A DNA stretch of 46,626 nt from the NCBI GenBank assembly GCA_003150405.1, contig QAMM01000013.1, positions 1 through 46,626 on the forward strand. Direction: 5' to 3'. Source of the stretch: Clostridiales bacterium (GTDB taxonomy: Bacteria > Bacillota > Clostridia > Oscillospirales > Ruminococcaceae). The position numbers and the translations under genes are program-made. Below the pieces are notes generated by a model. It worked only from the letters and a program-made list of their open reading frames with translations. It did not search any database and had not been told where the DNA came from. Positions within the stretch are counted from its first letter, which is position 1; each line of letters opens with the position of its first letter. Of this stretch, positions 1 through 46,626 are shown piece by piece.

Positions 1-615
1 AACGACCGAGAGCTGGATGAGTATATCGACCGAGTGATCGGTACCATGAGCGAAGATCAGCTCTCTGAGCTGGAGCAGTCCCCGTATCCCTATGTTGTGA
101 AGATTCAGGGGAAAGTGAAGGAATTGATCGCCCAGCATCGCTCCGGCGTATTTGATACCTGGCTGGAGCAGGACAAGATTTCCTGTCTGCCCAACTATGC
201 GCTGCCTGCAGTGATTTCCCCAACGGCATTTACCTCGATGGTGCCGAAATCTCTCTATACCGCCGAAGAAGATATGAATGAGTACGAGTTCAAGGTAGTA
301 TGGGCACTGTCAGAACTGGACAACGTCAAGTGGTGGCATCGCAACATTTCCAGACTTGGCTTCCAGATTAACGGTCCTGTTCACGCTTACCCCGACATCA
401 TCGTGATGCTCCACAGTGGAAAGGTACTGATGGTGGAGACTAAGGGTGACCACTTGGACAATGATGAGTCCAAGGAGAAAGCCAAAATCGGTGATCAGTG
501 GGCGAAGTTGACCGGAAAACAGTACAAGTATTACATGGTGTTCGAGACCAAGCAGCCAGACTATCCGGGGGCGTATTCCCTAGAACGGTTTATGGAGATT
601 GTGAAGGAATTGTAA
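1..615 (+). CDS. Type III restriction enzyme Res-like subunit, C-terminal part (cut by window edge)
   Basis: The frame is open from base 1, so this is the 3' end of a longer gene that begins before the window; about 204 residues are visible. The segment near the end reads YPDIIVMLHSGK followed by VETKGDH, which is the PD-(D/E)XK nuclease signature found at the C-terminus of type III restriction Res subunits and related DEAD/DEAH helicase-nucleases. In that family the upstream part is an SF2 helicase that translocates after recognition by the Mod subunit. Neither the helicase motifs nor a mod gene is visible here, so the assignment rests on the nuclease motif and its C-terminal position. The stop TAA is at 613-615 and no obvious terminator follows. 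It is probably part of a defence island that lies to the left. Confidence 0.7.
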   Translation, partial: NDRELDEYIDRVIGTMSEDQLSELEQSPYPYVVKIQGKVKELIAQHRSGVFDTWLEQDKISCLPNYALPAVISPTAFTSMVPKSLYTAEEDMNEYEFKVVWALSELDNVKWWHRNISRLGFQINGPVHAYPDIIVMLHSGKVLMVETKGDHLDNDESKEKAKIGDQWAKLTGKQYKYYMVFETKQPDYPGAYSLERFMEIVKEL

Positions 616-670
616 CAAAGTCTCCACTGAGAAAAAAAACAAAGGGAGACTGACGGTGGTCATATGATTT

Positions 671-1456
671 TTATCTGCCACAGATTTTTTGAATAATAAT
701 CTCCTGTCCAATCATCCAATTTGTAAACTGTACAGCGGGCATTTTGCCTTGCTTGACCTGTTGTTTGCGGAGCAGTGCCTCTTTGCAGAATTGCTTCAGT
801 GCAGCCTGTGCACGTTCGACTTGTTCGGACGGCGCGCAGGCTTTTTTTAGTTTGTCGATGCGGTTGTACCAGAACATATACTCTCGCTTGTAAGCCTGCT
901 CGTCCTCTTCCTCTCTGGATTTGCTGTCAAAACTCTTTTTTGCCGCCTTTTTACTGGCCTTGCGGCACCGTTCGCTGCACAGATTGCTGCGAGCATCCGG
1001 AGCGAAGAACACCCTCCCGCATTGGCTGCAGGTACGCATGACCATGCCGGCATCCAGTATCCGCTGACGGCAATAGATGAGAGACGAACGCAGAGAGCCG
1101 CTTACCACCGCACATTCAAAGGGGACTTCTCCATGGGGATACCATAACTCCAGCTTGGCATCTTCCCGATGATTCCATACGGGTACAACCGGCTTTTCTC
1201 GTTTCCAATTTGCCATCTCCGGCGAGTATTCCCCAAAAGGCAGGATCAGCAGTTGTCCATAATCCCGCAGAGCAGTTTCCGCTTTATGTTTGTCCCTTCC
1301 CCGGCAGCATCGCAGATACATCTCCCAAATCTGAATGGCCGCATACAGCGCGGCAGAATTCCCCACTGTCAGCTGGGAAAGAAGTTCAGCCGCTTTCTGC
1401 TCTTGTGCTTCCCGTTCTGCCCTTCGCGCCGACAATGCCCCACAAAGGGCCCACAC
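671..1456 (-). CDS. Zinc-ribbon protein (DUF6076-like), probably a nonsense-interrupted gene
   Basis: About 261 residues from a GTG. A Cys4 zinc ribbon is visible at about residues 143-162 (CSQCGRVFF, then CSERCRKA), followed by a Lys/Glu-rich, probably helical C-terminal half. Proteins of this type are common in clostridial accessory regions; no function is known to me. The GTG has no convincing ribosome site. The same frame continues upstream, but is cut by a TAG at 1493-1495; beyond the TAG it reads back to a GTG at 1552 as VVHAIFGILKTVVKQPFDW, then stop, then FGKTSADGWTEAVWALCG. The continuity suggests one original gene of about 294 codons with a single nonsense mutation. Translation could restart at 1456, or the gene may be dead. 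It lies head-on to the restriction gene at the left. Confidence 0.6.
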   Translation of the reverse strand: MWALCGALSARRAEREAQEQKAAELLSQLTVGNSAALYAAIQIWEMYLRCCRGRDKHKAETALRDYGQLLILPFGEYSPEMANWKREKPVVPVWNHREDAKLELWYPHGEVPFECAVVSGSLRSSLIYCRQRILDAGMVMRTCSQCGRVFFAPDARSNLCSERCRKASKKAAKKSFDSKSREEEDEQAYKREYMFWYNRIDKLKKACAPSEQVERAQAALKQFCKEALLRKQQVKQGKMPAVQFTNWMIGQEIIIQKICGR

Positions 1457-1791
1457 AGCCTCCGTCCAGCCATCGGCGGAGGTTTTTCCGAACTACCAAT
1501 CGAAGGGCTGCTTGACAACGGTTTTCAAAATGCCGAAAATTGCATGAACCACCTTTTATTCAGCCAAAAAGAACCGACTGTTTCAGGCGGTTCTTTTCTT
1601 TAACACATGAGTTTCAACAGACTTTTTGTACATCGGTTCAGTAAAAACAAGGAAGATGCCTCCAAATTAGTCGGGCACGGTCAGACGGCATTCCCGGTGC
1701 GTTTTTTGCGGTTTATTACCTTGAAAGGGGTAGGTCAGCTCTCTTCTCCATAAGAATTCCGGCAATTTGCAAGCCCGCGGCCGCCGGTTAT
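1457..1791. other. Gap between accessory edge and AraC gene
   Basis: This stretch carries the interrupted 5' part of the zinc-ribbon gene (1457-1552) and an intrinsic-terminator hairpin (1567-1597). From about 1600 to 1791 I see no gene, RNA or repeat. It may contain the boundary between an acquired segment and the core chromosome, but no attachment-site repeat is visible. Confidence 0.4.
1567..1597 (+). terminator. Intrinsic terminator hairpin
   Basis: AAAAGAACCG pairs with CGGTTCTTTT around a short loop, giving a U-rich tail on both strands. No intact gene ends just before it on either strand, so it may be left over from a deleted gene or lie in the leader of the zinc-ribbon gene. Confidence 0.6.
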
Positions 1792-2685
1792 TCAGCATTC
1801 AGTGGAGGATTCGACCCTGTTTCGGTACTCGGAGGGGCTACAATGCAGGTAGCGCCGGAAAACCTTGTTGTAGTAGCTAATGTTGTTAAACCCTACCGAG
1901 CAGGCAATGTCGCCGATAGGGGAGCCTTCCTGTTTCAGCAGCCGGGCACTTTGCATAATCCGGTAATAGTTCAAATAATTTATGGCGGACATTTTGACCA
2001 CCGAATGAAAAAAACGGCAGAACTGTCCCTTGCTCATGTGGGACAACGCGGCAAGCTCTGCCAAAGTAATATGCCGCGTATGGTTCTGGTGAATGTATTC
2101 CAGCACCGTTTTTGCTTTTGCAGCCTTGTCAGAGCTTTTGCCGGATGCACGGCTTTTTCCCTGCCGGGAGTGTTGGTAAAGGAGATGCCAAATCTGGTAC
2201 AGGTACATTTTTACCAGCAGCTCGTAGCCGTTTCCCTTTGCCGCAAACTGTTTTTTGACCGCATGAAGTCCGTTCAGTATGCTGTGTTCCCATTCAGTTT
2301 GAGGGGTTATATGCGTAGGAAGAACAACAGCGCCGTTTAAAACGGGCTCCAGGTATTTTTGCTGGATTATATCCTCAATCTGCCCGCAAAGGATAGAGGG
2401 GTGAAACACAACCGAAAAGAAATGGCAGGGCAGTTCCGCCATGGCATCGGCTGAGTGCAGTTCACCCGTACCGACACAAACCGCCTCCCCGGCCAGAACC
2501 TGGTAGTCCTGCTCTCCAATGTGAAAAAGAGCCCCACCCCTGGTTACAACAATCAGTTCAATTTCCTCATGCCAGTGGCAGTACAGCGGGTGGCAGCCGA
2601 CCTGGTCTTTTTCAAGGACATAAACATCAATGGGAAAGGCTTTGGACCCGTGCGCCTTTCGTTCCCGGAACCGTTCAATTTCCAT
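1792..2685 (-). CDS. AraC-family transcriptional regulator (cupin sensor)
   Basis: A 297-residue protein with the usual AraC sugar-regulator layout. An N-terminal cupin-like domain (about residues 20-100, CHWHEEIELI and a GEAVCVGTGELH-like strand) should bind the ligand. The C-terminal pair of helix-turn-helix motifs (about 190-290: ITLAELAALSHMSKGQFCRFF, then IGDIACSVGFNNISYYNKVFRRY) should bind DNA. It is transcribed divergently from the GH43 gene across a 142-bp gap, so it probably controls that gene in response to a plant-derived oligosaccharide or pentose. The ligand cannot be read from sequence. The ATG start is preceded by a weak purine-rich site. Confidence 0.88.
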   Translation of the reverse strand: MEIERFRERKAHGSKAFPIDVYVLEKDQVGCHPLYCHWHEEIELIVVTRGGALFHIGEQDYQVLAGEAVCVGTGELHSADAMAELPCHFFSVVFHPSILCGQIEDIIQQKYLEPVLNGAVVLPTHITPQTEWEHSILNGLHAVKKQFAAKGNGYELLVKMYLYQIWHLLYQHSRQGKSRASGKSSDKAAKAKTVLEYIHQNHTRHITLAELAALSHMSKGQFCRFFHSVVKMSAINYLNYYRIMQSARLLKQEGSPIGDIACSVGFNNISYYNKVFRRYLHCSPSEYRNRVESSTEC

Positions 2686-2759
2686 GGTTCTTCCGCTCCA
2701 GCATCAAAATCGTGTTAATAATGGTCATGATTGTTCTAGCGCATTCCAATCATGGTGAT

Positions 2760-2765
2760 TATAAT
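2760..2765 (+). promoter_or_regulatory. -10 box of the GH43 promoter
   Basis: TATAAT lies about 60 bp before the GH43 start. No good -35 box is found 17 bp upstream, as expected for a promoter that needs an AraC-type activator. The upstream gap contains the short palindrome-like pieces TCATGATT and AATCATGGTGATT, which could be part of the activator site. Confidence 0.45.
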
Positions 2766-2827
2766 ATAATTATACCGAATAAAGATGGAAAAGGAAATGG
2801 AAAAACTGGCAGCAGGAGGAAAAAACA

Positions 2828-4660
2828 ATGATTCACGGCCATCTCACAAGAAAAAGCAGTCTTTTGGTTTATACTAGAACGCCGGAGCCGGAGGCGTATT
2901 CAGCCGGTCTGGCAAACAGCGTGCATATTGCATGTAGCTTTGACGGGAAGCATTATCTTCCCCTGAACAAAAATTACGGCATTTTGTTTGCGTCTGCAAC
3001 CTTAAGGCAGCCCAATACGTTAAATGAAAAGGGCTTAAAATCCCCCTGTTTATTCCGTGCGGCAGACGGCGGTTTTGGCATTGTCGCGGTGCGCGTCAAC
3101 GGGGACGGCAGTGAGGACGGCGAAAGCAAAGGGAAGATTTTGCTTTGGACGTCGCAGGATCTCATCCACTTTCGGGAGGTTGGCTTGGTTGACCTCGGGC
3201 TGAACCGGTTCGTTCAGCATGCCGTCTGTGAATATGACGCCAGCCTTTATCAGTACGTTATTCGCTGGATGGATACGGAGGGGAACTGTTACCGGAACAC
3301 ATTGAACAGCCTTGATGATCCGAACCATGTTTCCGTCGCACAGCAGGGGGAGCCGTTTGTTTATGCTGCGGATGTACAGGGGCCGGAAGGAGCGGTAAAC
3401 GGCAGCGTACTTGAGGTGGAGGCCTCGTTTGGACAGCGTCTGGCGCTCCATTGGTCTCCGCTGGAAAATGTAGCAGTTCGGGTGCCGGAAACGGTTACGG
3501 CTCGCTGTGAAGAGGAGCTGAACGCCGTCAAGGCAACCGCGGTTTATACAGACGGTTCAACTGTGCAAAAACAGGTCAGGTGGGATACGGCGGCGGTGGA
3601 TTTTCATCAGGCTGGTAGCTACCAGGTGACTGGAACCGTTTATCAGCAGGAATTTCCGTTCCCGCTTGCAAAAGGCTATGCGGATCCGGATGTTTTGCAC
3701 TGGAATGGCAAATATTATTTCCTTGCAACCAACGACAATGTTGATTACATTGGCCTTTACGCCCGGGAAGCCGACACTGTTGAGGGCCTTTTTAACGGCG
3801 CAGAGGAACATCTGATTTTGGATAAGGACGAGCAAAGGGGCTTTCTGCAAACCTTTTGGGCCCCGGAATTTCACATCATTGGCGGCGAGCTCTACATTTT
3901 GTTTGCGGTCAGCGGGGTGAAGTGGGGGCCGCAATGCCACATGATGAAGCTCAAAAAAGGCGGTAGCATCATCAACGCGGCGGATTGGGAAGAACCTGTC
4001 CGCGTCCAGCGGATGGACGGGAGTTTCCTGTCTGAGGGCGTCAACGACATTACGCTGGATATGACCCATTTCAACGCCGACGGCATTGATTATCTGGCGT
4101 GGTCCTACCGGATTTGGACCGGAAAACCAGATGACTCCGGATCTATGATTTATATTGCTTCAACCGACCCGGCACAGCCGTGGAAGCTGACAAGCGAGCC
4201 GGTATTGCTGACCCGGCCGGTTTATGGCTGGGAAAATGTCCACCATACCATTAACAATGAAGGCCCTTACGCCTTTGTAACGGAAGACGCTGTTTTCCTC
4301 ACCTATTCTGGGGGTGCAGCTGGAGGATACAGCTATGTACTGGGGATGCTCACCGCAAAACGCGGGGGCAGCCTTCTGGACCCCAACCGTTGGGTAAAAA
4401 GCAGCGCCCCGGTGATGTCCTATTTTTCGGGGGATGAGTTTGGCCCTGGCCACAATGCGTTTTATGTGGACGAGCAGGGGAATTTGATGATTACCTTCCA
4501 CGCGGAGGAGCATTATATCTTGGACGGTGGGCTGCGCTGCACCGGGATTCGCCGCGTTCATTTTGATATCAACGGAAATCCAAGATTTGACATGACCGCC
4601 GCCCGTGATTTGAATCCAGCGCTGACACAGGTTCAAACAACGGTTGTCGTTCGGCCGTAA
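2828..4660 (+). CDS. Glycoside hydrolase family 43 enzyme with N-terminal beta domain
   Basis: A 610-residue protein. GH43 enzymes are inverting glycosidases, mainly arabinofuranosidases and xylosidases. The N-terminal part (about 1-200) reads like part of a beta-propeller. Residues about 215-275 look like a small Ig-like domain (TAVYTDGSTVQKQVRWD). The GH43 catalytic propeller begins at about 280: YADPDVLHWNGKYYF holds the likely general base (Asp286), WAPEFHIIGGELYILF follows, and NEGPYAF holds the likely general acid (about Glu478). There is no signal peptide, so it should act in the cytoplasm on imported oligosaccharides. Start: strong AGGAGG 9 bp before the ATG. It is divergent from an AraC regulator and has its own terminator. 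Exact substrate unknown. Confidence 0.85.
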   Translation: MIHGHLTRKSSLLVYTRTPEPEAYSAGLANSVHIACSFDGKHYLPLNKNYGILFASATLRQPNTLNEKGLKSPCLFRAADGGFGIVAVRVNGDGSEDGESKGKILLWTSQDLIHFREVGLVDLGLNRFVQHAVCEYDASLYQYVIRWMDTEGNCYRNTLNSLDDPNHVSVAQQGEPFVYAADVQGPEGAVNGSVLEVEASFGQRLALHWSPLENVAVRVPETVTARCEEELNAVKATAVYTDGSTVQKQVRWDTAAVDFHQAGSYQVTGTVYQQEFPFPLAKGYADPDVLHWNGKYYFLATNDNVDYIGLYAREADTVEGLFNGAEEHLILDKDEQRGFLQTFWAPEFHIIGGELYILFAVSGVKWGPQCHMMKLKKGGSIINAADWEEPVRVQRMDGSFLSEGVNDITLDMTHFNADGIDYLAWSYRIWTGKPDDSGSMIYIASTDPAQPWKLTSEPVLLTRPVYGWENVHHTINNEGPYAFVTEDAVFLTYSGGAAGGYSYVLGMLTAKRGGSLLDPNRWVKSSAPVMSYFSGDEFGPGHNAFYVDEQGNLMITFHAEEHYILDGGLRCTGIRRVHFDINGNPRFDMTAARDLNPALTQVQTTVVVRP

Positions 4661-4663
4661 AAC

Positions 4664-4702
4664 AAAAAAAGACCGGGAACCGTAGGTTCCCAGTCTTTTT
4701 TT
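4664..4702 (+). terminator. Intrinsic terminator after the GH43 gene
   Basis: GACCGGGAACC and GGTTCCCAGTC form a stem with one mismatch, flanked by A7 on the left and T7 on the right. It can serve both the GH43 gene and the convergent EAL gene. Confidence 0.85.
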
Positions 4703-4745
4703 GTAGTGCTCTTTGAAGAGCTTTGCCATACAGCCGCAGACTCCG

Positions 4746-7040
4746 TCAGCTTTTAAAACCTTCGGCTCCATTCAGCAGTTGGTTCCTGTAATACGCAGAA
4801 AAGGTTTGTGCATCAATGGGCTTGCTGTAATAGTAGCCCTGCCCGTAGTCGCAGCCCATTTCCCGAATCATTTGTTCGTTGGCCTGCGTTTCAACCCCTT
4901 CGACTACGGTGGTGATGCGCAGCTGTTTGGTCAGCTTGACAATCTGCCCCATAATCAACTGTGCCCGCTCATTTTCATCGTTTGATATATCCTGCAAAAA
5001 GCCCCTGTCCAGTTTCAACTCGTCAATCCTCAGCTTGCTCAGGGTGTTCAGTGAAGAATATCCGCTGCCAAAATCATCCATTGAAATGCGGAAGCCTTTT
5101 GTTTGCAGCAGCTCTATGCGGCGGTTGAGCGCTTCTACATTTTCCAACGCCAGCCCTTCTAAAATTTCCAATGTAATCAGCTCGGCCGGGATGTTGTATC
5201 GCTCAATTAGGCGGCATAGTTTTTCCGGGTAATCGGCCTCATAGAACAACAGCTTGGACTGATTAATCGAGATTGGAATCGGCGGGATACCCTGGTCTAT
5301 CCATTCCCGAAGCTGCTGGCAGGCAAGCTCCACCATATACAAATCCAGCTGGGTGCAGAAGCCGCTGCGCTCAAACAACGGTATAAACTGGTCTGGGAAC
5401 AGCATTTTTCCGGTTCTGGTAACCCAGCGCACCAATGCTTCAGCCCCGCCAAGCCGGTTGGTTTTCAGGTCTATTTTTGGCTGAAGGAACAGCTTAAATT
5501 CCCTGTCCTGCAATGCTTGGTGCATGTGGCTTTCCACATAGTTTTCCAGCTCCTCAGTTTTGTGGAGTTCTGCGTCGTAGAACCAAATGTTGTTTTGATG
5601 CGCGCCCTTTGCCTTATCCAGCGCAAATAAGACCTTTGTCATAAGACGGTCGGCCTCCTGCGCCGGGTCTTTATTGGGTTCTGATATGGCGACGCCGCAG
5701 TACAAAACCAGCTGGTAGTTGCTGCGACTGACTTTGCTAATACTGCTGATTTCATCCATGAGGGCGGACATTCTGGCGCCAACCGCTTCCGGGCTGGTAT
5801 CCTTTAAAAATAAGTAAAACCAATCAGCCGAGTCGCGGCAGCAAAATTCATCGAGGGCAATGTGGCGTTCCATCACCTTTCTCATATAACAGAGTAGCTG
5901 GTTCGCCTGCTCTTTTCCAAAGATCTCGCCAATAAACGTAAATTGGCGAACATTTACAGCGGCAACGCTGCCGCCGGATTTTTCCAGCGCTCCCTGTAAT
6001 TTCTGACGAAACCGGATGAGATTGTTCGCACCGGTCAGGGTATCGTGGTAGGCAAGGCGTATGAGTTCCTTGTTGTTTTTACGCAGCAGCCGGTAGCCGT
6101 AAAGAATTAAAAAGACGGCCAACAGAATAACAGCGATAAAGGTGATCTGGGTCACCTGCACAATATGATAAATAGTGGAATCGGAGTCCTGTGCAGTATT
6201 TACGCAAAGCAGGTACCATCCGTTTACCCCAACGGGTTCTAACAGAAATTGGTAAAAACTGTTTTGATAGCGGAAGGTGGAAGAGAATTCCTTTTGGTTA
6301 AGCATGGCGTTTTTGGTGACATCCCGGTTTTCTTGAGAAATGTATGGGCCGTCAAAAATGGTATTCATCTCTTCCTGTACAATCGACTCAGAGGATCTTA
6401 TGAGAAACTTTCCCTCGCTTCCCACCATGTGGATGTACCCGTTGCCGCCGAAAACGGTATTGCCGACCAGAATGTCCGAAAATATTTCAACGTGGTCGCT
6501 CACGGCTAGGGCGCCAATAATGACGCCGTTGTCATAGACTGGAACACCGTAAGCAAAAACCCGCTCGTGCGAAATTTCACTCTCAAAAAGTCTGGAAACG
6601 GTCTGCTCTCCCTCCCACGCATTTTCAATAACACCAATCGATTCCGGGGCAAGCGAGGATAATGGGACCCCTGTTTCAACTGCTTGCCCAAGAGTTGCAA
6701 TAACGCCGTTTCCATCTTTGGGAAAATAGGCCATGGTTAAAAAGTCATTGTTTCGGTTGGCTTCATCCAGCCGCTCTGCAAAATGTTCTAAATCAACGGT
6801 ATAGCTGTATTCAATAAAACTGGAAAGGGTGTTCACCGACTGAAAGTCAGCATCAATTTGTTTTAAGATCCGATTTTTATACTCATCCGCCTCTGCCTTC
6901 ATCTGCTCCTGAGAAACAGTCCGCAGGGAGTTTTGAAGAAAATTGGAAATCACGCTTCCGCAGATAATCAATAAAATGCTGGCAATGGTAATTAAAATGG
7001 TCGTATTGCGCAGCCGTTTTTGTATTGTTTTTTCATTCAT
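4746..7040 (-). CDS. Membrane sensor c-di-GMP phosphodiesterase (Cache-degenerate GGDEF-EAL)
   Basis: A 764-residue protein. A membrane helix at about 13-33 and a second at about 297-317 enclose an extracytoplasmic sensor region that looks like a double-Cache domain. Residues about 325-490 have the GGDEF fold start (YHDTLTGANN), but the catalytic loop reads CCRDSADW instead of GGDEF, so diguanylate cyclase activity is not expected. The EAL domain (about 500-750) keeps its catalytic residues: EALVRW (Glu534), SIN (Asn593), LEILEG (Glu625), MDDFGSGYSS (Asp655, Asp656), LKLDRG (Lys676) and VVEGVETQ. It should hydrolyse c-di-GMP to pGpG under control of an external signal. It stands alone, convergent with the GH43 gene. 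Confidence 0.9.
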   Translation of the reverse strand: MNEKTIQKRLRNTTILITIASILLIICGSVISNFLQNSLRTVSQEQMKAEADEYKNRILKQIDADFQSVNTLSSFIEYSYTVDLEHFAERLDEANRNNDFLTMAYFPKDGNGVIATLGQAVETGVPLSSLAPESIGVIENAWEGEQTVSRLFESEISHERVFAYGVPVYDNGVIIGALAVSDHVEIFSDILVGNTVFGGNGYIHMVGSEGKFLIRSSESIVQEEMNTIFDGPYISQENRDVTKNAMLNQKEFSSTFRYQNSFYQFLLEPVGVNGWYLLCVNTAQDSDSTIYHIVQVTQITFIAVILLAVFLILYGYRLLRKNNKELIRLAYHDTLTGANNLIRFRQKLQGALEKSGGSVAAVNVRQFTFIGEIFGKEQANQLLCYMRKVMERHIALDEFCCRDSADWFYLFLKDTSPEAVGARMSALMDEISSISKVSRSNYQLVLYCGVAISEPNKDPAQEADRLMTKVLFALDKAKGAHQNNIWFYDAELHKTEELENYVESHMHQALQDREFKLFLQPKIDLKTNRLGGAEALVRWVTRTGKMLFPDQFIPLFERSGFCTQLDLYMVELACQQLREWIDQGIPPIPISINQSKLLFYEADYPEKLCRLIERYNIPAELITLEILEGLALENVEALNRRIELLQTKGFRISMDDFGSGYSSLNTLSKLRIDELKLDRGFLQDISNDENERAQLIMGQIVKLTKQLRITTVVEGVETQANEQMIREMGCDYGQGYYYSKPIDAQTFSAYYRNQLLNGAEGFKS

Positions 7041-7200
7041 CGTCCTGCCTCATTTAACCATAGAACATTTGACCGGAGAAACCGGTACAAAGGGGAAGCA
7101 CCGGCTGTTTTTGTCCGTTTGTCTTTATTATAATGCGAATGCGGAACAGAAGCAACTCCTGTGCTGCGGCAGAATTGGTTTCATTTTTGAGTTGATATGC

Positions 7201-7206
7201 TATAAT
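7201..7206 (+). promoter_or_regulatory. -10 box for the Tim44-like gene
   Basis: TATAAT followed by an A/T-rich leader of about 50 bp leads to the ATG at 7256. The -35 region (about GTTTCA) is a poor match. Confidence 0.4.
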
Positions 7207-7255
7207 AAAGACAAAAATATTTTTAATGTAGTACTGTTCTTGCAGAAGGTGTGTT

Positions 7256-7978
7256 ATGAAAAGGCATTGTAAACGCATTGCGGTTAGCCTATTGGCATTC
7301 GTTTTTGCTCTCATGCTTGTTCCGGTGGCTTCTGCCCGCGCCGGCGGTGGCGGGGGAAGCGGTGGAGGTGGCGGCCATTCTTCCAGCAGTCACTCTGCAA
7401 ATAGGCGCAGTTCAAACCCGCTTTCCACGGTGTTAGGAGCAGCTTTTGTCTGCATAATGGCGTCTGGCGGGGCAATTGTCTTTTCTTTCAAGGTACACGC
7501 CAAGCATCGGAAAACAAAACGGCTGATGGAGCAGTTGGCAAAGGTTGATTCCTCCTGGGACAATAAGATCTTTTCCACCCGGATGGAAACAATTTTTTAT
7601 ACGGTTCAGGAGGCTTGGGCACAGCGCAACCAAGAGATAGCCCGGGACTGTATGAGCCAATCCCTGTATGAACAGTACAATGCCAAATCTCAGTGGATGA
7701 TCATCCGGCACGAAAAAAACATTTTAAAGGATATGAAGCTGCTGGAGGCAATGCCGATTGACGTTAATGATTTTGAGGGCGACAGCCATGATAGTATATG
7801 GGTCTATATAAAAGCCCGGATGGTGGACTACACCATAGACGACCGAACGATGCAGATGATCTCCGGCTCAAAATCCAGTACCCGTTTTGAAGAATACTGG
7901 AAGCTGGTAAAAGAAAACGGCAGATGGGTGTTGGATGAGATCCGCCAGAAAAATGAATTCGATTTTCATTCGATATAA
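7256..7978 (+). CDS. Exported Tim44-like domain protein
   Basis: A 240-residue protein. It starts with a Sec signal peptide (KRHCKR, then a hydrophobic stretch ending at about residue 27, VASARAG). A Gly/Ser-rich linker (about 28-50) follows, then one transmembrane helix at about 58-80 (LGAAFVCIMASGGAIVF) and a soluble C-terminal domain. That domain (about 90-240) resembles the Tim44-like fold, a cone-shaped alpha/beta domain with the pattern FYTVQEAWAQRN, then FEEYWKLVKENGRWVLDEI at the end. In bacteria such proteins are membrane-associated and of unknown function. It stands alone with its own promoter and terminator hairpin. Start: AGAAGG before the ATG. Confidence 0.7.
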   Translation: MKRHCKRIAVSLLAFVFALMLVPVASARAGGGGGSGGGGGHSSSSHSANRRSSNPLSTVLGAAFVCIMASGGAIVFSFKVHAKHRKTKRLMEQLAKVDSSWDNKIFSTRMETIFYTVQEAWAQRNQEIARDCMSQSLYEQYNAKSQWMIIRHEKNILKDMKLLEAMPIDVNDFEGDSHDSIWVYIKARMVDYTIDDRTMQMISGSKSSTRFEEYWKLVKENGRWVLDEIRQKNEFDFHSI

Positions 7979-8083
7979 AGCGAATACGGCCGGTAAATTT
8001 TGTAAACCAGGCAAGGGCGCACCGGGGCAGAAGTACGGAGTTGATTGGACACGCCACCGAAGCTGTAACCTCAAAAGCGCAAA

Positions 8084-8108
8084 GGGACGCCGTTTCAAAC
8101 GGCGTCCC
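8084..8108. terminator. Bidirectional hairpin terminator
   Basis: GGGACGCCG and CGGCGTCCC form a strong stem around TTTCAAA. It lies about 105 bp after the Tim44-like gene and about 90 bp after the 2-oxoacid oxidoreductase operon, so it can serve both convergent units. Confidence 0.7.
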
Positions 8109-8195
8109 TATTTGTACGAATTAATTGTCGCCTGCTTCGGAGTAGACCGTCTTTCCCAACGGCCTTGCTGTCGGCATTGGGCTGGATGCAAAATG

Positions 8196-10424
8196 CTATA
8201 GAAGCTCGCTGTCGTTCATCGCTTTTAAGCGGGCCCAGCGGCGGTCAATTTCTGCCTGGATGCTTTCCACCACCTCTCCGTATACGGGGTTCTTCAGGTG
8301 TTTGGTGCGCCCCATCATGGAGAGCCAGTCCAGCACCGGGCGCTTTTTACCCTTTTCTTCCGGATTATAGCTGATGGCGGTTTTGCCGTTTTCAATTTCG
8401 TAGAGCGGGAAATAACAGCAATCCACCGCTGCGCCAATGACCTCACGCTCTAGGTTGGGGCGGTCGCTCCAGTTTAAAGGGCAGGCGGAAAGCGCCTTCA
8501 GATACACCATACCGTATTCGTCTGCGTATTTCTGCGCTTTTGCCGCTTTTCGGATAAAGTCGGCTGGATTGGATTCTGCAATCGTCGCTACATAGGGGAG
8601 GTTGGCAGCAGCCATAATCATGGGGGTGTCCTTGTGGAAAAAGCGTTTGCCGTACTGGTATTTGCCCACATGAGAAGTTGAGCTTTTGGCGCCTTTGGGT
8701 GTGGAATAGGAGAGTTGGTATCCGGTATTCATATATCCGCCGTTGTCGTACTCCATCAGGATGAAATTACTGCCGCGCAGCGCCGTGCCGATGGCGGAGC
8801 CCATGCCAATGTCCATGCCGCCGTCGCCACTTACCATGATAAAGGTGATTTTTCCCTCCGGCATTTCGCCGCGCTTCTGCCGCTGATGGTACATCTCCAC
8901 CAAACCAGAGAGGGTTGCCGCACCATTTTGGAACAGGTTGTGGACGTAGGGAACTTTAAAGGCGGTTTTCGGGTAGGGGGTGGTGACCACCATGCCACAG
9001 CCGGTCTGAAAGAGCAGCACAACATTCCCTTCAATGCCGCGCAGCAGCAGGTTGACATTGACCGGGATCCCGCACCCCGGGCAGGCGCCGTGCCCGGGGG
9101 CAAGGCGTTTGGGCATCCGGGTGGTTTCGCCGATACTGCCGCCTTTCACCTTCATGCGGCCGGAGGTTTCATCCAGCTCACACCTAGTCAGGCCGGGCGA
9201 GGCTTCCGCTTCGGTAATCGGACGAAAATATGGCTTTACCCGAAGTGATGGATCGCCTGGATAGATATTCATATAATCAAAAGCAGGTGCGTTTCCTGCA
9301 AACCCGGCGTCCAGCATGGCCTTGGCATCCTCAATGTAAAAGTCCCGTCCGCCAAGCCCATAAATCCGGCTGATGACCCGCGCAGTCACGCCGCTGGATT
9401 GCAGCGCGGCCTTGAGTTCCAGCGTCAGATTGCCGCCGCCCGCGCCATAGCTGTCCTGCCGGTCGCCGACCACAATGGTCTTGGCGTTTCGGCAGAGCGC
9501 CGCAAGCGCCTCGGCAGGAAAGGGACGCAGGAGGTTGGTGGTAATAGCCCCGCATTTTTTGCCCTCACGGCGGTAGTCGTCTACCGCCTCTTTGGCGGTG
9601 TGATAACTGGAACCGAGCAGCAGGAGCAAAACCTCCGCGTCTTCGGATTCATAGCACTCGGTTTGTCTATAACTTCGCCCGGTTAAAGCGGCAAACGCTG
9701 CAAAGACTTCATCCGTCACAACACGCGCCTGTTCCATTGCCTGATGAAGCTGAAATTTGTTGTTCATCAAATCCGGCTCATTCATGTAGGAGCCAATCGA
9801 AACCGGATGCTCCGGGTCGAGCGCCGTATATTCCGGGCGGTACTCGCCCAGAAAGCTGCGTACATCTTCGTCGTTTTGAAACACCTCACAGCGGCGCTTC
9901 TGGTGCGAGGTGAAAAAACCGTCGAAGGCAACAATGACCGGCAGGCGGACCTCCTCGGCAATTTTTAAGGCGCAGAGGTTGAAGTCGTAGACCGCCTGCG
10001 GGGAATTGGCAAACAGGATAATCCACCCAGTGTTGAGGGTATACATAATGTCGCTGTGATCTCCTTTGATGTCAAGCGGCCCGGAGACCGTCCGGCAGGC
10101 GACGTTGAGCACCATGGGGAACCGGGTGCCGGACTGCACTGGAAGCTGCTCCAGTGCATAAAGCAAGCCGTTGGCGCTGGTGGCGTTAAAGACACGCCCT
10201 CCGCCGACCGACGCCCCGTAGCAGATACCGGCGGCGCTGTGTTCGCCCTCTGCCGCCATCAGGGAGATGTCGTGCGCCCCTTCAGATTTGAGCAGATCGA
10301 GGTGTTCGGCAATCTGGGTTGAGGGGGTAATGGGGTAGTAGCCCATCACGTGGTAGTTGATCTGTTTGGCTGCGTAGGCGGCCAGCTCGTTTCCGCTTTC
10401 AAATAAAATACGCTGTTCTATCAT
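8196..10424 (-). CDS. 2-oxoacid:ferredoxin oxidoreductase, fused alpha and beta subunits
   Basis: A 742-residue chain that joins two normally separate subunits. Residues 1 to about 425 are the alpha part: YYPITPSTQIAEH, GASVGGGRVFNATSANGL, and a C-terminal transketolase-like segment. Residues about 440-740 are the TPP-binding beta part: GHGACPGCG (Cys448, Cys451), TGCGM (Cys476) and a later Cys in LSACPLNW would hold the proximal 4Fe-4S cluster. GDGGMDIG and YDNGGYMNTG form the Mg-TPP site. The enzyme oxidatively decarboxylates a 2-oxoacid to acyl-CoA and reduces ferredoxin. Whether it uses pyruvate, 2-oxoisovalerate or another acid cannot be told. Its ATG overlaps the stop of the gamma-delta gene by one base (TAATG), so the two are translationally coupled. 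Confidence 0.9.
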   Translation of the reverse strand: MIEQRILFESGNELAAYAAKQINYHVMGYYPITPSTQIAEHLDLLKSEGAHDISLMAAEGEHSAAGICYGASVGGGRVFNATSANGLLYALEQLPVQSGTRFPMVLNVACRTVSGPLDIKGDHSDIMYTLNTGWIILFANSPQAVYDFNLCALKIAEEVRLPVIVAFDGFFTSHQKRRCEVFQNDEDVRSFLGEYRPEYTALDPEHPVSIGSYMNEPDLMNNKFQLHQAMEQARVVTDEVFAAFAALTGRSYRQTECYESEDAEVLLLLLGSSYHTAKEAVDDYRREGKKCGAITTNLLRPFPAEALAALCRNAKTIVVGDRQDSYGAGGGNLTLELKAALQSSGVTARVISRIYGLGGRDFYIEDAKAMLDAGFAGNAPAFDYMNIYPGDPSLRVKPYFRPITEAEASPGLTRCELDETSGRMKVKGGSIGETTRMPKRLAPGHGACPGCGIPVNVNLLLRGIEGNVVLLFQTGCGMVVTTPYPKTAFKVPYVHNLFQNGAATLSGLVEMYHQRQKRGEMPEGKITFIMVSGDGGMDIGMGSAIGTALRGSNFILMEYDNGGYMNTGYQLSYSTPKGAKSSTSHVGKYQYGKRFFHKDTPMIMAAANLPYVATIAESNPADFIRKAAKAQKYADEYGMVYLKALSACPLNWSDRPNLEREVIGAAVDCCYFPLYEIENGKTAISYNPEEKGKKRPVLDWLSMMGRTKHLKNPVYGEVVESIQAEIDRRWARLKAMNDSELL

Positions 10425-11515
10425 TAGACCAGTCCTCCATCCACGCGTTTTTCATCCAGATACGCCTCGCTGGTCACCCAGGAGTTGGCGCCCGCCGCTT
10501 CAAAGTCGATGTTCTCTGCAATCAGGTCCTTGTTGCGGACAAAGTAGGCTTTGTCTGGGTGTTCCCGTTCCTTGCCTGCCACAAGGGCACCGGTCGGGCA
10601 GATGGCAACGCAGCGCAGGCAGCCCTTGCAGTGGTGGTAGTCAAGCCCTACATTGACCAATGCGGGCTTGCCCTTGTATTCGCCTTCCTCAAACCGAAAA
10701 ACCATATCCGGGCAGGTGGTGTCACACAAGCCGCAGTTGATGCACTTTTCTTTGAGAAAGAGCGGGATGTACCCCTCGCGGCTCGCGGAAAGGTCGTTGG
10801 AAACCGTACTCCCAATGTGGGGGTTCACCCCGCCGATCGGGGCGTTTTGGTACCCCCAGCGGGTTTGTACCTCCTGGTACGGCGTTTCCGAGTATTTGCC
10901 GTCGGCGGGAATGACGGTTCCGGCGGTCTCTTCATAACCTCGCCGCACCCCTGCAAGGTTTGCCTCCAGCAAATCCGGGTATTTTTTACCGACGGTGTCG
11001 GTTACCATTTCCAGCACGGCTTCTAGCGGGATAAATCCAGAGGCCTTTGCCAGCGCGCCGAGCATAATCATGTTGATTCGGCTTCTGCTTTCCATGGCAA
11101 TCCTCTGGCAGTCAATGCAGAACAGTTCGCCCGCAGCAAGTTTCAAGGCGTCACGCATCTCCTCCGGTATGCGGTCGGTATTGACCACCACCTTGGTGCG
11201 CTCGTCGGCGCCGGCAGTCACCGGATTTTTGCCCGCCATCGCCTCGTGGAATAACCCCAGTAGATGCGGCGTTTCCACCGGGCTGTTGATACGCAGCTCC
11301 TTTTCCGGCGCGCACCAGCGGATGTAGGCTTTGACCGGAGAGCCACGTTTTTCAGAGCCGTAGCTCGAAAAGCTGGCGGCATTAAGTCCCAGGTAAATGG
11401 CGCCGAGCTCGCCCAGCAGCTTGCCGCAAAGGTTTGCGCCAAGCCCGCCAATGCTTTCCAACCGTATTTCGTAGTATCCAGCCTGGTTGGTTACCGGCAG
11501 TTTACATGTTTTCAT
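10424..11515 (-). CDS. 2-oxoacid:ferredoxin oxidoreductase, fused gamma and delta (ferredoxin) subunits
   Basis: A 363-residue chain. Residues about 10-200 are the gamma subunit (ESIGGLGANLCGKLLGE, SSYGSEKRGSPV). The C-terminal part is a two-cluster ferredoxin domain: CINCGLCDTTCP (Cys258, 261, 264, 268) and CKGCLRCVAICP (Cys296, 299, 302, 306), each binding one 4Fe-4S cluster that passes electrons to soluble ferredoxin. I place the start at the ATG at 11515, which has AAAGGAAG seven bases upstream. A longer frame from a GTG at 11569 has no ribosome site. It is the first gene of a two-gene operon with the alpha-beta fusion. Confidence 0.9.
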   Translation of the reverse strand: MKTCKLPVTNQAGYYEIRLESIGGLGANLCGKLLGELGAIYLGLNAASFSSYGSEKRGSPVKAYIRWCAPEKELRINSPVETPHLLGLFHEAMAGKNPVTAGADERTKVVVNTDRIPEEMRDALKLAAGELFCIDCQRIAMESRSRINMIMLGALAKASGFIPLEAVLEMVTDTVGKKYPDLLEANLAGVRRGYEETAGTVIPADGKYSETPYQEVQTRWGYQNAPIGGVNPHIGSTVSNDLSASREGYIPLFLKEKCINCGLCDTTCPDMVFRFEEGEYKGKPALVNVGLDYHHCKGCLRCVAICPTGALVAGKEREHPDKAYFVRNKDLIAENIDFEAAGANSWVTSEAYLDEKRVDGGLV

Positions 11516-11569
11516 ATACGAACTTCCTTTGCAGTGAATTTCATACTCATAGTATTCCGGTTTCGGCAC

Positions 11570-11911
11570 CCGTCATACGGCTTGCAGCCAAATGATTGTT
11601 TTCTTCCCCAAAAAGCTTGTGCTTCCTGCCAAGGCCAGTTGTGTGGAACAGCGTATAATATGCGCCGTTGCCTCTGTTGCGTTCAACAAACTTTTGAAAA
11701 ATGTGAGTTCCCTGTCAGACCAATTTTAGGAAAAACAAAACGCGGGTAGGTTTACGGAAGGACGCAAGTTCTGGTTGGTCGCCTCTTGCCGGAAAAAATG
11801 TATTGCCGCTTTGCAGAGACGTCGGTATTGGCGTGGAGCAGCCGCCGTTCGCTATGTTTCCTGCCGGTTTTTGAAAAATTCGCTCTGCTATGGTGGCTTT
11901 TCGAACAAACA
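11570..11911. other. Gap upstream of the oxidoreductase operon
   Basis: No gene is seen. On the minus strand a TATTAT near 11655 could be a -10 box for the oxidoreductase operon, but no -35 box of acceptable spacing is clear. The remainder shows no repeat or structured element. Confidence 0.3.
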
Positions 11912-11943
11912 AAAACAGGCACGCAAGTCATGCGTGCCTGTTT
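11912..11943 (-). terminator. Intrinsic terminator of the rha operon
   Basis: AAACAGGCACGCA and TGCGTGCCTGTTT form a 13-bp stem. In the minus direction a T-rich tail follows directly, 11 bases after the stop of the AraC gene. Confidence 0.9.
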
Positions 11944-11953
11944 GAAATTTACT

Positions 11954-12919
11954 CTATTTTCGGTTTTCCGTTCGGTATTCCTTTGGGGAAACCTTGTAGT
12001 AATCCCGGAAACAACGGTAAAAAAAGCTGTTGTTTTCATAGCCCACCGCCAGTGAAATATCGCTGACCGAGAGCTTGGTATCCTCCAGAAGGGTAGCGGC
12101 AACCTGCATCCGCTTGCGCTGCAGAAGCTGCTTGAAGGTTGCCCCCGTTTTTGCCTTGATGAACCGGCTCAGCAGGGAAAGCGGCTGGTTTATCCGCTTG
12201 GCAAGCTCGGTCAGGCTGGCGGTCTTGTAGTGCTGGTCAATGTACCGCAGAACTGACATGGTCATGATATCGTCGTACTGTGTCGGCTGGGTCTCGTCCA
12301 GCATCCGGGTGTATTTTTGAAGGTACAAAAACAACAGTCCAATACTGATTTGGTTGATTTTGTATTCATCCTTTTGTCGGTAGGCTAAGGAGGTGAGCAA
12401 ATTCTCAATGAGGTTTTGAACAGGGAGCACCCCGGCGACCTTGAAGTGCAGGTACTTCCCGTTGTCGTCGCTCTGGCGCAGAAAGCTGACCATGAAATCC
12501 ATCAACACGCCGTCTCGCTCCAGTAATCCAAATGCTGCGTCAAAAAACTCCGGCAGAATGATGAAGTTCACCCCAATATCCTCCCGCCCGGCCGCCCGAA
12601 TGGCGTGACGGGTGTGCTGGTTTAAAACCAGCAGATCACCCGCCTCCATGACAATTTCTTCCCCATTGATGATGTGAGTGATAGACCCTTTGCAAACGTA
12701 CATCATCTCTATAAAATCGTGCCGGTGCAGAGGAAAATCCACAAACCGGGTATGCGGGCGGATGGCAATCATCTCCCCGTTGTGGAGCATCTTTTCCCGG
12801 TCTACAATGAACTCCTGCCCGGAAATATAGCGCTCCTTTTCCACATCCCGGCCGCCGTCCAGCAGGCGCTGTTCTTCCTCGGTAATCTGCTCCAGCACGG
12901 CAAGCAGGCGGCTGTCCAT
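11954..12919 (-). CDS. AraC-family regulator of the rhamnose operon (RhaR/RhaS-like)
   Basis: About 321 residues. A cupin sensor domain lies at about 55-130 (FPLHRHDFIEMMYV, GDLLVLNQHTRHAI) and the double helix-turn-helix at about 225-318 (ASLTELAKRINQPLSLLSRFI, SVSDISLAVGYENNSFFYRCF). It is the last gene of the rhaBAD cluster and 32 bases after rhaD, so it probably senses L-rhamnose and activates its own operon. I choose the ATG at 12919 because AAGGAGGG sits six bases before it; the ATG at 12925 directly abuts that site and cannot use it. Confidence 0.88.
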   Translation of the reverse strand: MDSRLLAVLEQITEEEQRLLDGGRDVEKERYISGQEFIVDREKMLHNGEMIAIRPHTRFVDFPLHRHDFIEMMYVCKGSITHIINGEEIVMEAGDLLVLNQHTRHAIRAAGREDIGVNFIILPEFFDAAFGLLERDGVLMDFMVSFLRQSDDNGKYLHFKVAGVLPVQNLIENLLTSLAYRQKDEYKINQISIGLLFLYLQKYTRMLDETQPTQYDDIMTMSVLRYIDQHYKTASLTELAKRINQPLSLLSRFIKAKTGATFKQLLQRKRMQVAATLLEDTKLSVSDISLAVGYENNSFFYRCFRDYYKVSPKEYRTENRK

Positions 12920-12951
12920 GGCCATCCCTCCTTCTATTGTATAGGAAAGGG

Positions 12952-13782
12952 TTAATCCTTTGGGTACAGGAACCGCTCCGGCAGTTCCACATGAAAGTCC
13001 TTTGCCAGCGCACGGAATTCGTCCGGCTGTATGGTCTGCCGCTTTTGCGGGGCCATCGAAAGGGTTTTGACCAGAATTTCCGCCGCTTTTTCCACAGTGT
13101 GCGCCAGGCCAAAGGTGATGTCAAAATCCTCGCCGGAACAGAAAATTCCGTGGTGTGCCCAAACGGCGACGTTGTACCGTTCTATCAGTCTGGAGGTTTT
13201 AACCGCAATGTCGCGTCCGCCCGGCACCATCCATTCCACAACCCCGACTCCGTCCGGGAAGACGACGGGGCATTCGGTTGCCATCTCCCACAGTTCGCGG
13301 GTAAAAACCTCGTCGCTGAGTGGGAGAACAAAAGTCAGCGCAATGATGTTGGCCGGATGGCAGTGGTAAATGACCCGATGGCTGCCATTGGTCACCTGCT
13401 TTTTCACTTCGTGGTTCATCAAGTGGGAGGGAAGCTCGCTGGTTGGGCGCCCCCCGCCGGATAGCCCCCACACAATCTGGTACTGCTCCCCGGTCTCATC
13501 CACCCGGATGATGGCACAGGAATCCTCCGGATCCGGCATGACGTTTCGGAAAAAATTCCCAGAGCCGGTCACCATGAAATATTCGCCTGCAAGGCCGGGA
13601 ACATTCGCGCCAATCGGCAAAAGCGGCGCGGAAAGATCAAGCGCTTCCCTTATTTCGTCTACTTCCTGCGGGGCAATCCGGTACGAGAGGTTACCTCCGT
13701 TGCGCTCATGCCAGCCCTGCTTAAAGCCGTCGTCTGCAAGCCGCAGAAAGCCTTGTGCAAATTTTGCGTCCAATACGTTCAT
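12952..13782 (-). CDS. rhaD: Rhamnulose-1-phosphate aldolase
   Basis: A 276-residue class II aldolase, close to the usual length of about 274. It splits L-rhamnulose 1-phosphate into dihydroxyacetone phosphate and L-lactaldehyde. The Zn ligands are visible as HCHPAN (His140, His142) and AHHG (His211), with the catalytic Glu in TSELPSH (Glu116). WHERNGGNLSYR near the N-terminus and TGSGNFFRN bind the phosphate. AGAGGAG lies seven bases before the ATG and overlaps the end of rhaA, so the two genes are tightly coupled in the rhaBAD operon. Confidence 0.95.
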   Translation of the reverse strand: MNVLDAKFAQGFLRLADDGFKQGWHERNGGNLSYRIAPQEVDEIREALDLSAPLLPIGANVPGLAGEYFMVTGSGNFFRNVMPDPEDSCAIIRVDETGEQYQIVWGLSGGGRPTSELPSHLMNHEVKKQVTNGSHRVIYHCHPANIIALTFVLPLSDEVFTRELWEMATECPVVFPDGVGVVEWMVPGGRDIAVKTSRLIERYNVAVWAHHGIFCSGEDFDITFGLAHTVEKAAEILVKTLSMAPQKRQTIQPDEFRALAKDFHVELPERFLYPKD

Positions 13783-13794
13783 TGTTCTTCTCCT

Positions 13795-15048
13795 CTAGTT
13801 TCGCTTGCTCAATACGTTAGTTTCGTACTGCCGCACGGTTTTAAGCCAGTCCTCCCGCACCGGAACCCCGGCGCGGCGGCAGTATTCGTCCCATATATCG
13901 CCTATCGGGTAGGTTTTTAGTTCCTCCTGCAAAGCCATCAGCGCGGTAAAGTCCCGCCGCTGCTGAAGCTCCTGCATCCGTCCGGCGGGAGCGAGCAGGG
14001 CAGCGAGCAGCGCTTTCTGCATATTGCGCATTCCAACCACCCAGGCCGCGACCCGGTTGATGCTTGCATCAAAGAAATCCAATCCTATTTTAACACGTTC
14101 TGCGGCCTGATGGAACACAATCTCTTTGGCAATTTCCTTTGTTTCGTCGTCAAACAGCACAACATGGTCGCTGTCCCACCGCACCGGCCGGGTGACGTGC
14201 AGCGCAATCTGGTCAAAAAACAGCAGCAGGGAGGAAATTTTGTCCGACACCAGCTCAGTTGGATGATAATGCCCGTTGTCCACTAGCGGCAAAATGCCGT
14301 TTTTCGCTGCATAGCCGATGCAGAACTCGCTGGAACCTACGGTATAGGATTCAAGCCCAATGCCGAACACCTTGGATTCCAAGGTGACCAGCACCTTTTC
14401 ACGGTCGTAGTCCACCGCGAGGATTTCATCCAGTGACTGCTGGAACCGGCGGCGCGGCGCCAGACGGTCGGCCGGGATATCCTTGAGCCCGTCCGGAATC
14501 CAGATATTCATTACGCAGGGCTGGCCGAGCTCTTCGGCAAAATACTGCGAAATGCGGATACACGCCTTGCAGTGATCCACCCAGAACCGGCGGATTTCCG
14601 GGTCGGCGCTGGAAAGGGTCGCCTCCTCCGCCTTGGAGTGGGAGAACAGGGTGGGGTTAAAATCCAGCCCAATTCCGTTTTTACGGGCAAACTCCACCCA
14701 TTTGGAAAAGTGTTTTGGTTCTAGCCGGTCCCGGTCTGCATATTCGCCCGGCGCAAAGATAGCGTAGCTGGCGTGCAGGTTGAGCTTGTGTTTGCCGGGA
14801 ATGAGGGAGAGCGCTGTTTCAATGTCCTGCATCAGCTCGTCGGGGGTGCGCGCCTTGCCGGGGTAATTTCCGGTGGCCTGTATCCCGCCGGAAAGCGGGC
14901 CGTTGTCCGCAAAGCCCTGTACGTCATCCCCCTGCCAGCAGTGCATGGAAATGGGGATACGCCCCAGCGCTTCAAGCGCCTGCTCAGCGTCTACGCCGAG
15001 TCCTTTGTAAAGTTCTTTTGCCGTTTCATACCGCATGTTCTCTGCCAT
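13795..15048 (-). CDS. rhaA: L-rhamnose isomerase
   Basis: A 417-residue protein, close to the 419 of E. coli RhaA. It converts L-rhamnose to L-rhamnulose using divalent metal. Family landmarks are PISMHCWQGDDV near the N-terminus, LNLHASYAIF, LDFNPTLFSHSKAE, and VDNGHYHPTELVSDK, which carries metal ligands. I start at the ATG at 15048: the AAGGAG site overlaps an in-frame GTG at 15057, whereas the ATG lies at a proper distance. It is the second gene of the operon, 15 bases after rhaB. Confidence 0.95.
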   Translation of the reverse strand: MAENMRYETAKELYKGLGVDAEQALEALGRIPISMHCWQGDDVQGFADNGPLSGGIQATGNYPGKARTPDELMQDIETALSLIPGKHKLNLHASYAIFAPGEYADRDRLEPKHFSKWVEFARKNGIGLDFNPTLFSHSKAEEATLSSADPEIRRFWVDHCKACIRISQYFAEELGQPCVMNIWIPDGLKDIPADRLAPRRRFQQSLDEILAVDYDREKVLVTLESKVFGIGLESYTVGSSEFCIGYAAKNGILPLVDNGHYHPTELVSDKISSLLLFFDQIALHVTRPVRWDSDHVVLFDDETKEIAKEIVFHQAAERVKIGLDFFDASINRVAAWVVGMRNMQKALLAALLAPAGRMQELQQRRDFTALMALQEELKTYPIGDIWDEYCRRAGVPVREDWLKTVRQYETNVLSKRN

Positions 15049-15063
15049 AACCGTCACTCCTTG

Positions 15064-16458
15064 TTAATATTGTTGCAATTCAAACGACGCCGCAATGATC
15101 TCCCTTGCCTCTTGCAGGGAACCCATTTCATGGCTTGCCAGCATCTGCGCGCAGATGTTCCCGGTTGCCGTTGCCTCCACCGGCCCGGCAATGACCGGTT
15201 TGCCGGTCTTTTCCGCTGTCAGACGGTTGAGATAACGGTCCTGGCAGCCGCCCCCGACAATGTGGATGGTCTCGTAGTGCTGCCCGGTCAGATACTCCAG
15301 TTCTTCCACCGATTTCCGGTAGCCGTCGCTGAGGCTCTGGTAGATGATCGCTGATAATTCGCCGTCGGTTTCCGGCGCCAACTGTCCGGATTCCCGGCAG
15401 AATGTCCAAACCGCCTCTGCCATACTGTCTGGGGCAAGAAAGCAGTCGGCGTTGACGTCAACGCGGCTTGGAAAGCCCGCGTTTTGTTCGGCCAGCGCCG
15501 CCAGCTCTTCAAAGCTGTAACGCTCTCCCCATTCGCGGCGGACTGACTGAAGCATCCACAGCCCCATAATGTTTTTGAGAAACCGGAAACGCCGGCCATA
15601 GCCGCCCTCGTTGGTGTAATTGAGCCGTCTGCTTTGCTCGGATAAATCCGGGGTGGGGCGTTCGGTTCCCATCAGCGACCAGGTGCCAGAGCTGATGTAA
15701 ACCGTCTCCGTCAGGCTGGGCACCGCCAGTACGGCGGAAGCGGTGTCATGCGTTGCGGGGGCGATAACGTCCAAGTTGTAGCCAATCTCCTCCGCTATTT
15801 CGCGGCGCAGCCTACCCAGCGGAGTTCCTGGCGGGATGATTTTTTGAAACAGCCGTTCCGGCAGCCCCAGCGCATGGATGAGCCCCATATCCCACTCGCC
15901 GGATTCGGCGTCAACCAACTGGGTGGTGGTTGCGTTGGTGTATTCGGTTGCCTTGCATCCGGTCAGACGGTAATGCAGGTAATCCGGCATCAGCAGCAGT
16001 TCCTGCGCCTGTTCCAGCAGCTCCGGGGATTCCTCTTTCAGAGCGGCAAGCTGGTAAATGGTGTTGAAGGTGAGTTTTTGAATGCCGGTGCGGCGATACA
16101 ATTCTTCAGGAGAAACTAATTTGGCAACCTGATCCGGCACTCCCTCGGTGCGCTTGTCACGGTAACTGACCGTATCTCCCAGCACAGCGCCGTTCTGGTC
16201 CAGCAATACAAAATCGATTGCCCAGGTGTCAATTCCCAGACAAGAGGGCAGTTTGCCGAACTCCCTGCAACGTTTTAGACCATTGATAATCTCCTGAAAC
16301 AGCTGTTCCAGGTCCCAGCAGAGGTGCCCGTTTTTGGATTTGAATCCGTTTGGAAAGCGATAGATCTCCTCCAAATAAAGACGGCCGTTTTTCAGCCAGC
16401 CCAACACATGCCGCCCGCTGGAGGCGCCAATATCCACTGCAAGATAGTATTTATTCAC
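15064..16458 (-). CDS. rhaB: Rhamnulokinase
   Basis: A 464-residue FGGY-family sugar kinase that phosphorylates L-rhamnulose at O-1. The ATP-binding N-terminal motif reads VDIGASSGRHVLGW. GIDTWAIDFVLLD is typical of RhaB, PATHDTASAVLAVP carries the catalytic Asp, and GGGCQDRYLNRLTAEKTG is the adenosine-site loop. Start: GTG with GGGAGGG eight bases upstream. It is the first gene of rhaB-rhaA-rhaD-araC. No rhamnose transporter is present in the window. Confidence 0.95.
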   Translation of the reverse strand: MNKYYLAVDIGASSGRHVLGWLKNGRLYLEEIYRFPNGFKSKNGHLCWDLEQLFQEIINGLKRCREFGKLPSCLGIDTWAIDFVLLDQNGAVLGDTVSYRDKRTEGVPDQVAKLVSPEELYRRTGIQKLTFNTIYQLAALKEESPELLEQAQELLLMPDYLHYRLTGCKATEYTNATTTQLVDAESGEWDMGLIHALGLPERLFQKIIPPGTPLGRLRREIAEEIGYNLDVIAPATHDTASAVLAVPSLTETVYISSGTWSLMGTERPTPDLSEQSRRLNYTNEGGYGRRFRFLKNIMGLWMLQSVRREWGERYSFEELAALAEQNAGFPSRVDVNADCFLAPDSMAEAVWTFCRESGQLAPETDGELSAIIYQSLSDGYRKSVEELEYLTGQHYETIHIVGGGCQDRYLNRLTAEKTGKPVIAGPVEATATGNICAQMLASHEMGSLQEAREIIAASFELQQY

Positions 16459-16495
16459 CGCGTTTTCCCTCCCTTAGACAGTGGTTTATGCCCTT

Positions 16496-16501
16496 ATTAT
16501 A
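16496..16501 (-). promoter_or_regulatory. -10 box of the rha operon
   Basis: TATAAT on the minus strand, about 38 bases before the rhaB GTG. The -35 position 17 bp upstream (about TATTTT) is weak, which fits a promoter dependent on an activator such as the operon's AraC protein. Confidence 0.5.
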
Positions 16502-16520
16502 ATGGTTCTGTTTGTGGAAA

Positions 16521-16555
16521 ATAAGGACGCTGTTTGAAAGAAACAGTGTCTTTAT
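16521..16555. promoter_or_regulatory. Imperfect palindrome at the rhaB -35 region
   Basis: Two 15-base arms (ATAAGGACGCTGTTT and AAACAGTGTCTTTAT) flank GAAAG with only two mismatches. It overlaps or abuts the -35 region of the rha promoter, so it could be the operator of the rhamnose regulator. A hairpin in a transcript is the alternative. Confidence 0.4.
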
Positions 16556-16773
16556 TTGCGGGGCAAAAGAGAAGCGGTTGCTGCCAAAACGCCGGAGATT
16601 CGGCCGCTTCCTCGCAGGCGGTTGAATTTCTTTTACCCAAAGACCCCTCAAATTTGACAAAAGCGGCGTATCCTGAGCAACAAAGAAAAAGGAGAACCGC
16701 AATATCCTGTTTTGGAAACGTGTGTTGGTGTTAGGTGTCCTTGTGGGGGGATAATTGTTGCCGGAATCCCTTT

Positions 16774-16902
16774 ATGAATGGATAAGCGAACCGATACCCT
16801 CGTTGTCGCTTTTGTTCTGGTGGCGGGTGTCTTTCGCTGGGCGGTCTTGTCTGGGGACACTTTCTGCTCCGGTGTCCGTATTGCGGAGAAGCAATCAAAT
16901 AG
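16774..16902 (+). pseudogene. Possible remnant of a small zinc-ribbon gene
   Basis: The frame ATG AAT GGA TAA continues after the stop as ANRYPRCRFCSGG and ends RCPYCGEAIK-stop. Two CxxC pairs about 28 residues apart resemble a small zinc-ribbon protein. The TAA at codon 4 and the lack of any ribosome site or other start argue that it is broken or a chance frame. A hairpin terminator follows 18 bases later. Confidence 0.3.
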
Positions 16903-16920
16903 CGATCGAAGGTGGCTTGT

Positions 16921-16954
16921 GAAAAGGCGCGCTGTTTTTACGGCGCGCCTTTTC
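16921..16954 (+). terminator. Strong hairpin, likely intrinsic terminator
   Basis: GAAAAGGCGCGC pairs perfectly with GCGCGCCTTTTC around a 10-base loop. The T4 at the end of the 3' arm is the only U tract. It has no intact gene before it. Confidence 0.6.
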
Positions 16955-17061
16955 AGGCTGGATCGATAAGGCGGGCGGCGTTTGGATCGGCTTGCGCCGG
17001 TGTTGTGCGGTATCGGTCCCTCTGCGGGCAAAATAAATTTTCAAAAACCAGTGTGAATCAA

Positions 17062-17090
17062 TTTAAGTTTTCTTGTGGATATGCTACAAT
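17062..17090 (+). promoter_or_regulatory. Promoter candidate of the dehydrogenase-galactosidase operon
   Basis: TTTAAG, 17 bp, TACAAT. The -10 box is good and the -35 box weak. The predicted transcript start is about 55 bases before the GTG. Confidence 0.45.
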
Positions 17091-17154
17091 GAAGATGAAT
17101 TGAGCTGGGCGGTGGTCTGGCGTTTACCATGCAATGGGAAGGGATGATCCGGCT

Positions 17155-18198
17155 GTGAAAGGTGCTGTTTTTTATGGAAAGGGCGATATCCGCATCGCTG
17201 AAATGCCAATGCCTGCGGTGGGGCCGCAGGATGTTCTCATCAAGGTGATGGCCTGCGGCGTCTGTGGAACCGATGTGCACATTTTAGAAGGGGACAAAGG
17301 TGCTGCCGATACTACCCCGCCGGTGATCCTCGGTCATGAGTTTGCCGGGGTGGTGGAATCTGTGGGAACCGAGGTGCAGTATGTAAAACCTGGCGACCGG
17401 GTCTGTGTCGACCCCAACCAACTCTGTGGCCGCTGCGGCTATTGCCGGGATGGCATAGGTCACTTCTGTGAAAATATAGTCGGCATTGGAACCACGGTAA
17501 ACGGAGGGTTTGCCCAGTATTGTGCGGTTCGGGAATCGCAGGTCAGCCTGCTTGCAGATTCGGTCAGCTTTGAAGAGGGCGCTATGGCCGAACCGCTTGC
17601 TTGCTGCCTGCATGGCATGGATCTGTGCGAGCTCACCCCCGGAAGCACGGTGGTGGTCATTGGCGGCGGCATGATCGGCCTGCTGATGGTACAACTGGCC
17701 AAACTTTCCGGTGCTTCCCGCGTCATGCTTATTGAGCCGGTGAAAGCAAAACGCCGGATGGGTGCCGCTCTCGGCGCCGATATAACCGTCGATCCGCTCT
17801 GCGAGGATGCGGCACAGGTTTTGGCGGCGCATGATATCACCCGGGTTAATGCCGTCATCGAATGCGCCGGATTGCCCTCCACTATTGAGCAGGCCATTCA
17901 GTTGGCGGGCAAAAAGTCGGTGGTGATGATGTTCGGCCTCACCAAGCCGGAGGATACCATCCGGGTAAGGCCGTTTGAACTGTTTCAAAAAGAAATTGTG
18001 CTGAAAGCCTCCTTTATCAACCCCTATACCCAGCGCCGTGCGCTGGAACTTATCAACTCCGGTCGGGTGGATGTGCATTCAATGGCCTGCGCCCCTGTTC
18101 CGCTGGAGGAACTCGCCGGGATTTTATCCAGCCCGGAGCGCCGCGCACAGGGAAAATACATTGTAAAACCGTGGGAAAGCGCAAGGCTTGCCCACTGA
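17155..18198 (+). CDS. Zinc-dependent alcohol/polyol dehydrogenase (MDR family)
   Basis: A 347-residue medium-chain dehydrogenase. The GroES-like half carries the catalytic Zn site (CGVCGTDVH, GHEFAGVVES, and a Glu in MAEPLACCLHG) and a structural Zn site of four Cys (CGRCGYC, then C eight residues on). The Rossmann half begins VVVIGGGMIGLLMVQLA, followed by an acidic residue (LIEP) that suggests NAD. It resembles sorbitol and threonine dehydrogenases; the substrate is unknown. I start at GTG 17155 because the family begins KGAVFYG. An ATG at 17134 has no ribosome site, though the spacing before the GTG is also long. It is 21 bp before the alpha-galactosidase gene and divergent from the rha operon. 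Confidence 0.82.
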   Translation: MKGAVFYGKGDIRIAEMPMPAVGPQDVLIKVMACGVCGTDVHILEGDKGAADTTPPVILGHEFAGVVESVGTEVQYVKPGDRVCVDPNQLCGRCGYCRDGIGHFCENIVGIGTTVNGGFAQYCAVRESQVSLLADSVSFEEGAMAEPLACCLHGMDLCELTPGSTVVVIGGGMIGLLMVQLAKLSGASRVMLIEPVKAKRRMGAALGADITVDPLCEDAAQVLAAHDITRVNAVIECAGLPSTIEQAIQLAGKKSVVMMFGLTKPEDTIRVRPFELFQKEIVLKASFINPYTQRRALELINSGRVDVHSMACAPVPLEELAGILSSPERRAQGKYIVKPWESARLAH

Positions 18199-18219
18199 AT
18201 TAGAAAGGCGGTTTAATTT

Positions 18220-20394
18220 ATGTCCATTGTATACGAACCGGAACAGATGCTGTTCCATCTTTCCACCGAACGCACCAGTTACCTTTTCCGGGTGTTCGAC
18301 AACGGCTACCTGTACCATCAGTACTGGGGTCGCAGAATCCGCACGGCGGATTTAAGCCATCTCTGGCAGGTCTATCCGGGCCTTGCTGTCAATTACCAAA
18401 ATGCGCCGGACAACCGCTATTCGCAGGATTTAATCCCGTCGGAATACCCGGTGTTCGGCCACGGGGATTTTCGCAATCCTGCGGTAATGGTTACCTTTCC
18501 GGATGGAAACCGCCTGCTCAACCTGCAATACCAGTCCCATCGGATTGTAGAGGGCAAACTGGAACTGGACGGCCTGCCCAGCCTGGACGGAGCCTCCCAG
18601 ACGCTGGAACTTTTTCTGGCGGACAAATTGAGCGGCGTGCAGGTGCTTCTCAAATACGCGGTATTTGAGGACTGTGACGTGATTTCCCGCAGCGCGGAAA
18701 TCATCAACAACGGTGCGGAGACGGTTCGCATTGACCGTGCGCTGAGCTTCAGCCTGGATCTGCCGCCCGCCCGTTACGATATGATAACCCTCTGCGGCTG
18801 CCACCTGCGGGAGCGCCAGGTGGAACGGAATCCGCTGCATAGCGGCATGCAGTCGGTGGAAAGCAGGCGCGGCGTTTCCAGCCCGCAGTTCAACCCTTTC
18901 CTTGCGCTTGCCGCCCCGGAGACGACCGAAACGGCAGGGGAAGCGTACGGCTGCACCTTGATTTACAGCGGCAACTTTTTTGCAGGGGCTGAGGTGGACA
19001 ACTACGGCTTTACCCGCCTGCAAATGGGTATCAATCCTTTTGAGTTTTCATGGGAGCTTCCGCCGGAGGAACGGTTTATCACACCAGAGGCGGTGCTCAC
19101 CTACAGCGGCCAGGGCCTGAACCGGATGTCCCAAAACCTCCACGATGCGTTCCGCCGCCATTTGGGCCATGCCTCCTACAAAAACAAACCGCGCCCGGTG
19201 GTTGTCAACAACTGGGAGGGCACCTATTTTGATTTTGACGAACAGAAGATTCTTGCCATGATCAAGGCCTGCGATGGCCTCGGTATTGACACCTTTGTAT
19301 TGGATGACGGCTGGTTCGGCCACCGGGATGACGACACCACCTCGCTCGGCGACTGGTTTGTGAACCGGCGTAAGCTGCCAAACGGCTTTGCGCCGCTCAT
19401 CGAGCAGTGTGAGGCGCAGGGGATGTCGTTTGGTATCTGGATTGAGCCGGAAATGGTGTCGGAGGACAGCGAACTGTTCCGCGCCCATCCGGATTGGGCC
19501 ATCCGCCACCCGGAACGCCCCTGTTGCCGCGGACGCAACCAGCTGGTACTCGACCTATCCCGTAAAGAGGTGGCAGAGTACCTGCGGGGTTGCATCAGCG
19601 CCCTGTTGCAGGAAAACCGCATTTCCTATATTAAATGGGATATGAACCGCCATATTACCGACGCCTTTTCGGCCGCACTCCCGGCCGGGCGGCAGACCGA
19701 GCTTGCTCACCGCTATGTGCTCAATTATTATTGGCTGATGGACGCCCTCTGCAAAGAATTTCCAGACGTGATCTTTGAGGGCTGCTCCAGCGGCGGCGGC
19801 CGGTTTGACGCGGGCGTGCTCTATTATCAGCCCCAAATCTGGACAAGCGACAACTCCGACGCGGTGTCCCGCATGCGCATTCAGTACGGAACCACCTATG
19901 CTTATCCTGCCCAGAGCATGACGGCGCATGTTTCCGCCTGTCCCAACTATCAGGTTGGGCGCAATACGCCGCTGAAAACACGGGGACTGATTGCTATGAG
20001 CGCGTCGTTTGGCTATGAGCTCAACCCGCTCACTTTTACTGCGGAAGAGCGGGAGCAGGTGGCGCGGCAGGTTCGTTTTTACAAGCAAACGGTGGCGCCG
20101 CTTGTTGTGGAAGGGGACTTTTACCGCCTTGTCAGCCCCTTTGAAACCGACGACTGCGCCTGGATGTTTGTCTCGCCGGATCAAAGCCGGGCATTCGCCG
20201 TTTACGCGCGGCAGCTCATCCGTCCATCGGTGCGCGGTGTCCGCTTCAAAATGCAGGGGCTGGATCCGCAGGCGATCTATCACATCGATGAGCTGGACGA
20301 GGACTTTGGCGGCGATACCTTGATGTACGCCGGACTCACTGTGCCGGTATTGGAGGATTTTGAGGCGGTTTCTTATACCTTGACACGGGTGTAA
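18220..20394 (+). CDS. Alpha-galactosidase, glycoside hydrolase family 36
   Basis: A 724-residue GH36 enzyme, the usual length of intracellular bacterial alpha-galactosidases. An N-terminal beta domain is followed by the TIM barrel (about 320-620) and a C-terminal beta domain. Landmarks are WEGTYFDFDE, FVLDDGWFGHRDDD, FGIWIEPEMVSEDS, the nucleophile in YIKWDMNR (Asp474) and the acid/base in TSDNSDA (Asp544), with CSSGGGRFD between them. It releases terminal alpha-galactose from raffinose-type sugars or galactomannan and retains configuration. There is no signal peptide, so it is cytoplasmic. AAAGGCGG precedes the ATG. It is co-transcribed with the dehydrogenase upstream. Confidence 0.93.
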   Translation: MSIVYEPEQMLFHLSTERTSYLFRVFDNGYLYHQYWGRRIRTADLSHLWQVYPGLAVNYQNAPDNRYSQDLIPSEYPVFGHGDFRNPAVMVTFPDGNRLLNLQYQSHRIVEGKLELDGLPSLDGASQTLELFLADKLSGVQVLLKYAVFEDCDVISRSAEIINNGAETVRIDRALSFSLDLPPARYDMITLCGCHLRERQVERNPLHSGMQSVESRRGVSSPQFNPFLALAAPETTETAGEAYGCTLIYSGNFFAGAEVDNYGFTRLQMGINPFEFSWELPPEERFITPEAVLTYSGQGLNRMSQNLHDAFRRHLGHASYKNKPRPVVVNNWEGTYFDFDEQKILAMIKACDGLGIDTFVLDDGWFGHRDDDTTSLGDWFVNRRKLPNGFAPLIEQCEAQGMSFGIWIEPEMVSEDSELFRAHPDWAIRHPERPCCRGRNQLVLDLSRKEVAEYLRGCISALLQENRISYIKWDMNRHITDAFSAALPAGRQTELAHRYVLNYYWLMDALCKEFPDVIFEGCSSGGGRFDAGVLYYQPQIWTSDNSDAVSRMRIQYGTTYAYPAQSMTAHVSACPNYQVGRNTPLKTRGLIAMSASFGYELNPLTFTAEEREQVARQVRFYKQTVAPLVVEGDFYRLVSPFETDDCAWMFVSPDQSRAFAVYARQLIRPSVRGVRFKMQGLDPQAIYHIDELDEDFGGDTLMYAGLTVPVLEDFEAVSYTLTRV

Positions 20395-20513
20395 TCGGTA
20401 AAATCCGTCAGGGCTTTGCGTGAAACCGCAAAAGCGTATCATCCTGAAACAAAGAAAATCCATTGGCGGCAGGCTGTCAAAATGGTGTTTTACTGCATAA
20501 AGGGGAGGATGTT

Positions 20514-21050
20514 ATGAAAAAACGGATTGTCCATGTCTTTGGCGCGTCCGGCGCCGGCACCAGTACCTTGGGCAGAGCGTTGACCGAATACGGATATACC
20601 CATTTGGATACCGATGATTATTACTGGAAGCCAACCGATCCGATGTTTCTTGCCAGCCGCCCCAAAGAGGAGCGTGTGCAGCTCCTTGCGCGGGACATTG
20701 CCGGGTGCAGAAAATGTTCGATTACCGGTTCGCTGACCGGCTGGGGAGATGTGTTTATCCCGCAGTTCACCCTTGCGGTTTGGCTCCTGACATCGACCAA
20801 CCTGCGCATTGAACGACTGGAACGCCGGGAGTATGAGCGCTTTGGCGAACGGATTTGCCCCGGCGGTGATATGTATGAGGAGCATATCCGCTTTATCGAA
20901 TGGGCCAAAACCTATGACACCGCCATAGATGACAGCCGCAACCGGTTGACCCACACCAACTGGAGCCACCTGCTGCAATGCCCCCTCATTGTCCTGGACG
21001 GCAGCAGGCCGGTGGAACAGCTTGTGCAATCTGTGCTGGCGACTTTATAA
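20514..21050 (+). CDS. P-loop kinase-like NTPase (adenylate/shikimate kinase-like)
   Basis: A 178-residue protein from the ATG at 20514, which has GGGGAGG six bases upstream; an earlier in-frame ATG at 20463 has no site. It begins with a clear Walker A motif (FGASGAGTSTLG) and then DTDDYYW, as in small P-loop kinases. The Arg-rich segment RIERLERREYERFG may be the lid. The substrate is unknown. It lies 119 bp after the alpha-galactosidase and has its own terminator, so it may be read through from the sugar operon or transcribed alone. Confidence 0.7.
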   Translation: MKKRIVHVFGASGAGTSTLGRALTEYGYTHLDTDDYYWKPTDPMFLASRPKEERVQLLARDIAGCRKCSITGSLTGWGDVFIPQFTLAVWLLTSTNLRIERLERREYERFGERICPGGDMYEEHIRFIEWAKTYDTAIDDSRNRLTHTNWSHLLQCPLIVLDGSRPVEQLVQSVLATL

Positions 21051-21066
21051 AGTACCACATAGTAAG

Positions 21067-21097
21067 AACGCCGCGGAGCTTCTCCGCGGCGTTTTAT
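21067..21097 (+). terminator. Intrinsic terminator after the P-loop gene
   Basis: AACGCCGCGGAG and CTCCGCGGCGTT form a perfect 12-bp stem with a 3-base loop and a T4 tail. Confidence 0.92.
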
Positions 21098-21151
21098 ATA
21101 CATTTCGAACATTCTGCTTTGTACAAATTAACTGATTTAAAATGAAATTTA

Positions 21152-21180
21152 TTGAAAATATTATACGAATATGGTATCCT
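21152..21180 (+). promoter_or_regulatory. Promoter of the tandem exported-protein cluster
   Basis: TTGAAA, 17 bp, TATCCT. It lies about 115 bases before the first gene of the cluster. Confidence 0.6.
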
Positions 21181-21295
21181 GAGGTTAATAAATGGGGGAG
21201 AAATGCGGCGCATTACCTGGAATTTTGAACCGCTCTGCACGCGATGGATTGTGCTGGATTTTTGGTTGGAGTTCTCATAATCTGGAGGTGACAGA

Positions 21296-22065
21296 ATGAA
21301 GGCGCGGAAAATCGCGGCGGTATCAGTCGTGATTGCCTTTTTGGCAGGGCTTGCATTGCTGATTCCTTTTTCGTTTTGTGAGTGGGAAAATCCGGACCTG
21401 GTGCCAATACCGGAGGTGTCCTACGGTACTGTTGTGCCGCTGCATCGGCTGGTGGAGCATTACGAAGAAACCCTGCCCTCAAAAGTACCGAAAATTTCAG
21501 TAACAGCCCGGCGTTATGGAGAGGGTTACTCGGTAGACTACCGGTTGCCTTATGACGGCCTTGCCACAGCAAGTGAGGAAAAAGCGGAAGCCGACCAGAA
21601 CTTCTCCTGGTTTAATGATTTGGCCAATAACTATTATTCGCTGCCCCAGCTTGACGACCGATGTGTGTACGACATGGAAAACAAGAAAAGGGCCTCTGAT
21701 ATTACCATTGCGTTTGAAAAACAGCCGGACGGTGTTGTGACGATTGTCGACCATAAAGTTCATGGTGGATGCTGGCCGGGGGTATGAATGGCGTTACCGA
21801 AGGGAGCCGCCGCATTGCAAACGAAGAGTTACAGGAGAATCACACCCACATTTTTGGAATCGATAGCAATGTGCTTACCTTTGAGCTTTGGGAATATTTT
21901 GAGCTACATGCCATGAGCGATCCGCCTATTTTACGCGGCCTGCAAATCCAGTGTGCCTTTGATGGGGTGCCAGTTGAATATTATATATTGCTCTATTATG
22001 GTCCCAGCTATATGGAGGATTATTATCCGGAGGTTGCGGCTTATTTGCACCCGCTGGAGGAATAA
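21296..22065 (+). pseudogene. First of three tandem exported paralogs, frameshifted
   Basis: Two frames together form one gene. The first (21296-21787) has an N-terminal hydrophobic helix (residues 5-28), then LVEHYEETLPSKVPKISVTA and WFNDLANNYYSLPQL. It ends abruptly in GGCWPGV-stop. The second (21769-22065) continues the family C-terminus: FELWEYFE, LRGLQIQCAFDGVPVEYYILL and a final YLHPLEE. Both halves align in order with the two full-length paralogs downstream. The shift lies in a run of five G at about 21778-21782; one extra G would restore CWPGGMNGV and a protein of about 256 residues. It could be a real mutation, a phase-variable run or a sequencing error. GGAGGTG precedes the ATG. Function unknown. 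Confidence 0.75.
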
Positions 22066-22140
22066 AGGGAGGCTAAAATCCGTTTCTAAAAAACGGAGCC
22101 AGTAAAAGACTGCATACATTATGCCGCAGAAGAATTTTTG

Positions 22141-22162
22141 CAACATAAAAATGCTGTTTTTT
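22141..22162 (+). terminator. Possible terminator between paralogs
   Basis: CAACAT and ATGCTG form a short stem with one mismatch, followed by T6. It is weak and may only be an attenuator. Confidence 0.35.
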
Positions 22163-22198
22163 GTTTGTTAAATTTCGTTTCAAAATGGAGGGGGATTT

Positions 22199-22897
22199 AT
22201 GAAAACCGGAAAACTTTTATGCGCTTTATTCGCTGTCCTGTTTTGCTTCTCTGCCTGCACCTCCGTCCCGGCCGGAGACCCCAAACTGAACAAGCTCATT
22301 GATTATTACGAAGGAAAATTAGACCCGGATATTCCTAAAATAACGGTGACGGCTGAAATTACCGAAGAGGATGGCGAGAAAACTGTATGCTACCTCCCAT
22401 ACGATGCTTACCTGCGCACAGGTGAAGAAGAAACCGAAACCGACCGGAACAAAACCTGGTTTGCGGATTTAATGAACAACTTTCAGTCGCTTCCAATTTT
22501 ATACGATGGGTTTTATCTCGAAAGGGAAACGCCTTCCCAGCTGACCATTCGGTTTGAACAGCCGCCGGAGGGAGAAATTGTTATTAAGGACTACGGTATA
22601 TTTGACCCATGCGGAACGGCCAATGAAGCGGATGGACTGGGGCCAGGAAGAGTTGGTTACATCCACACTTTTGATGCCGCACAGGAGCTTTCATTTGATT
22701 TATGGCTGCTTGATGGCGCCCTTGTGCAGTCTGAACTGCCGGAATTGCGCGGCCTGCGGATTGAATGTAAAATTGATGGAAAACAGGTGGAGTATTATCT
22801 TCTGTTTCGAACTAATTATATGGGCGGACTTCTTCCTTTTTATGGAGAGGACCTTTCTCATCTCACTCCGTTGGAGGGGCTGGAAGAGGAGAAGTGA
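22199..22897 (+). CDS. Putative lipoprotein, second tandem paralog
   Basis: A 232-residue protein. The N-terminus is a lipoprotein signal: KTGKLLCALFAVLFCFSAC, with the lipobox FSAC placing the lipidated Cys at residue 20. The mature part shares the family pattern LIDYYEGKLDPDIPKITVTA, then TWFADLMNNFQSLPILYD, an EGEIVIKDYGIFD segment, and a C-terminal LRGLRIECKIDGKQVEYYLLF. It is expected on the outer face of the cytoplasmic membrane. Start: GGAGGGGG before the ATG. I do not recognise the family, and no function is proposed. It is in line with two paralogs on either side. Confidence 0.75.
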   Translation: MKTGKLLCALFAVLFCFSACTSVPAGDPKLNKLIDYYEGKLDPDIPKITVTAEITEEDGEKTVCYLPYDAYLRTGEEETETDRNKTWFADLMNNFQSLPILYDGFYLERETPSQLTIRFEQPPEGEIVIKDYGIFDPCGTANEADGLGPGRVGYIHTFDAAQELSFDLWLLDGALVQSELPELRGLRIECKIDGKQVEYYLLFRTNYMGGLLPFYGEDLSHLTPLEGLEEEK

Positions 22898-22936
22898 CTT
22901 TCTTGTTCCATAGATTCTATAAACAAAGGACGTGCC

Positions 22937-23686
22937 ATGAAAACGAAAAAGTACATTTCACTGCTTGCTTTTGTAGCTGTTTTGGCCGGCATCGGCATTT
23001 GGGTGGTTGCCGCGGCGCCGGAACAGGGAAAGCCGAAACCCCATACAGAGCCAATTACGTCGGAGGCCGAACCGGAACCACCTCCGATGGTTCCCTTGTC
23101 CCGGTTGGTGGAGCATTATGAGGAGCAGCTTGACCCGGATATTCCCCAAATTGCCGTTACAGCGCGTGTTTACGGCGACGGATATGCGGCCGAACTGTCC
23201 CTTCCGGTTGACGGGGTAATCCGCACCAGCGAAAAGAGTGCGGAACTGGATGCCAACCAAACCTGGTTTGTAAACCTGATGAACAACTTCTGGTCGCTTC
23301 CCAAGCTCTATGATGAATACAACCATGAATTGAAACCGGAGATGGCGCCATCGCATATTTCCATTCAGTTCAGTGAGCAGCCGGCAGGGGAGATTACGGT
23401 GTGGGATTATGGAATCTTTGATTCGTCCGGTGAGGCTGTTTCTACAACTTTGAACGATGCAGTCTATCAAAAAAATCCCGTTTCTGCGCGGGGTGAGCTT
23501 TCGCTTGATTTATGGGAGTATGAGGGCATTCAGTCTCTGAGCTCGCAGCCGGCTTTGCGCGGACTGCGCTTGCAGTGCGAATACAACGAAAAACTGGTTG
23601 AATATTTTATTTTGTTCCAGGCCGATTACCCGTGGAGCGGGTTTTATACGGCGGATTTTTCCCGCCTCACCCCGTTGGAAGCATAA
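22937..23686 (+). CDS. Exported or membrane-anchored protein, third tandem paralog
   Basis: A 249-residue protein with an N-terminal hydrophobic segment (about residues 7-27, ending VVAAAPEQG), which may be a cleaved signal peptide or an anchor. No lipobox Cys is present, unlike the second paralog. A Pro/Glu-rich linker leads to the shared domain: LVEHYEEQLDPDIPQIAVTA, TWFVNLMNNFWSLPKLYD, EITVWDYGIFD and LRGLRLQCEYNEKLVEYFILF. The conserved WF(x)DLMNN-like core suggests a common extracytoplasmic role, which is unknown. The cluster ends with a terminator. Confidence 0.72.
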   Translation: MKTKKYISLLAFVAVLAGIGIWVVAAAPEQGKPKPHTEPITSEAEPEPPPMVPLSRLVEHYEEQLDPDIPQIAVTARVYGDGYAAELSLPVDGVIRTSEKSAELDANQTWFVNLMNNFWSLPKLYDEYNHELKPEMAPSHISIQFSEQPAGEITVWDYGIFDSSGEAVSTTLNDAVYQKNPVSARGELSLDLWEYEGIQSLSSQPALRGLRLQCEYNEKLVEYFILFQADYPWSGFYTADFSRLTPLEA

Positions 23687-23687
23687 T

Positions 23688-23722
23688 AAAAAGCCGCGTA
23701 GCATTTGCTCCGCGGCTTTTAA
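23688..23722 (+). terminator. Intrinsic terminator of the tandem cluster
   Basis: AAAAAGCCGCG and CGCGGCTTTT pair around a 12-base loop that can itself extend the stem. It serves the plus-strand cluster and can also stop the convergent transporter transcript. Confidence 0.85.
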
Positions 23723-23749
23723 TATTAAAAATGATTGCACCCAAACCGG

Positions 23750-25123
23750 TTAGTCCGGCAAAAACATGGAAATATACCCTTGAATTAAAATATACAGCAC
23801 AATGACCGGAATGATATATTTGGCGTAAAGCCGGATTTTCCTCGGAAAATTTAATCCCTCGCCGGTGTTGGCTTCTTTGATGAAATTGTCCCAGCCCCAG
23901 CCGTATTTGGAGCAGCAGAAAATGACGTATACCAGAGAGCCAAGCGGCAGAATGTTGTTGCTGACCAGAAAATCTTCAAAATCAAGGATGGTGCTGGTGC
24001 CGCCTAGCGGGTGTACACCGCTCAGAACGTTGAAGCCCAGCAGGCAGGGCATGGACAGCACAAAAACCAGAAAGATGTTGACCAGACAGGCTTTTTTTCG
24101 GCTCCAGCCCCACAGATCCATTGCAAAGGAAAGGATGTTTTCAAATACTGCAATGACGGTGGAAATGGCCGCGAACACCATAAAGAGGAAAAAGAGCGAA
24201 CCCCAAAGCTGCCCAAGCGGCATTTCGTTGAAGACATGCGGCAGGGTGATAAAGATAAGCGGCGGCCCGGACTGCGGATCTACGTTATAGGCAAAGCAGG
24301 CCGGAATGATGATAAGCCCTGCCACAAAGGCGACAAAGGTGTCAAGCACCGTAATGCTCATGGTTTCACCCAGCAGTTTGCGGTCCTTTTTCAGGTAGCT
24401 GCCAAAGATCGCCATGCTGCCCATGCCGATGCTCAGGGTAAAAAACGCCTGGCTCAACGCTGCGAACAGGACGTTGGGCAGGCCTTTGTCCAGCATCCGC
24501 TGGAAATCCGGCACAAGGTAGTAGCTCAGGCCTTCTCCCGCGTTCGGCAGGGTAATGGAACGCACGGCAAGTATAATCATGATGACAATGAGCAGGGTCA
24601 TCATCACTTTGGTGATGCGCTCCACTCCGTTTTTAAGCCCCAGAGAACAGATTCCAAAACCAATGAGAACCACAATGGCCATAAACAAAATCATGATCCA
24701 CGGATTGCCTGTAAGGTTGGAAAACTCCTGTTCAATGGCGCTGCCGCTCAGTCCGTTGAAATCACCTTTTGCAAATTTGACGAGATAAGCGAGCATCCAG
24801 CCGGAAACGGTGGTATAAAACATCATAAGCAGGTAGTTGCCCGCCATGCCGAAATAGCCAAAGATATGCCATTTCTTGCCTTTGGGTTCCAATTCCCGGA
24901 ACGAGCTTGCCACACTCTTGCGGCTGGCGCGCCCAACCGAGAACTCCATTGTCATAACTGGAATACCCAGAATCACCAAAAATAGCAGGTAGATTAAAAT
25001 AAAAGCGGCGCCGCCATATTCGCCAACAATGTACGGAAAGCGCCAGACATTTCCCAGGCCGATTGCACAGCCAGCGGAAATCAGGATAAATCCCAGTCGG
25101 GACCCAAAAGTTTCCCTCTCCAT
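23750..25123 (-). CDS. Sodium-dependent transporter, NSS (SNF) family
   Basis: A 457-residue membrane protein with about 11-12 transmembrane helices. The first helix carries the NSS signature AIGLGNVWRFPYIVGEYGG, whose unwound part binds Na+ and substrate. GIPVMTMEFSVGRASR follows, as is typical. Members such as LeuT, TnaT and MhsT import amino acids with Na+; the substrate here is unknown. AAGGATG is eight bases before the ATG. It stands alone. Confidence 0.92.
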   Translation of the reverse strand: MERETFGSRLGFILISAGCAIGLGNVWRFPYIVGEYGGAAFILIYLLFLVILGIPVMTMEFSVGRASRKSVASSFRELEPKGKKWHIFGYFGMAGNYLLMMFYTTVSGWMLAYLVKFAKGDFNGLSGSAIEQEFSNLTGNPWIMILFMAIVVLIGFGICSLGLKNGVERITKVMMTLLIVIMIILAVRSITLPNAGEGLSYYLVPDFQRMLDKGLPNVLFAALSQAFFTLSIGMGSMAIFGSYLKKDRKLLGETMSITVLDTFVAFVAGLIIIPACFAYNVDPQSGPPLIFITLPHVFNEMPLGQLWGSLFFLFMVFAAISTVIAVFENILSFAMDLWGWSRKKACLVNIFLVFVLSMPCLLGFNVLSGVHPLGGTSTILDFEDFLVSNNILPLGSLVYVIFCCSKYGWGWDNFIKEANTGEGLNFPRKIRLYAKYIIPVIVLYILIQGYISMFLPD

Positions 25124-25225
25124 AAATTTTCACATCCTTGTGTTTTTCTATATGCAGTTACTTTATCATATTCAGCACTTTAAAGCAATGGTTTTTTGTA
25201 TAAGGTAAACGGGAATCCTAGTTAA

Positions 25226-25261
25226 ACAAAAAGCGGCAGGTAATTTACCTGCCGCTTTTGT
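25226..25261 (-). terminator. Intrinsic terminator after the YbhN-like gene
   Basis: ACAAAAAGCGGCAGGTAA pairs with TTTACCTGCCGCTTTTGT with almost no loop beyond the A/T centre. T-rich ends lie on both sides. It follows the minus-strand gene at 25319 by about 60 bases. Confidence 0.85.
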
Positions 25262-25318
25262 CGGCGAAACAGTATGCCTCTGTAATGAATTGGAAATCCG
25301 AAGGCTATCCAGTATATT

Positions 25319-26359
25319 TTACTTGGAATCCAATGTCAACGCGGCTGCCTTTTCGTTTTCCGGCGTCACTTCCCGCCGGCGAACATAGAACAGCAATCCG
25401 ACAATAATGGGGAAGTAGAAGGTCAGCAGCCGCCACAGCAGAATTGCCATATTGAGCTGGTTTGCCGGGAAGAAAAGCTGAAAGAACATGAAAAAACTGA
25501 TTTCGGCGCCGCCAATCGCCCCCGGAAGCGGGATAAACGCTGTGATCATTGCCACAAAAATCTGGGCGGAAACCACGGTAAAAAAGTTTTCCTGCGTACC
25601 GCCGAAGGAAAGATAAATAAAGTAGGGAATGGCGCTGTAAACAACTACCTGCACAACAGAGAGCAAGACGTTGGCGGCAAACATCCGTTTGTTTTTCTTA
25701 ATCTGCTGAAAGCCGTTGTAAAATTCGTCAATTTCCTCCAACGCGCGCTCCAGTTTGTGATCAAGGTTTTTGAAAATCCGCAGTTTGCCGCAGAGCTTAA
25801 TGAACCCACAGACCATTTTGACGGTAAACTTTTTGAAAAATCCAATGCAGAACAATACCGCCAGCACTGCAAAGTTGATAATAAACCCAATAAACACCAA
25901 GTAAACAAAACCGCTGATTTCACTGGAAAACTCACCAAACTTAAAGATCAGTACAATCACGGAAGAGAGGGTGAGTCCCGTTTGGAATACGATGAACTTT
26001 AGCAGCAGCGAGCAGGTTGCAACACCAATGGGCACACCGCATTTTGCCATGTCGTACGCCTGAATGGGCTGTCCGCCGCTTGCAAACGGCGTAATGCAGT
26101 TAAATAGCTGGCCAATCATGCTGGTGCGCAGCGTCTGTTTGAATTTTTGAGGCGGATAATAGGACTTGGTAATGTTGTGCAGAATACCAGCTTCAAAAGT
26201 CCAGTAAACCATCATTGCCAGTACGCCGCAAAGTAGCCACCATTTGTTGGCCTGGGTGAGGATGGTCATAATGTTGTCAATACCGTCCACCAGTAAAACG
26301 TAGGCAAGCAACGCTACAATGGAAAGTGAAACAATAATGATGTTGATTTTTTTCTTCAC
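25319..26359 (-). CDS. YbhN/UPF0104-family membrane protein (LPG synthase TM-like), copy A
   Basis: About 346 residues with 7-8 transmembrane helices. The family fold is that of the membrane half of lysylphosphatidylglycerol synthase (flippase-like). Typical motifs are FEAGILHNIT, TPFASGGQPIQAYDMAKCGVP and the late FIPLPGAIGGAEISFF. Family members are thought to move lipids or lipid-linked molecules; the substrate here is unknown. I use the GTG at 26359, which has AAAGGGAG seven bases upstream. In the longer frame from 26389 that same site lies inside the coding region. A second copy lies at 40610. This copy lacks the leader RNA seen before the second. Confidence 0.85.
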   Translation of the reverse strand: MKKKINIIIVSLSIVALLAYVLLVDGIDNIMTILTQANKWWLLCGVLAMMVYWTFEAGILHNITKSYYPPQKFKQTLRTSMIGQLFNCITPFASGGQPIQAYDMAKCGVPIGVATCSLLLKFIVFQTGLTLSSVIVLIFKFGEFSSEISGFVYLVFIGFIINFAVLAVLFCIGFFKKFTVKMVCGFIKLCGKLRIFKNLDHKLERALEEIDEFYNGFQQIKKNKRMFAANVLLSVVQVVVYSAIPYFIYLSFGGTQENFFTVVSAQIFVAMITAFIPLPGAIGGAEISFFMFFQLFFPANQLNMAILLWRLLTFYFPIIVGLLFYVRRREVTPENEKAAALTLDSK

Positions 26360-26694
26360 TGATTTTGCTCCCTTTGTCGAAGAGATCAAGCTGGATGCGT
26401 TTCAAATAAAATTCCCACAGGCAAGCCTTTAAGCTCACCTTCATATGAAACGAAAGAACGATTTTATTCCGACGGCAGCCGACTGCCGTTTACAAACAAC
26501 TATTGTTTATTATAGCATATTATATGAAAAATTCATCATTTTTTTGTAATTTCATGATTCTGTACGAAAACCGCTCGGTTTGTCGCCAAGAAACCTCTAA
26601 CCTTAACAACCTTTGTAAGCGGGGAGCTTTCAGATATTTTTGATCTGGTTCAGCCGCAAATTCAATTTTTTGTAAAAAACACTCGAAAAATTAC
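26360..26694. other. Leader of YbhN-like copy A and region before the tRNAs
   Basis: No gene is seen. A small hairpin (ACGGCAG/CTGCCGT, 26472-26489) lies in the 5' region of the minus-strand gene. TATAAT on the minus strand at 26509-26514 could be its -10 box, without a good -35. The rest is A/T-rich. Confidence 0.35.
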
Positions 26695-26723
26695 TTGACA
26701 AATCAGTTTGAATCTTGTAAAAT
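26695..26723 (+). promoter_or_regulatory. Promoter of the tRNA operon
   Basis: TTGACA, 17 bp, TAAAAT: a near-consensus housekeeping promoter about 33 bases before tRNA-Phe. Confidence 0.85.
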
Positions 26724-26755
26724 AAATACCGTTGCTGATACTTAAGTTCTGATGC

Positions 26756-26831
<76 letters not shown>

Positions 26832-26844
26832 TTTTTGTTTGTAT

Positions 26845-26920
26845 GCGGGTTTAGCTCATCTGGTAGAGCGCCACCTTGCCAAGGTGGAGGTAGCGAGTTC
26901 GAGCCTCGTAACCCGCTCCA
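26845..26920 (+). tRNA. tRNA-Gly (GCC), CCA encoded
   Basis: A 76-base cloverleaf. Acceptor arms GCGGGTT and AACCCGC, D region AGCTCATCTGGTAGAGC, anticodon loop TTGCCAA (anticodon GCC), T-arm with GTTCGAGCC, and an encoded CCA. It follows tRNA-Phe by 13 bases in one operon. Confidence 0.96.
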
Positions 26921-26922
26921 AT

Positions 26923-26951
26923 AAAAAGCACCTCGAATGAGGTGCTTTTTT
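26923..26951 (+). terminator. Terminator of the tRNA operon
   Basis: AAAAAGCACCTC and GAGGTGCTTTTT form a 12-bp stem around GAAT with a T tail, directly after tRNA-Gly. Confidence 0.93.
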
Positions 26952-27055
26952 CAATATTTCGTAAAATTTAAGAAAACTGGAAAGCGTTGCCTCTACCGTT
27001 TGAAATTGAGGTACAGGGTCCCCTATAAAAGCGGCAGTTTTTTGGGGGGACAACG

Positions 27056-27083
27056 GCGAATTTGAGTCTTGCAATCCGCTTTA
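27056..27083 (+). repeat. Degenerate tRNA-Gly 3'-end copy
   Basis: These 28 bases match the last 28 of the tRNA-Gly gene at 20 positions, and all eight differences are transitions. Most of the T-stem can still pair. No matching 5' half is clear. It may be a decayed tRNA or an old integration site. Confidence 0.5.
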
Positions 27084-27087
27084 GTTG

Positions 27088-27116
27088 AAAGGCGTTCTTT
27101 TGAGAATGCCTTTTTG
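27088..27116 (+). terminator. Hairpin with T tail
   Basis: AAAGGCGTTCT and AGAATGCCTTT form a stem with one wobble pair, followed by T-rich sequence. It follows the tRNA-Gly remnant in the way the functional terminator follows the intact gene. Confidence 0.6.
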
Positions 27117-27357
27117 TTTTGCATTTTTTCAATGACTGCCTGCACCATTAACCACTGTTTTGTCAGTTTCCCACCGTTGCTACAGAGGCTACTTGCCCAT
27201 CAGAGCAAGACCGGAATTTTGCTGCAGTTTTACCCGACGACGGAGCCGGATTTGAAAAACGCAGCCCGAATCCTTTTCGATGAAAGATATAGCCTGCCCA
27301 AATGCGTCAAGAACTGTAAATGATGGTATAACCCCCAAAGATTTTTGCAAAAAACAA

Positions 27358-27443
27358 CCGGTACCGTAATTGAACAATATCCCTAAAGCTGTATATCACA
27401 TACGGTTTAGCTTTTTTAGGAGCATTCATGGATACGGTACCGG
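27358..27443. repeat. 11-bp inverted repeat enclosing a hairpin
   Basis: CCGGTACCGTA (27358-27368) and TACGGTACCGG (27433-27443) are exact reverse complements. Between them CTAAA(27383)/TTTAG(27406) and GTAT/ATAC form an inner hairpin followed by CTTTTTT. It ends five bases from the TVP38 stop and could terminate that minus-strand gene. Confidence 0.5.
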
Positions 27444-27448
27444 ATTAA

Positions 27449-28198
27449 TTATTTGGGATGATTTTCCGCTTTTCCCATTTCATGATGCTTGTTTCGGCTG
27501 AAAAAAGCAATAATTTTGTCATTGAACACGATTCCCAAAACGGCGACTGCGCCGGTGATGATAAAAATCAGGATCATTTCCAGCCATTTTTCATTGTCAA
27601 TGGCGGAACCTGCAAAGGTTGAAGTGATAATGGAGGGAATCCGTGCAATGGTTGTAATGGCAAAATACTGAAGCGGTTTGACATCGGTCAGTGGAATCAC
27701 GTAAGAGAGGACGTCTTTCGGCGTTCCCGGTATAAAGAACAGGATGAAGATGATGAGGTTTAATTTTTTATTGTTGTGCAGAAATTTAAACTTTTCGGTT
27801 TTTTTAATGTCGATCATATTGCTGACAAAGGAATACCCCAACAACTTAACCAGGTAATAAATCAGCACTGTGCCAATCAGAGAACCAAGCAGGCAGGCAA
27901 ACAGCCCGCCCCAGGGACCGTACAGCAGCCCGCCAATAACCTCAATTGGCTCGCCGGGGATGACGGCGAAAATAATCTGAAAGACCTGAAGCGCCGCAAA
28001 AATCAGCCAGCCCCAAACACCAAACGAGAGGATTTGATCCTTTAAAAGGTCGCGATTGACCTTGTCCTTAAGCGCAATGATGTTCGGTAGCAGAAAGAGT
28101 GCTACAGTTATTGTAATGAGAATAAAGGCAATAAATATGCCAAACTTAATTTTATCCTTGCGGGGAACGCTTTTGAATTTTGCAATGAGTTTGGACAA
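27449..28198 (-). CDS. TVP38/TMEM64-family (DedA-like) membrane protein
   Basis: About 249 residues with five to six membrane segments. The family signature is seen in FAVIPGEPIEVIGGLLYG, then LLGSLIGTVLIYYLVKLLG and FFIPGTPKDVLSYVIP. These VTT-domain proteins are thought to act as lipid scramblases or transporters. I choose the TTG at 28198: AGGAGG lies nine bases before it. The longer frame begins at 28285 inside the terminator hairpin of purL and is unlikely to be used. It lies after purL, so some transcript may read through. Confidence 0.82.
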   Translation of the reverse strand: MSKLIAKFKSVPRKDKIKFGIFIAFILITITVALFLLPNIIALKDKVNRDLLKDQILSFGVWGWLIFAALQVFQIIFAVIPGEPIEVIGGLLYGPWGGLFACLLGSLIGTVLIYYLVKLLGYSFVSNMIDIKKTEKFKFLHNNKKLNLIIFILFFIPGTPKDVLSYVIPLTDVKPLQYFAITTIARIPSIITSTFAGSAIDNEKWLEMILIFIITGAVAVLGIVFNDKIIAFFSRNKHHEMGKAENHPK

Positions 28199-28250
28199 AG
28201 CGGCTTTCCTCCTGTCAGCCTGCACATAAGCAATGTGTGCAAAATCATAA

Positions 28251-28280
28251 GAAAGAGGCACGGAAATCCCGTGCCTCTCT
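28251..28280 (-). terminator. Terminator after purL
   Basis: AGAGGCACGG and CCGTGCCTCT form a 10-bp stem 13 bases after the purL stop, followed on the minus strand by CTTTCTTATG. Confidence 0.7.
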
Positions 28281-28292
28281 ATCATACACGAA

Positions 28293-31200
28293 TTACGCGA
28301 AATAATCTACCCCTGCTTTAAAGATTAACTGATCCTTTACACCGGGGACATTTTTACAGACATATTCACCCATGCGCTCGCTGTGGCCCATTTTGCCGAG
28401 AATGCGGCCGTCCGGGGAGGTAATGCCCTCAATGGCGGCAACCGAAGCATTCGGGTTGTGCCGGATGTCCATTGTCGGTTTACCCTCCAAGTCAATGTAC
28501 TGGGTGGCAATCTGGCCGTTATCTGCCATCTGCCGAATCAGTTCCGCGTCTGCTACAAACCGGCCCTCGCCGTGAGAAATGGCAATGCTGTGTACGTCGC
28601 CGACGTTGTTGTGCATCAGCCACGGGGATTTGTTGGAGCAGATCCGGGTGCTCACCATCATCGACTGGTGCCGGCCAATGGCGTTGAAGGTAAGAGTTGG
28701 CGCGTGATCGGTCAGCTCCACAATTTCGCCGTAGGGAACCAGACCGAGCTTGACCAGCGCCTGGAAACCATTGCAGATTCCCAGCATCAAGCCGTCGCGC
28801 TGCTTAAGCAGGCGGTGAACTGCATCCTTCAGCCGCGGATTGCGGAAAAAGCTGGTGATGAATTTGGCCGAGCCTTCCGGTTCGTCACCACCGGAGAAAC
28901 CGCCCGGAATCATAATGATCTGAGCCTCGTCCGCCAGCTTGACAAATGCGTCCAGGGATTCCTGAATCTGGTGGCTGGTCAGGTTGCGGATGACGAAAAT
29001 TTCCGGATCCGCGCCGGCGTTTTCAAAAGCGCGCGCAGTGTCATATTCACAGTTGGTGCCCGGGAAAACCGGGATGAGCACCTTGGGTTTCGCTGCCTTA
29101 ATGGACGGTACAGCACGCTCGCTGCACTGGTAATGGAAGACTTCAATCTCTTCAGCCGGTGTACCCGCCGTAATGGGGAAGACCGGATTGAGCACCGCTT
29201 CGGTTGCTTTGGAAAGCTCTTCAACCGAAACGGTTTCACCGCCCTCCAATACGATAATAGGATTTTCAATGACAATACCGAATACGTTGCAGTTTTCCGG
29301 TGGCTGATGTTCCCCTGCAAGCTCTACAATGAAACCACCGTAGACCGGGTTGAACAGCAGCGCGTCGGGCAGCTTGGCGGTAAACTTAAAACCAAGATTG
29401 TTACCGAAGCACATTTTGGCAATGCCTTCTGCCACGCCGCCATAGCCCAGCGTCCAAACCGCTTTTGCGGAACCGGATGCAATCAGCGCCTCTACGGTAT
29501 CGTAGAGCTTGAGCAGGCTGTCAAAGCAGGGAATGCCGTTTTGGTCGTATTCCGGCAGGAAGAGCGCCACCTGATTGCTCGCCTGTTTAAACTCCGGCGA
29601 AAGAATTTTGGGTGCGTCCGCTACCGACACGGCAAAAGAAACAAGAGTCGGCGGTACGTCAATTTCCTCAAAGGAGCCGGACATCGAGTCCTTGCCGCCA
29701 ATCGAGCCAATTCCAAGTCCAATCTGCGCCTTGTACGCGCCAAGCAACGCGGAGAGCGGCTTGCCCCAGCGGCTCGGTGTGTTTTTGGTGCGTTCAAAAT
29801 ATTCCTGGAAGGTCAGCCAGCACTGGTTGTGGGAACCACCGGCTGCAACTATTTTGGAAACTGATTCCACAACGGCATAAACGGCGCCATGATATGGGCT
29901 CTTGGCGCTTAAATCAGGGTTGAAGCCCCAGCCCATCAACGAAGATGTATTGGTCTGACCGTGCAAAACCGGGATCTTCGCCGCCATCGCCTGAGCGGGA
30001 GTGGTCTGCAAAATGCCGCCGTAAGGCATGAGAACAGTGGAAGCGCCAATGGTGGAGTCAAACCGCTCAACCAATCCCTTCTGAGAGCAGACGTTGAGTT
30101 CGGTCAATAGCTTGGTCCAGCTTTCCGGGACGTCTTTATAATCGTGAACTGGGGAAAGAGAAGGCGCCTCAATTTCAATATCGGTGTATTTGGTTGCACC
30201 GTTGGAGTTCAAAAATTCACGGGAGAGGTCGACAATGGTGTTGCCGCACCAATTCATCCGCAGGCGCGGCTGTTCGGTGACAACCGCCACTTTGGTTGCA
30301 AGAAGGTTTTCCTCCGAGGCGAATGCAATGAATGCATCTGCGTCGGACGGAGAAACCACCACCGCCATACGCTCCTGTGATTCGGAGATGGCGAGTTCGG
30401 TGCCGTCAAGGCCATCATATTTTTTGGGAACGGCGTCTAAATCAATGGAGAGGCCGTCTGCCAACTCGCCGATGGCAACCGAAACGCCGCCCGCGCCAAA
30501 GTCGTTGCAGCGCTTGATGAGCTGGGTCGCCTCTGGGTTGCGGAACAGCCGCTGGAGCTTGCGCTCCTCTGGTGGGTTGCCCTTCTGTACCTCTGCACCG
30601 CAGCTTTCCAGCGATTCCATTGTGTGGGATTTGGAGGAACCGGTTGCGCCGCCGCAGCCATCACGCCCGGTCTTGCCGCCGAGCAGAATGATAATGTCAC
30701 CCGGAACGGGGCGTTCACGCACGACGTTTTCCACTGGGGCTGCGCCGACAACTGCGCCAATTTCAAGGCGCTTGGCCATATATCCGGGGTGGTAAACCTC
30801 GGCAACCTGTCCGGTTGCAAGGCCAATCTGGTTGCCGTAGGAGCTGTAGCCCTGCGCTGCGCCGACGGTAATTTTACGCTGCGGCAACTTGCCCGGGATG
30901 GTCTCTTCCACTGGCACCAACGGATTGGAAGCGCCGGTGACACGCATGGCCTGGTAGACGTAGGAACGCCCGGAAAGCGGGTCGCGGATAGCGCCGCCAA
31001 GGCAGGTTGCCGCACCGCCGAACGGTTCAATTTCGGTCGGATGGTTGTGGGTTTCATTTTTGAACATCAGCAGCCATTGTTCGGTTTTGCCGTCAACCTC
31101 AATGTCAATGTGCACCGAGCAGGCGTTAATTTCTTCGGACTCGTCCAAATCCTTCAAAAGGCCTTCGCGTTTGAGTTTTTTTGCCGCAATGGTCGCAAGA

Positions 31201-32012
31201 TCCATCAGGGTCATCGGCTTGTCAGTACGGCCTTTATAAAGCTCTTCACGGGTCAGGACGTATTCGTTGAAGGTTTCCTGAATATAATCGGAATGGATGG
31301 TGACCTTGTCAATGTTGGTCAAAAAAGTTGTGTGGCGGCAGTGATCCGACCAGTAGGTGTCGATCATCCGGATTTCGGTGATGGTCGGGTCGCGCTGTTC
31401 ATCCGTCTTGAAATACTGCTGGCAGAATTTAATATCGTCTAAATCCATGGCAAGGCCGTAGCATGCAATGAATTCACGCAGGCCGTCCTCGTCAAGCGCG
31501 GTAAAACCGGTTAGGGTTTCCACTTCGGTTGGGATTTTGTACTTGACATCCAGCGTATCGTAAGGAGCAAGAGAGGCTTCTCTGCTTTCCACCGGGTTGA
31601 TGACATAAGACTTGACGCGTTCAAAATCCTCGTTTGAAAGCTCGCCTTCCAGGACGTAGATTTTGGCGCTGCGCACCTGGGGCCGCTCCCCTTGGGTCAG
31701 CAGTTGGATGCACTGCTCGCAGGAATCCGCACGTTGGTCAAACTGGCCGGGTAGGTACTCGGTTGCAAAAACGCGTTCTTTTTTGAGCTTGGGCAGGTCA
31801 TGGTAGACGGTGTCGACCGGCGGCTCGGAAAAAATGGTCGGCGTTGCAAGGGCAAAATCCTTTTTGGAAATTCCCTCAACATCGTACCGGTTGATGATGC
31901 GCAGGCCGCTCAGACCCTCCAGCCGCAGGGCTGTTTTGATGTCGGAAAGCAATCCTTTTGCTTCCACCGCAAACGGGGTTTTTTTCTCCACGTAAATACG
32001 ATAAACTGACAT
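28293..32012 (-). CDS. purL: Phosphoribosylformylglycinamidine synthase (single-chain)
   Basis: A 1239-residue protein, the large single-chain form. It makes FGAM from FGAR, glutamine and ATP in purine synthesis. An N-terminal PurS-like part is followed by two AIRS-type ATP-binding repeats (WSDHCRHTTF, NETHNHPTEIEPFGGAATCLGG, RCNDFGAGGVSVAIGELADG). The C-terminal class I glutaminase domain (about 980-1239) has PVFPGTNCEYD and the nucleophile Cys in LGICNGFQAL (about residue 1080), with HGEGRF later. The start is the ATG at 32012 with GGAGG five bases upstream; the GTG at 32024 overlaps that site. It is 35 bp after mtaB and may share its transcript. Confidence 0.96.
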   Translation of the reverse strand: MSVYRIYVEKKTPFAVEAKGLLSDIKTALRLEGLSGLRIINRYDVEGISKKDFALATPTIFSEPPVDTVYHDLPKLKKERVFATEYLPGQFDQRADSCEQCIQLLTQGERPQVRSAKIYVLEGELSNEDFERVKSYVINPVESREASLAPYDTLDVKYKIPTEVETLTGFTALDEDGLREFIACYGLAMDLDDIKFCQQYFKTDEQRDPTITEIRMIDTYWSDHCRHTTFLTNIDKVTIHSDYIQETFNEYVLTREELYKGRTDKPMTLMDLATIAAKKLKREGLLKDLDESEEINACSVHIDIEVDGKTEQWLLMFKNETHNHPTEIEPFGGAATCLGGAIRDPLSGRSYVYQAMRVTGASNPLVPVEETIPGKLPQRKITVGAAQGYSSYGNQIGLATGQVAEVYHPGYMAKRLEIGAVVGAAPVENVVRERPVPGDIIILLGGKTGRDGCGGATGSSKSHTMESLESCGAEVQKGNPPEERKLQRLFRNPEATQLIKRCNDFGAGGVSVAIGELADGLSIDLDAVPKKYDGLDGTELAISESQERMAVVVSPSDADAFIAFASEENLLATKVAVVTEQPRLRMNWCGNTIVDLSREFLNSNGATKYTDIEIEAPSLSPVHDYKDVPESWTKLLTELNVCSQKGLVERFDSTIGASTVLMPYGGILQTTPAQAMAAKIPVLHGQTNTSSLMGWGFNPDLSAKSPYHGAVYAVVESVSKIVAAGGSHNQCWLTFQEYFERTKNTPSRWGKPLSALLGAYKAQIGLGIGSIGGKDSMSGSFEEIDVPPTLVSFAVSVADAPKILSPEFKQASNQVALFLPEYDQNGIPCFDSLLKLYDTVEALIASGSAKAVWTLGYGGVAEGIAKMCFGNNLGFKFTAKLPDALLFNPVYGGFIVELAGEHQPPENCNVFGIVIENPIIVLEGGETVSVEELSKATEAVLNPVFPITAGTPAEEIEVFHYQCSERAVPSIKAAKPKVLIPVFPGTNCEYDTARAFENAGADPEIFVIRNLTSHQIQESLDAFVKLADEAQIIMIPGGFSGGDEPEGSAKFITSFFRNPRLKDAVHRLLKQRDGLMLGICNGFQALVKLGLVPYGEIVELTDHAPTLTFNAIGRHQSMMVSTRICSNKSPWLMHNNVGDVHSIAISHGEGRFVADAELIRQMADNGQIATQYIDLEGKPTMDIRHNPNASVAAIEGITSPDGRILGKMGHSERMGEYVCKNVPGVKDQLIFKAGVDYFA

Positions 32013-32047
32013 ATCATCCTCCACTTTCTGCTGGTGAATTGGTGCGT

Positions 32048-33337
32048 TTATATGAGTTCACCGATGCAACTGCTCTCGGTGGCGTCTACAATTTGAACCT
32101 GATGGATACTTCCGGAAAGGGGTTCGGCGGAATGAACAAAGACCGGGGAATAATCCGGGGCGTAACCCTCGTTGGCGTGGAAGCCTGTTTGAGTTTCAAA
32201 CAGCACGGGAACTGTTTTGCCCACCTGCCGTTTTAAAAACTCCGCAGCGGTTTGGCGGGTAACGGCAATCATGCGCCGGCTCCGTGCTTCCTTCACAGCG
32301 TTTGGCACCTGACCGTTCATTTTGGCTGCCCGTGTCCCTTCCCGGACCGAATAAGCAAATACATGGGCTTTTGCAAAGCCAATTTCCCGGGCAAAGGCGA
32401 CAGAAGCCTCAAATTCCGCTTCGCTCTCCCCGGGAAAGCCGACCATGATGTCGGTAGTAATGGCACAGTCTGGAAAACATTCCCGCAACTTGTTTACAAT
32501 GCGCCGGTATTCTGCGGTGTCATAATGTCGGTTCATCCGCCGCAGGGTTTCGTCGCATCCGCTCTGAAGAGAGAGATGAAACTGAGGACAAAGCTTGGAC
32601 TGTTTGGCCATACGGGAAATATCGCTGTCTGACAGCAACTCCGGCTCCAGAGACCCCAGTCGTACCCGCGCAATGCCATCCACGGCACAGACCGCCTCAA
32701 TAGCGTCAATGAGCCGCAGACCGAGGTCTTTTCCATAAGAGGAAAGGTTGATTCCCACCAGCACCACTTCCAGGTAGCCATTCGCCGCCAGTGCGGCAAC
32801 TTCGTTGACCAGGTCCGCCAGCGGCTTGGAGCGGATAAACCCCCGCGCCTTTGGGATAATACAGTAAGCGCAGTAACGCTCACAGCCGTCTTCTATTTTG
32901 ACAAAAGCGCGCGTCCGCCCGGAAAATTGGGTGACGCTCATTTCTTCAAATGTTTCACCTTTTTCATGCGGCACAATGCGCACCACCCGTTTGCCGGTTG
33001 TAAGTGCTTCCTTGACGGCGCCAACCAACTCATACCGGCTCCGCGAACCGGTAATGACGTCTGCCTCCGGCAGTAGCTCTGCCGCGTCCGGAAACGCCTG
33101 TGGAAAACAACCGGTCAGCGCCACCAGCGCACCAGGATGCTCCCGCTTGAAACGATGCAGCGTTTTGCGGGTTTTAGAGTCCCCCGTAGACGTGACCGTA
33201 CAGGAGTTGACCACGTACACGTCCGCCTCGTCCTGGTGGGAGACAACATCAAACCCTTCTTTATGAAACAGCCCTGAAAGCAGTTCGGTTTCGTACTGGT
33301 TGACCTTGCACCCCAACGTATAAAAGGCAATTCGCAT
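32048..33337 (-). CDS. mtaB: tRNA t6A37 methylthiotransferase
   Basis: A 429-residue radical SAM protein. It converts t6A to ms2t6A at position 37 of tRNAs that read ANN codons. The N-terminal UPF0004 domain has the three cluster Cys at 10 (YTLGCKVNQYE), 46 (NSCTVT) and 77 (LTGCFPQ). The radical SAM motif is CERYCAYC (Cys152, 156, 159), with IIPKARGFIRSKP after it. A TRAM-like tail ends the protein. The KVNQYETE signature separates MtaB from MiaB. The ATG has CAGGAG ten bases upstream and a clear promoter. Confidence 0.94.
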   Translation of the reverse strand: MRIAFYTLGCKVNQYETELLSGLFHKEGFDVVSHQDEADVYVVNSCTVTSTGDSKTRKTLHRFKREHPGALVALTGCFPQAFPDAAELLPEADVITGSRSRYELVGAVKEALTTGKRVVRIVPHEKGETFEEMSVTQFSGRTRAFVKIEDGCERYCAYCIIPKARGFIRSKPLADLVNEVAALAANGYLEVVLVGINLSSYGKDLGLRLIDAIEAVCAVDGIARVRLGSLEPELLSDSDISRMAKQSKLCPQFHLSLQSGCDETLRRMNRHYDTAEYRRIVNKLRECFPDCAITTDIMVGFPGESEAEFEASVAFAREIGFAKAHVFAYSVREGTRAAKMNGQVPNAVKEARSRRMIAVTRQTAAEFLKRQVGKTVPVLFETQTGFHANEGYAPDYSPVFVHSAEPLSGSIHQVQIVDATESSCIGELI

Positions 33338-33398
33338 TCTGGTAAAACTCCTGTATTTTGAATAACATTTTAAAAAATTTAAACAAACCTATGCCATC

Positions 33399-33427
33399 AT
33401 TATAATTTATTTTGCCGATATTTACAA
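33399..33427 (-). promoter_or_regulatory. Promoter of mtaB
   Basis: On the minus strand TTGTAA, 17 bp, TATAAT. It is back to back with the promoter of the HPr-like gene, only seven bases apart. Confidence 0.75.
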
Positions 33428-33434
33428 TTAGCAG

Positions 33435-33463
33435 TTGACTAAAAAGATTTATGCTGTTATAGT
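33435..33463 (+). promoter_or_regulatory. Promoter of the HPr-like gene
   Basis: TTGACT, 17 bp, TATAGT. It is about 50 bases before the ATG at 33514. Confidence 0.8.
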
Positions 33464-33513
33464 CTAAATATGGATAATATTCCTATATTATAATTCACAA
33501 GGAGGAACCCTTA

Positions 33514-33744
33514 ATGAAAAGTGTTACAGTAATGCTGGCAACCATCAATGACGTGAAGTCCTTCGTAAACATTGTTACAAAGTATGACTTTGATGTAGAT
33601 TTGGTCTCCGGCCGCTATGCAATCGACGCAAAATCCATCATGGGTATCTTCAGCCTCGACCTTTCCAAGCCGATTAAATTGGAAGCTCATACGGACGACG
33701 CTGACGCTTTCTTCGCTGAAATCAAACCGTATATTGTCGATTAG
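33514..33744 (+). CDS. HPr-like protein without the catalytic histidine
   Basis: A 76-residue protein with the HPr fold pattern: an N-terminal strand, helix 1, VDLVSGRYAIDAKSIMGIFSLDL and a C-terminal helix. The regulatory Ser (AKSIMG, Ser41, matching Ser46 of HPr) is present. The GLHARPA loop with the phosphorylated His15 is replaced by INDVKSF, so it cannot carry phosphate in the sugar PTS. Such proteins are known in Clostridia; a Crh-like regulatory role is possible but not shown. AGGAGG precedes the ATG. It is transcribed alone, divergent from mtaB. Confidence 0.75.
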   Translation: MKSVTVMLATINDVKSFVNIVTKYDFDVDLVSGRYAIDAKSIMGIFSLDLSKPIKLEAHTDDADAFFAEIKPYIVD

Positions 33745-33793
33745 TTCTTTCCTTGTTCCGTTCCAGGTGAATGGAAGTCGTTCTACAAATGGG

Positions 33794-33821
33794 AACGCCG
33801 GGTTTTGCCCGGCGTTTTTTT
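33794..33821 (+). terminator. Terminator after the HPr-like gene
   Basis: AACGCCGGG and CCCGGCGTT form a stem around TTTTG or so, followed by T6. Confidence 0.92.
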
Positions 33822-33860
33822 GTTGCCTAAAAAAGTAACGGCAAAATAGCTGTCGACCAA

Positions 33861-33913
33861 AAAAAGCGAAAACCAGCCAATGTCACTGTGTTTTTCAAAA
33901 CACAAAGCTGGTT
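33861..33913 (-). terminator. Possible terminator after the small membrane protein gene
   Basis: On the minus strand AACCAGC pairs with GCTGGTT, with a nested TGTGTTTT/AAAACACA hairpin inside, and a T-rich tail (CGCTTTTTTT) follows. The left arm overlaps the stop codon. Confidence 0.45.
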
Positions 33914-34328
33914 ACAGCATGAGAAATCTTGTATATTCCACAAATATGGCTTTGGCCACAATGAGAAAGGCTGCCAGAAAAAACGCCGCCTTGCGGTATC
34001 CTTGCCGCCGAATAAACAGGCAGGAAAGGGCAATTCCCCCAATAAGTACGCCGCCAATGCTGCCAAGCTGCGAAACAAGGCTGTCTGCCGGAAAGCGTCC
34101 ATGAAATACTGAGATCCCCGAAGCGTATTGAAGCGAGAGAAAATAGTCGTCCCGGTAAGCGGCCAGAAAACCGACGGCTAATCCCAGCAGAGTGAGAAAA
34201 AAGACCTTGCCGCCCCATTTGGTAATTTGCTTGTTCCAGATAGCAATAAACAGAACATAGGCGAGCAGACCTGCAAAAAGAAGCGAAGTCAGCACAGACG
34301 GCAAATTTCCAAAAAACAGCTGGGACAT
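33912..34328 (-). CDS. Small integral membrane protein, unknown function
   Basis: A 138-residue protein from the ATG at 34328, which has AAAGGAGG nine bases upstream; the ATG at 34352 precedes that site. Four hydrophobic stretches are visible (about residues 8-30, 42-58, 83-102 and 110-130), with short basic loops (RRQGYRKAAF). I do not recognise the family. It is divergent from the MarR-MATE operon, so an effect of the same regulator is possible. Confidence 0.6.
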   Translation of the reverse strand: MSQLFFGNLPSVLTSLLFAGLLAYVLFIAIWNKQITKWGGKVFFLTLLGLAVGFLAAYRDDYFLSLQYASGISVFHGRFPADSLVSQLGSIGGVLIGGIALSCLFIRRQGYRKAAFFLAAFLIVAKAIFVEYTRFLML

Positions 34329-34432
34329 GCGGCGGCGCCTCCTTTCTGCCATGAATAGCGAAACCTGCTTCCATAATAACGGGCACTGGCGGAGCTGTCA
34401 AGCAACTCTGCCTTGCAGCAGGAATTGCACTC

Positions 34433-34461
34433 TTGACAAATATAAAATCATCCATTACCAT
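34433..34461 (+). promoter_or_regulatory. Promoter of the marR-MATE operon
   Basis: TTGACA, 17 bp, TACCAT. It lies about 40 bases before the MarR start and just before a palindrome. Confidence 0.65.
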
Positions 34462-34462
34462 G

Positions 34463-34482
34463 TTAGTACGTATTCGGACTAA
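34463..34482. promoter_or_regulatory. Candidate MarR operator palindrome
   Basis: TTAGTACG-TATT-CGGACTAA: two 8-base arms with one mismatch, positioned at the predicted transcript start. This is where a MarR-type repressor would block its own operon. Confidence 0.55.
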
Positions 34483-34501
34483 TTGAAATAGAGGGATTGC
34501 A

Positions 34502-34939
34502 ATGAACGAGACAATGCAGCAACAGCTCAGTATTTTCTACAATCTTTGGCGGGAAAGTATGCTGATGTACGAGGAGTGGTCCAAGCAGCGTGGACTTTCC
34601 TACAACTGCGTCATGGTGCTGTATTCTCTCTGCGAGGATAAAGACTGCACCCAGAAAAAAATTGCTCAAAAATGGCTGCTTCCCAAACAGACCATCAATA
34701 CGGTTCTCAAGGATTTTAAGCGCCGCGGCCTAATTCTGCTTTCACCCCTCCCGTCGGACAAACGCAACAAGCTCATTCGGCTTACTCCAGAGGGAAAAAA
34801 GTATGCATTTGGCATTATTTCGGAACTGCGTTCTTTGGAATTATTTGTGATGAGCCATTTGGGGCTGCAGCGCGTTGCCCGGATGAATGCAGATTTTAAA
34901 GAGTTTGTAACGCTGTTCCGGGAGAAAGGTGCAGTATGA
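34502..34939 (+). CDS. MarR-family transcriptional regulator
   Basis: A 145-residue winged-helix protein. The DNA-binding part (about 50-105) reads CTQKKIAQKWLLPKQTINTVLKDFKRRGLI, followed by the wing SPLPSDKRNKLIRLTPEGKKYA. Such dimeric regulators usually repress a neighbouring transporter and release it on binding a small phenolic or drug-like ligand. It overlaps the MATE gene by four bases (ATGA), so they form one operon. The start has a weak GAGGGAT site nearby. Confidence 0.9.
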   Translation: MNETMQQQLSIFYNLWRESMLMYEEWSKQRGLSYNCVMVLYSLCEDKDCTQKKIAQKWLLPKQTINTVLKDFKRRGLILLSPLPSDKRNKLIRLTPEGKKYAFGIISELRSLELFVMSHLGLQRVARMNADFKEFVTLFREKGAV

Positions 34940-36234
34940 AATCAAAACTGTTTTTTCAATATGTCATCCCTTCCATGCTGGCCTTTGCCCTGTCCGGTGT
35001 TTATTCCATTGTAGACGGCTTTTTCATTGGGAACAGCCTGCAGGACGCTGGTCTGGCGGCAATTAATATTGCCTACCCTATCTGTGCGTTTGTCCAGGCT
35101 GTTGGTACCGGGGTTGGCCTTGCCGGCGCCATTCGTTTTACAATTCTCCGGGCACAGGGAAAACATGAGGAAGGGAATGCGTATTTCAGCGGCACGGTTT
35201 TGCTTCTGCTGCTGGTAAGCGTAATGCTCACCCTGCTCTGTCTGCTGCTTTCTACGACTGTACTCCGCTTGCTCGGCGCAGAGGGATATGTCCTGCAAAT
35301 TGCGGATGAATATATTCGAGTAATTGCCGTCGGGGCCATTTTTCAAATTTATGGAACCGGTTTGGTTCCGTTTATTCGGAATATGGGTGGTGCAGCATTT
35401 GCAATGGCGGCCATGATTGCCGGATTTCTGACCAACATTCTGCTGGATTACCTTTTTGTGTGGCTGTACGGCTGGGGGATGGCGGGTGCTGCATGGGCTA
35501 CCATAATCGGCCAGGGAACTACCATGCTTTGCGCGGTTTGGTATCTGCTCAGCAAAAGGATGCGGTTGAAATTTTTGCGGTGCGCAAAACTGCTTGAAAT
35601 TTTTCGGTCGGTTTTTAAAATTTCAATTTCCCCGTTTGGCCTAACGTTTTCTCCAAATATAATTTTAATTTTAATGAATCGTTTTCTGCTGATTTACGGT
35701 GGAGAACAGGCAGTCGCTTCTTATGCGTGCATTTCTTACATTACTTCAATCGTCTACCTGCTGCTTCAAGGTGTTGGCGACGGCAGCCAGCCGCTGATTA
35801 GCAAATGTTATGGAAAAAATGCCCTGCAGGATATGAAACGCACCCGTTCTCTCGCTTATTGGACCGGCTTTGCCGTTACCATTCTGTGTATGATAGGGGT
35901 GTTTTCTGCCCGTTCATACGTGGGAATTTTGTTTGGAGCCTCTGAAACGGTTGGACAGAATGTCGCCCAAATTTTGCCGTTGTTTTTGTCCAGTTTGCTT
36001 TTTCTTTCTTTTGTCCGCATTACGACGGCTTATTTTTACGCAACTGAACAAAGCAAGCTTTCTTATGTCATGGTCTATGCAGAGCCCATATTCGTTTCGG
36101 CTCTTTTGCTTGTTTTGCCGTTGTTTGCAGGGTTAAACGGTGTGTGGGCCTCGGTGCCTTTGGCACAGGCGCTTACCTGGATTGCGGCGCTGTTTGCAAA
36201 ACACCGAGTGGATAAACAATGTATGGCCCTATAA
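34936..36234 (+). CDS. MATE-family multidrug efflux transporter A
   Basis: A 432-residue protein with about 12 transmembrane helices in two homologous halves. The N-terminus (FFQYVIPSMLAFALSGVYSIVDGFFIGN) and IAYPICAFVQAVGTGVGLAG are typical of the Na+ or H+ driven MATE family. The later GVGDGSQPLISKCYG matches the family's second-half motif. It probably exports the ligand sensed by the MarR protein translated just before it. The ATG overlaps the marR stop, giving translational coupling. Confidence 0.9.
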   Translation: MKSKLFFQYVIPSMLAFALSGVYSIVDGFFIGNSLQDAGLAAINIAYPICAFVQAVGTGVGLAGAIRFTILRAQGKHEEGNAYFSGTVLLLLLVSVMLTLLCLLLSTTVLRLLGAEGYVLQIADEYIRVIAVGAIFQIYGTGLVPFIRNMGGAAFAMAAMIAGFLTNILLDYLFVWLYGWGMAGAAWATIIGQGTTMLCAVWYLLSKRMRLKFLRCAKLLEIFRSVFKISISPFGLTFSPNIILILMNRFLLIYGGEQAVASYACISYITSIVYLLLQGVGDGSQPLISKCYGKNALQDMKRTRSLAYWTGFAVTILCMIGVFSARSYVGILFGASETVGQNVAQILPLFLSSLLFLSFVRITTAYFYATEQSKLSYVMVYAEPIFVSALLLVLPLFAGLNGVWASVPLAQALTWIAALFAKHRVDKQCMAL

Positions 36235-36317
36235 GTCCATTCTCTGAAATTGCGTAGCTCTCCCCCAAAATACGGCTGTAATCCATTGAAACGGTAGGAT
36301 GTTTACTCTCGAATTGA

Positions 36318-37538
<1,221 letters not shown>

Positions 37539-37540
37539 CT

Positions 37541-37591
37541 CCAAAAAGGACCTTTCTGCCAGTACGGCAGAAAGGTCCTTTTTGGTTTTTT
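37541..37591 (+). terminator. Terminator of the collagen-like gene
   Basis: A perfect 20-bp stem (arms 37541-37560 and 37566-37585, AAAAAGGACC core) with loop AGTAC and a T5 tail. Confidence 0.95.
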
Positions 37592-38068
37592 ATCCATCCG
37601 CTTTTTGCAGAAGGTTTATTTATACGGTAAATGAGCCAAGCAGCAGACGGCGGTCGGTATAACAGCAGGAGATTTGGTTCGAATTGGAATACATCTTGCA
37701 AAGCAGAATTTTTCCGGCCGTTTGAGAATGGTGAATGTCCTGCTGTATCCGACTGTTTTGCCCAATATACAGGGAATTCCCGACGATGAGACAAACCATG
37801 TCTAGGCTGAATTTATGAAGTTAGCCTCTCTGCCTCGAAATCAGATGAAATGAACGGTTGCAAATATGTAGTGCTTACGGAATAAATAGTTGGAAGATTA
37901 AAGTAGCTGAGTTTCAAACAACAGTGAACTTGCAGTGAGAAAAATTACCGCGGACACCAAAAATTTTTCAAAGAAGGCATTTAAAAAGGTTTGACAACAC
38001 TGAACAACCAGTGTATGCTGACATTAAACGGCTTTGAACCATTTTTTCAAGGAAAGAAGGAAAACAAA
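37592..38068. other. Gap before the small Cys-rich protein gene
   Basis: No gene is seen. The last 80 bases carry a good promoter (37991-38019). The rest shows no clear repeat, RNA or terminator. Confidence 0.4.
37991..38019 (+). promoter_or_regulatory. Promoter of the small Cys-rich protein gene
   Basis: TTGACA, 17 bp, TATGCT, ending 49 bases before the ATG at 38069. It overlaps an upstream extension of the frame, which shows that the extension is not coding. Confidence 0.8.
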
Positions 38069-38428
38069 ATGGAACAAGATGTACGGATTTTTGCAGCGGA
38101 AGAAACGAGGAAATTGATAAATTCCGTCACCTGCAGCAAAGAGGCAAAAGCGGCTGCTCAAGCTTGGCTTGACGCGCTTGGAACAGAGCGGGAGGCAGCG
38201 GAGACCAAAATCTATATTGCCGAGCTGGAAGCTGATATTATGCCAATTGACAGATTAATCAGCTTTGCAGAATCGGAAATGGGTGTAAAGGTTTTTGGTG
38301 CAGAAAAGGCCCCCAGTGTTGCAGCGCATGCGAAGGAAATCAAAGCCGCCGGAGCAAAGTACTGTGACTGCCCAGCCTGTGCAGCCTGTGAAGCAATTCT
38401 TGCCAAAAAGAATGATCTTTTAAAGTAA
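38069..38428 (+). CDS. Small conserved clostridial protein with C-terminal Cys cluster
   Basis: A 119-residue soluble protein. Most of it is predicted helical and acidic (EETRKLINSVTCSKEAKAAA, YIAELEADIMPIDRLISFAE). Near the C-terminus CDCPACAAC gives a CxCxxCxxC cluster that could bind a metal or iron-sulfur cluster; another Cys is at about 27. As I recall, similar clostridial proteins are annotated as Hsp90-like chaperones, but I see no Hsp90 domain and would not use that name. GAAAGAAGG lies a few bases before the ATG. It has its own promoter and terminator. Confidence 0.75.
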   Translation: MEQDVRIFAAEETRKLINSVTCSKEAKAAAQAWLDALGTEREAAETKIYIAELEADIMPIDRLISFAESEMGVKVFGAEKAPSVAAHAKEIKAAGAKYCDCPACAACEAILAKKNDLLK

Positions 38429-38432
38429 AGAA

Positions 38433-38476
38433 TCACAGCAGAACCCCGGTTTTTAGCAGCCGGGGTTCTGCTGTGA
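38433..38476 (+). terminator. Long hairpin after the small Cys-rich protein gene
   Basis: Perfect 17-bp arms (38433-38449 and 38460-38476, core CAGCAGAACCCCGG) around TTTTTAGCAG. No U tract follows, so it may stabilise the 3' end as well as stop transcription. Confidence 0.75.
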
Positions 38477-38619
38477 AATCGGTTTAGGCAGGTATGCTTG
38501 GAGCGGGCGAAAAAAGGTGGAGCGGCGGATGCAATTTAAGCGGATATTAGCTCGAATAGGGAGAAGGCGTTTGCTTGTTGCATCCGAATAATAGGAGCAG
38601 GCCGAGAATACAGCGGCGC

Positions 38620-38648
38620 TTGATAAACTTTCGCTTATTTGGTATACT
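38620..38648 (+). promoter_or_regulatory. Promoter of the MATE B leader
   Basis: TTGATA, 17 bp, TATACT. The predicted start is near 38655, only about 65 bases before a terminator. Confidence 0.75.
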
Positions 38649-38654
38649 GTCTTG

Positions 38655-38720
38655 TATCTCAACATAATACCGGGTGAGCACCTTACCGTATGCAAGGCTA
38701 ATCTTGTATACGGCTTTTTT
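38655..38720 (+). ncRNA. Candidate attenuator leader RNA of the MATE B gene
   Basis: CCGTATGCAAG (38686-38696) and CTTGTATACGG (38703-38713) form an 11-bp stem with one G-U pair, followed by C and T6: an intrinsic terminator 165 bases before the MATE start. Just upstream GGTGAG/CTTACC can form a hairpin that shares bases with the terminator's left arm, and CCTT (38681)/AAGG (38694) is another competing pairing. This suggests regulated termination. I do not recognise a known riboswitch class. Confidence 0.5.
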
Positions 38721-38885
38721 GTTTCGGTCTGGGTTTTTGGTTTGGGAATTTGTGTGAGCGGGCGGCACCTTTTGTTGCGTTCGTACATAGCCTCGTTTGG
38801 AGTTTCGCCATGACTTGGGTGGGTGGCGTTGGAAAATTAGGCAGGCTTTTGCCCGTAAAGGAAGAAAAAAGGGAGGAGCAACAGC

Positions 38886-40241
38886 GTGGAAATCCACAGT
38901 ACGCCGTATGGACTAAAAAGTATTGCATATACTCTGGTGAAGTTCAGTTTGCCGCTTATTTTCAGCGGTATTCTCCAGCAGCTTTATAACTGGGCAGACG
39001 CCTTTATCGTTGGCAACGTGGAAGGAGAACGGGCGCTGGCAGCGGTTGGTGCAACAACCACGGTGGTGAATTTTTATGTTACGGCGATTACGGGTTTTAC
39101 CCTGGGACTTTCTATTTTGTTTGCGCAAAAGTTTGGAAAAGGGGAGACCGGTGCAATAACTAGGCTAATGTCCACCTTTTCCTTTTTTCTAGGCGGTATT
39201 TTCCTCCTGTTGGCTGGATTTGGTGTGTGGCTGGCTTCTCCGTTGCTGCATCTGCTGCACACAACTCAGGATACGGTGGCTTTGGCAGAAAGCTATCTGC
39301 AAATTATTTTTGCAGGAATTCCGTTCTTAGCGGTGTATAATGTTTATTCCGCCGCTCTTCGGGGAATTGGAGACAGTAAAGCGCCGTTCTTGTCTGTTTT
39401 GCTGTCCTCTTTGTTAAATATTGTGCTAGATATTGTCTTTGTTGCCGGTCTGCGCTGGAGTGTTGCCGGTGCGGCTGCTGCAACGGTTCTCTCTCAGGCC
39501 GCTATGACAGTTTTTCTGGTGTGCTACAGCGTCCGCAGATACCGTATCCTGCGCTTTCAGTTTTCTCGGAAAGCGTTCGATAAGGCAATATTGGTGCAGG
39601 GCTTTCGTTTTGGGCTTCCGCCCATGATTCAATCCAGCGTTGGGTCGGTTGGCGGGCTGGTTCTTCAGAATTTTATGAACGGATTTGGCACCCAGACCGT
39701 AGCAGCGGTTACAACGGCCTACCGGGTGGATTCGATTGTCATGGTTCCAATTATCAACTTTGGTTCGGGTATTTCAACCCTGGCTGCACAAAAATTTGGT
39801 TCCGGGGATCGAAAACAGGCGCGGAGAATCTTCTCGGTTGGGACGCTGATTATGGCCGGCGTATCCCTGCTGCTGACAGCGCTGGTCATTCCAACAGGCG
39901 GTCAGCTGATCGCCCTGTTCGGCGCAGGTCAGGAAGCGGTTGCAATCGGTCAGGGCTTTTTTCAGCGAATTGCCAGCTTTTATTTAATATTTGGGCTCGC
40001 TACCGCGGTCCGCAGCTATTTGGAGGGCATTGGGGATGTGACCTATTCCAGCTTTGCCGGAATTCTGTCGCTGCTGTGCCGCATTGTTTTGTCATACGCG
40101 CTGGTTTCGATTTTCGCCAACATGGTCATTGCGTATGCAGAGGCTTTTTCATGGGTCCTTCTCCTAGCCTTATACCTTGCTCGTTTTTGCTGGAAGGAAT
40201 GGCGTTTGAAAGGGCAGAGTAAGCGAAGCTTATCCAACTAA
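38886..40241 (+). CDS. MATE-family efflux transporter B
   Basis: A 451-residue protein with about 12 transmembrane helices. LVKFSLPLIFSGILQQLYNWADAFIVGN and LAAVGATTTVVNF are typical first-half motifs, and FRFGLPPMIQSSVGSVGGLVLQNF of the second half. It belongs to the NorM/DinF-like branch and should export a cationic drug or metabolite. Start: GTG with GGGAGG about nine bases upstream. It stands alone behind the leader with a promoter and terminator at 38620-38720, without a MarR partner, unlike MATE A. Confidence 0.9.
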   Translation: MEIHSTPYGLKSIAYTLVKFSLPLIFSGILQQLYNWADAFIVGNVEGERALAAVGATTTVVNFYVTAITGFTLGLSILFAQKFGKGETGAITRLMSTFSFFLGGIFLLLAGFGVWLASPLLHLLHTTQDTVALAESYLQIIFAGIPFLAVYNVYSAALRGIGDSKAPFLSVLLSSLLNIVLDIVFVAGLRWSVAGAAAATVLSQAAMTVFLVCYSVRRYRILRFQFSRKAFDKAILVQGFRFGLPPMIQSSVGSVGGLVLQNFMNGFGTQTVAAVTTAYRVDSIVMVPIINFGSGISTLAAQKFGSGDRKQARRIFSVGTLIMAGVSLLLTALVIPTGGQLIALFGAGQEAVAIGQGFFQRIASFYLIFGLATAVRSYLEGIGDVTYSSFAGILSLLCRIVLSYALVSIFANMVIAYAEAFSWVLLLALYLARFCWKEWRLKGQSKRSLSN

Positions 40242-40328
40242 TCACCTCGGAAATTTTCTGGAATTCAGTGAAAAAAGGCGGCCCACCATAGAAATATACA
40301 AGGAGCTCGTTGTAAAATAAAAAAACTC

Positions 40329-40357
40329 TTGACTTGTCTTTGCAGGTTCTTTATACT
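40329..40357 (+). promoter_or_regulatory. Promoter of leader copy 1
   Basis: TTGACT, 17 bp, TATACT. The predicted start (about 40364) is four bases before the conserved hairpin. Confidence 0.9.
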
Positions 40358-40363
40358 AGGTCG

Positions 40364-40510
40364 TGCTGGAATAAGTGGTGGAGTCTGTCATAGAGAGCAA
40401 TAGCATCTCTATTTATTCTCAGTGGTTTACCTTTTTAAGTGGCCGCTTGACGGATGCGCTTTAATAAAAAGGGGCAGAACTTCTAGGGTGAAGTTCTGCC
40501 TTTTTCTTTT
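40364..40510 (+). ncRNA. Conserved structured leader RNA, copy 1 (riboswitch-like)
   Basis: P1 is GGAATAA/TTATTC (40368-40374, 40413-40418). The conserved unpaired GTGGTGGAGTCTGTC follows on the 5' side, then P2 ATAGAGA/TCTCTAT with a GC/GC extension. A 54-base linker contains P3, CCTTTTT/AAAAAGG (40430-40436, 40466-40472), which abuts the terminator arm GGCAGA at 40473. The conserved GTCTGTC (40383-40389) can pair with that arm and would prevent the terminator. Precedes YbhN-like copy B by 100 bases. Confidence 0.75.
40466..40510 (+). terminator. Terminator of leader copy 1
   Basis: GGCAGAACTTC (40473-40483) and GAAGTTCTGCC (40490-40500) form a perfect 11-bp stem, extended by A/T pairs, with the tail TTTTTCTTTT. 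Confidence 0.93.
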
Positions 40511-40609
40511 TGCGCAAAATTGAATCATTTATTTTCGACTCCACCTTTTCGTGCATTTTTGCGGTAAAACGGCACAACAGCGATAAAAATAAGGGTAAGG
40601 AGTCTCTGT

Positions 40610-41686
40610 ATGAAAAATCGAGCGTTTGAAATGATACGAAAAAACCTATTTGGCATTATTACAGCCGTTTTGTCGGCGGGTATTTTGCTGGCCTTTTTGT
40701 TTTCTTCTGACGGCATAAGTGCGTTGGTGCGCGTATCCCAGAACATGCAGTATTGGTGGTTTTTTTGTGCTGTGCTGGCCGCTGTTTTGGTCTGGCTGCT
40801 GGAAGGCGTTGTTTTGAATTTTTTTTGCCGTGCCGTTTATCATAAATGGCGGTTTCATTATTCCTTTTGCATCGGAATGGTGGGGCTCCTTTACAGCGCG
40901 CTTACCCCGTTTTCAACAGGCGGGCAGCCTATGCAAATTTATTCCATGCGCCGACTGGGGATGGAAACCGGAGCGGCTGGTTCCATTATCGCCGTTAAAA
41001 CACTGGTTTATCAAATTGTTTTGGTTGTTTATTCACTTATTATGGTCGTGTGGATGCTGCCGTTTTTTCAGACCAACATCAGCAACTTTTCTTTTTTAAC
41101 AGTCATAGGGCTGGTGTGCAACAGCACATTTATTTTTCTGGTTCTTCTTTTTTGCATCAGCAAACGGGGAACGGATAAAATTTTGCGGGTGTCAATCAGC
41201 CTGCTGCATAAAATTCATCTATGCAAACAGCCGGAAGAGCGTTATGAAAAAATCCATCAGGAACTGGAGGTATTCCATGAGAGCTCCTCGTTTTTGGGAA
41301 AATCCTGGAAACTGTACCTTGTCGCCTGTTTGCTGACGGTGCTTCAAATTGCCCTTACCTGTTCCATCCCATATTTTATTTACCGCAGTTTTGGTTTTTC
41401 AGAACAGCCAGTCAGCGTAATTGTTGCGGCGCAGGCTTATGTGTCAATGGTAAGTGCGTTTGTTCCGCTCCCAGGCGCCTCCGGCGGCGCGGAGGGCAGT
41501 TTTATTCTGTTTTTCCGTACCTTTTTTACGGATGGTACAATCGTCCCCGCTATGGTTGCCTGGCGTACCATTTCGTATTACCTGAATTTTCCGGTTGGCT
41601 GCATTTGCGCCTATGCGGCGGGGAAACTGCCAAAGCTCTCGTTAACAGCCTGCAAAGAGGAGGATATGTGTGAAAGGTCCGAATGA
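40610..41686 (+). CDS. YbhN/UPF0104-family membrane protein (LPG synthase TM-like), copy B
   Basis: A 358-residue paralog of the protein at 25319-26359, with 7-8 membrane helices. It shares TPFSTGGQPMQIYSMRRLGM in the middle and FVPLPGASGGAEGSFILFF near the end; both Gly-rich loops are typical of the family. The family is thought to move lipids or lipid-linked compounds; the substrate is unknown. AAGGAG is seven bases before the ATG. Transcription comes from the promoter at 40329, and the terminator in the leader must be passed to reach the gene, so its expression is probably controlled there. Confidence 0.85.
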   Translation: MKNRAFEMIRKNLFGIITAVLSAGILLAFLFSSDGISALVRVSQNMQYWWFFCAVLAAVLVWLLEGVVLNFFCRAVYHKWRFHYSFCIGMVGLLYSALTPFSTGGQPMQIYSMRRLGMETGAAGSIIAVKTLVYQIVLVVYSLIMVVWMLPFFQTNISNFSFLTVIGLVCNSTFIFLVLLFCISKRGTDKILRVSISLLHKIHLCKQPEERYEKIHQELEVFHESSSFLGKSWKLYLVACLLTVLQIALTCSIPYFIYRSFGFSEQPVSVIVAAQAYVSMVSAFVPLPGASGGAEGSFILFFRTFFTDGTIVPAMVAWRTISYYLNFPVGCICAYAAGKLPKLSLTACKEEDMCERSE

Positions 41687-41780
41687 GAAGTGTACTGCCG
41701 ATAGGAGCCGGTCAGTAAATCGGGTGACATGAAAGCTCGACACCTGTGCAAAGAATTTTGCAGCCAAGCCAAAAAGATGA

Positions 41781-41809
41781 TTGACAATTACCGAAATACG
41801 CTTTATACT
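41781..41809 (+). promoter_or_regulatory. Promoter of leader copy 2
   Basis: TTGACA, 17 bp, TATACT. Predicted start about 41816, one base before the conserved hairpin. Confidence 0.9.
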
Positions 41810-41815
41810 TAGTCA

Positions 41816-41952
41816 TGGAATAAGTGGTGGAGTCTGTCATAGGGAGAGTTATTCTCTCTATTTATTCCAAAAATTTGCTAGAATGAAAAGCTTTTCAAAC
41901 AATAGCACATTTTTTAAGCAAGGGCAGACCTTTTATGGGTTTGTCCTTTTTT
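41816..41952 (+). ncRNA. Conserved structured leader RNA, copy 2 (riboswitch-like)
   Basis: P1 is TGGAATAA/TTATTCCA (41816-41823, 41862-41869). The invariant 5'-side loop follows, then P2 ATAGGGAGA/TCTCTCTAT with its own loop. The linker is 55 bases, and P3 is TTGCT/AGCAA (41875-41879, 41917-41921). GTCTGTC (41832-41838) can pair over seven bases with the terminator arm GGCAGAC (41923-41929). No gene follows closely; the CNNM/CorC gene begins about 670 bases later. Confidence 0.75.
41920..41952 (+). terminator. Terminator of leader copy 2
   Basis: GGGCAGACC and GGTTTGTCC pair with two G-U wobbles around a T-rich loop, then T6. Confidence 0.8.
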
Positions 41953-42360
41953 GTTTGAATCTGCAAAAAATGTCGGCAAGTGGAATCTGGCTTTCCGCTG
42001 TTTCAAATATTTTGAAAGGATTGGTGCTTTGCCGTGGAACGTTGATATTTTCTGCGCTTTACCGTGCCTTACAGCCGATCTGGCGCTTTGGCGGTGCTGA
42101 AAATAAATGGCGCGGCAATTAAGAAGCGTCTGTTTTTATCCAATGAACAGGTGCACAAAGCTCTGGCAAAATTATATTGGGTGCTTATCCGTTTCGCAAG
42201 TCTAGCGGCCGAGTGGTTTTCAACGCCGACTGCATGGCAAACCGTTTTGTGTCTGTTGCTGCTGGAAATTGGCCTTTGGGGTTACTTCTCCAAATGCTCG
42301 GATGGCGGAGAGGGGTACATAAATTCCCCGTACGTCGTGAGACGGATGTCCTTCCATGTA

Positions 42361-42510
42361 GATGCAATATAAGGTAAAAAAGCCCCTTGGCGCAGCAGTA
42401 AACGACCTCGGTTAAATTTTGCGACGCAAAGGGGAGGTGCACCGGCGCTGAATTGGCGGCTTTTACGGTATTGCATCAGGATTTGTTTTTGACTGCATTA
42501 CAAAATCCTG
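42361..42510 (+). ncRNA. Candidate structured RNA before the CNNM/CorC gene
   Basis: GATGCAATA (42361-42369) and TATTGCATC (42469-42477) are exact 9-base complements that close a domain of about 117 bases. Inside, CCCCTT-GCG (42383-42392) pairs with CGC-AAGGGG (42425-42434). A second hairpin, CAGGATTTGT with ACAAAATCCTG (42477-42510), follows at once. It lies about 110 bases before the gene. I could not match it by eye to the M-box, yybP-ykoY or ydaO consensus. A small mobile element with inverted ends is an alternative. Confidence 0.4.
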
Positions 42511-42620
42511 CAGAAACAAGTAATCCCCAATCCTTTGAATTGCGGCAGCTTTGTTGCTTTTAAATTGAATCACTTTAACGATCATCAAAATTTTTTCAGT
42601 AAAGAAGGAGAGAAATCTTT

Positions 42621-43985
42621 GTGGACGGCTTACCCGCTCAAATAATACTTCAGGTCATTTTTATTTTACTCAATGCTTTTTTTGCCGGTTCAGAAATTGC
42701 GTTTTTGTCACTCAATCAGGTAAAGTTAAACAAAAAGGCAGAGGACGGTGATAAAACCGCTGCCCGGCTGCTGGTGTTTGTAGAAAATCCAAACCGCTTT
42801 TTATCCGCTATTCAGGTTGCCATTACGCTGTCTGGCTTTTTGGGAGCGGCCTTTGGCGCCGAAAGTTTCTCCGGGTATTTGACCGATGCTTTTGTCAGCA
42901 TAGGTATTCCGCTTCCAGAAGGAACATTAAGCGTTATTTCAATGGTGCTCATTACCATTATCATATCCTTTTTCTCTATTGCGTTCGGTGAAATGGTGCC
43001 GAAACGAATTGCTATGCAGCGTCCTGACGGGTGGGCCAAAGCTGCGCTGGGAATTATGAAGGTTATCAGCTTTGTCTTTGCGCCTATGATGGCCCTGTTA
43101 AATGTGACAACCAATGGTTCCCTGCGTTTGTTGGGGATGAAAACCCAAGCGGAGGACGGCGTTGCCACGGAAGAAGATATCCGCCTGATGGTGGAAAACA
43201 GCGGCGAACAGGGTGCGATTGCTCAGGAAGAGCAGGAATGGATTGAAAATGTATTTGATTTCGGCGATATCATTGCAAGTGACGTTATGACGCCGGAACC
43301 AGATGTGACAGCCTTTAGTCTGAACGAGAAAGCAGAGGATATTTTAGCGGCGGTTCGTACAACTGGGCTGAGCCGTTATCCAGTTTACAATGAGGATATC
43401 AATGACGTCTGTGGTATTTTAAATGCACGGGATTTTCTTTTAAACCTTCAGTCCGGTCATCCCAAGCCTTTGAAAGAGCTTTTGCGCCCCGCATATTTTG
43501 TTCCGGAAAGTGTTCACGCCGACCAGTTGTTTAAAGATATGCAGTCGCAAAAGCGCCATCTTGCCGTTGTTGTGGACGAATACGGCGGAACCGCAGGCGT
43601 TGTAACGATGGAGGACCTTTTGGAAGAAATTGTCGGGAATATTTACGATGAATTTGATCCGGAAGAGCCTCAGCCCATCGTCAAGCTCAAGGAAGGCATT
43701 TGGCGTGCACAGGGAAGCCTTCGTGTAGAAGAACTGGCCGATGTTGTTGACGTCGATATTCCGGAGGACGCAGATTATGATACGCTTGGTGGCATGGTCA
43801 TGAGCTGCCTGAGCGAAATTCCAGCGGATGGTTCCAAGTTGACGGTAGCGATAAACGGCTTAAAAATTATGGTCGAAGAAATTGAAGACCGCAAGGTGGT
43901 CTGGGCTTTAGTGGAAAAGCTGCCGTCAGAGGTTTCCAATGAAAAACAGGATGAAAAAATCCCTGTGGAAGCGGCTAAATCGTAA
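42621..43985 (+). CDS. CNNM/CorC-type membrane protein (DUF21-CBS-CorC_HlyC)
   Basis: A 454-residue protein. The N-terminal DUF21/CNNM domain (about 5-185) has four membrane segments and motifs AFFAGSEIAFLSLN and AFGEMVPKRIAMQ. Two CBS domains (about 205-330) contain VMTPEPDVTAF and YGGTAGVVTMEDLLEEIVG. The C-terminal CorC_HlyC domain (about 345-430) carries WRAQGSLRVEELADVVDVDI. Family members are Mg2+ (or other divalent cation) efflux proteins whose CBS pair senses ATP-Mg; many are annotated as hemolysins without evidence. Start: GTG with AGGAGAG ten bases upstream. It is convergent with the DUF47-PiT operon. Confidence 0.9.
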   Translation: MDGLPAQIILQVIFILLNAFFAGSEIAFLSLNQVKLNKKAEDGDKTAARLLVFVENPNRFLSAIQVAITLSGFLGAAFGAESFSGYLTDAFVSIGIPLPEGTLSVISMVLITIIISFFSIAFGEMVPKRIAMQRPDGWAKAALGIMKVISFVFAPMMALLNVTTNGSLRLLGMKTQAEDGVATEEDIRLMVENSGEQGAIAQEEQEWIENVFDFGDIIASDVMTPEPDVTAFSLNEKAEDILAAVRTTGLSRYPVYNEDINDVCGILNARDFLLNLQSGHPKPLKELLRPAYFVPESVHADQLFKDMQSQKRHLAVVVDEYGGTAGVVTMEDLLEEIVGNIYDEFDPEEPQPIVKLKEGIWRAQGSLRVEELADVVDVDIPEDADYDTLGGMVMSCLSEIPADGSKLTVAINGLKIMVEEIEDRKVVWALVEKLPSEVSNEKQDEKIPVEAAKS

Positions 43986-44040
43986 AACGATTTATTCGGT
44001 AAATTGGTCGGAGAACCATTTTTCATCAATCAATATAATG

Positions 44041-44079
44041 CGGGCAGATACGGTTAAACTGTATCTGCCCGCTTTTTTA
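44041..44079 (+). terminator. Terminator of the CNNM/CorC gene
   Basis: GCGGGCAGATAC and GTATCTGCCCGC form a perfect 12-bp stem followed by T6. Confidence 0.95.
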
Positions 44080-44198
44080 TGAGCATGTATAATTTTTTAC
44101 GATACATATTGAAAAATGATAACAATTTACCGGAATTCGCCGAGACACCATTTACGTTTTGCGGCTGGTTCCTCAAGAGTAACATAACAACCGTTCGC

Positions 44199-44822
44199 CT
44201 AAGAATTTTTCATGATCACGCCTTCTACAACGTCGGCGACATGTTCACAGGCATCTGCACATTTTTCCAAATAAATGTAAATCTCCCGCAGCGCAATGAC
44301 CTCAAAAGGATCTATTTTCTGTTTGTGAAGTTGATACATATTGGAAATAAAAATCTGGTCGGCGTCTTCCTCCAGCGTATTAATGGTCACGATGTGGTCG
44401 TGGAGTTTTTTGGAGTGCTTAAAGTCGGCAAACTCAACCATCATGTCACGAACTGCCTGGCAGCAACGGCAGACAATTTTTCCCAAATCCAATGCTTCTG
44501 TCGGAATGGCCTGAATGTGGTTGTAGTAGATTCGGATGAGCACATCTTCAATTTTATCGGTCACTTCGTCAATGTTTTGGCTGAGCAACATAATGTCCTC
44601 CCGCTCAATTGGCGTCATAAACGCTTTGGCCAGGGTGTTGAGCAAAAGGTGCTTCTTTTGGTCGCCCGCATGTTCCACTGCATGAATTTCCTCCAATTTT
44701 TTGGGGATTTCCTGAATATCAAATTGTTCCATCGTTTGTTCCAATAGCTGGGCTGCCTGGCAGGAATAATCTGCACAGTCAATAAACGCTTTAAAATAAA
44801 AGGCGTCCTGTTTTCGTGACAT
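44199..44822 (-). CDS. DUF47/PhoU-like protein, partner of the PiT transporter
   Basis: A 207-residue all-helical protein of the DUF47 (PhoU-related, YkaA) family. Repeated acidic motifs (LEEIHAVEHAGDQKK, EREDIMLLSQNIDEVTDKIEDVL, NTLEEDADQIF) are the PhoU-type metal-binding helices. DUF47 proteins are usually encoded beside PiT transporters and thought to regulate them. I start at the ATG at 44822, which has AAGGAG eight bases upstream; a longer frame from 44894 has none. It is the second gene of the PiT operon, 113 bases after it. Confidence 0.9.
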   Translation of the reverse strand: MSRKQDAFYFKAFIDCADYSCQAAQLLEQTMEQFDIQEIPKKLEEIHAVEHAGDQKKHLLLNTLAKAFMTPIEREDIMLLSQNIDEVTDKIEDVLIRIYYNHIQAIPTEALDLGKIVCRCCQAVRDMMVEFADFKHSKKLHDHIVTINTLEEDADQIFISNMYQLHKQKIDPFEVIALREIYIYLEKCADACEHVADVVEGVIMKNS

Positions 44823-44935
44823 TGTTTTTTCTCCTTCCACCCGAACGATGTTCGGTTGTTTGATTTGGTTTACGGGCTGTTTCAACAGACCCACTTGAAT
44901 GTATCATATTTGGCCATAAAACCGGCCGGAGCCTG

Positions 44936-45991
44936 TTATCCAAAAATGGCCATAAACAGCTTGGCCATCACAAAGCTAATCAACCCGCAGCCGGGAAAGG
45001 TGAAAATCCAGGTCAACACCATATCCTTTACCACACTGAAGTTAATAGCAGAGAGGCGTTTGACTGCACCAACACCCATAATAGCCGTTGTCTTGGTATG
45101 GGTTGTGGAAACCGGAATTCCCAACAGGCTGGAGTAGAGCAGACAAAACGCGGCGGCGAGATCGGCGGAAAAACCTTGGTACTTCTCCAGTTTGACCATA
45201 TCCATGCCAACGGATTTAATAATTTTTTCGCCGCCGACGCTGGTGCCGGTGCCCATGACAACGCTGCACAGCAGCATCAGCCAAATGGGAATGGATATAC
45301 CGCTGACGCTTTCCTGTCCGTTGGAGAAAGCAATTCCCAAAAACAGCACCCCAATAAATTTTTGGCCGTCCTGGGCGCCGTGCATAAAGCTCATGGCTGC
45401 CGCTCCAAAAATTTGAGCGCCCTTGAAAAAACGGTTGGTTTTCCGGCGATCCAGGTTCCGGCAGATCACCGTGACAATTTTACAGACAACCCACCCGGTG
45501 ACAAATCCAAGAATCAGGCTGAGCGCCAGGCCGTACAGGACCTTAACCCACTCATCCATGTTAATGCCCCCCACTCCGCTGTGGATGGCGATAGCCGCGC
45601 CGGAAAGCCCTGCGATCAGGCTGTGGCTTTCGCTGGTTGGGATGCCGAACAGCGAGGCGCCAACGCTGTACACAACAATGGAAAACAGCGCTGCACAGAG
45701 CGCAATCAGCGCTGCTCGGGTATCCCCGCCAAAATCCACCATATTGCTGATGGTGGACGCAACAGAACTGTTGATCTGTGTCATGACAAAAACGCCCAAA
45801 AAATTAAACGCGGCACTCATCCAAATGGCACTGCGCACCCCCATACAGCGGGTGGCAATGCAGGTGGCAATCGCGTTTGGTGCGTCGGTCCATCCGTTGA
45901 CAAAAATAACGCCTAACGTCAGCACAACTGTAACAAGCAAGACCGGATTTGAGAAAATGTTTTGAACAAAGGTAAAAAACGATAAATCCAT
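44936..45991 (-). CDS. pit: Inorganic phosphate transporter, PiT family
   Basis: A 351-residue protein with about 9-10 membrane helices. The PHO4 signature appears near the N-terminus (GVIFVNGWTDAPNAIATCIATR) and again in FMHGAQDGQKFIGV of the second half. PiT proteins import phosphate, often as a neutral metal-phosphate complex, with H+ or Na+. I start at the ATG at 45991 with AAAGGG about nine bases upstream; the longer frame runs back through the leader RNA and is not coding. Leader copy 3 with a terminator precedes the gene, so expression is probably controlled by attenuation. DUF47 follows. Confidence 0.92.
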   Translation of the reverse strand: MDLSFFTFVQNIFSNPVLLVTVVLTLGVIFVNGWTDAPNAIATCIATRCMGVRSAIWMSAAFNFLGVFVMTQINSSVASTISNMVDFGGDTRAALIALCAALFSIVVYSVGASLFGIPTSESHSLIAGLSGAAIAIHSGVGGINMDEWVKVLYGLALSLILGFVTGWVVCKIVTVICRNLDRRKTNRFFKGAQIFGAAAMSFMHGAQDGQKFIGVLFLGIAFSNGQESVSGISIPIWLMLLCSVVMGTGTSVGGEKIIKSVGMDMVKLEKYQGFSADLAAAFCLLYSSLLGIPVSTTHTKTTAIMGVGAVKRLSAINFSVVKDMVLTWIFTFPGCGLISFVMAKLFMAIFG

Positions 45992-46035
45992 GAAAATGTT
46001 CCCTTTCTCTCCTTTTCGGCGGCATTGGATGGCAA

Positions 46036-46071
46036 AAGAAAAAGGCAGCGCTTCATATGGAAGCCCTGCCC
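46036..46071 (-). terminator. Terminator of leader copy 3
   Basis: On the minus strand GGCAGGGCTTC and GAAGCGCTGCC pair with one mismatch, followed by TTTTTCTTTT. It lies 45 bases before the pit start. Confidence 0.9.
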
Positions 46072-46180
46072 ATGATTTCCTGAAACAATACAAATGTTTC
46101 CCTTGTTCCAATCGATCACACTGCGAATAAATAGAGACGCATAAGCGCTCTATGACAGACTCCACCACTTATTCCAGCCA
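46071..46180 (-). ncRNA. Conserved structured leader RNA, copy 3 (riboswitch-like), before pit
   Basis: Read on the minus strand: P1 GGAATAA/TTATTC (46175-46169, 46130-46125), with flanking CTG/CAG. The invariant loop follows, then P2 ATAGAG-CGC/GCG-CTCTAT, where the distal pairs differ from the other copies but still pair. The linker is 54 bases, with P3 GTGAT/ATCAT (46119-46115, 46076-46072). GTCTGTC (46160-46154) can pair with the terminator arm GGCAGG (46070-46065). Confidence 0.75.
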
Positions 46181-46186
46181 AAATTC

Positions 46187-46215
46187 AGTATAGCCGTTTC
46201 AGAAATGCCTGTCAA
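46187..46215 (-). promoter_or_regulatory. Promoter of leader copy 3 and the pit operon
   Basis: On the minus strand TTGACA (46215-46210), 17 bp, TATACT (46192-46187). Predicted start about 46180, a few bases before the hairpin. Confidence 0.9.
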
Positions 46216-46563
46216 TAGGAAAAGCATCTGGATTTCTTTTAAATTTTACAAAAAAACTTACAGATAGGTAAATTCAAACTTGGTTTTAGCCGTCGTCTGA
46301 GGACAAGATGGGTTAAATGTCTAAGTTGACTGTGTCGAACGGATTTATAGCTCTTTGTGGACAAGATTGCGGTAAAGCTGAAAAAATATGGTCGTAACTC
46401 TTTAAAATTAAGTTCAAGAGACAAGGTATGAATACCTCACAACTTATATGCACTAAATGAGGCGTAAGGCAGACGGATTTGACCCCGAAAAATGTGACAT
46501 AAAATCGGTGAAATTCTGGTCGATTTCATGATAATAGGAAATTTAATAAGTTTCTTAAATTCC

Positions 46564-46592
46564 TTGAAAAAAGTGACTTGTTATGGTAATAT
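46564..46592 (+). promoter_or_regulatory. Promoter of a gene beyond the window
   Basis: TTGAAA, 17 bp, TAATAT, with a GGAAAGGGG ribosome site starting at 46612. The gene itself lies outside. Confidence 0.6.
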
Positions 46593-46626
46593 AAACTTGT
46601 TGAATAATATTGGAAAGGGGGGCTTG

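Follow-up and report, generated by a model that had tools for sequence, protein, structure and literature searches.

A leader RNA that occurs three times in the 46.6 kb of clostridial DNA analysed here (the window) is an unlisted element, absent from Rfam, which is spread over many gut Clostridia and their relatives and is not private to the source genome. Across these genomes an ion pump or ion transporter lies behind 127 of 145 elements, and we consider the chances even that the element represents a new candidate riboswitch class for alkali cations, with K+ and Na+ about equally likely as the ligand. Genetic sensors of alkali cations are, to our knowledge, few in number. Apart from the riboswitch itself, the authors of the Na+-I study name in their Discussion only one protein factor that has been validated, NhaR (PMC9337991). 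If the element does form an alkali-cation class, it would offer a direct and cheap assay of Na+ or K+ sensing in anaerobic gut bacteria, would link a K+-independent-type membrane pyrophosphatase with this response, and would provide a very small RNA (the element measures ~50-60 bases) in which ion-selective pockets could be studied. Even with another ligand, a widespread ion-transport attenuator absent from Rfam would be a clear target for testing.

Structure of the leader RNA and its predicted expression platform

The covariance model finds exactly three sites in the window (E values of 1.9e-13, 1.1e-12 and 1.4e-12), and it should be noted that these copies are three of the model's own 101 training rows. 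A scan for the 15-base bulge with up to three mismatches gives four matches in the window, where 0.61 would be expected, and three of the four are exact. Elements were placed by sequence, bulge scan and covariance model, promoters were read from the sequence, terminators were placed by sequence and bulge:arm pairing, and genes by ORF and domain calls. Copy 1, on the forward strand, comprises a promoter (TTGACT-N17-TATACT, 40329..40357), the element (40358..40429, with P1 at 40364-40374/40413-40423, the bulge at 40375-40389 and the P2 hairpin at 40390-40412) and a terminator hairpin whose 5' arm is complementary to the bulge (40468..40505), and its predicted target encodes a YbhN-like membrane protein (LPG_synthase_TM, 40610..41686). 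A YbhN-like gene 78.6% identical to this one also lies behind the element at locus L033. Copy 2, on the same strand, has its promoter (TTGACA-N17-TATACT) at 41781..41809, the element at 41807..41878 (bulge 41824-41838, P2 hairpin 41839-41861) and the terminator hairpin at 41920..41948. It is without a clear target: a CNNM/CorC-type protein (42621..43985, forward strand) is a possible but uncertain one, starting ~670 bases past the terminator, and the 102-aa ORF in between has no Pfam match. A search downstream of copy 2 for what might be left of a typical target gene gave nothing at E < 0.02 except the ORF itself, and no similar plasmid DNA was found for this region. Copy 3 lies on the reverse strand, with its promoter (TTGACA-N17-TATACT) at 46187..46215, the element at 46114..46185 (bulge 46154-46168, P2 hairpin 46131-46153) and the terminator hairpin at 46043..46071; the predicted target encodes a PiT-type phosphate carrier (PHO4, 44936..45991, reverse strand), followed by a second gene for a DUF47/PhoU-like protein (44199..44822, reverse strand).

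What the first-pass annotation had described in the window was confirmed, with some corrections. All three promoters have the 17-base spacer and TATACT, a 27-base block (TGGAATAAG...TGTCATAG) and a 13-base block (TCTCTATTTATTC) are unchanged in all three copies, and GTCTGTC is complementary, with G-U pairs allowed, to the GGCAGR arm in each. The fixed spacing that it had proposed holds in the window (54, 55 and 54 bases from TTATTC to the GGCAGR arm) but not in relatives, in which the gap between element and terminator varies widely (median 38.5 bases, 5-95% range 9.7-96, 138 elements), and a fixed linker is not a general feature. The linker helix P3 was likewise rejected as a general feature, because in some relatives this stretch is only 0-11 bases long.

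The element is built as one hairpin, in which stem P1 is followed by a one-sided 15-base bulge on the 5' side and by stem P2, whose loop is variable. Both stems covary strongly in 101 aligned members, which identifies the element as a structured RNA and bears out the stems originally proposed: the cells in which both sides had changed numbered 334, compared with 130.1 in shuffles, and paired cells amounted to 84.5% in the model against at most 48.2% when it was slid. The number of pairs with double changes is weak alone (15 against 13.6 in shuffles). This alignment (A2) holds 98 relatives and the three window copies, from 109 unique sequences with a P2 of <40 bases; L022, L031, L040, L044, L073, L079, L098 and L104 were omitted, as were five sequences of longer parsed P2, including L082, whose P2 was misparsed. 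Covariation was repeated on 27 model-found rows (alignment A4, 27 of 32 model-only matches, omitting L139, L142, L154, L184 and L187), which were selected by the model itself. The second bulge base varies in relatives, and some of the near-constancy of the bulge reflects the search itself, since 116 members were retrieved by exact matching to it. Minimum-energy folds contain the terminator hairpin in all three window copies and the P1-bulge-P2 fold in none, the bulge of copy 1 pairing with the linker instead; the predicted hairpin is a model that rests on comparison, not on single-sequence energy.

A promoter-like sequence lies just before 131 of 144 elements and occurs in 9 of 435 control windows. 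A terminator of -8 kcal/mol or lower follows 138 of 145 elements, compared with 92 of 435 windows taken at random and 35 of 145 shuffled sequences. For the 138 distinct terminator arms, bulge:arm pairing averages -12.1 kcal/mol, compared with -8.1 for shuffled arms and -8.2 for shuffled bulges, but taken individually only 61 of the 138 elements fall within the best 5% of their own arm shuffles. One relative (L166) carries a compensatory change, with bulge base 14 altered from U to G and the arm from A to C; of the three bulge variants that affect a pairing position, two lack compensation (L167, L169). Since the bulge is complementary to the terminator 5' arm beyond chance, it is predicted to be able to act as an antiterminator, as had been suggested from the window alone. 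Two features characteristic of riboswitches are thus in evidence, in that a conserved 5' leader RNA structure with covariation is observed and an expression platform able to switch between two folds is predicted.

Distribution and relation to known RNA classes

A search with the 18-base core gave 116 matches in public genome stretches, to which the covariance model adds more, so that homologues exist in other genomes. Their occurrence is sporadic: 16 genomes carry between one and three copies each and, in one family, the element occurs in only 1 of 200 genomes. A viral origin was rejected, with 0 exact matches in viral contigs. Two model matches judged false or doubtful were dropped (L142, without a bulge, and L187, weak), and the model matches left were 3 of 291 and 4 of 295. 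The carriers are Clostridia and Erysipelotrichia-type genomes, mostly with single copies, and the element is rare in some families; cultured carriers include Massilimicrobiota and Gemmiger.

Whole-library Rfam searches were without a match at the element, there being none near a cut-off at the three copies (E up to 5) and none in 20 diverse relatives (E up to 0.1). A known Rfam class was rejected, the weak overlapping matches (L20 leader, 19.4 bits, at copy 2; ctRNA_p42d, 19.9 bits, at the copy 3 terminator) being far below cut-offs; a weak match to mir-3926 at a hairpin at 44.04 kb is likewise far below cut-off. The findings that the first-pass annotation had listed as counting against a new class are absent for the hairpin, since homologues were found, the stems covary and Rfam gave no match.

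The Na+-I riboswitch (RF03071) resembles the element in being a leader RNA with a terminator in front of ion-transport genes, and the two share nhaD, oxaloacetate decarboxylase (oadG) and P-type ATPase (mgtA) genes, as far as the consulted parts of PMC9337991 and PMC9646797 describe its associations. This overlap would suit a drifted member of the Na+-I (DUF1646) or Li+ riboswitch classes, which we nevertheless regard as highly improbable: none of the 61 element-bearing genomes gives a match that reaches the cut-off of the Rfam sodium model, and the searches at the copies and in the 20 relatives described above refute membership in either. Moreover, Na+-I differs in sequence and build: PMC9337991 describes two extended stems, with conserved bases in the loop of P2 and at the foot of P1, unlike one hairpin with a 15-base bulge. 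The polarity of Na+-I is known to be ON, and TrkH and pyrophosphatase go unmentioned in the text of that paper. Li+ riboswitches (nhaA-I, nhaA-II) and Na+-II variants are, according to the consulted part of PMC9646797, likewise alkali-cation leader RNAs before cation transporters; the element has no Rfam match to them, and Rfam need not contain a separate Na+-II model. The nqrA-II motif, an orphan candidate, is also a leader RNA proposed for Na+ or a related ligand, but in the excerpted description it has four stem-loops and is confined to Pasteurellaceae and one gene (PMC11109978).

Genes downstream of the element

Downstream genes were compared for 145 elements, the set left from 149 once four that were identical as far as 60 bases beyond the element had been removed. 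As target we took the longest ORF on the same strand that begins no more than 700 bases away, so that it is not always the first gene; the targets of L111 and L114 were reassigned from reading frames and confirmed by BLAST. The target types include membrane pyrophosphatase (33 of 145), TrkH (24), PiT (20), UmpAB-like DUF1538 (14), NhaD/ArsB-like carriers and P-type ATPases, one of which is of type II, close to Ca2+ pumps. Further targets are a Na+-transporting decarboxylase beta subunit, a Na+/Ca2+ antiporter and a Na+/Pi cotransporter (1), along with YbhN (3) and an ABC exporter (1). These counts are slightly inflated because near-duplicates were left in (L054/L184; L028/L072/L098; L018/L099; L030/L044). 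The gene is ~600-650 bases away in L018 and L099 (TrkH) and in L028, L072 and L098 (PiT), and the PiT gene of L028 lies behind a transposase gene. This wider gene set points to alkali-cation homeostasis, a theme that PiT, YbhN and the single ABC exporter fit poorly. The signal originally suggested, phosphate, a divalent cation or a metal-phosphate complex, is disfavoured because it was based on few genes in the window: PiT follows only 20 of the 145 elements, and CorC only the uncertain window case.

Element-linked pyrophosphatases carry the Lys of K+-independent enzymes in 21 of 21 readable cases, following the signature rule in the consulted part of PMC9408878. Characterised K+-independent pyrophosphatases pump H+, not Na+, according to parts of PMC9408878 and PMC10897367, and the largest gene group would by this rule not be a Na+ exporter. 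The contrast in signature with 30 element-free enzymes may be overstated because these were the top 30 by Pfam score, a choice that favours the K+-dependent group. No known riboswitch was found before element-free pyrophosphatase genes at the 20 of 30 loci checked, and only two tRNAs before element-free DUF1538 genes at 20 of 30; the element itself occurred at 0 of these 60 loci. For pyruvate kinase, whose isoforms are separated by K+ dependence through a Glu/Lys criterion, a K+-independent isoform is not supported, with DTKGPE in 4 of 4.

Candidate ligands and switching

A riboswitch of the same build could respond to another ligand, such as c-di-AMP (a signal of K+ sufficiency), pyrophosphate or phosphate, Mg2+ or Ca2+, or protons, which we consider on balance rather unlikely. 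Pyrophosphatase (33), PiT (20) and the Na+/Pi carrier (1) handle phosphate compounds, but a phosphate ligand would leave TrkH, NhaD-like carriers and DUF1538 unexplained. Likewise, the Na+/Ca2+ antiporter, the type II P-type ATPase and possibly CorC handle divalent ions, a ligand that leaves TrkH and DUF1538 unaccounted for, while H+-coupled carriers and the H+-pump type of pyrophosphatase would suit pH control. None of the known c-di-AMP, Mg2+ and Mn2+ classes in Rfam matches the element. It is more doubtful still that the element is an attenuator in which an RNA-binding protein on the bulge and P2 chooses between antiterminator and terminator. RNA-binding antiterminator proteins do recognise small hairpins with an invariant one-sided bulge, the kind of target seen here, and ligand binding is itself only inferred; however, the sporadic, mostly single-copy spread would need the same protein in every carrier and suits a self-contained sensor, and downstream gene clusters contain no regulator gene as a constant neighbour.

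In an alkali-cation riboswitch, the metal ion would likely bind the conserved bulge and decide whether the downstream terminator forms. A free bulge would capture the 5' arm of the terminator, allowing polymerase to read through, whereas a ligand holding the bulge in its own fold would let the terminator form (OFF). We lean towards OFF rather than ON polarity since as many as ten of the bulge's 15 bases sit in the predicted antiterminator helix, and these bases should not be in the recognition fold simultaneously. Most of the terminators exceed the bulge:arm helix in stability, which would suit ON rather than OFF. If the polarity is OFF, K+ would fit best, its scarcity releasing TrkH, the K+-independent-type pyrophosphatase, pyruvate kinase and cation antiporters; if it is ON, Na+ would fit best. 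The most specific reading, a first potassium riboswitch class in which a minimal bulged hairpin binds K+ in its 15-base bulge, seems unlikely to us; on this reading, when K+ is short the bulge would seize the terminator 5' arm, and K+ uptake, the K+-independent-type pyrophosphatase and cation antiporters would be released. The c-di-AMP riboswitch (ydaO/yuaA), which differs from the element in having no covariance-model match there in whole-library searches, has the same switching logic as that proposed here, since its aptamer core has bases able to pair with the terminator's left arm and it is predicted to be OFF, according to the consulted part of PMC9337991.

Conservation and distribution of the leader RNA

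The element is a real leader RNA, widespread and structured, with no family in Rfam. Several features described in the first-pass annotation are borne out by the window's sequence and alignment, namely the promoter form TTGACW-N17-TATACT at all three copies, the 27- and 13-base blocks identical between them, and the complementarity of the terminator 5' arm GGCAGR to GTCTGTC. The annotation had also proposed a candidate new class, and no Rfam class reaches its cut-off at the element: matches there at E up to 5 all lie far below the cut-offs, and gathering thresholds return only two tRNAs from the whole window. Minimum-energy folding of the single window copies gives stabilities above shuffles (z = -4.3, -4.9 and -3.2) and includes the terminator each time; it does not return the P1-bulge-P2 hairpin.

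This hairpin comprises a P1 stem of up to 11 pairs, usually ending in AUAA/UUAU, a one-sided bulge (commonest sequence GUGGUGGAGUCUGUC), and a P2 hairpin of 17 to 128 bases including its loop. P2 length appears to be free, because four relatives (L027, L034, L047 and L086) keep the core and terminator logic with P2 enlarged to 64-128 bases by extra loop sequence. Covariation, one of the checks that the annotation suggested, is present in P1 and P2, where 101 aligned rows contain 334 cells changed on both sides versus 130.1 in shuffles, and 84.5% of cells are paired versus at most 48.2% after sliding by one to three columns; double changes occur in 15 of 19 pairs, barely above the shuffles (13.6). 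The same pattern is seen in 27 model-found rows (103 cells versus 38.1), which had been selected by the model. In the 145 elements left after removal of identical members, base 2 of the bulge varies, and no other bulge base (1, 3 to 15) departs from the consensus more than twice; this set is biased by the recovery of most members through an exact bulge match, and the limit of two exceptions outside base 2 holds again in a less biased set of 29 elements from later model searches.

Relatives were found both by core match and by covariance model. An exact search of one-genome-per-species contigs with an 18-base core (the bulge and three P1 bases, with none from P2) matched 116 stretches, in records named Clostridia, Oscillospiraceae/Ruminococcaceae, Lachnospiraceae, Gemmiger, Blautia, Massilimicrobiota, Erysipelatoclostridium, Faecalitalea and similar; the same exact search of viral contigs gave no match. 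The covariance model was built on 98 core-matched relatives and the three window copies, and its only matches in the 46.6 kb window are these copies, all among its training rows. Model members occur in 14/200 and 15/200 genomes in two draws from apparently the same family, and in 15/43, 10/63, 11/150 and 1/200 in four further family draws. Class-wide, 4 of 291 genomes have matches, one of them (L142) false, and phylum-wide 5 of 295, one of them (L187) doubtful. Sixteen genomes searched whole carry one to three copies each.

Terminator pairing and predicted switching

In 131 of 144 cases a sigma-70-like promoter ends no more than a few bases from the aligned element, compared with 9/435 control windows, and the predicted transcript therefore starts near the first P1 pair. 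Downstream, 138 of 145 elements have a hairpin resembling a terminator, with a U tract and a folding energy of -8 kcal/mol or better, compared with 92/435 random windows from the same loci and 35/145 shuffled downstream stretches. The element is very probably a cis-acting transcription attenuator.

Across 138 distinct arms, the bulge pairs with the terminator 5' arm at a mean of -12.1 kcal/mol, versus -8.1 when the arms are shuffled and -8.2 when the bulges are, with no replicate mean beyond -8.7. Individually, 61 of the 138 fall within the top 5% relative to their own arm shuffles, and 66 do so relative to their own bulge shuffles. The usual helix joins bulge UCUGUC to GACAGA or GGCAGR, often extended by GGA(G) with UCC or CUUC. 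The best contiguous helix uses the 3' part of the bulge in 91 of 143 elements and the middle or 5' part in 49 (e.g., GUGGAGUC with GGCUUCAC in L037), and has fewer than five pairs in 3. The GAC of GACAGA falls outside the terminator stem in L008, L011 and L039, which suggests that bulge pairing itself is under selection. One compensatory bulge/arm change is found in L166; two further bulge variants at pairing positions (L167 and L169) are uncompensated.

The bulge is much more constant than its pairing arms, and hence its constancy seems to be held by something besides arm pairing. Ligand binding is predicted, and the element is likely a riboswitch. With as many as ten bulge bases taken up by the predicted antiterminator helix, that helix and the recognition fold would be mutually exclusive, so that ligand occupancy of the bulge would favour termination (OFF). 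Switching of the same kind is described for the c-di-AMP aptamer (PMC9337991). We infer OFF polarity with modest confidence: most terminators exceed the bulge:arm helix in stability, which counts against it and fits the alternative that the ligand would stabilise the antiterminator (ON).

Downstream genes and candidate ligand

Gene types were assigned to the 145 elements by clustering and checks, with Pfam run on one representative per type. The downstream genes encode membrane pyrophosphatases (33), NhaD/ArsB-superfamily carriers (28), TrkH (24), PiT (19, plus L111) and DUF1538 proteins (13, plus L114), and less often type II P-type ATPases (5), pyruvate kinase (4) and YbhN-like proteins (3). 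A Na+/Ca2+ exchanger, a Na+/Pi cotransporter, a Na+-transporting decarboxylase beta subunit and an ABC exporter occur once each; the remaining ten comprise a flavoprotein oxidoreductase (L040) and nine elements with no assigned gene type. In NCBIfam, the DUF1538 proteins match UmpA/UmpB under the cut-offs, the L082 gene exceeds the cut-off of the model for calcium/sodium antiporters, and the P-type ATPase comes close to Ca2+ and Na,K models but passes neither; among solved structures it is nearest to Na,K-ATPases, with Ca2+-ATPases almost tied. Names differ for a protein closely related to the L011 carrier: one source has 'Na+/H+ antiporter NhaD/arsenite permease-like', others 'arsenic transporter'. 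An IS200-type transposase gene lies between element and PiT in L028 (by Pfam) and in L072 and L098 (by clustering with L028). In the genome shared by L136 and L078, two divergent elements lie ~150 bases apart, one leading to TrkH and the other to no clear gene.

The L006 pyrophosphatase (L006:1046-3145) passes one NCBIfam 'sodium-translocating pyrophosphatase' model. Element-linked enzymes (e.g., L006, L003, L042 and L068) have GADLFDSN in 30/30 holding the motif and GNTVKA in 21/21 with a pattern match, whereas the top 30 element-free class members by Pfam score have DL(F/Y)ESY and GNTTAA; Asp stands where the latter have the ion-gate Glu. According to two papers, Lys at the GNTVKA site marks K+-independent enzymes, and those characterised are H+ pumps (PMC9408878, PMC10897367). 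Hence, judged from these motifs, NCBIfam's 'sodium' label is not to be relied on for the element-linked enzymes, which, with Asp and the Lys of K+-independent enzymes, are possibly a distinct subtype. A K+-independent pyrophosphatase would be useful under scarce K+ or high Na+.

Alkali-cation status is the theme leaving the fewest genes unexplained, with PiT and YbhN outside it. An alkali cation is our best guess at the ligand, held about as readily as doubted; K+ fits OFF polarity and Na+ fits ON. The main texts of open-licence PMC papers yielded neither the core string, nor a report of a K+ riboswitch, nor a candidate RNA tied to this gene set (the last including passages of PMC11109978 and PMC8632094). 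Given this coverage, a supplement or closed paper may carry the element as a motif without a name.

Within the window, the ~670 bases from the copy 2 terminator to CorC (41949-42620) hold no Pfam-matching gene, and the target of this copy may have been lost. A second YbhN-like gene (25319-26389, minus strand), which shares ~34% identity with the target of copy 1, lacks the element. A collagen-like (GXY-repeat) protein of 385 aa (36381-37538) is flanked by two MATE-type transporter genes.
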